Shown: positions 1 through 41,544 of the stretch, piece by piece
Layout: each line of letters starts with the position of its first letter
Numbering within the stretch: the stretch's first letter is position 1
Assembly: GCA_020845805.1 (NCBI GenBank)
Contig: JADLFD010000115.1
Span: 1-41,544, forward strand
Direction: 5' to 3'
Length of the DNA: 41,544 bases
Source of the DNA: Verrucomicrobiales bacterium
Lineage (GTDB): Bacteria; Verrucomicrobiota; Verrucomicrobiia; Limisphaerales; CAIMTB01
The notes under the pieces: generated by a model
What the model saw: the letters and a program-made list of their open reading frames with translations, nothing else
Database searches by the model: none
What the model was told of the DNA's origin: nothing
Program-made: the position numbers and the translations under genes

Positions 1-129
1 CAGTTGATCGGGGGTGGCAGGGTAGGTGTTCGTTGTCATCGCGAGCAGCATGCCGCATCGGGGGGGACATCTATGGTCCACCCTCCCAGGAATCTGAGCT
101 GGCCGCGGAGCGGAGGTGGGACGGGGAAG

Positions 130-362
130 TGCCGCGCGAGGTGCGGGGGAGGGCGGCGACTGGGTCGCCGCAGTCGTGCGCCGGTGAAGCCGCCCACTTG
201 GCGGGGTGGAAGTCCCTGTCAGGCTGAACGCGTACCAGCCTGTGACCGAAGGCTATGGTTCGTCTCAAGACGACCCGATCGAGCGGAAAGCCGGACGCGG
301 GAAAACCGCCCGTCCGGTTTGGAGGGAGGGGTGGCGGCGCCGCCGACACCTCGGACCCCATC
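130..362 (+). mobile_element. Probable group II intron remnant (no reverse transcriptase)
   Basis: No protein gene is supported in the first 572 bases, but this stretch looks like parts of a group II intron RNA. Seen: a 10-bp stem (197-206 with 214-223, three wobble pairs) around a TGGAAGT loop, resembling the repeated 'GG-GGTGGAAGTCCC' segment of bacterial intron domain I; a small AGCC/GGCT hairpin (237-240/251-254); and at 288-320 a hairpin with the layout of domain V, followed by a purine run (GGAGGGAGGGG, 321-331) like the start of domain VI. A full intron would be far longer and would carry a reverse transcriptase/maturase gene in domain IV; none is present. I infer a deleted, probably inactive copy. 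The boundaries are guesses. Confidence 0.42.
288..320 (+). ncRNA. Group II intron domain V-like hairpin
   Basis: The 33-nt segment folds as AAGCCGGA paired to TCCGGTTT (8 bp, with G-U at the AGC triad position), a two-base CG bulge on the 3' side, an upper GCGG/CCGC stem and an A-rich loop. This matches the known domain V plan: AGC triad, two-nucleotide bulge, short apical stem. One position next to the bulge is a C-C mismatch where a pair is expected, which fits decay. It could be a chance GC-rich hairpin, but the combination of triad, bulge and downstream purine run makes the intron reading the better one. Confidence 0.5.
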
Positions 363-561
363 GAGGAGGGAAAGCAGGCGGCAACGCAACTTTCGGCCGG
401 GTGCGGCGTTGGATTTCGTGCTGACCTGCTTGAACACCGGGTCGTGCTGGTTGGCGAGCCTGGGGGACGCGCACGGCCCGGTGAGAATTTAGTGGGGGAC
501 GGGACATTTCGCGGAAGCCGGCCGGGCGAGGAATGGCTTTCCAGTGCGCTCTTTAGCCGGT

Positions 562-567
562 AAAGGA
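562..567 (+). promoter_or_regulatory. Ribosome binding site of ptsI
   Basis: AAAGGA lies five bases before a GTG codon at 573. It supports the GTG as the start of the enzyme I gene, since no in-frame ATG gives a better N-terminus. Confidence 0.6.
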
Positions 568-572
568 ATGGC

Positions 573-3159
<2,587 letters not shown>

Positions 3160-3169
3160 CCGCGCGCGG

Positions 3170-3197
3170 CGTCGGGCCGGCGGTCGCCGGACCGACG
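3170..3197. repeat. Strong imperfect palindrome between two genes
   Basis: A 28-base inverted repeat: CGTCGG pairs with CCGACG, and inside it CCGGCG pairs with CGCCGG, separated only by one G-A mismatch and a two-base centre. It begins 11 bases after the nucleotidyltransferase stop and ends seven bases before the next ATG (3205). As RNA it would form a very stable hairpin beside the start of the next gene. There is no U-run, so it is not a classical intrinsic terminator; it may attenuate expression, protect the 3' end, or act as a binding site. Confidence 0.6.
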
Positions 3198-3204
3198 GTG
3201 GGCG

Positions 3205-4551
3205 ATGGCTGGACGCGCCGCGATTGCCTGGGACCGCCTCGCTCCCGCGACCTTCGCTCCCGACGCCGTGAATCTCCTCGTAGACGCCGCGCGGTGGCTG
3301 ACGTTGAAGGTGCTCGGCGTGGCACTGATCGTGGTGGTCGTCGGTGGGTTGGCGCTGGTCTGGGATTGGGAGAAGGAACGGCGCGGCTGGGAGCGCCAGG
3401 CCGCGGTGGTGCGGCTCGAGGTGGAAACCGCGTTACGCGACTGGCGCGAATTGAGGAGCAAGCTCCTCCATGCCGAGCGCGCCCTGCAACAGTTGGAGGC
3501 GTCGCGACCCAACCCGATTCTCAACCCCAGCGACTATCTCGCGTGGCGTGCGCGGTTCCAGGCGGCCGAGGCCGCGGTGGAGGCTGCCCGCACTGCGCGG
3601 GATCGTGCCAAGACCGTGTATGATACGGGTCGCGTCCGACTCGCCGGACTGGAACAGCAGTTGGCCACCGTGGCCACCGAATGGCAGGCCTCCGTCTTCC
3701 GCCACCGTGGAGTGATCCTGATCTCGGTGACCGCCTTCCTGCTCGCCCCGTTCGCCTGGAGTGCGTTCTGGTACTTCGCGGTCGCTCCCCTCGCATCCCG
3801 GGCGCGTCCGCTCGTCCTGTTGCCCGCGGACCCGCGCGCTCTCTGCCGCGTCGGGGCGACCGGCAAGGTGGTGACCCTGGACGTGGTGCCGGAACGCCCG
3901 CTGGTGGCGCGCATGGACTGGGTGCAGCAGTACGCACCCGGCCTGGAGAAGCGCACCCGGTTCCTCTTCACCTGGCATTCGCCGCTCATCAGTTATGCGT
4001 CGGGGCTGCGGGAGATGACCGAGGTTCGCGTGCGCGCCGGCGCCGAGCCCGGGCGGGTCAGCCTGACCTCGGCGACGGATCCGAACGCCTACCTGCTGGT
4101 GCTGGAATTGAACGAACACCCGGGGGTGGTCCTGCGACCCGGCGTGGTGGTGGCGCTGGCGGGGGACATCCAAATGCGCAGTCGGTGGCGGCTGGGCAGC
4201 CTGCACGCCTGGGTGTCGGGTCGGGTCCGGCACGTTCTCTTCTCTGGCACGGGCCTGGTCGTGGTCACGGGCCACGGCGGGGTGGATTGGTGTGCGGCGG
4301 AGCAGGCGGTGGTGATCGAGGAGGCGTTGGTCCTGGGGGCGGATGGTCGAACGGCGATGGAGACCGTGCGCACCGAGACGTTCTGGCCGTATTTCCGGGG
4401 GCGAACTTCGTTGTTCGACCTCCGTTTCTCGCAGGGCCAATCATTCCTGCGTCAGACCGCGGCGGGGTCGGCGGAGACGGGACGGCCCCGGGCGTTTCCC
4501 CGAACCTTGGAAGGGATCCTCAACGGCGTGGGCAAGTTGTTGGGTTTTTAG
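3205..4551 (+). CDS. Membrane-anchored coiled-coil protein with AIM24-like C-terminal domain
   Basis: A 448-residue protein with no firm function. A hydrophobic segment at about residues 33-53 is followed by a charged, helical, probably coiled-coil stretch (about 55-165) and a second hydrophobic segment (about 170-195), so the middle helix region probably lies between two membrane passes. The remainder (about 210-425) is beta-rich with phrases such as HPGVVLRPGVVVALAGDIQM and VLFSGTGLVVVTGHGGV, resembling the AIM24/TIGR00266 beta-barrel family. Known AIM24 proteins usually lack this membrane coiled-coil half. The neighbours give no hint. The AIM24 link rests on motif resemblance only. The ATG at 3205 follows directly after the palindrome at 3170-3197. 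Confidence 0.8.
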   Translation: MAGRAAIAWDRLAPATFAPDAVNLLVDAARWLTLKVLGVALIVVVVGGLALVWDWEKERRGWERQAAVVRLEVETALRDWRELRSKLLHAERALQQLEASRPNPILNPSDYLAWRARFQAAEAAVEAARTARDRAKTVYDTGRVRLAGLEQQLATVATEWQASVFRHRGVILISVTAFLLAPFAWSAFWYFAVAPLASRARPLVLLPADPRALCRVGATGKVVTLDVVPERPLVARMDWVQQYAPGLEKRTRFLFTWHSPLISYASGLREMTEVRVRAGAEPGRVSLTSATDPNAYLLVLELNEHPGVVLRPGVVVALAGDIQMRSRWRLGSLHAWVSGRVRHVLFSGTGLVVVTGHGGVDWCAAEQAVVIEEALVLGADGRTAMETVRTETFWPYFRGRTSLFDLRFSQGQSFLRQTAAGSAETGRPRAFPRTLEGILNGVGKLLGF

Positions 4552-4704
4552 CCAGGGTCGGGTAACACGTGGCGGACCGTTGGGTCGGTGGTCGTGGAAC
4601 CGGCCGGACCAGAGAGAGCGGCGGCGCGGAAAGGACGATCAATGCAGGACTCTGCGAGCAGATGGGGTGGAACGGCGGGCGGCCACGCGTGGGCCCGATC
4701 CGGG

Positions 4705-4749
4705 GCCGTCGATGGCTCTGTCGGCAGAGGGAACGAACCCTCCGACGGC
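4705..4749. repeat. Nested inverted repeats in intergenic gap
   Basis: The 263-base gap 4552-4814 has no convincing gene. Within it GCCGTCG (4705-4711) pairs with CGACGGC (4743-4749), enclosing either CTCTG-TCGG-CAGAG (4716-4729) or GAGGG-AACGAA-CCCTC (4727-4742), which cannot both form. It might be a structured leader or small RNA, but GC-rich DNA yields such pairings by chance. Confidence 0.25.
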
Positions 4750-4814
4750 GCGAAAAGCCGGTCGCCCCGTGACTCGTCCAGCGTACCGCTGAGCTTGTTT
4801 TCCCGACTCCGACA

Positions 4815-5099
4815 ATGATTCCCCTCGTGATCCTCGCGGTGGCCCTGGGGCTGGGCTTGATAGGCGTCCTCCTGATCGCGCTGCTGCTCCGGCGGGGATA
4901 TCGTCGCCGTCGCAGGGAGAACTCCGCGAGTGGCCTATCGGACTCGAGCAGCGCGCCCTTCCTCTGGGCCGACTCCGGCTCGTCCTCCAGCCACGATGGT
5001 GGGGGCGGCGACTCCGGGCATGCGGGAAGCAGCGGCCTCGACGGCGGAGGGGATGGCGGCGGCGGGGGTGATGGCGGTGGCGGCGGTGGTGGGGACTGA
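4815..5099 (+). CDS. Small single-pass membrane protein with Gly/Asp/Ser-rich tail
   Basis: A 94-residue protein of unknown role. Residues 1-26 form one hydrophobic helix (MIPLVILAVALGLGLIGVLL...), followed by a very basic stretch RRGYRRRRR that should sit in the cytoplasm by the positive-inside rule. From residue 38 the chain is low-complexity Ser, Asp, Gly and His and ends in a GGGDGGGGG-type run. Similar glycine-aspartate tails occur at the ends of TPM-domain and other membrane proteins, but no such domain is present here. No ribosome binding site is seen. The gene is convergent with the DUF1501 gene. The sharp hydrophobic-basic-acidic layout argues that it is real. Confidence 0.6.
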   Translation: MIPLVILAVALGLGLIGVLLIALLLRRGYRRRRRENSASGLSDSSSAPFLWADSGSSSSHDGGGGDSGHAGSSGLDGGGDGGGGGDGGGGGGGD

Positions 5100-5196
5100 G
5101 GGGCCGGCCGGCGGCTGCGGGATTCCCGATCGTGCCCGGTCTGGCGCTTCGGTTTTCTTTCCTCGACGGAATCACCTCACTTCAGCCCGGCTTGGT

Positions 5197-6693
5197 CTAC
5201 GCGAGCAGATCGCGGATCACGTGGCCATGGACGTCGGTGAGTCGGCGGTCGATTCCGTTGTGGCGGAAGGTGAGCTGGGTGTGATCGATGCCCAGCAGGT
5301 GCAGCATGGTGGCGTGGATATCGTAGACTTGCGTGGGGTTCTTGCGATCCGCGGGCTTGTAGGCCCACTCATCGCTGGGACCGTAGGTGGTGCCGCCGCG
5401 GATTCCGCCGCCGGCCATCCAGGTGGTGAAACAATACGGGTTGTGGTCGCGGCCTTTGCCACCCTGCGTGGAGGGCATGCGTCCGAATTCGGTGGACCAG
5501 ATCACCAGCGTATCGTCGAGGAGTCCGCGCTGTTTCAGATCCTGAATGAGTGCGGCGGCGCCGCGCGCCATGCCGGTGGCCAGGGGGCCCTGGTCGCGTT
5601 CGATATCCTCGTGGGAATCCCAGTTGCGCCGGGGGAACCCGTTGTCGTTGCCGGACCAGATTTGGACGTAGCGCACGCCGCGTTCGAGGAGGCGGCGTGC
5701 GACGAGGCATTTCCGTGAGAAATAGTCCGTTTCCTCGAGCGGATTGATCTCCTTGTCGAACGAGGACCGGCCGTGGTCGAGGCCGTAGAGTTTGAGGATG
5801 TGGGCGGGTTCGTGCGCGATGTCGAGTGCCTCGGGGGCGGCGAGTTGCATGCGCGCCGCGAGTTCGTAGGCGCGGATGCGCGCGTCGAGCCGGGGGTCGT
5901 CGGTGCGGGAGCGGGCGTGCTGTTGGTTGAGGGAACGCAGGATCTCGCGTGATTCCTTCTCGGAGGCCTCGGAGAGAAACGGAGCGGCGGGCGGGTGCAG
6001 GTGGGCGATGGGGCGGTCGGTACCCGGGTAGATCATGACGCCCTGGTGCTGGCCGGGGAGGAAGGCATTATCCCAGTTCTTCGAGCCGTTGGAAGCGAAG
6101 CCACGGTGGTCGGGCAGGACGACGAAGGTGGGGAGATTTTCGTTGAGTGTGCCGAGTCCGTAGCTCACCCAGCAGCCGGAGCCGGGGAATCCCGGGAGGA
6201 GAAAGCCAGTGGTTTGGAGGAGCGTGCCCGCGCTATGCACACCGCTCTTGCTGGTGACGTTGTGGATGAAGGCCAGCTCGTCGGCCACGGCGCCCAGCGC
6301 GGCGACGGGCTCGGCGAGGAGCTTGCCGCACTGGCCGTAGGGCCGGAACGGCCAGACCGGGGCTTTCCAGGGACCCAGTCCGTCCTGGAAAGCCTCGACG
6401 GGTTCGCCGAAATCGGAGGGTTGCCCGTGTCGTTTGACCAGCTCGGGCTTGTGGTCGAAGAGGTCGATGTGACTGGCGCCGCCGGCCATGAAGAGTTGCA
6501 CCACGCGTTTGGCGCGTGGGGCGTGATGCGTGCCGAGGCGCAGGGGCGCCCCGCTGGCGGCACGGAGCGATTCCGATCCCAGGAGGTGCGCCAGGGCGAT
6601 GCCGCCGAGGCCACCACCTGAGCGCCAGAGGAACTCACGTCGCGAGGTGAGGGCGGGGGCCGCGCCGCGGTGGAAAGGGCTTTGGGGAGGCAT
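5197..6693 (-). CDS. DUF1501 family protein, Tat-exported
   Basis: A 498-residue protein of the DUF1501 (sulfatase-like fold) family, abundant in Planctomycetes and Verrucomicrobia and of unproven activity. The N-terminus holds a twin-arginine export signal, SRREFLWRSGGGLGG, about residues 17-31, then AHLL and a short Ala-rich end. Family phrases follow: RVVQLFMAGGASHIDLFDHKP, GLDHGRSSFDKE, GVRYVQIWSGNDNG, LVIWSTEFGRMPS and GRDHNPYCFTTWMAGGG near the C-terminus. It lies 23 bases downstream of the PSCyt1/DUF1549/DUF1553 gene in the same direction, the usual pairing of these families, so the two probably act together outside the cytoplasm. The substrate is unknown; a role in polysaccharide breakdown has been suggested for such pairs. 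Confidence 0.92.
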   Translation of the reverse strand: MPPQSPFHRGAAPALTSRREFLWRSGGGLGGIALAHLLGSESLRAASGAPLRLGTHHAPRAKRVVQLFMAGGASHIDLFDHKPELVKRHGQPSDFGEPVEAFQDGLGPWKAPVWPFRPYGQCGKLLAEPVAALGAVADELAFIHNVTSKSGVHSAGTLLQTTGFLLPGFPGSGCWVSYGLGTLNENLPTFVVLPDHRGFASNGSKNWDNAFLPGQHQGVMIYPGTDRPIAHLHPPAAPFLSEASEKESREILRSLNQQHARSRTDDPRLDARIRAYELAARMQLAAPEALDIAHEPAHILKLYGLDHGRSSFDKEINPLEETDYFSRKCLVARRLLERGVRYVQIWSGNDNGFPRRNWDSHEDIERDQGPLATGMARGAAALIQDLKQRGLLDDTLVIWSTEFGRMPSTQGGKGRDHNPYCFTTWMAGGGIRGGTTYGPSDEWAYKPADRKNPTQVYDIHATMLHLLGIDHTQLTFRHNGIDRRLTDVHGHVIRDLLA

Positions 6694-6716
6694 GGTCGGC
6701 GTGGGGAGGGGAAGGG

Positions 6717-9700
6717 TCAGTCGACGAACACGAACTCGTTGAGGTTCAGCAGCACGCGGCAGGTGGCGGCGAGGCCATGTTGCTGCGTGTAGGCCGTGAG
6801 GCGCGCGCGTTCCTCCGCCTCGGGCTCCCGCTGGAGGGCGTGGCGGAACGCGTGGGCCACCTGGGTCTCGGCGGAGTCAGAGCATTCGGCTTTCACGCGC
6901 TGCGCAAAATGCTGCGCCATGGCCACGGTGAGGCGGCTGTTGAGCATGGCTAGCGCCTGGAGCGGTGTGAGCGTTTCGTTCCGTCGGTCGACGCGCATCG
7001 AGGGGTCGGCGCAATCGAGGGCGACCATGAACGGTTCCTGCTGGGAGCGGACCAGGAAACGGTAGACCGATCGGCGGTGGCTGCGGGGATCCTCCGGGTC
7101 ATGGAGGTGGTACTGGTAGTGCGGCGAGTGCTCTGGCTTCTCGATGACAAAATCCTGGAAGCCGGGGCCGAACGGGGTGGGGTCCAGCTTTCCTGAGACT
7201 GCGAGGATCGCGTCGCGCACGGATTCCGCGTCGAGACGGCGCGGGTTCATGCGCCAGAGCAGACGGTTGTCGGCGTCGCGATCGGAGGATTCGGCGCGAT
7301 GCGACACCTGGCGGTAGGTGGCGCTGGTGACCAGGAGTCGATCGAGTTGTTTGAAGGATTGGGCGCCGTCACGGAATTCGCGCGCGAGCCAGTCGAGGAG
7401 TTCGGGATGGGACGGCAGGCCGCCCATCTTGCCGAAGTCATTGGGGGTGTCGACCAGGCCGCGTCCGAACCGCTGCTGCCAGGCGCGGTTGACGATACTA
7501 CGCCAGGAGAGTGGGTTCTGCGGATCGAGAATCCACTGGGCGAGCGCGATGCGTCGTGCGGATTCCGAGGCTTCCTCGGCGGGGGGAAAGGGGGTGGAGG
7601 CGGTGACGCAGCGTAGTGCGCCCGGGGAAACCGGGCGTCCGGGTTTGTTGACGTCCCCCCGCGAGAGCAGCGGGATGGGGCGGGGGCGGCCTTCGTCGGG
7701 GCCGGTGCCGCGGAAGTTGCCGCGTCCGTAATGGACGGCACCCACGAAGGTGGTGAGTGGCTTGGGAAGCGCTTCGAGGGACTTGCGCGTCGCCTCGAGT
7801 TCAGTGCCGGCACGGGTCAGCCCGTCACGAACTTCGGCGGGCACCCGTTCGGCGAGGATGGCGTCGCGTCGCTGGCGCAGCCGTTCGAGTTCGGCGGGGT
7901 CGGGTGCAGTGCGTGGCGCTTTGCCGTCGGTGAGGTTGACACGTTGCCAGCGTTCGGGCGCCTCGACGGAGTCGAGGGAGGTGACGCTGGCGCCACGGGC
8001 GACGTTGGTGCCGCCGGGTTGCGAACGGGCCTCGAGTTCGGCGAGCGCGAAGATGAAATCGTTCTGGCGCGGCGCGAGTCGGGTGGCGGTGACACGCACG
8101 TACCGGGCACGGACGGTGGCGAAGGGGAGCGCCACCGGTTCGAGCCCTGGATTGGGAACGTCCGCCGCGGTGCGGTCGGCGAGGAGCGTCACCTGGCCGT
8201 CGAATGCGGGGTCGTCGGAGGCCTCGATCCGGAAGCGGCGGGGGAATCCGAAGCCGGCTCCGATGCCGTTGAAGTCATCGTGGCAGGGGAGGAGGGTGAT
8301 TTCGGAGAGGGGGCGGGACTCGCCGAGATCGACCTGGACCCAACGGGATTCGTCCTCGCGGGTGGCGATGCCGCTATGGAATCCGTAGGCGGCGGGGCGC
8401 CCGTCCCGGGCGCTTTTCTCCGCGGAGGCGAGTTGTTCCCGCACTTCCTTGAGTGCGTCGCCGCCGTGCAGGGTGACTTTCTCCTCGAGTGCGCGCTGGT
8501 CGCGTTGCCACTGCCGGGAACGCGCCTCGAGTTCGGAGCGTTTCCGGTTCAGGTCCGGTTCGCGGTAGTACTGGCGCTCGGTGCGATCGACCGCGGCGAA
8601 GACCGCCTGGAGTCGGTAGTAGTCTTCCTGGGGTATGGGATCGAACTTGTGGTCGTGGCACTGCGCGCAATGCACGGTGAGGCTCACGAAGGTGCCCATC
8701 GTGTTGGCCACCATGTCATCGCGATCGAGGTGACGGGCGATTTTCCCATCCGTCTTGGTCTCGGGGAGTTCCTCGTGGCCGATGAAATCCCAAGGGCCGG
8801 CGGAGATGAAACCGAGCGCCTCGATCCCCTCAGCGGTATCGGGGAAGAAGGCGTCGCCGGCGAGTTGCTCCTGGACAAAGCGGGAGTAGGGCTTGTCGGC
8901 GTTGAACGAGCGGATGACGTAATCGCGGTAAGGCCAGGCGTGGGGACGGGGCTTGTCTTTGTCGTAGCCGTGGGTGTCGCCGTAGTGAACCACATCGAGC
9001 CAGTGCCGGGCCCAGCGCTCGCCATAGTGCGGCGAGGCCAGCAGGCGGTCGACGAGATGTTCATAGGCGTCGGGACGGGCGTCGCGGACGAAGGCGTCGA
9101 CCTCGGCAGGGGTGGGCGGCAGGCCCAAGAGGTCGAAGGACAGCCGGCGGATGAGGGTGCGGCGGTCGGCTTCAGGTGAGGGGACGAGTCTTTCGCGGGC
9201 GAGGCGGTCGCGCACAAAACGGTCGACTGGGTGGGATACGCCTTCGACCGCGGGAGGCGTGAGGTTCGCGATGGGGCGCAAGGACCACCACGAGTTGGCC
9301 GCGTCGAGACGGACACTCGCCGAGTCGGGCCAGGGTGCGCCTTGGTCGATCCAGGCGCGCAGCGTACTCACCTCGGCGACGGAAAGGGGTTCCCCCTTGG
9401 GCGGCATCAGGAGGTCGGGAACCTGGTGCGCGACCATCAGGAGGAGCGGGCTGTCCGCGCTGTGGCCGGGGAGGATGGCGGGGTGCCCGGATTCGCCACC
9501 GCGGAAGGCGATGGCTTTCGCGTCGAGCCGATAGGAGCTGCGTTGTTTGTCCGGGCCGTGGCAGCCCAGGCAATGCTTGGTGAAGATCGGTTGGATATCG
9601 CCGACAAAGTCCACTGTGCGCGAGGCGGCGGGGGGCAGAGGTGGCGGAGCGGCGGCGGCGGCAGGCAGCACGCTGAGAAGCAGCAGCGCCAGGAGGGCCG

Positions 9701-9749
9701 GAAGGTCAGCGCGCGGGATCACGGGACGAGGATTTAGCCGTTTCGACAC
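6717..9749 (-). CDS. PSCyt1-DUF1549-DUF1553 protein with discoidin-like insert
   Basis: A 1010-residue exported protein of the planctomycete-type cytochrome family. A signal peptide (hydrophobic about 17-34, ending AAAAAP) is followed by PSCyt1 with the haem-binding motif CLGCH (residues 60-64). The DUF1549 region (about 170-400) includes HYGERWARHWLDVVHYGDTHGY and a second CxxCH, CAQCH. A helical linker leads to an insert (about 455-600) that looks like an F5/8 type C discoidin domain (WVQVDLGESRPLSEITLLP; RYVRVTATRL), a possible carbohydrate-binding module. DUF1553 closes the protein (about 690-1000) with NPLSWRSIVNRAWQQRFGRGLV and NPRRLDAESVRDAIL. It is the upstream gene of the DUF1501 pair. 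The enzymatic role of this family is unproven. Confidence 0.93.
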   Translation of the reverse strand: MSKRLNPRPVIPRADLPALLALLLLSVLPAAAAAPPPLPPAASRTVDFVGDIQPIFTKHCLGCHGPDKQRSSYRLDAKAIAFRGGESGHPAILPGHSADSPLLLMVAHQVPDLLMPPKGEPLSVAEVSTLRAWIDQGAPWPDSASVRLDAANSWWSLRPIANLTPPAVEGVSHPVDRFVRDRLARERLVPSPEADRRTLIRRLSFDLLGLPPTPAEVDAFVRDARPDAYEHLVDRLLASPHYGERWARHWLDVVHYGDTHGYDKDKPRPHAWPYRDYVIRSFNADKPYSRFVQEQLAGDAFFPDTAEGIEALGFISAGPWDFIGHEELPETKTDGKIARHLDRDDMVANTMGTFVSLTVHCAQCHDHKFDPIPQEDYYRLQAVFAAVDRTERQYYREPDLNRKRSELEARSRQWQRDQRALEEKVTLHGGDALKEVREQLASAEKSARDGRPAAYGFHSGIATREDESRWVQVDLGESRPLSEITLLPCHDDFNGIGAGFGFPRRFRIEASDDPAFDGQVTLLADRTAADVPNPGLEPVALPFATVRARYVRVTATRLAPRQNDFIFALAELEARSQPGGTNVARGASVTSLDSVEAPERWQRVNLTDGKAPRTAPDPAELERLRQRRDAILAERVPAEVRDGLTRAGTELEATRKSLEALPKPLTTFVGAVHYGRGNFRGTGPDEGRPRPIPLLSRGDVNKPGRPVSPGALRCVTASTPFPPAEEASESARRIALAQWILDPQNPLSWRSIVNRAWQQRFGRGLVDTPNDFGKMGGLPSHPELLDWLAREFRDGAQSFKQLDRLLVTSATYRQVSHRAESSDRDADNRLLWRMNPRRLDAESVRDAILAVSGKLDPTPFGPGFQDFVIEKPEHSPHYQYHLHDPEDPRSHRRSVYRFLVRSQQEPFMVALDCADPSMRVDRRNETLTPLQALAMLNSRLTVAMAQHFAQRVKAECSDSAETQVAHAFRHALQREPEAEERARLTAYTQQHGLAATCRVLLNLNEFVFVD

Positions 9750-9817
9750 GTCACCGCAATGGCCGCGCGCGTGGCGTGAAGGCGGCGACGGCGTCGTCGC
9801 GGTCCAAGGAGGTGGGG

Positions 9818-11737
9818 CTATTCCATGGCCTGCAACTCTTCGGCGGCGCGTTCCCAGTCCTTATGGGCTTGCGCGAGGCGGTCGTGGACGTCCATCAGGT
9901 CGCGGTTCACCACCATGGCACGGCCCGGAGTGTTGTAGGTTTCGGGGCGTTCCAAATCGATCACCAGTTCCTTCTCGCGCGCCTCGAGTTTGGCGATGGC
10001 CTTCTCCAGATCACTGACCCGTTGCTGGAGGTCCTTGCGTTGCTTGGCTTTCTCCTGGCGCGCCTGCGCTTCGAGTCGTTTCTGTTCTTTGCGGGACGCT
10101 CCGTCCGGTGCGGGGGCGCTGAGGGTCTGGGCAGGGGAAGGGCCCGGCATCGGACCGGGCGTGGAACGGCCGGCCCCGGTCAAGCCGTCGCGTGCGCCCT
10201 GGCGGGTCTTGTCGAGGTAGTAATCGTAGCCGCCGGGGTAGTGGGAGAGGCGACCGGATTTGACGTGGACCACGTGATTCGCGATGGACCGGATGAAGTG
10301 CACATCGTGACTGATGAAGATGAGCGTGCCGGCGTATTGCTGCAGCGCCTCGATGAGGGCATCGACGCTGGCGAGGTCGAGGTGGGTGGTCGGCTCATCC
10401 ATCAGGATCAGGTTGGGCGGATCGAGCAGGAGTTTGACCAGTGCGAGGCGGCTTTTCTCACCGCCGCTCAGGACGCTGACCCGTTTGAAGACGTCGTCGC
10501 CCCGGAAGAGAAAGCTGCCGAGGACGGTGCGGACGAAGGTTTCCGTGACGCGTTGCGGGGTGTTGAAAGCTTCTTCGAGGACCGTGTGGGCGGGGTTGAG
10601 GGTATCGAGGCGGTACTGGGCGAAGTAGCCGGCGCGGACGTTGTGGCCGAGGGTGCGTTCGCCTGCCTGCGGCGTGAGTGCGCCGGCGAGGAGTTTGAGG
10701 AGGGTGGATTTGCCGGCGCCGTTGGGCCCGACGAGTACGATGCGGCGTCCGCGCTCGGCTTCGAAGTCGATGCCGTCGTAGATCGGCGTATTGCCGTAGG
10801 CGAAGCGGATTCCGGCGAGGCGGATGACGCGGAGTCCGCTGCGCTCGGGTTGAGGGAACTGGAAATCGACCACAGGCCCGTCGCTGCCGGGGACCTCGAC
10901 CATCTCCTCGCGCAGGCGTTCGATCTGCTTGAGTTTGCTTTGAGCCTGGGCGGCCTTGGTGTTTTTGGCGCGGAATCGATCGACGAAATCCTGGAGTTGA
11001 TCGATGCGCCGTTGTTGCGACTTGGCGGTGGCGAGCAAGGCCTGTTCGGTGGCTTCGCGCTGTCCGAGGTAGGAGTTGTAGTTGCCGGTGTACTTGTAGA
11101 GCCGGGCCTGGCGCACCTCGACGATGTGGGTGCAGAGCTGGTTGAGGAACTCGCGATCGTGCGAGATGAGGAGCAGCGCTCCCGGGTAAGTGCGCAGGTA
11201 TTCCTGGACCCAGATCAACGCCTCGAGGTCGAGGTGGTTGGTGGGTTCGTCCAGCATGAGCAGGTCGGGTTCCGACACGAGCAGCCGCGCCAGGTGGGCG
11301 CGCATGACCCAGCCGCCGCTCATTTCGCGAGCGGGCCGGTCGTAGTCGGATTCGCGAAAGGCGAGACCGGAGAGGATGCGTTTGGCGCGCGCGATGGTTT
11401 CGCCATCGACGGCGTGGTGGTGGCCCTCTTGGTGGATGTGTTCGTCGTCCCCGGCCTGGGGTTCCGGGTGATGAATGCCGAGGGCGAGGTCGAGGACGGT
11501 CTCATCGCCGGCCGGGGCGCTTTCCTGGGGCAGGATACCGACGCGGGAGCCGCGGGCGAAGGCGACGGTGCCTTCGTCGGCGGTTTCCTCTCCCAGCAGG
11601 ATGCGGAAGAGCGTGGATTTGCCGGCACCGTTGGGTCCGACCAAGCCGACGCGATCGCCGCGCACGATGGCGAGCGCCGCATCGGAGAAGAGAGTTCGGC
11701 CGCCGAAAGCCTTGGTGACCCCGCTAAACGTCAACAT
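9818..11737 (-). CDS. ABC-F family ATPase with His-rich loop
   Basis: A 639-residue soluble protein with two ABC ATPase domains and no membrane segment, the plan of ABC-F factors that act on ribosomes. Walker A motifs read GPNGAGKST (about residues 34-42) and again GPNGAGKSTLLKLLAG in the second half; signatures are MSGGW and LSGGEKSRLALVKLL; Walker B regions are LDEPTNHLDLEAL and MDEPTTHLDLASV. The interdomain linker lies between. The C-terminal 110 residues are Pro-rich then a charged coiled coil, like the C-terminal domain of Uup/YheS types. Residues 89-108 contain seven histidines, unusual for the family. The subtype (Uup, EttA or resistance type) cannot be fixed. It is transcribed away from the regulator next to it by 92 bases, in the same direction. 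Confidence 0.93.
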   Translation of the reverse strand: MLTFSGVTKAFGGRTLFSDAALAIVRGDRVGLVGPNGAGKSTLFRILLGEETADEGTVAFARGSRVGILPQESAPAGDETVLDLALGIHHPEPQAGDDEHIHQEGHHHAVDGETIARAKRILSGLAFRESDYDRPAREMSGGWVMRAHLARLLVSEPDLLMLDEPTNHLDLEALIWVQEYLRTYPGALLLISHDREFLNQLCTHIVEVRQARLYKYTGNYNSYLGQREATEQALLATAKSQQRRIDQLQDFVDRFRAKNTKAAQAQSKLKQIERLREEMVEVPGSDGPVVDFQFPQPERSGLRVIRLAGIRFAYGNTPIYDGIDFEAERGRRIVLVGPNGAGKSTLLKLLAGALTPQAGERTLGHNVRAGYFAQYRLDTLNPAHTVLEEAFNTPQRVTETFVRTVLGSFLFRGDDVFKRVSVLSGGEKSRLALVKLLLDPPNLILMDEPTTHLDLASVDALIEALQQYAGTLIFISHDVHFIRSIANHVVHVKSGRLSHYPGGYDYYLDKTRQGARDGLTGAGRSTPGPMPGPSPAQTLSAPAPDGASRKEQKRLEAQARQEKAKQRKDLQQRVSDLEKAIAKLEAREKELVIDLERPETYNTPGRAMVVNRDLMDVHDRLAQAHKDWERAAEELQAME

Positions 11738-11829
11738 GCCGGACCAGCATGCCGGGATCGGTGCGGACGTTCAATGCGGGGTCACGGGAGATTGGGCGTT
11801 CGGACGTCGGCCGGCGGGTGGGGTGCTGC

Positions 11830-12852
11830 TCAGGTGGCGCTGGTGGGCGCGTGGCGGTCGAGCAGTTGGCGTGCGGCGAGGGCGGTGCTTTCCACGAGTT
11901 CGCGCGGGGCGAGGACTTGGGCGTGTCCGCCCCAGCCCAGGATCCAGCGTTGCACTTCGACGAGGCTGCCCAGTTTGAGATGGAGTTCGACCTCGCCGCC
12001 GTCGAGCTCGGTGAGGCGTTGCGAGGGGTGCCAGCGCTTTTCGCGGATGTAATCGGCGACCGACTCATCGAAGCGGAGGGCGACCTCGTATTCGCCGTCG
12101 GTGGAGAAGATGCCGAAGCTGTCGCGCAACTGCTTTTCCAGAGCGAACCGGGCGGGGCGGGCGAAGGACTTGCCGGTGGGCTCCACGTTCGCGATGCGGG
12201 TGGGGACGAAGGTGCGCAGGGCATGGCGCAGGTGATCGAAGGCGAAGAGGTACCAGTCGCCGTTGACGTTGGCGAGGTGGTGTGGGTCGACCACCCGTTC
12301 CTCGGGGCTGCGAGCTCCGGGCTTGCGGTAGGTGAGGCGCAGTTGCTGGCGGCGTTGGATGGCGGAGGCGAGGGTTTCCATCACCGGCAGGTTGACGATG
12401 GGTTCGGCGCTGGTGCGGAAGCTGATGGCGTGATCCCACTCCGCGAGGTTGAGGGAGATGGTGTCGGGAAGGGCTCGTTCGAGCTTCTTGAGTGCGGTCA
12501 CCAGCCGTTCCTCGAAGGGGGTGCCGCGGTATTGTTGGAGCGCCTTTTCCGCGACCATGAGGGCGAAGAGTTCGCCTTCGCTGATCTGCAACGAGGGGAA
12601 GGCGTCCACCTCCTCGGTGTAGAAGTAGCCGTTGCGCTCGGTATCGAAGTCGATGGGCAGCCCCATGCGATCGCGCATGAATTGCAGATCGCGGCGGACC
12701 GTTTTCACACAGACTTCGAGTGCCGAGGACAGGCTGGGTGCGTTGGGGAATTCCCCGGCATGAAGGAGGGCGTGGATGCGCATCATGCGCTCCACCGGGG
12801 GGCGGGAACTGGGCAGGTCTTCGGGGGTGGTGGGACGGCGCGGACGTTTCAT
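11830..12852 (-). CDS. WYL-domain transcriptional regulator
   Basis: A 340-residue DNA-binding regulator. An N-terminal winged helix (about residues 20-80) has the HTH pattern PSLSSALEVCVKTVRRDLQFMRDRMG and the wing GYFYTEE. The WYL region follows (about 145-215): RQQLRLTYRKPG, DPHHLANVNGDWYLFAFDH and RTFVPTRIANVE; a WCX-type C-terminal extension ends the protein. WYL domains are thought to bind ligands such as nucleic acids or nucleotides and often control stress, DNA repair or defence genes. An upstream in-frame ATG (12915) would add 21 Pro-rich residues; the ATG at 12852 before MKRPRRPTT is preferred but not certain. It is divergent from the lamin-tail gene, with 180 bases between them, which it might control. 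Confidence 0.9.
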   Translation of the reverse strand: MKRPRRPTTPEDLPSSRPPVERMMRIHALLHAGEFPNAPSLSSALEVCVKTVRRDLQFMRDRMGLPIDFDTERNGYFYTEEVDAFPSLQISEGELFALMVAEKALQQYRGTPFEERLVTALKKLERALPDTISLNLAEWDHAISFRTSAEPIVNLPVMETLASAIQRRQQLRLTYRKPGARSPEERVVDPHHLANVNGDWYLFAFDHLRHALRTFVPTRIANVEPTGKSFARPARFALEKQLRDSFGIFSTDGEYEVALRFDESVADYIREKRWHPSQRLTELDGGEVELHLKLGSLVEVQRWILGWGGHAQVLAPRELVESTALAARQLLDRHAPTSAT

Positions 12853-13032
12853 GGCAGGACCCCTGGGAGCATGGGGGAGGGGGATGTCGCGGGGAAGGGT
12901 GGAGACGGCACCCACGGGGAGGGCGGCTGGGCGGCGGCGGTTGCGTCCGGCCCTGGCTTTCGATCAAGGTTGCGTGGTGGTGCCTCCCGTTGTGCGCCTG
13001 AGGTAGCGGTGTCGGTTCATTTGTTTGAAGCC

Positions 13033-14904
13033 ATGCACTGGAATTTAGTTCTCGTGGGAGTTCTGACCCTGGCGTCGACGTCCTGGGGGCAGGCGCAGAC
13101 CGGCGTGATGGTCACCAACATCGCGCATCTGCGACGGCAGTTGAACCAGACCACGTTCGTCCCGACGAACACGGCCCAGATCTTCCAGGTGGAAGGGATC
13201 GTCACTTCCTGGACCAACCTGGCGGTGCCGGCTCACGGGATGTTCTACCTGCAGGATGACACGGCGGGGATCGCGGTCTTCCACAGTGGCGCGGCGGGTG
13301 TGGTGCCTCCGGCGGGGGCTCGGGTGCGGGTGCGCGCTTCGCTGTCCCAATTCAACGGTTTGTTGGAATTGGTGCCACGTGTGGTGGACGTGAATCACCG
13401 CGTGCAGATCCTGGAAACCGGGCGCCCTCTCCCGCTGCCACGCCGACTCGGGGTGGGCACGCTGGCGGCTCTCTCGACGTTGGAGAAGGAGATGCTGGAA
13501 GGAAGTCTGGTGTCCCTCACCAACGTCACGCTCGCGGATCCCGCGCGGCGAACGTTCGTGGGGGGAGTGGCGGAGACTCTCCTCGATGCGGCGGGGTTCG
13601 CGTTCAGCATGCAGGTCGATGCCCGCACGGACATTCCCAACCAGGTTCGGACCTCCGAGGCGTTTAGCGTGACGGGGGTCCTTGGCCAGTTCGACAACGC
13701 CGCGCCGTGGGATTCCGGTTACCTGCTGCTACCGACGCGGTTTGCCGATGTGTTGATTCCGCGCAAGCCACCCACGATCCGGTTCACCTGTCGACTGACC
13801 CAGGTGGCGCATCCGGGGGATGTCCCGGTGAGCGCGCGATCCGAGTACGCGGTGCATCAGGGCGACGAGTTGGAGATCGAGTATGAGGTCACGGATCCGG
13901 AGGCGCGGCCGATGCGGATCGAGGCGGGGGTGGAGCCGGGACTGCCGGCTGGGGCGGGTTGGGATCCCGTGCCTCCAGCGGGTGCGACAGTGACGGGGGG
14001 GCAGCGTCTCCTCTACCGCATGACGGGGACGGAGGCGTTGGCGGGGCGCGTTTTTCGGCCGACGCTGAAGGCATGGAACGACGTGGCCACCAACGTCGTC
14101 ACGGTGAAGATCTACGTCCCGACGGCGGCCGAGCAGGCGGTGGTGCTGATGGAGATCTTCGCCAATCCCTCGTCCACCGGGGCCGGGTTCGTCTTCAACC
14201 CACTGCAACGGGCGAGCAACCCGGAGGATCCGGCGAGGGACGATGAGTTTCTCGAGTTGGTGAACTTCAGTGCTGCGGCGGTGGATTTGCGGGGTTGGCG
14301 GATTGAGGACGCGGTGGGGATGCGGCATGAGTTCCGCGGATCGTTTGTGATCCCGGCGCGGTCGGCGGGGATCGTGTATGGCGGGCCTTTGCGCGGATTG
14401 ACACCGAACCTGGGGGTGCCCGTCGCGGCGGCGAACGCGGGGGGCGAAGGCCTTTCCCTGGACGATCTGGGGGACACCATCGAGGTGTACAACGCCGGCA
14501 CGAATCTGGTGTTCCGAATGGTGTACGTGGCGACCCAGGTCTCGAGTGCCACTTCCTTGGCGCGCTATCCAGACGCCTCGGGTCTCTGGGTCGAGCACTC
14601 CAGCGTGGCGCGGCTGCAGGTGAGTCCCGGGTTGCAATCCGACGGGCGCAGTTACCTGGAGCCGATGCTTCGGTTCGACCCCATCTCGGTCACGGCGCGC
14701 CGCGGCTCCGACGGTCAGATTTCGCTGCGATGGAACGCGACGCCGGGAGTGCCGTACACCGTCTGGTCGGCGGAGACCCTGACGACGGGGTTCCGTCAGG
14801 AGAGCCTGCGTGGAATGCAATTTCCGAACGGCCTGGGTCAGTATGTGGACCCGATCCCCGTCACGACTCGGAAATCGCGGTTCTATCGGGTCAGCACGCC
14901 GTGA
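13033..14904 (+). CDS. Secreted lamin-tail domain protein
   Basis: A 623-residue exported protein. It starts with a signal peptide, MHWNLVLVGVLTLASTSWGQA, cleaved near residue 22. The first half (about 25-235) is beta-rich and resembles an OB-fold region found in secreted nucleases and adhesins (GMFYLQDDTAGIAVFHSG; LVSLTNVTL). A middle part (about 240-360) resembles an Ig-like domain. At about 370-520 is a lamin-tail (LTD) domain: VLMEIFANPSS, DEFLELVNFSAAAVDLRGWRIED and FVIPARSAGIV. The last 60 residues (ISLRWNATPGVPYTVWSAETL ... FYRVSTP) are typical of verrucomicrobial secreted proteins. There is no PEP-CTERM-like tail. Nuclease residues were not recognised, so binding or adhesion is as likely as catalysis. 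An alternative GTG start lies at 13009. Confidence 0.85.
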   Translation: MHWNLVLVGVLTLASTSWGQAQTGVMVTNIAHLRRQLNQTTFVPTNTAQIFQVEGIVTSWTNLAVPAHGMFYLQDDTAGIAVFHSGAAGVVPPAGARVRVRASLSQFNGLLELVPRVVDVNHRVQILETGRPLPLPRRLGVGTLAALSTLEKEMLEGSLVSLTNVTLADPARRTFVGGVAETLLDAAGFAFSMQVDARTDIPNQVRTSEAFSVTGVLGQFDNAAPWDSGYLLLPTRFADVLIPRKPPTIRFTCRLTQVAHPGDVPVSARSEYAVHQGDELEIEYEVTDPEARPMRIEAGVEPGLPAGAGWDPVPPAGATVTGGQRLLYRMTGTEALAGRVFRPTLKAWNDVATNVVTVKIYVPTAAEQAVVLMEIFANPSSTGAGFVFNPLQRASNPEDPARDDEFLELVNFSAAAVDLRGWRIEDAVGMRHEFRGSFVIPARSAGIVYGGPLRGLTPNLGVPVAAANAGGEGLSLDDLGDTIEVYNAGTNLVFRMVYVATQVSSATSLARYPDASGLWVEHSSVARLQVSPGLQSDGRSYLEPMLRFDPISVTARRGSDGQISLRWNATPGVPYTVWSAETLTTGFRQESLRGMQFPNGLGQYVDPIPVTTRKSRFYRVSTP

Positions 14905-14917
14905 GGTGGGTGGTCCC

Positions 14918-16438
14918 TCAGGGCTTGGGGGAGGGGGCGGGGGCGGGCGGTTGGAAGGCGAGTTTTTGCTGGAGCGTTCTGACAGCCTCGGCGGGGGACT
15001 GGGTGCCGTTGGCGAGGAGACCTCCGGCGAGGCCGGCGGCGTAGGCGGTGGAGACCGAAGTGCCGTGGACCACGAAACTGTCGCCTTGGAACGGGACCAC
15101 GCTGGTGCCTGGGGCGATGAGGTCGACGAAGACGCCGCGGTTGGCGTAAGTGGCGATCTGTCCGGGACGGTCGCTGGCGGTGACGGCGAGGACCTCGGGA
15201 TACGCGGCGGGGTAGGTGGGTAACGTGGAGGGGGTGTTTCCGGGGGCGCCGAAGGTGATCACGCCGGCGGCACTGGCCTGCTTCAGGATGTCGTGGACCA
15301 CGGGGCTGGGGCTGGGTCCGCTCAGGCTGAGGTTCAGGATATCGGCCCCGCGTTCGAGGGCCGCGGCGATGCCTTGTGCGAGTTCGAACGTGGTGGTTTG
15401 CCCGCTGGCTCCGTAGATATCGACGGGGAGCACGCGGACGGGGACTGGTCCGGATTCCTGCTGCGTGACGGAGAGTCCTTGAAGGATGGTTTCGAACATG
15501 GCGGAGCCGTGGCTGAGGCCGGAGTCCTGGGCGCTGGCGCTGGCGGCAGAGGCGACGGGCACGGACGGAAGCAGGAAATCGGCGTGCGCGAGACCGGAGG
15601 TGGCGAGGCCGGTATCGAGCAGGGCGATGATGACGGAGGACGCGTCGTTCATGGGGCGTGCGCGGAGTCCGGACAAGGGGGGGGCGGTGGCACCGGGTGC
15701 GGGGAGGACGCTGCCGGGGGTGCCGAGGGTGTAGTTGGATTCCACGCTGGCGACGTTTTCCTCGCGGGTGAGGGCTTCGCGCGCGGCGGCGGCGGCTTCG
15801 GCGGAGTCGAATTGCAGGCGGTAGGCGTCGAGGGAATCAATGGAACCCACGACGCGTGCGCCGAGGCGTTTGGCGAGTTCCTGGAGGGAGGCGCCGGTGC
15901 CTGGTTTCAAGCGCACCACCAGTTCATTGGCGATGACGTTGGTGCCGGTGCTGGCGGCTTTTTCGGCGAGGGGCGGTCGGATGATTTGGGTGGCCTGTGC
16001 GGTGGACGAGCGGAAGACCAGGAGGCGTGCCGGGCCACTGGGGGACGGAACCAGGGCGAAATTCACATCCGCGAGCAGGGAGGCGAGGGCTTCGCGTTCG
16101 GGGCGGCGGTCGAATTTGGCGGAGACAGGGGATTCCAGGCCGGGCTCGACAAGGACGAGCCAGCCGGTGGCTTCGGCGATGCGTTCGAGGGTGCGGGAGA
16201 GGGGCCAGCTTTGCAGATCGGCGTCGACGCGGCGTTCGGCGCGATGCCAGTGGAGCGTGCCTTCGGCAGGAGCGGCGGGAGCGGCGGAGGCGGTCAGGAG
16301 GGCGGCCAGGAGGCAGGTGGCAACGAGGATCGGGGCGAACGCCGAGGGACGCCGTGCGAGTGGGCTTCGGAGCCTGCGCTCGGTTGCGGCGGCAGGGGCC
16401 ACCGCGATCGGGGTCACGACGGCGAAACGAGTCGGCAT
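14918..16438 (-). CDS. Subtilisin-family serine protease with STN-like domain
   Basis: A 506-residue exported peptidase of family S8. A hydrophobic export segment (about residues 33-55) comes after a long basic N-terminus. Residues about 60-145 (LHWHRAERRVDADLQSWPL ... LLVFRSS) look like an STN/secretin N-terminal domain. Then comes a fervidolysin-type propeptide (about 168-238: NELVVRLKPGTGASLQELAK; VASVESNYTLG). The catalytic domain has Asp275 (ALLDTGL), His310 (LSHGSAM), oxyanion Asn401 (GAPGN) and Ser461 (HGTSVSTAYAAG), so it appears active. The combination with an STN-like domain is unusual. The tail ends in Pro/Ala residues. It is convergent with the lamin-tail gene (13 bases apart) and downstream of the DUF3106 gene. 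Confidence 0.92.
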   Translation of the reverse strand: MPTRFAVVTPIAVAPAAATERRLRSPLARRPSAFAPILVATCLLAALLTASAAPAAPAEGTLHWHRAERRVDADLQSWPLSRTLERIAEATGWLVLVEPGLESPVSAKFDRRPEREALASLLADVNFALVPSPSGPARLLVFRSSTAQATQIIRPPLAEKAASTGTNVIANELVVRLKPGTGASLQELAKRLGARVVGSIDSLDAYRLQFDSAEAAAAAREALTREENVASVESNYTLGTPGSVLPAPGATAPPLSGLRARPMNDASSVIIALLDTGLATSGLAHADFLLPSVPVASAASASAQDSGLSHGSAMFETILQGLSVTQQESGPVPVRVLPVDIYGASGQTTTFELAQGIAAALERGADILNLSLSGPSPSPVVHDILKQASAAGVITFGAPGNTPSTLPTYPAAYPEVLAVTASDRPGQIATYANRGVFVDLIAPGTSVVPFQGDSFVVHGTSVSTAYAAGLAGGLLANGTQSPAEAVRTLQQKLAFQPPAPAPSPKP

Positions 16439-16528
16439 TGGGTGGAACGTAGCGGTCCCAGGTGGAACGGCACGTGGAAACTTTCGGCGCGCGCGCGAGG
16501 CGTGAGCGGGGTGGGGTGCAGGGACCGC

Positions 16529-17509
16529 TTACGGGGCGGGCTCGGGGGCGGAGCCGGCGAGGCGCGGGTTTTGGCGGACTGGGGGGAGGGGAGGTGGGGT
16601 GCCGTCGGTGGGCAGCGGGGGGAGGATGGGGAGTTTATCGACCAGTTGGCGCCAGGCGGCGCGTTCCTCGGCGGGGAGTTTCTCCCAGCGTTCCGCACGG
16701 CGGAGGAACTCGGCGCGTTCGGAGTTGGAGAGGGTGGTGAACCGCGTGAAGGAATCGATGCAGGACTGGCGCTGGTCGGGCGAGAGCAGCCGGAAGCGTT
16801 CGAGAACGCGTTCCATGGCCTGGCGTTCGCGGGCATCCATGGTGAGCAGAGCGCGTTGCACGCGCGGGGCGGGGGCCTGGAAAAACTGGGTCCACTGCTG
16901 GCGTGCGCGTTCGCGTTGTTCCGGAGTGAGATCCTGGAGCGGCCCGAGTTCCGCCTGGACGCGGAGGGGGACGGGTGGGGCGGCGGAGAGGGAGGGGCCG
17001 GTGCCGGGAGGGAGGGGAGGGGGGGACACGGTTTTGAGTCGTGCGAAGTAACGGATGGCGCGTTCGTGCTGCAGCAGGGCTTCGCGGTCGGAGGCGGGGA
17101 GGGCATCCCAGAGTTCGAGGCGTTCCGCGAGGATGGGGCGCAACGATTCGGGTGCGGTGGCGAGCAGCGATTGCCGTTCCGCGGCGGGACGGCGGAGCAG
17201 TTGCTGCATGTGCCAGTAGAGATCCGTGGCGTTCAGGCGCTGCTCGCGATCGGGGGCGGCGAGTCGCTCATAATCGGCGAGTCGCGCGCGAAGGGCGGCG
17301 CGTTGGGGTTCCGGGCGCTGGCTGACGAGGCGTTCGCGGGCCGGAGCCGGCAGAGCGAGGAGCTGGCGAAAGCCGGTGATGGGTGAGGTGGGGAGCGGCG
17401 GGAGGGGAGGGGGTGTCGGGGTGGCGGCGGGGGATGCGACGGCGGAGCAGAGGGCCAGGGCCGCGAGGAGCGCGCGCAGGGGGAAGAGCAGTCGCAGGGG
17501 CAGTTTCAT
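16529..17509 (-). CDS. DUF3106-like periplasmic protein
   Basis: A 326-residue exported protein resembling the DUF3106 family, of unknown function. After a signal peptide (about residues 1-29, ending SPAAT) and a Pro-rich stretch, it consists of repeated charged helices with the recurrent pattern 'L-P-A-x-x-R-x-x-L/A': SITGFRQLLALPAPARERL, PASDREALLQHERA, LTPEQRERARQQWTQFF, LSPDQRQSCIDSFTRF, LPAEERAAWRQLV. It ends Pro-rich. Its ATG overlaps the stop of the anti-sigma gene by four bases (ATGA, 17506-17509), so translation is coupled. Such proteins commonly follow ECF sigma and anti-sigma genes; a role as a periplasmic sensor resembling CpxP/Spy-type helical proteins is possible but is inference. 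Confidence 0.82.
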   Translation of the reverse strand: MKLPLRLLFPLRALLAALALCSAVASPAATPTPPPLPPLPTSPITGFRQLLALPAPARERLVSQRPEPQRAALRARLADYERLAAPDREQRLNATDLYWHMQQLLRRPAAERQSLLATAPESLRPILAERLELWDALPASDREALLQHERAIRYFARLKTVSPPPLPPGTGPSLSAAPPVPLRVQAELGPLQDLTPEQRERARQQWTQFFQAPAPRVQRALLTMDARERQAMERVLERFRLLSPDQRQSCIDSFTRFTTLSNSERAEFLRRAERWEKLPAEERAAWRQLVDKLPILPPLPTDGTPPPLPPVRQNPRLAGSAPEPAP

Positions 17510-18006
17510 TGGAGTGCGGCGAGGAGTTCGAAGTCGACGGGGGGCGGGTTTTCCCCGAAGCGCTGGATGGCGTCGAAGTCCTGGAGCAGACCGGACGGCA
17601 TCTCGGCGATGAAACGGAGGGGGGAGACCTGGCGTGCGAACTCGGCGTCGGCGCGGGAGCGTCGTTGTTCCATCACGGTGATGGCGGCCAGCAGCACGAG
17701 GGCGGCGGCGGCGAGGGAGATCCAGCGTTGCCAGGCGGTCCAGAATCCGGCGCGGCGAGGGGATTCGCGGCGGTGGCGTTGGGATTCTTCGCGTCGGATT
17801 TCGGCCATGACCTGGGCCGTGAACGGGGCGGGCACAGGGGGGGCGGGCAGCTGACGCAGGGCGCGGGCGAGGGATTCGTCTTCGCGCCAGGACTCGGCTT
17901 CGGCGGGGTGCTCGCGCAACCAGTGAGCGAGGCGGGCCTGTTCACCCGCGGTCAAGGGGCGACGGAGGAGCGCATCGCGCAGATCCTGGATTGGGTCGTG
18001 ATTCAT
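17506..18006 (-). CDS. Probable anti-sigma factor, single membrane pass
   Basis: A 166-residue membrane protein. The cytoplasmic N-terminal part (about residues 1-95) has the helical, acidic composition and LRRPLTAGEQARLAHWLREHP segment typical of anti-sigma domains that hold an ECF sigma factor; there is no zinc-binding HxxxCxxC motif. A membrane helix follows at about 101-118 (WISLAAAALVLLAAITVM), and a short outer part of about 45 residues. It starts 12 bases after the ECF sigma stop and overlaps the DUF3106 start. Location and topology make it the likely regulator of that sigma factor. The sequence alone does not prove binding. Confidence 0.82.
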   Translation of the reverse strand: MNHDPIQDLRDALLRRPLTAGEQARLAHWLREHPAEAESWREDESLARALRQLPAPPVPAPFTAQVMAEIRREESQRHRRESPRRAGFWTAWQRWISLAAAALVLLAAITVMEQRRSRADAEFARQVSPLRFIAEMPSGLLQDFDAIQRFGENPPPVDFELLAALQ

Positions 18007-18018
18007 CCTTGAGTCCTT

Positions 18019-18675
18019 TCAACCCCGGGAATCCGGCAAAGTTTCCCGGCCGTGGGCCGAGGTCCAGTCGCCGGTGCCGAGGTAGTTCTTGAGACGGCGT
18101 TTCAGCGTTTCCCGGGCGCGGTGAATGAGGGATTTGGTGGCGGAGACGGAAACTCCCATCACGCGTCCGATTTCTTCGTAGGGCAGCTCTTGGTCTTTGA
18201 AGAGGAGCAGGGCGGTGCGCTGGGCCTCGGGGAGGTCGGCGACCGCCTCCCCGACCTTGGCCTCCAACTCGTGGGTGAGCACCGAGTCCTCGACCCCCTT
18301 GGTGCGGGTATCCAGGTGGTCGTGTTCGCGTGGGCTGTCGGTGCCTTCCACCGGGGCATCGAGGGATTCCGTGGGGTGCCGTCCGCGGCGGCGCAGTTCG
18401 TTGAGGCAGAGGTTGCGCGCGATGGTGAAGAGCCAGGTGGAGAAGCGGGATCGGACCTGGTACCGGGGGGCGGCCTTCCAGGCCTGGACGAATACGGCCT
18501 GGGCCAGGTCCTCGGTCTCGTCCGGATCGAGGAGGGTGCGATAGATGAAGTGGAAGATTGGCTGGCGATACTTGGTGACCAGGGATTCGAACGCGTCGAG
18601 GTCGCCTTGCTGCACGCGCAGCATCAGGGCGGCATCTTCGTCGGGTTCGACGCTCATCATGTCCACGGTATGCAA
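18019..18675 (-). CDS. ECF RNA polymerase sigma factor (RpoE-like)
   Basis: A 218-residue sigma-70 family factor that directs RNA polymerase to its own promoter set. Region 2 (about residues 22-95) contains GDLDAFESLVTKYRQPIFHFIYR, DETEDLAQAVFVQAWKA and FSTWLFTIARNLCLNELRRR. A linker with acidic and Pro residues follows, then region 4 (about 140-200): LPEAQRTALLLFKDQELPYEEIG and the HTH VSVSATKSLIHRARETLK. Three in-frame ATG codons (18675, 18660, 18657) could start it; the first is taken, none has a clear ribosome binding site. It lies 31 bases after the pseudouridine synthase gene and leads the sigma/anti-sigma/DUF3106 unit. No matching ECF promoter was found by eye upstream. Confidence 0.95.
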   Translation of the reverse strand: MHTVDMMSVEPDEDAALMLRVQQGDLDAFESLVTKYRQPIFHFIYRTLLDPDETEDLAQAVFVQAWKAAPRYQVRSRFSTWLFTIARNLCLNELRRRGRHPTESLDAPVEGTDSPREHDHLDTRTKGVEDSVLTHELEAKVGEAVADLPEAQRTALLLFKDQELPYEEIGRVMGVSVSATKSLIHRARETLKRRLKNYLGTGDWTSAHGRETLPDSRG

Positions 18676-18706
18676 AACCGCCGGTGCGGGAAAGTTGCGG
18701 CCTGGT

Positions 18707-19327
18707 TTAGTGGCGTCCGGGGCGGAGGGGCTGGAGGACGGCGCGTTCCTCCGCGGCGGTGAGGACGTGGGCGGAACCGGGAGGGAGGGAGCCGAGTTCG
18801 AACGCGCCGATGCGCACGCGGAGGAGTCGTAGGGTGGGAAGGCCGACGGCGGCGGTCATGCGGCGCACCTGGCGGTTGCGGCCCTCGATCAGTTCCAGGG
18901 CGATCCAGCAGTCGGGGATGGATCGGCGAACGCGGATCGGGGGCGTGCGGGGCGGGAGGTTGGGAGGTGGATCGAGGAGCCAGGCGCGGCAGGGGAGAGT
19001 GCGTTGGCCTTGGATGGTGAGGCCGGCAGCGAGGCGTTGCAGCGCCTCGGGCGTGGCCAGGTTTTCGACCTGGACCCAGTATTCGCGGGGGTGGGCGCGG
19101 GTGGGGTGGAGGAGACGTGCGTTCCAGGCTGGGTCATCGCTGAGCAGAAGCAGGCCTTCGGAATCCGCGTCGAGGCGGCCGAGGGGATAGACGTGGGGCG
19201 GGAGGGGGAAGTCGGCGAGAGGCCGGTGGGGGGAGCCGTCGGGAGTGAACTGGGAGAGGACACCCCAGGGTTTGTGGAAGGCGACCAGCACCGCGGCACG
19301 TTGAGGCGGGCCAGGGGCACGCGTCAA
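18707..19327 (-). CDS. rluE: RluE/RluB-type rRNA pseudouridine synthase
   Basis: A 206-residue enzyme that turns a uridine of 23S rRNA into pseudouridine. Motif I is HKPWGVLSQFT, motif II is YPLGRLDADSEGLLLLS with the catalytic Asp at about residue 53, and the later family segments are GRNRQVRRMTAAVGLPTLRLLRVRIG and the end PPGSAHVLTAAE. There is no N-terminal S4 RNA-binding domain, as in RluE rather than RluB/RluF. Length fits RluE. The specific target U2457 is known for Escherichia coli RluE and is only inferred here. It is transcribed just after the hybrid kinase gene (26 bases) and before the sigma factor. Confidence 0.9.
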   Translation of the reverse strand: MTRAPGPPQRAAVLVAFHKPWGVLSQFTPDGSPHRPLADFPLPPHVYPLGRLDADSEGLLLLSDDPAWNARLLHPTRAHPREYWVQVENLATPEALQRLAAGLTIQGQRTLPCRAWLLDPPPNLPPRTPPIRVRRSIPDCWIALELIEGRNRQVRRMTAAVGLPTLRLLRVRIGAFELGSLPPGSAHVLTAAEERAVLQPLRPGRH

Positions 19328-19354
19328 ACGGGGCGTCGTTGGAACGGGATCAGG

Positions 19355-22300
19355 TCAGAGCATGGTGAGTTCGGAGAGGACGGATGGGCGTGGGGGCGGT
19401 TCCGGTTGGGGGAGTTGACCGTTGGCCACGCGTTGGACGACGTCGCGGAGATCGGCGAGGTGCAGAGGTTTGTTGAGGAACCCGCGCATCCCGGCAGCGC
19501 GGCAGGCTTCCTCGTCCTCACGGGTGACGCTGGCGGTGAGCGCGACGATAGCGGGGAGCGGCACGGTGGAGGGGCGGCTCAGGATCTGGTGGGTGGCCCC
19601 GAGCCCGTCGAGTTCGGGCATGTGCAGGTCCATGAGGATGAGATCGTACTGACGATGCTGTGTCCGTTCGACCGCTTCGCGTCCGTTCTCGGCGAGGTCG
19701 GCATGGAAACCGAGTTGTTTCAGGTACAGCACCACCACGTCCCGGTTCACCGGGTTATCCTCGGCCACGAGGATGGCGAGTTCCTGGAGGGGCTCGGTGG
19801 TCGTGGGATGGGATCGTGTGGAGAGGGCGGGGGGCCGGGGGGTGTCGACCATGGCCGGCGTGAGCGGCGCGTGGGCGGGTGAGGGGAGGGAAGAGGGCGC
19901 GGGTGGGGCATTGGTTTCGATGCCCAGCTCGGCGACGAAGGTGAAGGTGGATCCTGCGCCCTCGGTGCTTTCGATGGTGAGGGAACCGCCCATGGCCTCG
20001 GCGAGGCGTTTGGAGATGACGAGACCGAGTCCGGTACCGCCGAAGCGGACATGGATGCTGGGGTCGGCCTGGCTGAAGGGCTGGAAGAGGCGGGCGAGGT
20101 TGTCGGGGGCGATCCCGATGCCGGTGTCGCGCACGCAGATCTGGACGCGGGTCCGATCGCGGGACAGGGCGATGGGGCGGGCGAGGACGTCCACGGAGCC
20201 GGCGTGGGTGAATTTCACCGCATTACTCAGGAGATTGAGGATGACTTGGCGGATGCGATTGGCGTCGCCGATCAGCGTGGGAGGCAGGTCCGGGGCGAGG
20301 GAGAGATTGAGGTGGAGATCCTTTTCGAGAGCGCGGGGCAGGAGGAGTTTGACGCAATCCTCGAGGCAGAGGCGGAGATCGAAGGGGGCGGGGATGAGTT
20401 CCATCCGATTGGCTTCGATCTTGGAGAAATCGAGGATGTCGTTGATGAGCGTGAGGAGGGCGTCACCGCTCTGCTGGATGACGTCGACGTACTCCTTCTG
20501 TTTGGAGTTGAGCGGAGTGTTCCGGAGGATGCCGGCGAATCCGAGGATCCCGTTCATGGGGGTGCGGATTTCGTGGCTCATGGAGGCGAGGAACAGGCTC
20601 TTGGCGCAGTTGGCCGTTTCGGCTTCGCGCGCGAGTTGTTGGGCGTGGTCGATGGCCTGTTCCAGGCTTTGGTTGGTGGACTCGAGTTGAAGCGCGGCGC
20701 GGCGCGCGTCCTCCTCGGCGCGTTTTCGTTGGGTGATGAACTCAGCGAAGACGATCAGGCCGCCGACTTGGCCGCGCGCCTCGCGCCAGGGTCGGATTTC
20801 CCACCGGAACCAGTCCACGGTGTCATCCTGCCGCGGGTAGGGGTCCTCCTCCGAAATGGCGGTGCCGCCGGCGAGGCAGTTTTGGTGGGCGTCACGCCAG
20901 GGTTGGGGCGTATCCGGGAAGAGGTCGTAGTGGCATTTGCCGATGACGTCTGGTTCGGGCGGGTTGAACTCGCGGATCCAACGCTGGCTGGCCATGAGGT
21001 ACCGCATTTCGCGGTCGAACATGGCGACGGGGACGGGGGTGTCGTGGATGAACTGGCGCAGATTGGATTCACGTTCGCGATGGAGGGCCTCGGCGAGGTC
21101 GCGTTCGGAGGTGTCGCGGAGGATCGCGGTATAGCAGGCGGCGCCGGGGGTGGAGCGGCGCGAGAGCTGGAGTTCGGCCGGGAAGGTGGATCCGTCGCGG
21201 CGCCGCGCCTGGAGTTTTGCGGCGCCGTTGGCCTCAGAGGGCGATCCCGGTTGGACATCGGGAAGGAGGACGGAGAGCGGGCGACCGAGGAGGGCCTCGG
21301 CCGGGTACTGGAACGTCCGTGCCGCGCACGGGTTCAGGTAGTCGATGGCACCCTGAGCGTCGATGGTGAGAATCGGAACGTTGGCGCTGTCGGTGACGGA
21401 GCGGAGTTCCTGGCAGCTGGCCTCCAGCCGGCGGGTCATATCGCGCGCGAGGCGGAGAGCGTTCTGGCGCGTGTTGGAGAGGGACCAAGTGATGGCGAAG
21501 ACCAGCAGCGTGACGGCGATCCCGCTGGCGGCGGCGAGGGGGGCGTTTTGTCGTTCGTCGCGCGACAGAAAAGACTGGGAGGCGCCCATGACGATGGTCC
21601 AGGGGCGGCCACACTGGTTGATGGTGAAGGTGCTGGTGAGGTAGTCGAGTGGCGGGGATTCGGGGGCGCGTGTGGAGTAGAGGAGGTTGGTCAGTCCGGC
21701 GGTTTCGCCATCGTAGATGGCGAGTGAGAGCTCTCCGAGCTTGCGGCCGAGGATGCCTTCCATGAGGTCCCGAGAGCGGAAGGGGGCGAAGGTGAACCCG
21801 AGCAAATGCTTGCGTCGCGCCTCCAGCGAGTCGAGGTCGGCGCCGGGAGTGTAAACGGGCTCGTACATCAGGGAGCCGGGCTGGACATCGTCGTCGGACT
21901 CCTGGATCAGCCTGACTTTGCCGGAGAGCGTGGTGTCGCCGGTGTCGCGAGCGTGGTTCATCGCGGCGCGACGGACCTCTTCGGCGAACATATCGAAGCC
22001 GAACGCACGCAGGTTTCGGCCTTCGAAGGGTTCGAGGTAGAAGACGGGGAAGTATTCGTCGCGGGTGCCGGGGGGGTGGACCTGGTATTCGGGGAAACCT
22101 TCCGCCCGAACGCCGGCGATGTGTCTTTCAAGTTTCTCCGGGGTGACGCGCACGGCGACGCCGAGGCCCTGAATGCCCGGGTAGTGCCGGTTGATATCGA
22201 GGGTGGAGACGTACGCCTGCCATTGGCGCCGGTTGACGGAGCCGGTACTGAGGATCAGCCCCTTGGCGCTGCGGAGGGCGGCTTGGTAGGCGTCGATGCG

Positions 22301-22621
22301 ATCGGAGATGGCGAGTCGGGCTTCGAGGGTCTGGAAGCGGAAACGTTCCGCGGCGCGGTCGCGCGAATCGTCACGCGCGTGATTCCATCCGACGACGGTG
22401 CAGAGCGCGCCGAGGGCGAGGACGGCCCATCCGGTGGTGGTATGGCGCTTCGCCTCCGCCTCGATGTCAGCTGGCCGTCGATCCTCGTCCGGCGCGGGAA
22501 TGGATGCGCGTTCGCTCACTACGGAGGGGGCAGCCTGGGCTTGAGGGTGCGCCGACACCGCCCCTGCCTGCAGTGACAGGAGGGGAGGCAGCGGCGATGG
22601 CCCGCGCCCACCATTGTTCAT
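19355..22621 (-). CDS. Hybrid sensor histidine kinase (CHASE-PAS-PAS-HisKA-HATPase-REC)
   Basis: A 1088-residue membrane sensor. Segments in order: Pro-rich N-terminus; membrane helix (about 62-80); CHASE sensory domain outside the membrane (about 95-330, e.g. YPGIQGLGVAVRVTPEKL, EGFPEYQVHPPGTRDEYFPVFYL); second helix (about 362-382); two PAS domains (about 403-515 and 518-632); HisKA with MSHEIRTPMNGILGF (phospho-His683); HATPase with NLLSNAVKFT (N box), DTGIGIAPD and GGTGLGLVIS; a Pro-rich linker; and a receiver domain (about 945-1065) with phospho-Asp998 in LILMDLHMPELDG. A longer in-frame extension up to 23257 is only an antisense reading of the flavoprotein gene; the ATG at 22621 is used. 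CHASE domains often sense small extracellular ligands. No partner regulator is adjacent, so output is unknown. Confidence 0.93.
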   Translation of the reverse strand: MNNGGRGPSPLPPLLSLQAGAVSAHPQAQAAPSVVSERASIPAPDEDRRPADIEAEAKRHTTTGWAVLALGALCTVVGWNHARDDSRDRAAERFRFQTLEARLAISDRIDAYQAALRSAKGLILSTGSVNRRQWQAYVSTLDINRHYPGIQGLGVAVRVTPEKLERHIAGVRAEGFPEYQVHPPGTRDEYFPVFYLEPFEGRNLRAFGFDMFAEEVRRAAMNHARDTGDTTLSGKVRLIQESDDDVQPGSLMYEPVYTPGADLDSLEARRKHLLGFTFAPFRSRDLMEGILGRKLGELSLAIYDGETAGLTNLLYSTRAPESPPLDYLTSTFTINQCGRPWTIVMGASQSFLSRDERQNAPLAAASGIAVTLLVFAITWSLSNTRQNALRLARDMTRRLEASCQELRSVTDSANVPILTIDAQGAIDYLNPCAARTFQYPAEALLGRPLSVLLPDVQPGSPSEANGAAKLQARRRDGSTFPAELQLSRRSTPGAACYTAILRDTSERDLAEALHRERESNLRQFIHDTPVPVAMFDREMRYLMASQRWIREFNPPEPDVIGKCHYDLFPDTPQPWRDAHQNCLAGGTAISEEDPYPRQDDTVDWFRWEIRPWREARGQVGGLIVFAEFITQRKRAEEDARRAALQLESTNQSLEQAIDHAQQLAREAETANCAKSLFLASMSHEIRTPMNGILGFAGILRNTPLNSKQKEYVDVIQQSGDALLTLINDILDFSKIEANRMELIPAPFDLRLCLEDCVKLLLPRALEKDLHLNLSLAPDLPPTLIGDANRIRQVILNLLSNAVKFTHAGSVDVLARPIALSRDRTRVQICVRDTGIGIAPDNLARLFQPFSQADPSIHVRFGGTGLGLVISKRLAEAMGGSLTIESTEGAGSTFTFVAELGIETNAPPAPSSLPSPAHAPLTPAMVDTPRPPALSTRSHPTTTEPLQELAILVAEDNPVNRDVVVLYLKQLGFHADLAENGREAVERTQHRQYDLILMDLHMPELDGLGATHQILSRPSTVPLPAIVALTASVTREDEEACRAAGMRGFLNKPLHLADLRDVVQRVANGQLPQPEPPPRPSVLSELTML

Positions 22622-22674
22622 CGGCAGGGAAGGCACCGGCCTTGACCGCGCTCTGAAGCGTCCGTCCCGGCGGG

Positions 22675-24219
22675 TTACTTGGGGAAGCCGGCGCGACGAA
22701 GGAGCGCTTCGATGTCGTCGGCGCTGGCCTCGACGCGGTCGCGGTGCAGGCGGAGGTCGTCCGCCCGGACTGGGTACCAGGGCCGGCGGGTGGCATCCAG
22801 GAGCCCGGCGACGTCGATCTCGGCCAGCACGGCATCGACTTGGAGTCGGAGTTCCGACGCGCTGCCTCCGTGGCGGGCGGCGGCGGTGCAGGCTCGGATG
22901 CGGGGTGCGAGAAGGGAGTGGTTGCGCAGCAGGTACCCGTGGGCGGCGCCGTTTCCGAGGCGGCGCGTGGTCTCGCCGTGGATCACCACTCCGAAGTACA
23001 GGCGCGCGATCTCGGTGAAGGCGTCGAAGTCGGCGAAGCGCGCATAGAGCGCCGCCAGGAAGTCCTCCAACGCCTCGGCGTCGGCGGTGGTCTGACGCGC
23101 GTAGTCCTCGAGGGCGGCCGGGGCTGGGGAGGGCTGGCGGTCTGAGGTGGCGAGGGCAAAGGCTTGGGCGAGGCGTTCGATGCCGAGGAGGGAGAGCGTG
23201 AAGCCCGAGGAGAGCATGGGATCGACGAAGGCCGCGGCCGACGGCAGCAGCGCCCATCCGGGTCCCGCGGCGGGGGCCACACGAAAACCGAGCTGCGGGG
23301 TGTGCACGAACGGGTGCGTGGGGGTGGCCGGTTCGAACTGACGTCGTACGCTGGGCAAGTGGTCCAGGAGTCGTTCCCAGGCCGCGGCGCCGTCGGAGAG
23401 CCCGAGTTGTGCGGCACGCGATTCGGTGGCGGCCACGCCGGCGCTGGTGACGCCGTTGCGGAAGCGGAGCACCCAGATCCAGCCCCCATCGAAGACGTGG
23501 TGGACCGCGGCATCGTCGACCGGGAACGGTGCCTCAGCGAGCCCGGCGTGGAGGGGTAGATCGGAGAGTCTCTGCACGTCGCGGAAGTGAGTGAAGAGCG
23601 CCTGCGTCGGGGGCATGGAGGCCAGGGGGGAGATCTCGAGTCCCAGCCGGTGCGCCAGCACTCCGGCCCGGCTGCCGGCATCCACGACGAATGCTGCTTC
23701 GGCGGTGGTGCGGGAGTCCGGCCGGCCGAGCTCGAGTGCGAATCCGTGCGCGGTGCGCGTGAGTGCGCCCAGTTCGCATTGGTCGCGGTAGTCGACTCCG
23801 AGTCGAATGGCTTCCGAGACGAGGTGCGCGTCGAACTCGGGGCGATACCAGTGGGTATCGGCGATCTCATCGTGGGGACTGGCGGCGACGAGGAGTTGAT
23901 CGGACCGGTCCGCGCGGTTCGCGAAGGGTTGGCCGGGCGGGTGATGGTAGAACGCGAATCCGCGTTTCAGTCCGCAGCTGATTTCCGGATGGGCGCGGAT
24001 CCAGGTGCCCCACTTGGCGAAGGGCGCGAGAAAGGGCAGGTCGTAACGTTGAGCGAGCTCCAGCCAGAGCAGGTCGGCCAGGGGGGTGGAGGATTCGCCG
24101 ATGGCGAAGCGCGGATGCCGGTGCCGTTCGACGAGGAGCACCGTTCGGCCGAGTCGCCGCAGGATCATCGCGAGCAGCGAGCCGGCGAACCCGGATCCGA
24201 GGATGGCGACGTCGTACAT
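22675..24219 (-). CDS. FAD-dependent oxidoreductase, tryptophan-halogenase-like
   Basis: A 514-residue flavoprotein. The FAD-binding GxGxxG (AILGSGFAG, about residues 5-13) opens the protein, followed by HPRFAIGESSTPLADLL, close to the GESxxP motif of the halogenase/geranylgeranyl-reductase group. FVVDAGSRAGVLA marks the second dinucleotide-fold segment, GGWIWVLRFRNG resembles the WxWxIP region of halogenases but lacks the exact motif, and LPSAAAFVDPMLSSGFTLSL matches the DP-containing FAD motif. The catalytic Lys of tryptophan halogenases was not recognised, so I call a halogenase-like monooxygenase or reductase, not a proven halogenase. It is divergent from the hydrolase-metacaspase gene across 146 bases, where shared control could lie. 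Confidence 0.88.
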   Translation of the reverse strand: MYDVAILGSGFAGSLLAMILRRLGRTVLLVERHRHPRFAIGESSTPLADLLWLELAQRYDLPFLAPFAKWGTWIRAHPEISCGLKRGFAFYHHPPGQPFANRADRSDQLLVAASPHDEIADTHWYRPEFDAHLVSEAIRLGVDYRDQCELGALTRTAHGFALELGRPDSRTTAEAAFVVDAGSRAGVLAHRLGLEISPLASMPPTQALFTHFRDVQRLSDLPLHAGLAEAPFPVDDAAVHHVFDGGWIWVLRFRNGVTSAGVAATESRAAQLGLSDGAAAWERLLDHLPSVRRQFEPATPTHPFVHTPQLGFRVAPAAGPGWALLPSAAAFVDPMLSSGFTLSLLGIERLAQAFALATSDRQPSPAPAALEDYARQTTADAEALEDFLAALYARFADFDAFTEIARLYFGVVIHGETTRRLGNGAAHGYLLRNHSLLAPRIRACTAAARHGGSASELRLQVDAVLAEIDVAGLLDATRRPWYPVRADDLRLHRDRVEASADDIEALLRRAGFPK

Positions 24220-24365
24220 GGGGGAACGCGATTCTTGCTGAGGCAGGGGTGGGCGCCAGCGGAAACCGGGGGTCGGGAGGCGCCGGCTTGCTTTGGCTTC
24301 GTCACTTCCCGAAAGAATGGGCCCACCGTCCCGCTCATTGACCGCTGCCGCACCAAGGAGACCCT
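24220..24365. promoter_or_regulatory. Divergent intergenic region
   Basis: This 146-base gap separates two genes transcribed away from each other and must hold both promoters. I see no confident -35/-10 pair. GGCGCC occurs twice, flanking a 22-base purine-rich block around 24251-24280, a possible operator. The right end carries the strong AAGGAG ribosome binding site of the metacaspase gene. Confidence 0.4.
24355..24360 (+). promoter_or_regulatory. Ribosome binding site of the hydrolase-metacaspase gene
   Basis: A perfect AAGGAG five bases before the ATG at 24366, the clearest ribosome binding site in the window; it fixes the start and suggests the gene is well translated. Confidence 0.8.
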
Positions 24366-26411
24366 ATGCCTGACGAAATCCACCTCGGAGGAAACCCGGC
24401 CGAAGCGCGTCGGGTGTTGAACCAGCTTGCGCGCCGGCTCGAATCCGGCTGGAGCATTCGCGGGGTGCGGGCGGGCGAGAGTGCGTCGGGGGGATTCGTG
24501 CTGGATTTGGAAGCGGGAGAGAGTGTGGATCCCGGGTCACGGGCGCCCGAAGCCGGGTGGGGCGTGGCGAAGGATCCCGGGGCGCGGCCGCTGCGGGTGC
24601 TCTGCCTGCATGGAGTGAACCATCTCGAGGACCACGCGCCGAGCGAGGGGCCCTGGCTGGAGGCGATCGGCACGGCCTTGCGTGAGTTGGGGGCGCCGGC
24701 GCCCGAGGTGCGTTGGGTGCGTTACAACGATTTGTTTCGCAACGCGGAACTGAACGCGGCGGATGTGGCGTCGGCGATGGTGAAGCTGGGGGCGGCGAGT
24801 GTCTGGCATGGGCTGGGGGATTGGTTCGGCGTGCGTGCCACGCGCGGGGGGCGATCGTTGAACGACACGCTGCGGTGGACCGCGGGGATGGTGGTGCAGT
24901 GGTCGGAGAACGAGGCGTTGCGCGCGCGGTTGCGCGGCGTGCTGCGCCGGGCCCTGACTGCGCGCGGGTGGCGGCCCGACCTGTTGCTGGCGCACAGCCT
25001 TGGATCGTTGATCGCCTATGACACCCTGGCACGACCGGCGAACGCGGGTCTTTGCGAGGGACTGACGCTGGTGACCTTCGGATCCCAGATCGGGCACCCC
25101 TCGTTGCGCGCGCTTTTCGGCGGTCGGATTGTGCCGATCCCGCGTTTACGGCGTTGGTTTCATCTCTACAACCGGAACGACCACGCTTTTACCGCGCCCC
25201 TCTCGGTGCGGTTTCCCTCGGAGGACGTGGCGCGGTTTCATCAGTGCGACTGCCAGTTTGACCTGCCGGACGACGCCTTGAACCACGATGCCACGGCCTA
25301 TCTGACGCACCGCGAAACGCGCCTCACGCTGTGGTGGCACGCGGCGGTCGAAGTGGCGGGAGCAAAGGCCCGCGCACGGGGCGCCCTGACGAGACTGCCC
25401 TCGGGTTCGAAGAGCGTGGTGCCCGCCGCGCGCCGTGCGGTCGCACGCCGGTTCGAGCGCGCCTTGTTGGTGGGGATCTCACGGTATCCGCAGCCCGAGT
25501 CCTGCCTGGAAGGGTGCGTGAACGACGTGTTCCTGATGAGCGAACTGCTGCAGCGGCGTGGCTTTCGCGCGGAGAACGTGCGCGTGCTGCTGGATGAGCG
25601 CGCGACCGCGGCGTCCATTCGCGACCGGCTGGAGTGGTTGCTGGACGGTTCCGACGACCAGCAGGATCGCGTCTTTTATTTCGCCGGGCATGGCGCGCAG
25701 ATCCCGGGGTACGGCGCACACGAGGTCGTGGATCGTCGGGACGAGTGCCTGGTTCCCTATGACTTCGACTGGAACGATCGGCGGTCGGCGATCACCGACG
25801 ATTGGTTTGCTGAGTTGTACAGCCAACTGCCGGCGGGAACGCGTTTCCTGACCTTGTTCGATTGTTGTCATTCGGGAGGGATGACGCGACAGGGCGGGAA
25901 TCGGGCGCGGGGGTTGATTCCGCCGGACGACATCCGCCATCGGCTGCGGCAATGGTCGGGAGGCGGGGAGGGGTTTACGGAACGGCGGTTGGGGGACGTC
26001 TCCCTAACGCGCGAACGGCGGGGGCGGAAGGATCTCTACGGGGAGCAGGGGGACTTGCGCGGGTTGGGGCGGGCGGTGGGCATCCGGCTGGCGCCGCGGG
26101 AATTCCGGCGGGCCAAGCGTGAGTTTGGGCATTTTGGCCCGTACATGCCGGTGATCCTCGAGGCGTGCCAGGAGCATGAGTTGGCGAACGAAGTGCGGGT
26201 GGGGGCTCGATCGCACGGAGCGTTCACGTGGTGTCTGGGGGAGGTCCTGCGGCAGTGGCCGGCGGGGCGGGCGCTCACCTGGGCGGCGCTGGCGGAGCGG
26301 GTGGCGGAAGCGTTACGGGAAAGAGGTTACCGGCAAACCCCCGCGTTGGTGTGTCCCACTCAGTTGCGAGACACGCCGGTCCCGTGGAAACCCGAGCGTC
26401 GGAGGCGATGA
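24366..26411 (+). CDS. Alpha/beta-hydrolase-metacaspase fusion protein
   Basis: A 681-residue protein with two enzyme-like halves and no signal peptide or membrane helix, so probably cytoplasmic. Residues about 76-330 look like a lipase-type alpha/beta-hydrolase: LRVLCLHGVNH (oxyanion loop), nucleophile elbow LLLAHSLGSLIAYDTL (Ser211), probable acid Asp272 in LYNRNDH and His307 in NHDATAYLTH. Residues about 380-670 are a caspase/metacaspase (peptidase C14) domain: RALLVGISRYP, ECLEGCVNDV-like start, VFYFAGHGAQIPG (His442), DECLVPYDFDW, and LFDCCHSGG (catalytic Cys501 by family pattern DxCHSG). Both active sites look intact. The region after the Cys carries a long basic insert (about 515-580) of unknown role. 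Known metacaspases cut after Arg or Lys; the substrate here is unknown. Its stop lies one base from the convergent aminotransferase stop. Confidence 0.88.
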   Translation: MPDEIHLGGNPAEARRVLNQLARRLESGWSIRGVRAGESASGGFVLDLEAGESVDPGSRAPEAGWGVAKDPGARPLRVLCLHGVNHLEDHAPSEGPWLEAIGTALRELGAPAPEVRWVRYNDLFRNAELNAADVASAMVKLGAASVWHGLGDWFGVRATRGGRSLNDTLRWTAGMVVQWSENEALRARLRGVLRRALTARGWRPDLLLAHSLGSLIAYDTLARPANAGLCEGLTLVTFGSQIGHPSLRALFGGRIVPIPRLRRWFHLYNRNDHAFTAPLSVRFPSEDVARFHQCDCQFDLPDDALNHDATAYLTHRETRLTLWWHAAVEVAGAKARARGALTRLPSGSKSVVPAARRAVARRFERALLVGISRYPQPESCLEGCVNDVFLMSELLQRRGFRAENVRVLLDERATAASIRDRLEWLLDGSDDQQDRVFYFAGHGAQIPGYGAHEVVDRRDECLVPYDFDWNDRRSAITDDWFAELYSQLPAGTRFLTLFDCCHSGGMTRQGGNRARGLIPPDDIRHRLRQWSGGGEGFTERRLGDVSLTRERRGRKDLYGEQGDLRGLGRAVGIRLAPREFRRAKREFGHFGPYMPVILEACQEHELANEVRVGARSHGAFTWCLGEVLRQWPAGRALTWAALAERVAEALRERGYRQTPALVCPTQLRDTPVPWKPERRRR

Positions 26412-26412
26412 A

Positions 26413-27621
26413 TCAGAGCGACGCGAGGGCGCGATGCAGGTCGGCGTCGGGGTTGTAGAAGTGGGGGGAGAACCGCAAGTAGCGCGTCCCGGCGCGGTCG
26501 GTGCGCAGGGAGCAGACGACGCCCTGTTCGGCGAGGCGCTGGTGCAGGGCGGGGAGGTCGGTGTCGGTACGGGTGCAGGACACGATGCCGCTTTGGTGAA
26601 GCGCGGGGGCGTCGGCGCCGGGAACGTTCCAGCCACGCTCGAGCAGCGCCGGCACGAGGAGGGCGCGCTTGCGGAGCAGTTCGCTGGCGATGGCCTCGAC
26701 CCCGACTTCGAGGAGCAGTCCGAACGCGGCGTGAAGTCCGCAGAGTCCGAGCATGCCGTGACTGCCGGGCTCATAGCGTGCGGCGCCGGTGCGGAAGGCG
26801 AGGGTGTCGCGGGCGACGAAGTCCGGGCAGCGCACATTGTGCCACCCGAAGCTGCGCGGCCGGAGGCGTTCGTGCCAGGCGCGGCGCACGTAGAGGAATC
26901 CGGCGCCGCAGGGGCCCAGCATCCACTTGTGGGAATCGGCGGCGATGAAGTCGGCGTGGGCGGCGAGCGTGGGGAAGGCGCCGAGGGTTTGGATGCCGTC
27001 GACGCAGAACGCGATGTCACGGGCGCGGAGTTCGGCGGCGAGGGAAGCGAGGTCGAGGCGCCAGCCGGTGATGAAGTGGCAGGAGGCGAGCGCGACCAAC
27101 CGGGTGCGGGAGTCGAGGGTGGCGAGCACGTCCTCGAGCCGGATTTGGCCGAGGGCGCCGGGGGTGACCCGGCGGGCTGCGACGCCCTGCTCGGCGAGGC
27201 TCATCCAGGGGTAGACGTTGGAGGGATAGTCGTCGGCGTAGAACACGACGTTGTCGCCGGGTTGGAAGGGGAACCCGGCGGCCACCACGTTGAGGCCCTG
27301 GGAGGTGGGGCCGACGAGGGCGATTTCATCAGGGCTGGCCGCGATGAGTTGAGCGGCGCGGGCGCGCGTGTCGCGGACCAGGGAGTCGAGGACGGGCCGT
27401 TCCTGATCGTCGAGGGTGGCCTGTTGCGCGTAGTGCGCGATGGCATCGGCCACGCGTCGCGGCAGCGGGCAAACGGCGGCATGGGCGAGGAAGGCGCGTT
27501 CGGTGCAGACGGGGAACTCACGACGGCGAAGGGCTTCGTCGTGGAGGAGCGGATGGGCGCGCAGGGAGGGGGTGGGATTGGGCCTTGTGGGGGGCGGCCG
27601 GGCAGGGGGGGCGGGAGTCAC
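26413..27621 (-). CDS. Class V aminotransferase (cysteine desulfurase-like fold)
   Basis: A 402-residue pyridoxal-phosphate enzyme. The cofactor Lys is about residue 232 in [24 protein letters not shown] binds the phosphate, [13 protein letters not shown] supplies the Asp that holds the pyridine ring, and [16 protein letters not shown] is a family segment. The subset with DSHKW and HNV resembles isopenicillin N epimerase-like and cysteine-desulfurase-like proteins; no reactive loop Cys of true desulfurases is obvious, so the substrate is open. No ATG falls after the upstream gspF stop; the GTG at 27621 overlaps that stop as GTGA, giving coupled translation. A longer start at 27675 would reach into gspF and is less likely. 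Confidence 0.85.
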
Positions 27622-28622
27622 TCCATATCCACGATGCCGCCGTAGAACCCGAGCCAGAACGAGACGATCTGCCATACTGCCGCGAGCATGACCGCACCGT
27701 AGAGCAATCCGGTGAGGAGTCCGGCGGCGATGCGCATGAGCCGCAGGCCTTCATCCTGGTAGTGTTCGCTGAGGCGCGGCAGGGCGTCATCGACTCGGCC
27801 GGACACCTCGCTGGTGGCATAAATGCTGGAGAAGTGGGGCGGGAACGCGGCGCTGGTGAGGAGGATATCCCCGGCGGATTCGCCGCGGTCGAGGCGGGGG
27901 ATCCAGGTGTCGATTTCGCGTTCGAGCGCGGGGGATCCGCTGGCGGCGGCGGCGGTGGGCCAGGCGCGGGTGGCAGGGACGCCGGCATTGAAGAGGGCGT
28001 CGAGCGCAAGGCTGAACCGGGAGAGCGCGATGGCGCGGCGGGCTTTGCCGAGGATGGGGACGAGTCGCGTGACGGATTCGAGGAGCGAGCGCCAGGTACG
28101 GCCCTGGCTGTCCTGGGAGGCGAAGATGACCAGGATGGCGACCACGTAGAACGGAGTGAAGAACGCGGCTTTGCGTGAGAGGAACAGGAGGACGTTGCCG
28201 GTCTGGACGAGATCGATGAGATGACCGACGGGCATGATGAGGAACGCGACGTGGAAGAGCAGCGCGGGGTAGGCGAGTCCCATAAGGATCTGGCGCATGA
28301 GCCGCGCGCGGTCCTGGTACGCCTTGGAAAGGATGCGGCAGACGGCATCGAGGCGGCCGCTTTGTTCGCCGGCGCTGAGCAGGGCGACATCGAACTCGGG
28401 GGCCCAACCGCCGAGTGAGTGCACGGCTTCATCGAGAGTGCTGCCGCTGCGCAGACGTTCGAGGATGGCCGAGATGGGCTGGCGCAGGCCCACGGCGGGC
28501 GGGTTGCGCTCGAGGAGTTCGAGGGTGCGGATCAGCGGGAGCCCCGAGGAGACCGACGAGGCGATCTGATGATAGAAGTCAGAGCGGGCCGCGAGTTGCG
28601 TGGGGAAGAAGATGAAAGCCAT
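27618..28622 (-). CDS. gspF: Type II secretion system F family protein (GspF-like)
   Basis: A 334-residue inner-membrane protein of the GspF/PilC family, the platform protein of type II secretion and type IV pili. Two helical T2SSF domains (about residues 14-135 and 205-325) carry the repeated pattern: [22 protein letters not shown] and [32 protein letters not shown] and [16 protein letters not shown]. Membrane helices lie near 112-135, 150-172 and 300-328. No GspE ATPase, secretin or pseudopilin gene is in the window, so it is an orphan here. It is 37 bases after thioredoxin and overlaps the aminotransferase start, suggesting one transcript. It is shorter than typical GspF (about 400). Confidence 0.9.
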
Positions 28623-28659
28623 GGCCGGCGGCCCGCGGCCCAGGCGTGGACCTCACGGA

Positions 28660-28989
28660 CTAGAGGTAGGGCTCGATCGTTTCGCGGATGGCGCGCTTGC
28701 CTTTGGCGCCGCGCATCTGATCGACGATCTGGCCGCCCTTGAAGACGAGCAGCGTGGGGATGGCGGTGATCCCGTACTGCGCCGCGAGGGCGGTTTCCTT
28801 GTCGATGTCGACCTTGGCGATGGCGAGTTGGCCCTCGAGTTCGGTGGCCAGTTCGTCCAGGACCGGGGCGATCATCTTGCACGGGCCGCACCACTCCGCC
28901 CAGAAGTCGACCAGGACCGGAGTGGTGGATTTCAGGACCTCGGAGTCGAAGCTGGCTTCGGTGACATTCTTGATAAGCGGGGACGCCAT
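28660..28989 (-). CDS. trxA: Thioredoxin
   Basis: A 109-residue cytoplasmic disulfide reductant, the standard thioredoxin length. The active site is WCGPC (residues 33-37) in the context VLVDFWAEWCGPCKM, followed by VDIDKE, YGITAIPTLLVFKGG with the cis-Pro at about 76, and a C-terminal helix. It reduces disulfides in ribonucleotide reductase and other targets, using thioredoxin reductase, which is not in the window. It lies 60 bases after the Pro/Ala-rich membrane protein gene and 37 before gspF. No clear ribosome binding site. Confidence 0.96.
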   Translation of the reverse strand: MASPLIKNVTEASFDSEVLKSTTPVLVDFWAEWCGPCKMIAPVLDELATELEGQLAIAKVDIDKETALAAQYGITAIPTLLVFKGGQIVDQMRGAKGKRAIRETIEPYL

Positions 28990-29049
28990 AATGGGTACGA
29001 ATGATGCCGGGGAGGCGGAACGCGATTGGCTGCGGGGGTCGAGCGGCGG

Positions 29050-29451
29050 CTAGCTGTCGATCTGGATGCCCATGGCGATGAGGACTACATGGATCAGAAA
29101 TGCCAGGCCGATGATGGCCGCGGCCACGGCGAGGCCCTTGTCGAGTCCCGAGATTCCGGCGCCGGCATAGGCGGGCGCGGGTGCGGGGCGGCTCATGGGG
29201 GCAGGGGCCGGCGACGCGGGCTTGCTGGCGGCGGGAGCGGCCGCAGTCGCCGGCGCAGGCTTGGCCGCGGCAGGGGCGGGCGCCGCGGCTCCGGGGGTGG
29301 CTGAAGGCGCGGGCGAGGGAAGACGCACCGTGGGCGCGGCCGTCGGCTTGGGCGGCAGCGCGATGCGGACGGTTTCCTTCTTGGGCTGAACTTTGGCGGC
29401 TTCTCCCGGCGTGGGCGGAACCGGCGGTGTGCTGGGTGCGTTTTCCGACAT
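29050..29451 (-). CDS. Pro/Ala-rich protein with C-terminal membrane helix
   Basis: A 133-residue protein of unknown function. The first 95 residues are low-complexity Pro, Ala, Lys and Ser (PAPAAAKPAPATAAAPAASKP and similar), with KKETVRIALPPKP near the start. A hydrophobic helix follows at about 105-127 (GLAVAAAIIGLAFLIHVVLIAMG), leaving a few residues at the end, so it should be a tail-anchored membrane protein with a long, flexible cytoplasmic or wall-spanning arm. Proteins of this shape occur near type II secretion or pilus genes in Verrucomicrobia, but no homologue is recognised. It is the first gene of a probable group with trxA, gspF and the aminotransferase. Confidence 0.68.
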   Translation of the reverse strand: MSENAPSTPPVPPTPGEAAKVQPKKETVRIALPPKPTAAPTVRLPSPAPSATPGAAAPAPAAAKPAPATAAAPAASKPASPAPAPMSRPAPAPAYAGAGISGLDKGLAVAAAIIGLAFLIHVVLIAMGIQIDS

Positions 29452-29520
29452 AGGCTTTTCGCGAAGCTAGGTAGGGCGTCGGAAGAGTGTCAAACCTTTT
29501 GGCCCGAGAGCAGGCGTGCC

Positions 29521-29556
29521 AAAAAAAAAGAACCGGAGGCGGGAGGCCTCCGGTTC
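29521..29556 (-). terminator. Intrinsic terminator of the RRM gene
   Basis: Read on the minus strand: an 11-bp perfect stem (29546-29556 with 29530-29540, GAACCGGAGGC type) with a five-base loop, followed by nine T (29521-29529). It lies 33 bases after the stop of the RRM protein gene and 70 bases before the next minus-strand start. This is the only classical terminator in the window. Confidence 0.9.
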
Positions 29557-29589
29557 GCGAAAATGCGACAGGAATTTGGGGGTCGCGTT

Positions 29590-30015
29590 TCAGCGACGAT
29601 CCCCGTACGAGCGGCGTTCGCCACGATCGCCGCGGTCGCCGCCACCACGATCCCAGCGTCCACCGCCGCCGCCACCGCCACCACGATCCCCGCGATCGCC
29701 GCGGTCCCCGCCACGGCTGTAGCCGCCACCACCGCCACCGCCGCCTTCACGGGGCGGGCGGTCCTCTTTCGGGCGCGCGACGTTCACCGTCAGGTTGCGC
29801 CCCTGGAATTCCTTGTTGTGGAAGATTTCCACGGCCTTGTTCGCCTCTTCCGGCGTGCCCATTTCGATGAAGGCGAAGCCGCGTGATTTCCCGGTGAACT
29901 TGTCGAACACGACGTCTGCCGCGCGCACCAATCCCGCCTGCGAGAAATAGTCCACGAGGTCGTTTTCAAGCGTGTTGTAGGAGAGGTTCCCTACGAACAA
30001 CCTGGCTGCATTCAT
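29590..30015 (-). CDS. Glycine-rich RRM RNA-binding protein
   Basis: A 141-residue RNA-binding protein. Residues about 5-82 form one RRM fold: RNP2 is LFVGNL (6-11), RNP1 is KSRGFAFIEM (48-57), and VYF-type aromatic positions are present. From residue 88 the chain is Gly-rich with repeats of RGD and GDRGD plus GGGGGGG runs, ending RRSYGDRR: an RGG-like tail that can bind RNA weakly. Bacterial proteins of this form are often induced by cold, but no regulatory motif is seen here. It has an unusually long 5' flank (312 bases to the next gene) and a strong terminator, so it is a single-gene transcript. The glycine-rich coding DNA is repetitive. Confidence 0.93.
   Translation of the reverse strand: MNAARLFVGNLSYNTLENDLVDYFSQAGLVRAADVVFDKFTGKSRGFAFIEMGTPEEANKAVEIFHNKEFQGRNLTVNVARPKEDRPPREGGGGGGGGYSRGGDRGDRGDRGGGGGGGGRWDRGGGDRGDRGERRSYGDRR
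29625..29745. repeat. Low-complexity repeat coding a Gly/Arg/Asp tail
   Basis: This stretch is rich in repeats of GATCGCCGCGG and CCACCGCC types that code on the minus strand for the RGD/GGG tail of the RRM protein. It is coding repetition, not a CRISPR array: units vary in length and there are no constant repeats with unique spacers. Confidence 0.7.
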
Positions 30016-30327
30016 GTTTGGCGTGTCCTGCCCAGAAACCCAGTGGAGGGGACGTGCACTCGCAGCGTCACGAAGTGTGGCCGAGAAGTCTCAACCGACA
30101 GCCTGTCTACCGACACCGACACCGTTAGTTCTTGGCACCGACGCGCGGACGGTGGCATTCGGAAAACGCGTCGTCAATCTGCTAAACCTTGCGGCGTGGA
30201 CAGGTGCGAAATCGGGGGTTTGGGACCCTGGCGCGGAGCGTTCAGGGCCAGCCTGGCAGCGGGTCGAATCGGGTTCCCAGGCCGGTCCCCAGGCAGGTCA
30301 CAGGTCCGGGGTGGGGACGTCGGAAGC
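30016..30327. other. Intergenic region upstream of the RRM gene
   Basis: 312 bases without a gene. It should hold the RRM promoter on the minus strand; TTGACG occurs there (about 30174-30179, minus), but no good -10 follows. GTCCCCA (30285-30291) pairs with TGGGGAC (30312-30318) 10 bases after the recombinase stop, a weak stem that could help end transcription. The T-rich stretch typical of an intrinsic terminator is missing. No tRNA, CRISPR or other gene seen. Confidence 0.5.
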
Positions 30328-31338
30328 CTAGGTGTTGCGCGTGCGTGCGCGCGGGTGCGCTTCGCGATACGCGCTGCGGAGTCGTTCGGGGGTGACGTGG
30401 GTGTAGACCTGGGTGGTGGCGAGTTGAGCGTGGCCGAGCATTTCCTGGACGCTGCGCAAGTCAGCCCCCGCATCGAGGAGATGCGTGGCGAAGCTGTGGC
30501 GGAGCTTGTGCGGGGTGAGGGAGGGGTCGAGTCCGCTGGCGAGCAGGTACTGCTTGAGCCGATGCTGCACCGTGCGGGCGGGCACGGGGCGCGGGTCGTC
30601 GGGGCCCCGCCAGAAGACGGGTTGCGCCTCGGTGGGGGTGGCGCCGAGCGCGGTCCAATAGTGCGCGAGGGCGGTGAGGGCGTGACGGCCCACGGGGACG
30701 AGACGTTCCTTCTTCCCTTTGCCGCGGATGCGCGCGAGGGCTTCCCTCAGGTCGAGTTCGTGAGCGCGGAGTCCGCAGAGTTCGCTGATGCGGAGTCCGC
30801 ACGAGTAGGCCATTTCGAGCATCGCCGTATCGCGCGCGCGCACCTCGTCTCCCACCGGGCGGCCGCGGGCGGGCGATTCCGGGTTTCGTGCCTCGAGGGA
30901 GGCGGGGGCGGCGACGAGCGCACCGACCTGATCGACGGACAGGAATCGCGCCAGTCGGCGCGGCACGCGGGGAAGGGCGAGATCCTTGAGGGGCAGGGTG
31001 GTGAGTTTTCCCTGGCGCACGAGATGCCGGTAGAACGTGCGGAGCGCGGAGAAGCGCACGCGGATGGCGGAGGGGCTGAGGCCGAGGCGGCCCAGGTGGC
31101 GCAGGTGGAAGCGGAAGGTTTCACGGGGCACGTGCGGCCAGTCCGGGGGGCGGCGGTGCTGCGCCTCGTGCCAGGCGGAGAACTCGCGCAGGGCGTGCGC
31201 GTAATTGCGCAGGGTGTGGGGTGAGACACCGCGCTCGGTGGCGAGATGCTCGAGGAACGCGTCGCAGAGAGCGTCGGAACGCGGAGCCGGCCCGCCGTCT
31301 GGGGAGGCGTCGGAAGGCGGCGACCCGGGGGCGTTCAT
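30328..31338 (-). CDS. xerC: Tyrosine recombinase, XerC/XerD type
   Basis: A 336-residue site-specific recombinase. The N-terminal SAM-like domain (about residues 25-115) includes HLATERGVSPHTLRNYAHALREF. The catalytic domain has Arg in SCGLRISELCGL, Lys in GKGKKERLVPVG, HxxR in HKLRHSFATHLL, His in MLGHAQLATTQVY and the nucleophile Tyr of that same QVYTHV segment. Length and order fit XerC or XerD, which resolve chromosome dimers; integron and phage integrases differ mainly in extra domains. The C-terminus is short and basic. Its ATG lies only four bases after the glycosyltransferase stop, an odd partnership. No att-like site was recognised. XerC rather than XerD is a guess. Confidence 0.9.
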   Translation of the reverse strand: MNAPGSPPSDASPDGGPAPRSDALCDAFLEHLATERGVSPHTLRNYAHALREFSAWHEAQHRRPPDWPHVPRETFRFHLRHLGRLGLSPSAIRVRFSALRTFYRHLVRQGKLTTLPLKDLALPRVPRRLARFLSVDQVGALVAAPASLEARNPESPARGRPVGDEVRARDTAMLEMAYSCGLRISELCGLRAHELDLREALARIRGKGKKERLVPVGRHALTALAHYWTALGATPTEAQPVFWRGPDDPRPVPARTVQHRLKQYLLASGLDPSLTPHKLRHSFATHLLDAGADLRSVQEMLGHAQLATTQVYTHVTPERLRSAYREAHPRARTRNT

Positions 31339-31342
31339 GGGG

Positions 31343-32530
31343 TCAGGAGTCGAGGGCGACGCGGTAGGCGCGGGTGAGTTGTTCCACGGACCGTTCCCAG
31401 TTGAGTTCGGTGCGCATGCGATCGAGGCCGACGGCGCCCATGCGTTCGCGGGCCGCGGGGTCGTCGAGGAGCCGGACGATGGCCTCGCCGAGCGCGGCGG
31501 ACGAGTTCTCCGGGACATAGAGGGCGGCATCCCCGGCGGAGTAGCGCCCTTCGCGCACGTCGAACATGACCTGAGGTTTTCCGAAGGCCATGTACTCGAG
31601 CGTCTTGTTCATCGTGCAATGGTCGTTGTACTCGTTCGAGGGATCGCACGCGACCCCCAGGTCGATGGTTTGCAGCGCGGAGAACAGGAACTCGTTGGTC
31701 ACGCGCCCGGGCAGGTCGACGAAAGCCTGGAGTCCCCAGGCATCGCGCTGGTGCACGAGGCGTTCGTGCTCGGGACCGGTGCCCATGAGGAGGAACTGAA
31801 CGTCGGTGCGTCCGAGCGTCTGCACCACATGGCGCGCGGCTTCGATCAGATGGATGACCCCATCGGCGTTCCCCATGACGCCCACGTAGCCGACGAGGTG
31901 GCGGCGGCCTTTCCGGAGCGCGGGATTGGGGGCGACGTTGCCGGTGCTGATTTTCGGCGCGGTACGGACGATGAACACCTCCCACGGCGAGAGTCGGCCG
32001 CGGGTGAGGGCGACTTCCTGCACGGAACGGTTGGTGGCGAGGGCCACGTCGGCGCAGGCGTAGGTGAGGCGTTCCGCCAGGCGGACCGCCCAGTAGAACA
32101 GGCCGCGGCGCTGGAACTTGGCCTCGTAGAACTCCGGCCACACGTCGTGGATGTCGTAGATCACGCGGGTGCCGAACAGGAGCTTGAACGGCCACGCGAC
32201 GGCGAAGAGCAGGTCGGGCGGATTGCAGAGGTGGATGACCTGAAAGCGGTGTCGTCGCCAGGCTTTCCAGGCGAGGCGCGTCTCACCGATCAGGGCGGAG
32301 GCGTATTCACCGAGGAACCCGACCAGCCCGCCGGCTTCGTCGCTGATCCAGTGGCGGTAGATATGGATGCCGTCGAGGCATTCGTAGGCGGCGTGGTACC
32401 CGCGCATCTTGGGGCAGATCACCACCACCTCGTACCCGGCGTCGCGCAGGGCGCACGATTCCTGCCAGACCCGGCGATCGAGCGGGACGGGGAGGTTTTC
32501 CACCACGATGAGGATCGCGGGCTTGGACAT
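31343..32530 (-). CDS. Glycosyltransferase (GT4-like)
   Basis: A 395-residue cytoplasmic glycosyltransferase of the GT-B fold that should add a sugar to a polysaccharide or lipid carrier. The donor half has VVENLPVPLDRRVWQESCALRDAGYEV (N-terminus), VYDIHDVWPEFYEAKF-like middle with VIHLCNPPDLLF; the acceptor half has LVGYVGVMGNADGVIHL, FLLMGTGPEHERLV, EYNDHCTMNKTLEYMAFGKP (the nucleotide-binding EX7E-like region). The GEDADGV-type GXGV is changed. An upstream in-frame ATG at 32602 sits in the dehydrogenase gene; the ATG at 32530, before MSKPAILIVVEN, is chosen. It is 10 bases after the AlgD-like gene stop and four before xerC, so probably one operon. Acceptor sugar unknown. Confidence 0.88.
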   Translation of the reverse strand: MSKPAILIVVENLPVPLDRRVWQESCALRDAGYEVVVICPKMRGYHAAYECLDGIHIYRHWISDEAGGLVGFLGEYASALIGETRLAWKAWRRHRFQVIHLCNPPDLLFAVAWPFKLLFGTRVIYDIHDVWPEFYEAKFQRRGLFYWAVRLAERLTYACADVALATNRSVQEVALTRGRLSPWEVFIVRTAPKISTGNVAPNPALRKGRRHLVGYVGVMGNADGVIHLIEAARHVVQTLGRTDVQFLLMGTGPEHERLVHQRDAWGLQAFVDLPGRVTNEFLFSALQTIDLGVACDPSNEYNDHCTMNKTLEYMAFGKPQVMFDVREGRYSAGDAALYVPENSSAALGEAIVRLLDDPAARERMGAVGLDRMRTELNWERSVEQLTRAYRVALDS

Positions 32531-32540
32531 GGGCGGAGGG

Positions 32541-33839
32541 TTACCAGCAGAAACCGTCGTAGGGGGCGCCGAGCGTACGCAGTTCGGGCCAGCCGTTGAC
32601 ATCGAGGAGGGTGTGCTCGGCGGTGAGGAGCGGGGCGAGTTGATCGGTGGGAACGACTTTCTGCGCGGCCACCACGAGGCCGCGGGTGCCGAGCGCGGCG
32701 CGGAGGTCGGTGTGCAGCAAGCTCGCGAGGTGCGGCATGCGGGTGTCGATGACGCGCTTGTTCGAGCCGACCAGCGCCGCGAGGTTGAGTTGCGGGTCGT
32801 AGATGCGGAGGCGATGACCGCGCCCGAGGCAGTGTTGGGCCACCTCGACCATGGCGCTTTCGCGGAGGTCGTCGGTCTGGGATTTGAAGGAGAGGCCGAG
32901 GATGACGATTTCCTGGTGGCCGCTCGTGGCGATGCGTTCCATCAGGCTCTGGAGGTGGCGATCGTTGCTCGGCAGCAGGCTTTCCACCAGGGGCAGGCTG
33001 GCGCCGGTGAGGCGCGCTCGGTGGACGAGGGCACGCACGTCCTTCGGCAGGCAAGAGCCACCGAACGGATTGCCGGGGCGCAGGTAGTACGGCGAGATAT
33101 TGAGGCGCGTGTCCTGGCAAAGCAGTTGCATGACCGCCTGCGCATCGACGGACAGCGCTTTGCCGAGGCGTCCGATCTCGTTGGCAAACGCCACCTTGGT
33201 CGCGTGGAACGCGTTGCAGGCGTACTTCAGGAGTTCCGCGGTCTCCCAGGACACGGTCGGAGTGCCCTGGCCGAAGAGCGGTGCCAGGGCGGTAGGGATG
33301 GCGCCGCCGTCATGGGTGCCAACGGCGGCGAGCGAGGGTTCCTCGAAATCACGGACGGCGGTGCCTTCGCGCAGGAACTCGGGGAAATAGTAGACGGGCA
33401 GCGCGCCGCTGGATTGGAGGTCGGCCGCGAATTCGGCGACGAGTTGGCGCGTGCTGCCGGGAAGCATCGTGCTGCGCAGCACCAGCGCGTGGGGGCGCGA
33501 TTTGCGGCGCACGGCTTCAGCGATCTCCCGCGTCACCTGCCGCACAAAGCTGAGGTCGAGACCGCCGCTGACGGTGGAGGGGGTGCCGACGCAGACCAGC
33601 GAGAGATCGGTTTCGCCCACCGCGTGCGAGGCGTCGGTGGTGGCCGAAAGCCGGCCTTCGCGCAGCGCGGCGCCCAGGCGTTCCTCGAGTCCCGGCTCAA
33701 TGATTGGCGGACGGCCGTGATTGAGTTCCTCGACCTTGGAGGCGGCCACGTCGACTCCCGTCACGCGATGCCCGCGGGCGGCGAGGCATCCGGCGGTGAC
33801 GGCGCCGACATAGCCGAGGCCGAAGACGGAAACGTTCAT
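32541..33839 (-). CDS. algD: GDP-mannose 6-dehydrogenase-like (AlgD family)
   Basis: A 432-residue NAD-dependent sugar-nucleotide dehydrogenase that oxidises C6 of GDP-mannose to GDP-mannuronate for alginate-type polymers. NAD binding: MNVSVFGLGYVGAVTAGCLA. Catalytic Cys263 in NPFGGSCLPKDVRAL, with Lys in the same motif; PEFLREGTA and ANEIGRLGK are family segments. The phrase GGSCLPKDVRALVHRA and the C-terminal FCW closely resemble AlgD (which also ends with CW) rather than UDP-glucose dehydrogenase. No alginate synthase genes (alg8/44) lie in the window, so the polymer made is not shown. It heads the group with the glycosyltransferase and xerC. The start ATG is 219 bases from the divergent fusion gene. 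Confidence 0.86.
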   Translation of the reverse strand: MNVSVFGLGYVGAVTAGCLAARGHRVTGVDVAASKVEELNHGRPPIIEPGLEERLGAALREGRLSATTDASHAVGETDLSLVCVGTPSTVSGGLDLSFVRQVTREIAEAVRRKSRPHALVLRSTMLPGSTRQLVAEFAADLQSSGALPVYYFPEFLREGTAVRDFEEPSLAAVGTHDGGAIPTALAPLFGQGTPTVSWETAELLKYACNAFHATKVAFANEIGRLGKALSVDAQAVMQLLCQDTRLNISPYYLRPGNPFGGSCLPKDVRALVHRARLTGASLPLVESLLPSNDRHLQSLMERIATSGHQEIVILGLSFKSQTDDLRESAMVEVAQHCLGRGHRLRIYDPQLNLAALVGSNKRVIDTRMPHLASLLHTDLRAALGTRGLVVAAQKVVPTDQLAPLLTAEHTLLDVNGWPELRTLGAPYDGFCW

Positions 33840-33961
33840 GAGCGGCGAAGGCTAGCCTGCCAGCCCGCGGCGCCTCAAGGGCGCGGTGGAAATCGAGGGG
33901 CGGGTCTGAACCTGGGCTCCGGATCCGACGCCAGGAGCCTGGGAGACAGGTGAGGATAGGC

Positions 33962-34037
33962 GACGCCACGCCGGTCGATCCTCCTCCTCCGGGACCGGAG
34001 GTGCCTGTCCTCCGCGGTGAGCATCGACCGGGGCGTC
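33962..34037 (+). promoter_or_regulatory. Structured leader with mutually exclusive hairpins
   Basis: Before the fusion gene the two arms 33962-33967/34032-34037 (GACGCC/GGCGTC) and 33971-33979/34023-34031 (CCGGTCGAT/ATCGACCGG) pair, separated by a three-base bulge. Inside, CGGAGG (33996-34001) can pair with CCTCCG upstream (33986-33991, loop GGAC) or with CCTCCG downstream (34009-34014, loop TGCCTGT), not both. The ATG follows 20 bases after the outer arm. Such a switchable leader suggests regulation of the serine hydrolase-DUF1593 gene by an unknown signal, or a transcript-ending structure for the divergent operon. GC-rich DNA makes some pairing likely by chance. Confidence 0.4.
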
Positions 34038-34057
34038 GTCCCCGGGCAGGATGGGGC

Positions 34058-36463
34058 ATGCCTCGACGCCCACTTGCCCGCCGTCTCCGGCCGTGGATTT
34101 GGAGCGCGCTGACGCTGGTGGCCGGCGGAGTCATCGCCGCCGGACCTGGAGTCCCTTGGGCGAAGACCACGGCGGAGGCGGTGCATCTCGATCCGGACCG
34201 CCTGCGCGCGTTCACGGAGCGGGTCGGAGGTCACGGAGTCATCGTTCGGAATGGCCATCTGGTGGTGGAGTGGGGGGAGGCCCATCGACGGGCGGACGTT
34301 GCATCGGCGTGCAAGCCTGTCCTGATGCACCTGCTGCTGGAGGCGCTGGCGCGGGGTCGCCTCCGTTCGCTGGGCGATCAGGTGAGCGAGTGGGAACCTC
34401 GGCTGGCCGCGTTGAACCCGGAGTTGGGAGGGAAGGACCGCGGGATTACCTGGCGTCATCTGGTGACGCAGACGTCCGGCTACGGATTGCGCGAGTCCCC
34501 GGGCACGGCGTTTGCCTACAACGACTGGCAGATGGCCTTGCTCGCCGATCTGCTGGTCGAGCGCGTGTTCGAGAGCCCGTGGGCGCAGGTGGACGCGCAA
34601 GTGCTGGGGCCGATGCTGACCGGGCCGCTGGGGTGTGAGGACAACCCGACGCTGCTGGCCTTCGGGGAGAAGGATCGGCCGGGTCGGCTGGCGATCTCGC
34701 CGCGGGATTTCGCCCGGTTTGGGCAACTGTATTTGCAGCGCGGGCAGTGGAACGGGAAACAGCTCTTCCCGAAAGCCTGGGCGGAGGGGGTCGTACGCGC
34801 CCCATTGGATCCACGGTTTCCACGGGCGGATCGCGTGGCGGCGGCGATGCTGCCGGGCGCCCGTTCCTTGGGATCGCGTGAGATTCCCGACAACCAGACC
34901 GAACACGCGGGCAGTTACTCGTTTTTGTGGTGGGTCAATGGCGTGGACGCGGTGGGACGTCGGCGTTGGGCGGCCGCGCCTGACGACGCGTTCGCGGCGC
35001 TTGGCCACGGGGGGCGTCGCGCGTTGTGGGTGCTGCCGTCCCTGGGCTTGGTGGTGTCATGGAACGACGCGCGAGTGAGTTCCGTGGCGCAGGAGAACGA
35101 AGTGTTGGGGTGGTTGTGTGCCGCGGTCCTGGATCAGCACGAGAAGAGGACGGCCCGGGCGGAACGGCCGGCCGCGGAACCGGGTGCACGTGGCGTGGAG
35201 GCCTCCGAACGCCGGAGGGTGATCATTGAGACCGATGCCGGCGGAGATCCGGATGACGAGCAATCCCTGGTCCGCTTCCTCCTCTATGCCAACGAATGGG
35301 AGGTGGAGGGACTCATCGCCAACCGCGCCCGGGCGCGAGCCGGTGAGAACCGGAACGAGGAGCGCACGGGCGTGGGCATCGTGCGTCGGTTGGTGGATGC
35401 CTATGCCGCGTGCTGGCCGAGGCTGGTCGAACACGACCCGCGTTATCCTCGTCCCGAGGCCCTGCGCGCGGTCGTGAAATCAGGGTGCGACGATGAGGAC
35501 ACCGCGGTGGATTGGATCCTCCGCCGGGTGGATGATCCGGATCCGCGACCGATCTGGTATTCGGATTGGGGCTCGGATCACGGGTCTTCCACGAACAATA
35601 TGCGGCGCGCGTTGGACCGGGTGTGGCGGGAGCGGGGTCCGGAGGGGTATGCGCAGTTCAAGTCACGGTTGAGATTGGTTTCGGCGGACGCCTTTGCGCA
35701 GCACACCTTTGGGGTGGAGCCACCCTTTGCGCTTTGGGTGGACACCTGGCGGCCGGAGATCGAGGGACGCCGTTGGTATCATCGCTTCTCCGCGCTCACG
35801 TCCAAGGCAGGCGGATTTGACCTGCGGCGGGATTGTCTGACCGGGCATGGTCCGCTGGGCGCGTTGTACCCCACCAACACCGGCATGGCGCAGAAGGAGG
35901 GGGACAGCCTGAGCTTTCTCTATCTGGTACCGAACGGGATGAACGAGCCGACGCATCCGGAGTGGGGCGGCTGGGGGGGCCGGTTGGGTTTGCAGCCCGG
36001 AGGGGGAGGGCGTTCGTATTTTTGGGCTAATGTCGCGGATGCCTGGCGAGGAGGGACGCACCGGGATCATACGTTGGCACGGTGGGCGACGGATCTGCAG
36101 TCTGATTTCCGGGCGCGGCTGGACTGGTGTGTTCAGCCGCGGGAAGGCGCCAACCACCCGCCGGTGCTCGAGGGCGTGTCGCCGGTGGTGACCGAGGTGG
36201 CCGCGGGATCGGTGTGGGAACGGACTGCGGACCGCGTGCGGGATCCGGATGGGGACGCCTGGTCGGCGGAATGGATTCACTACCCGGAGGCGGGGACGTT
36301 TCCGGGTGCGGTGGGGTGGCGGTCGGAGGGGTTGCGCCTGAGGGTGGACGTTCCGGAGGTGGATCGAGAGGCGACGGTCCATTTCATTCTGCGTGTCACG
36401 GACGAGGGATCCCCTCCGTTGAGCCGGTATCGGCGGTACATTCTGCGGGTTCACCCGCGGTGA
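34058..36463 (+). CDS. Serine beta-lactamase-like / DUF1593 nucleoside hydrolase-like fusion
   Basis: An 801-residue exported two-domain protein. An N-terminal signal peptide (about residues 10-29) starts it. Residues about 40-365 form a class C-like serine hydrolase: SxxK as SACK (Ser83, Lys86), the Tyr154-Asn-Asp motif in AFAYNDWQM (usual family motif Tyr-x-Asn), and GHGG in place of KTG. From about 387 (RRVIIETDAGGDPDDEQSLVRFLLYANEW) is the DUF1593 domain, with the DAGGDPDD calcium-type Asp cluster of nucleoside hydrolase-like proteins, to about 690; the end (GANHPPVLEGVSPVV onward) resembles the Sde182 C-terminal domain. Serine hydrolases and DUF1593 proteins occur separately; the single chain is unusual. 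AGGA at 34048-34051 supports the ATG at 34058. Confidence 0.86.
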   Translation: MPRRPLARRLRPWIWSALTLVAGGVIAAGPGVPWAKTTAEAVHLDPDRLRAFTERVGGHGVIVRNGHLVVEWGEAHRRADVASACKPVLMHLLLEALARGRLRSLGDQVSEWEPRLAALNPELGGKDRGITWRHLVTQTSGYGLRESPGTAFAYNDWQMALLADLLVERVFESPWAQVDAQVLGPMLTGPLGCEDNPTLLAFGEKDRPGRLAISPRDFARFGQLYLQRGQWNGKQLFPKAWAEGVVRAPLDPRFPRADRVAAAMLPGARSLGSREIPDNQTEHAGSYSFLWWVNGVDAVGRRRWAAAPDDAFAALGHGGRRALWVLPSLGLVVSWNDARVSSVAQENEVLGWLCAAVLDQHEKRTARAERPAAEPGARGVEASERRRVIIETDAGGDPDDEQSLVRFLLYANEWEVEGLIANRARARAGENRNEERTGVGIVRRLVDAYAACWPRLVEHDPRYPRPEALRAVVKSGCDDEDTAVDWILRRVDDPDPRPIWYSDWGSDHGSSTNNMRRALDRVWRERGPEGYAQFKSRLRLVSADAFAQHTFGVEPPFALWVDTWRPEIEGRRWYHRFSALTSKAGGFDLRRDCLTGHGPLGALYPTNTGMAQKEGDSLSFLYLVPNGMNEPTHPEWGGWGGRLGLQPGGGGRSYFWANVADAWRGGTHRDHTLARWATDLQSDFRARLDWCVQPREGANHPPVLEGVSPVVTEVAAGSVWERTADRVRDPDGDAWSAEWIHYPEAGTFPGAVGWRSEGLRLRVDVPEVDREATVHFILRVTDEGSPPLSRYRRYILRVHPR

Positions 36464-36562
36464 GTTGGACTCGGGGGGGGCGGCTGGAGGAAACTTGTGG
36501 GGCGGATGAATCGGGTCCTTGCGGTTGGGCGAGGGTTGAGGCAGACGGGGCGGAGCCAAGTC

Positions 36563-38245
36563 ATGAGCAACGCACAGGTCCAGGGAACGGCGGTGGCGGA
36601 GTCTGGCGGCGGGCGCTGGCGGGGCTGGGCTTTGGCTGGGGTTTTGGCGTTGGTGTGGGCCTGGGCGGTGGCCGGGTGCGTGGACGAGTGGCGCGACAAC
36701 CCGATGTATTCGTACGGGTGGTTTGTGCCGCCGCTGATGATCTTCTTTGCCTGGCGCCGGTTGGAGGAACCCATGGTGGGTCGTGCCCCTTTCGAGGCGC
36801 CGCAGGGTCCGTCCCTGCCGGTGTGGGTGGCGGTGGCCGCGTTCGGCGTGGGGTTGCTGGTGTTGCCGGTGGAGTTGTTGCGCAACGAGCTGCCTGACGA
36901 TCGCATGAACAACTGGTTCGTCGGCGTGGGAGCCGTGGCGTTCACGCTCTGGGTGGCGCGGTGGGTGGGGGGTTGGAGACTGGTGTGGACGCTGGCCTTT
37001 CCGGTGGCGCTGTTCCTGACCGCGGTGGCGTGGCCCAAGCGTTACGAGATTCCGGTCACCATCGGGCTGCAGAAGTTTGTGGCGACGGTGATCGTGGAGG
37101 TGATGCACCTGTTGGGCATCCATGCCGAGCCTCATGGCACGACGATTTATTTGCGGAACGGGCCGGTGGGCATTGCGGAAGCGTGCTCGGGAGTCAGGTC
37201 GCTCCAGGCCAGCCTGATGATCAGCCTGGCGGTCGGGGAACTGTTTTTCCTGCGCTGGGTGCGGCGTGCGTGGCTGGTGTTGTTGTGTGCCGTGGTGGCC
37301 ATGGTCCTGAATCTGGGGCGCACCCTGGCGTTGTGCCTGATCACCGAGTATCAGGGTTCGGAAGCCATGCATCGGGTGCATGACTGGATTGGGGATGCGG
37401 TGCTGATCGTGCTGCCTGCGCTGGCGTGGGGCATGGGGCGGCTGCTCGCGGCGTGGGGAGGGGCGGTGGCGACGGAGGTGCCGGCCCGTGGTGCGGCGGG
37501 GGCGGTTCGGTCTCCTTCGAACGGGAGACGCCTGGGGGCACAGGTCTCGGGGATGGACTGGGGGCGGATTCCCAATCTCGCTCCTGCATTGGTCATTGCG
37601 CTTCTGGGCATGGTCACCTATCACGCGTGGCTGGCGGTGCTGGATTGGAGGAGCCCGCCGCAACGCGCGCCGTACTTCACGGTGCGTACGGGGCCAGGCA
37701 TGGAGACCAAGGAGGAGTCGATGAGTCCTGATGTGTGGGGCGCGCTCACGCCTTCGTCCGGAGGCATGTACACGCGTCGGCAGGGAGGCGTGCCGGGCGG
37801 GCGGGTGCACCTGTATCATTTCTTCTGGAAACCGGCGGCGGCCAACCGCTGGGTGACGGGGCATCGTCCGGACGTGTGCATGCCGGCGGGGGGGTGGAAG
37901 AAGGATGGGGACGTGGAACCGCTGGAGGTCGAATTCGACGGGCAGCGGCTGACCATGCACTTGTTTCGCTTTGCCGACTCAGGTCAGCGGGCGTTGCAGG
38001 TCTGGGGGATCTGGCGGAACGGCGAGCCCATCCACATGGATTTCTTTCAGCGGCCGCGGCTCGAGTGGTCGGTGCTCACCGGTAAAAACCGATCGGCGGT
38101 GGAAGTGCTTTCGTGCGTCGTGCCCTATCTGGATGGGGAGCCGCCGGTGGAGGTTGCGCGGGCTGTGTTGCGCGACGTGGTGAGGTATCAACGGGACGAC
38201 TCGGCGCCCGGGACAATGGCCCGCCGGGAAGGAACCGGACCGTGA
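36563..38245 (+). CDS. xrt: Exosortase fused to EpsI-type domain
   Basis: A 560-residue membrane protein. Exosortases sort and cut proteins with PEP-CTERM or similar tails and are linked to exopolysaccharide. The N-terminal half has about eight membrane helices (first about residues 20-42) with the catalytic signatures: EACSGVRSLQ (Cys208), NLGRTLAL (Arg253) and MHRVHDWIG (His273). The C-terminal half (about 350-540) matches the EpsI-type periplasmic domain: a membrane helix near 335-360 (ALVIALLGMVTYHAWLAVLDW), VTGHRPDVCMPAGGW, WGIWRNGEPIHMDFF and SAVEVLSCVVPYLDG. GGAG at 36552-36555 supports the ATG at 36563; earlier ATG codons (36497, 36506) are possible. It lies 99 bases after the DUF1593 fusion gene. 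No protein with a visible PEP-CTERM tail lies in the window. Confidence 0.92.
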   Translation: MSNAQVQGTAVAESGGGRWRGWALAGVLALVWAWAVAGCVDEWRDNPMYSYGWFVPPLMIFFAWRRLEEPMVGRAPFEAPQGPSLPVWVAVAAFGVGLLVLPVELLRNELPDDRMNNWFVGVGAVAFTLWVARWVGGWRLVWTLAFPVALFLTAVAWPKRYEIPVTIGLQKFVATVIVEVMHLLGIHAEPHGTTIYLRNGPVGIAEACSGVRSLQASLMISLAVGELFFLRWVRRAWLVLLCAVVAMVLNLGRTLALCLITEYQGSEAMHRVHDWIGDAVLIVLPALAWGMGRLLAAWGGAVATEVPARGAAGAVRSPSNGRRLGAQVSGMDWGRIPNLAPALVIALLGMVTYHAWLAVLDWRSPPQRAPYFTVRTGPGMETKEESMSPDVWGALTPSSGGMYTRRQGGVPGGRVHLYHFFWKPAAANRWVTGHRPDVCMPAGGWKKDGDVEPLEVEFDGQRLTMHLFRFADSGQRALQVWGIWRNGEPIHMDFFQRPRLEWSVLTGKNRSAVEVLSCVVPYLDGEPPVEVARAVLRDVVRYQRDDSAPGTMARREGTGP

Positions 38246-38247
38246 GG

Positions 38248-38271
38248 TTCGCCCACGCGAGACTGGGCGAA
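38248..38271 (+). repeat. Hairpin after the exosortase gene
   Basis: TTCGCCCA (38248-38255) pairs with TGGGCGAA (38264-38271) around an eight-base loop, two bases after the exosortase stop. It may stabilise or end the transcript; there is no T-run. Confidence 0.35.
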
Positions 38272-38345
38272 TTGGGGTGGGAGGATGTTGGCCTACCGCA
38301 AGGCGGGAGGCGCGAGTCACTGTTTTCCTGGAGGCCCTCTTTCCT

Positions 38346-40118
38346 GTGACGCAGCCCGACGAATTTCAGCGTGCCTTCGCGGCGGTCTCTCCGCTGCGCC
38401 GGGCGGTCACCTGGGGACTGGTCCTGGTCTGTCTGGCGGGCGCGGCCTGGGGGGCGCGGCCGGCCTGGCGCACGCTCAAGGTGTGGCGGGCGGACGGTTT
38501 CATGCGCGAGGCCATCGAGTTCCAGAAGGAAGAGCAGATGTCGCTGGCCTTCGAACGGGTGCGATCGGCGTTGCAGCTCGACCCGGACCGCATGGATGCG
38601 CTGCGGCTTTCGGCGAGGTTGCAGACACTGGTGGGGAGTGAGGCCAGCATCCAGGCGTGGCAGCGGGTGCTGGATTCCGCGGAGAGCACTCGGGAGGACC
38701 GCGTGGCGTACCTGGAAGCGGCGTTGGCGTTCGAGCGACCCGATCTCGCGGCGGCACGAGTTCCGGAGGTGGTGGCACAAGCTGACCTGACGGGGCGCGA
38801 GAGCCGGTTGGTGGCGGTGTATCATCTGAGCCGCAACGAGACGGTGGAAGCGACGCGCTTCGCGCGCCTGGCGGTGAAGCATGAGCCGGTCAATCCGACC
38901 AACGTGCTGTTTCTGGCCTCCCTGCTCTCGGTCGAGGCCTCGGACAGCGCGCGGAACGAGGCGCGGCGCCTCCTCTGGTCCGTGGCCGATCATCCTGACA
39001 CCAACGCCATCGGTCCCACCGTACGGGTGGAGGCGCTGCGGCGAGTGGGGTCGGAGGAGGTTGGGCAACGCGACGATCGCGAGCGGATTGTCGCCCGGCT
39101 CGAATCGGTTGAGCCCCGGTCGGTGCGCGAGGACATCCTGCTGGCGGAAACCCGCATCCAGCTGGATCCGTCGTGTGCGGACGCCGTGGTGGCCGCGTTG
39201 CTGGCGATGCTGCCGCGCGAGGATTGGGAGCATCTCGAGCTGGCGTGTGAGGCGTTGTTGCGCCGCGGTCGCGCGGCCGAAGTGGTGCAGCTGACCGGCG
39301 CCGGGCGGGGCATGGTGAACCGGCGCTTGTTCCTGGCGCGTCACGAGGCCTTGCGCGCCGCGGGTGAAGGAGAGGAATCCTACCGGCACCTGCTGCAGAC
39401 GGACACGCCGCTGCCTCCGTTCGATCTGGAACTGGCGCGCGTGCGGGCGGCGTCCGACCTGGGGGACGCGCGGCGGCGGGACGCGCACCTGAAGGATCTG
39501 CTGCGGGCGGCGGGCGAGCATCCGTTGCGGATCCGGCGGGTGGCGGCCCTGGCCGAGGCGGCCGGCACGCGCGAAGCGCTGGCGGTGGCGGAGGACGCCT
39601 GGACCCGCATCGGTGCCCGGGCCGCCCAGCGGATCGAATCGTTGCGCCATCTGCAGCGGTTGGCGGATCGCCGGGGCGACACCTGGACGGCGCGTGAGCA
39701 CGCTCGTCGGGTGCGGCATTTGGGGGCGGAGGACGAGGAGCTCAAGCTCGAGTTGGCGTACTACGATCTGCTGCTGGAGGAGGAGCCTGGACCGGCCCTG
39801 GCCGAGGCGGAGCGCCAGGTGGCGGCGGATCCCAAGGATCCGTTTCCGCGCGCGGTGGCGGCATTGGCTTATTTGCGCGCGGGTCGACCCGAGGCGGCGC
39901 GGCTGGCGCTGGACCGGGTGGCGCTGGAATCGACGTCGCGTCCCGGGTTGCTGGCGGTGGTGGTGGCGGCCTACGCCGCGAACGGGCACGAAGCGCGCGC
40001 CAGAGAATTGGCGTCTCAACTCGTGCTGGCGAGGTTGCGGCCGGAGGAACGGACCCTCATCACGCGCTGGGTGGTGCCGGCGCCGGCGGGGGCGGAACTG
40101 ATCGGCGTGGCCCGCTGA
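38346..40118 (+). CDS. TPR-like membrane-anchored protein, first of a tandem pair
   Basis: A 590-residue protein with an N-terminal membrane anchor (about residues 22-42, AVTWGLVLVCLAGAAWGAR) and a long helical-repeat region that resembles tetratricopeptide repeats: RSALQLDPDRMDALRLSARL, RLAVKHEPVNPTNVLFLASLL, AERQVAADPKDPFPRAVAALAYLRAGRPEAA. The start is uncertain: the ATG at 38277 adds 23 odd residues, while GTG at 38346 (before TQPDEFQRAF) fits the fold; a GGAGG at 38330-38334 is somewhat far. It follows the exosortase gene by 100 bases. The next gene is a related copy (same GARPAWR-KV start), so the two likely arose by duplication. TPR proteins beside exosortases may act as scaffolds in polysaccharide export; this is inference. 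Confidence 0.82.
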   Translation: MTQPDEFQRAFAAVSPLRRAVTWGLVLVCLAGAAWGARPAWRTLKVWRADGFMREAIEFQKEEQMSLAFERVRSALQLDPDRMDALRLSARLQTLVGSEASIQAWQRVLDSAESTREDRVAYLEAALAFERPDLAAARVPEVVAQADLTGRESRLVAVYHLSRNETVEATRFARLAVKHEPVNPTNVLFLASLLSVEASDSARNEARRLLWSVADHPDTNAIGPTVRVEALRRVGSEEVGQRDDRERIVARLESVEPRSVREDILLAETRIQLDPSCADAVVAALLAMLPREDWEHLELACEALLRRGRAAEVVQLTGAGRGMVNRRLFLARHEALRAAGEGEESYRHLLQTDTPLPPFDLELARVRAASDLGDARRRDAHLKDLLRAAGEHPLRIRRVAALAEAAGTREALAVAEDAWTRIGARAAQRIESLRHLQRLADRRGDTWTAREHARRVRHLGAEDEELKLELAYYDLLLEEEPGPALAEAERQVAADPKDPFPRAVAALAYLRAGRPEAARLALDRVALESTSRPGLLAVVVAAYAANGHEARARELASQLVLARLRPEERTLITRWVVPAPAGAELIGVAR

Positions 40119-40241
40119 CACGCTGGGGCGGGGCGGGTTGGTTCAATGCTCGGGCTGGCGGAGAGGCGGGAGGTCCACTACGATCGGGCGATCCAACCCG
40201 CCGCGATGCGATGGTGTGGCGCGGCAGGTGGGTCAATCCTC

Positions 40242-41544
40242 ATGAGCCAGGAACCCTCAGGCACGGCGGGTGTACCGCCCGCGCGGCGCGATTCCCGGGG
40301 TGGCAGCCGGGGCGGCAGTTCCGCGCCGCCCTCGCGTCGATGGATCTGGATCTCCCTGGTGCTGGTGTTGGCGCTGGGAACGGCCGCCTATTTTGGCGCG
40401 CGGCCGGCCTGGCGCGCGGTGAAGGTCGCGCGCGCGAAGAGCTTTCTCCGCGAAACCGACGCGATGGTCGCCAAGGAGGACTGGACCCTCGCCTTCCAGC
40501 GGTCGCGATCGGCGCAACAGTTGGCGCCGTTTCATCCCGAAGTGGTGCGGCATTCCGCCCAACTCCATGCACGGTTCGGCCTTGAGACCGGCCTGCGTTT
40601 CTACGAGCAACTCCTGGCCATGCCGGCGGCGACCGACAGCGACCGCCTGGGTTATGTCGAACTGGCACTCAAGCTGGGCGCCATGGAATCCGCGTGGTCG
40701 CAACTCGACGATTTGCTCGCCGCACCCGCGCCCCCTCCGCACGCGTTGGTGCTCGGTGCCCAGTATTTCGCCTTCCGGCGGAACCCGCTGCGTGCCCTCG
40801 CGCTGGCGCGTTCGGCCGTGGCGGCGGAGCCGAACAATCCCACCAACGCGATGGCCTTGGCGGTGTTGCTGGGGGCGAGTCGGAACGCGGCGGATAAGGC
40901 GGAGGCGACGCGCATGCTGATGCCGGTGGCCTCCGCGTCAGGTCCGCTGCAACTGCGCGCGCTGAGCGCCCTGCTGAGCATGCCAGAGGTGGCGCGAGGA
41001 GATCGCGAGCGGGCGACGGCGGTTTTGGAGGCAATGCCGCAGCGGGGCCAGGAGGCGGAGTTGTTATGGTACGACGCGCGCATCGCGCTGGACGTGACCC
41101 TGCGCCCGCGCCTGGCGGACGAGGCCGTGGATCGGTGGGCGCGCGGGACTCCGCTCGAGCTGGCGCAATTGGGAGGCTGGTTGAACCGGCATGGATTGTA
41201 CCAGCGCACGCTCGACCTGGTCCTGGCCGACGCTGCGTTGGCGCAGGAGGCGTTGTTCCGCGTGCGTTACGACGCGCTGGTGGGGGCCGGGGCGATTCGG
41301 GACGCCTATGAATTTGTGCTGCTGGATCGTGTCCCTGGGGACCCCATGCTGGTGGAGCAGTTGCGCGTGGCGACGGCGGCGCGGCTCCGCGATACCAAGG
41401 CGGTGCAATCGCATCTGCGCGCCATGCTGGACGCGACCAAGGGGAATCCGCGCCAGTTGCGGATTGTGGCGGAGGTGGCGCAGCGGTATCAGCAGCGCGG
41501 CATCGCGGACGAGGCGCATCGCGTGCTGAGCCGAAACAAGCGCG
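40242..41544 (+). CDS. TPR-like membrane-anchored protein, second of tandem pair (partial)
   Basis: An open reading frame from ATG 40242 to the window edge, 434 residues without a stop, so the C-terminus is missing. A Pro/Ser/Gly-rich start is followed by one membrane helix (about residues 32-52, RRWIWISLVLVLALGTAAYFGARPAW) and helical repeats such as QRSRSAQQLAPFHPEVVRHSAQL, RSAVAAEPNNPTNAMALAVLLG and AEVAQRYQQRGIADEAHRVL. Residues 52-90 match the first copy (GARPAWR..KV.RA..F.RE.....K.....AF.R.RSA.QL.P), showing common origin. It follows the first copy by 123 bases with GGTGGG 10 bases upstream as a weak ribosome site. Function unknown. Confidence 0.8.
   Translation, partial: MSQEPSGTAGVPPARRDSRGGSRGGSSAPPSRRWIWISLVLVLALGTAAYFGARPAWRAVKVARAKSFLRETDAMVAKEDWTLAFQRSRSAQQLAPFHPEVVRHSAQLHARFGLETGLRFYEQLLAMPAATDSDRLGYVELALKLGAMESAWSQLDDLLAAPAPPPHALVLGAQYFAFRRNPLRALALARSAVAAEPNNPTNAMALAVLLGASRNAADKAEATRMLMPVASASGPLQLRALSALLSMPEVARGDRERATAVLEAMPQRGQEAELLWYDARIALDVTLRPRLADEAVDRWARGTPLELAQLGGWLNRHGLYQRTLDLVLADAALAQEALFRVRYDALVGAGAIRDAYEFVLLDRVPGDPMLVEQLRVATAARLRDTKAVQSHLRAMLDATKGNPRQLRIVAEVAQRYQQRGIADEAHRVLSRNKR

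Follow-up and report, generated by a model that had tools for sequence, protein, structure and literature searches.

A rare and dispersed family of bacterial proteins that joins an alpha/beta-hydrolase to a metacaspase

Introduction

What might a bacterium gain by placing an alpha/beta-hydrolase and a metacaspase-like peptidase in a single polypeptide? The question is raised by one gene in a 41,544-nucleotide stretch of a Verrucomicrobiales genome, the whole of which we call the window. Bacterial caspase-like proteases are increasingly seen to activate a partner enzyme in antiviral defence, and no switch of this kind would be simpler than a single chain that carries both protease and hydrolase and has no partner genes. 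A preliminary description of the locus had proposed this pairing of domains, together with a function as a proteolytic switch or two-step effector. Here we ask whether the fusion is genuine, how widely it occurs and how its two halves might work together.

Results

The fusion gene occupies positions 24366..26411 of the + strand, on which all features of the protein described below also lie. Its frame runs from an ATG at 24366 to a TGA at 26411, contains no internal stops and encodes 681 amino acids; the frameshift that the preliminary description had allowed for is therefore absent. The gene is preceded by the Shine-Dalgarno sequence AAGGAG (24355..24360, +). When the 12 window genes compared were ranked by anti-Shine-Dalgarno pairing energy, this sequence came first (-8.5 kcal/mol), in agreement with the earlier claim that it is the best ribosome binding site in the window.

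The C-terminal half (residues 365-666; 25458..26363) is assigned unambiguously to peptidase C14, with a type II metacaspase fold. It matches PF00656, Peptidase_C14, at E=9.8e-27, its 94.6 bits exceeding the 21.4 cut-off, and the same profile is matched by all 30 family members. Sequence comparison finds plant type II metacaspases (E 7e-23) and fold comparison finds AtMCA9 (Foldseek E 1.8e-17); by both routes, MCA9 and MCA4 are the closest solved structures. The order of p20 followed by p10 is kept, PF00656 covering residues 365-666 and residues 596-670 aligning with the p10 of AtMCA9. The catalytic His442 (25689..25691) aligns with the SGHG of solved metacaspases, and the catalytic Cys501 (25866..25868), in the motif D-C-C-H-S-G-G, stands opposite the catalytic Cys of AtMCA4; each is invariant in 30/30 members.

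The S1 pocket of metacaspases comprises C92, D95, S156 and D211 in TbMCA2 numbering (PMC4357240). Of the corresponding positions in the fusion protein, C384, D387 and D499 (C92, D95 and D211) are invariant in the 30-member alignment, and the S156 position is Ser in 29/30, being Ala440 in the window protein. Because the acidic pocket residues are kept, we predict that the metacaspase half cleaves after Arg or Lys. Metacaspases are usually Ca2+-dependent by way of D173, D189, D190 and D220 (TbMCA2 numbering; PMC4357240, PMC9622860). In the fusion family this canonical site is incomplete. Position 220 is Arg or Lys in 30/30 members (R in 27, K in 3); in the window protein it is Arg508 (25887..25889), which in the printed alignment lies opposite the Asp of GGLID in AtMCA4 (ligand list from PMC4357240). 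Position 173 is Asp in only 23/30, and two registers are possible for D189/D190, D478 being invariant in each. Canonical Ca2+ activation of the fusion protein is thus unlikely, given the Arg/Lys at position 220 and the variability of position 173. A non-canonical site does not exclude membership of the metacaspases, since many of them, but not all, depend on Ca2+ (PMC4357240).

The N-terminal half is a less familiar object. No Pfam model scored above its cut-off for this half in the window protein or the 30 members, and a few members gave weak matches to Abhydrolase_6, Ser_hydrolase or DUF676 (best E 0.006). An AlphaFold model of residues 74-330 (24585..25355), built with an alignment of 30 relatives, has a pLDDT of 86.9 and forms an alpha/beta sandwich. 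Foldseek matched it to three PDB entries below E=0.001 and to nothing else: the NirD domain of Nir1, the DDHD domain of Nir2 and a lipase from A. fulgidus, all with probability 1.00, E about 3e-4 to 8e-4 and TM 0.37-0.45. Cutinases and the B. subtilis lipase were further, weaker fold matches. The order expected of an alpha/beta-hydrolase, a nucleophile-elbow Ser followed by Asp and then His, is present in the sequence: the predicted nucleophile Ser211 (24996..24998), in A-H-S-L-G, the predicted catalytic acid Asp272 (25179..25181) and the predicted catalytic base His307 (25284..25286), all invariant in 30/30. An oxyanion-type HG motif is formed by His82-Gly83 (24609..24614; H in 28/30, G in 30/30). 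Model and motifs together clearly place this half in the alpha/beta-hydrolase superfamily; its subfamily is less certain, the scores being moderate, and the label 'lipase-like' reflects fold and motif. Because the half stays below every Pfam cut-off, surveys of Pfam architecture would be blind to the fusion family.

On each point that the preliminary description had offered as a way to overturn it, the evidence went the other way. Both folds were matched, C14 by Pfam profile and the hydrolase by AlphaFold model and Foldseek; the Ser and the Cys fall on catalytic positions; and the two enzymes lie in one intact 681-residue frame. Its five candidate residues are correctly placed, and S211, D272, H307, H442 and C501 are invariant across the 30 aligned members (alignment A1).

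Two parts of the protein lie outside the enzymatic domains. Residues 1-72 (24366..24581) form an N-terminal extension, predicted from the model to be beta-alpha-beta-beta; alignment A1 leaves it outside the conserved part of the family, which starts near residue 74. A second copy of the extension was sought across the window genome and none was found, so we rejected its identification as an effector-associated adaptor. Different-looking N-terminal extensions are also borne by the relatives L005 and L078. The inter-domain linker (residues 331-363; 25356..25454) is a candidate self-cleavage region. In the family alignment it contains 25% Arg+Lys and 6% Asp+Glu, and its net charge across the family is +0.19 per residue, whereas stretches drawn at random from these proteins give -0.02 +/- 0.02, a difference of about 10 SD. 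Its pLDDT is mostly below 50, including residues 342-360. By sequence and model, the linker appears variable, largely disordered and strongly basic, which would suit it to Arg/Lys-specific metacaspases. Linkers of a basic kind are frequent among high-GC bacteria, and they need not be cleaved. The fusion protein is predicted to be without a membrane segment, because no 19-residue stretch exceeds a Kyte-Doolittle-type score of 1.51.

The preliminary description had proposed looking for the same fusion elsewhere. Our scan of GTDB genomes found it at 36 loci, most spanning residues ~72-675 in one frame with 36-47% identity, in at least five phyla: Verrucomicrobiota, Planctomycetota, Pseudomonadota (alpha, beta and gamma), Acidobacteriota and Gemmatimonadota. 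Culturable relatives occur among Pseudomonas, Sulfuriferula and Bradyrhizobium. In the tree, the window protein pairs with the Verrucomicrobia relative L005 (97/92); the window protein and L032 have long branches, and the phyla are interleaved, as would be expected for transfer between lineages, though this is not proof. The fusion or a variant occurs in 3/388 Verrucomicrobiota genomes, about 1% of those sampled, and a fourth has a stand-alone, more distant C14 gene. With seed genomes included, the metacaspase subfamily is found in 6/294 Planctomycetota, 1/369 Gammaproteobacteria, 2/337 Alphaproteobacteria and 1/129 Acidobacteriota; in the window's own genus, one of five genomes carries the fusion gene. 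Judged from these sequences, the fusion is a real, rare and dispersed family. We found no published description of it in the open-licence literature.

Some records are less regular. The gene is broken or split in L021, L038 and L040, which may reflect assembly errors or decay, and L021 and L022 bear MAG titles (Klebsiella and Bordetella, respectively) that look untrustworthy. L079 is a remote member of low similarity with its halves in the same order. In the genome that also carries L026, a protein (L071:985-3411, - strand) joins a C14 domain to a different N-terminal part, in which there is a GHSAG motif; it seems to be a second, unrelated-looking hydrolase-caspase fusion. Carriage by plasmids or phages was rejected after searches of plasmid, phage and viral-contig records: no plasmid match reached 80% of the protein, and among the matches listed the caspase half alone was covered; just one phage record had a caspase match; and the viral contigs yielded three stand-alone caspases.

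How did the gene come to its present place? In two congeners (L106 and L107), a class V aminotransferase gene and an FAD-dependent halogenase/monooxygenase gene follow each other directly on one strand, with spacers of 27 bp in L106 and 8 bp in L107, and the upstream genes for type II secretion F and a thioredoxin are shared with the window. In the window, the same two flanking genes have the fusion gene alone between them, on the opposite strand, within an inserted segment at 24220..26412. The surrounding row, type II secretion F, class V aminotransferase and FAD halogenase/QhpG-like monooxygenase (22675-28622, - strand), is kept in both congeners. The fusion gene is therefore best seen as a one-gene insertion, with loss in the congeners less likely than gain because their spacers are tiny. 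Terminal repeats at the insertion edges were rejected, the two boundary stretches sharing no repeat of 8 bp or more. Association of the fusion with the class V aminotransferase appears coincidental: the neighbouring copy in L032 is only 28% identical, and the congeners' counterpart of the window gene has no fusion gene beside it.

The neighbours of the fusion elsewhere, which the preliminary description had also suggested inspecting, differ between lineages. Clustering of the genes within 6 kb of the loci revealed no broadly shared family, and a conserved partner gene was rejected on this basis; an ABC-ATPase cluster spans five clades at varying distances, and the other neighbour families reach three clades at most. 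Single-gene insertion and the lack of a broadly shared neighbour within 6 kb indicate a self-contained unit, and the fusion protein appears to work alone. At the window locus we saw no defence-island context, and the sole PADLOC match was the generic 'caspase' model.

Several individual neighbourhoods are recorded here for their own sake. A stand-alone caspase gene directly adjoins the fusion gene downstream in L011, L013 and L040 (Bradyrhizobium) and upstream in L032 (Chthoniobacterales); such pairs could form a cascade. A 1430-aa patatin-containing protein is encoded in the neighbourhood of L026, and a GDSL lipase near L033 and L034. Beside the fusion in L005 and L019, members of two phyla, are related genes without a Pfam match (L005:4256-5665 and L019:7948-8981), which have a lipoprotein-like start and the motif 'RASQVxPxYPLTEDLxPGDxFL'.

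Two natural variants have exchanged their hydrolase. L073:1625-4843 (G125:C82; 1072 aa) has an N-terminal PF04185 phosphoesterase of the phospholipase-C type (E 2e-71), and its alpha/beta-hydrolase half has lost Ser, Asp and His. L074:5287-7998 (G257:C78; 903 aa) carries a C-terminal trypsin behind the metacaspase half, and its hydrolase half has lost the nucleophile Ser. Both keep the metacaspase dyad and a conserved RGxxPPxDIRHR block. An extra hydrolase in the chain is thus found in 2/2 Ser-less members against 0/37 others (Fisher p=0.001, a value that is only indicative, as both come from one phylum). The gain of another hydrolase where the lipase Ser is lost points to a need for hydrolytic output. 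Because these members nevertheless retain the dead hydrolase fold, a structural or inhibitory role for it is suggested as well. They offer a ready comparison for finding what the protease half controls.

Discussion

In summary, the fusion is real, and its support goes beyond what the preliminary description, made from sequence alone, could offer. The reading that we favour, tentatively and at somewhat less than an even chance, is that both enzymes act in the cytosol as one protein, in which the protease gates the hydrolase: a lipase or esterase effector under metacaspase control. A signal of stress or infection would render the metacaspase half active; it would then cut after Arg or Lys in the linker, either its own or that of a sister molecule, and the hydrolase half would be freed or relieved of inhibition. 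The freed hydrolase would attack ester bonds, most likely in membrane lipids, and the producing cell would then stop growing or die. Linker cutting, hydrolase release and action on lipid esters are steps that we infer.

Several observations lead us to favour this gated hydrolase: both active sites are invariant in 30 relatives from at least five phyla; the acidic S1-pocket residues are retained; the linker is basic, by about 10 SD, and poorly modelled; L073 and L074 swap the hydrolase partner and keep the metacaspase dyad; the VMAP systems discussed below pair a caspase with an alpha/beta-hydrolase gene; the gene was inserted singly and lacks a broadly shared neighbour; and no membrane segment is predicted. 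The linker, the partner swaps and the published pairing make the proposed proteolytic switch or two-step effector likelier than before, and the joint mechanism plausible; that joint function, the substrates of the two halves and, for this protein, the role in death or defence attributed to metacaspases are still what we infer. Counting against the gated hydrolase are the moderate similarity to known lipases (E 3e-4, TM about 0.4), the frequency of basic linkers among high-GC bacteria, the degenerate halves of L073 and L074, which may be structural or inhibitory rather than effectors, and the absence of defence-island context with a generic PADLOC match. A fuller version would be a new, self-sufficient single-gene death or defence module, in which a Ca2+-independent metacaspase frees an attached phospholipase by cutting the basic linker, with spread across phyla as a one-gene insertion and an effector that can be exchanged among alpha/beta-lipase, phospholipase C and trypsin; taken as a whole, that combination is doubtful.

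The main rival reads the same variants the other way round: the alpha/beta half would be a regulatory or inhibitory prodomain or a ligand sensor, sensing through the hydrolysis of, for instance, an acyl or ester signal, and the protease would be the true effector, which cuts other cell proteins. Retention of the hydrolase fold without its catalytic residues in L073 and L074, beside a conserved metacaspase dyad and RGxxPPxDIRHR block, speaks for this; the metacaspase half is also the better conserved (52% mean column identity versus 43%), and the altered Ca2+ site requires another trigger. However, the hydrolase triad is strictly kept in all 30 members of alignment A1, and in both members without it a further hydrolase has joined the chain; we regard this rival as possible but rather improbable.

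The genomic setting bears on a second alternative, a housekeeping or metabolic bifunctional enzyme, such as an esterase coupled to a protein-maturation protease, with no part in death or defence. The metabolic-type flanking genes, the lack of defence neighbours and the merely generic caspase match of PADLOC would fit such an enzyme, but its patchiness (one of five genus genomes and about 1% of sampled Verrucomicrobiota), its lone insertion into a gene row that is unbroken apart from it and the variation of its neighbours by lineage would not, and we consider it unlikely. A toxin delivered to other cells by a type VI-like or similar route, and processed there by its own metacaspase half, is very unlikely. 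Many delivered effectors are two-enzyme polypeptides that include lipase modules, and in L008 and L009 the fusion adjoins a downstream papain-like C70 protease gene and, directly upstream, genes for large proteins without a Pfam match (L009:1-5976, 1353 aa, which also has no PADLOC match, and L008:13-1923, ~635 aa); against this, we recognised neither a signal peptide nor PAAR, VgrG, Rhs or an immunity-like partner, and the neighbours are not shared. A join of two unrelated genes by chance or in assembly, for which a draft genome of 840 contigs is the only argument, has a negligible probability given the intact frame and the full-length fusion, with both active sites conserved, in 36 independent records.

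How does the gated hydrolase that we favour compare with known systems? Each half resembles proteins of known structure. Arabidopsis MCA9 and MCA4, type II metacaspases, have in common with the fusion the p20, long spacer, p10 and S1-pocket acids, but they lack a fused hydrolase and have Asp220 (TbMCA2 numbering) where the fusion has Arg or Lys. Nir1 NirD, Nir2 DDHD and the A. fulgidus lipase are the closest solved folds to the hydrolase half, although the similarity is structural and weak (TM about 0.4), with no sequence match.

Among whole systems, a metacaspase with a lipase-class hydrolase in the same chain is known from Chitinophaga pinensis, whose protein has GDSL lipase and amidase domains (Asplund-Samuelsson et al. 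2012, PMC3501461). This one described case differs in its GDSL fold, its extra amidase and its lack of an alpha/beta-hydrolase; the survey of prokaryotic caspase homologues notes it, and not the present architecture (PMC3501461). In Canu caspase-nuclease defence (PMC12799240), a caspase-family protease likewise switches on a second hydrolase, but that hydrolase is an MBL-fold nuclease in a separate gene, accompanied by Ig-like domains; neither domain was recognised in the 681-aa protein or its scanned immediate neighbours, and membership was rejected. EACC1-associated caspases (NCBIfam NF047832; Kaur et al. 2020) are also bacterial caspases coupled to variable domains. Here the EACC1 partner was not recognised, the effector is N-terminal and NF047832 scored 46.9 bits against a cut-off of 140, so this membership was rejected too.

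The closest parallel lies in the VMAP-ternary conflict systems, in which a caspase domain is 'always' found with a neighbouring alpha/beta-hydrolase gene (Kaur et al. 2020, eLife 9:e52696, PMC7159879). There the same two enzyme superfamilies are coupled and proposed to act together, each from its own gene, side by side and linked to VMAP, MoxR and vWA proteins, whereas here they form one polypeptide that stands alone. Membership of these vWA-MoxR systems found no support: no VMAP, MoxR or vWA gene occurs among the scanned neighbours of the fusion; of the 22 genomes searched, all carrying the fusion or a variant, 2 have VMAP-C above its cut-off, in each case away from the contig of the fusion; and the match in the window genome is below cut-off and on a different contig. 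By analogy at the level of superfamilies, and with no claim to membership, the fusion is best read as a one-gene, one-polypeptide version of the hydrolase and caspase pair of the VMAP systems.
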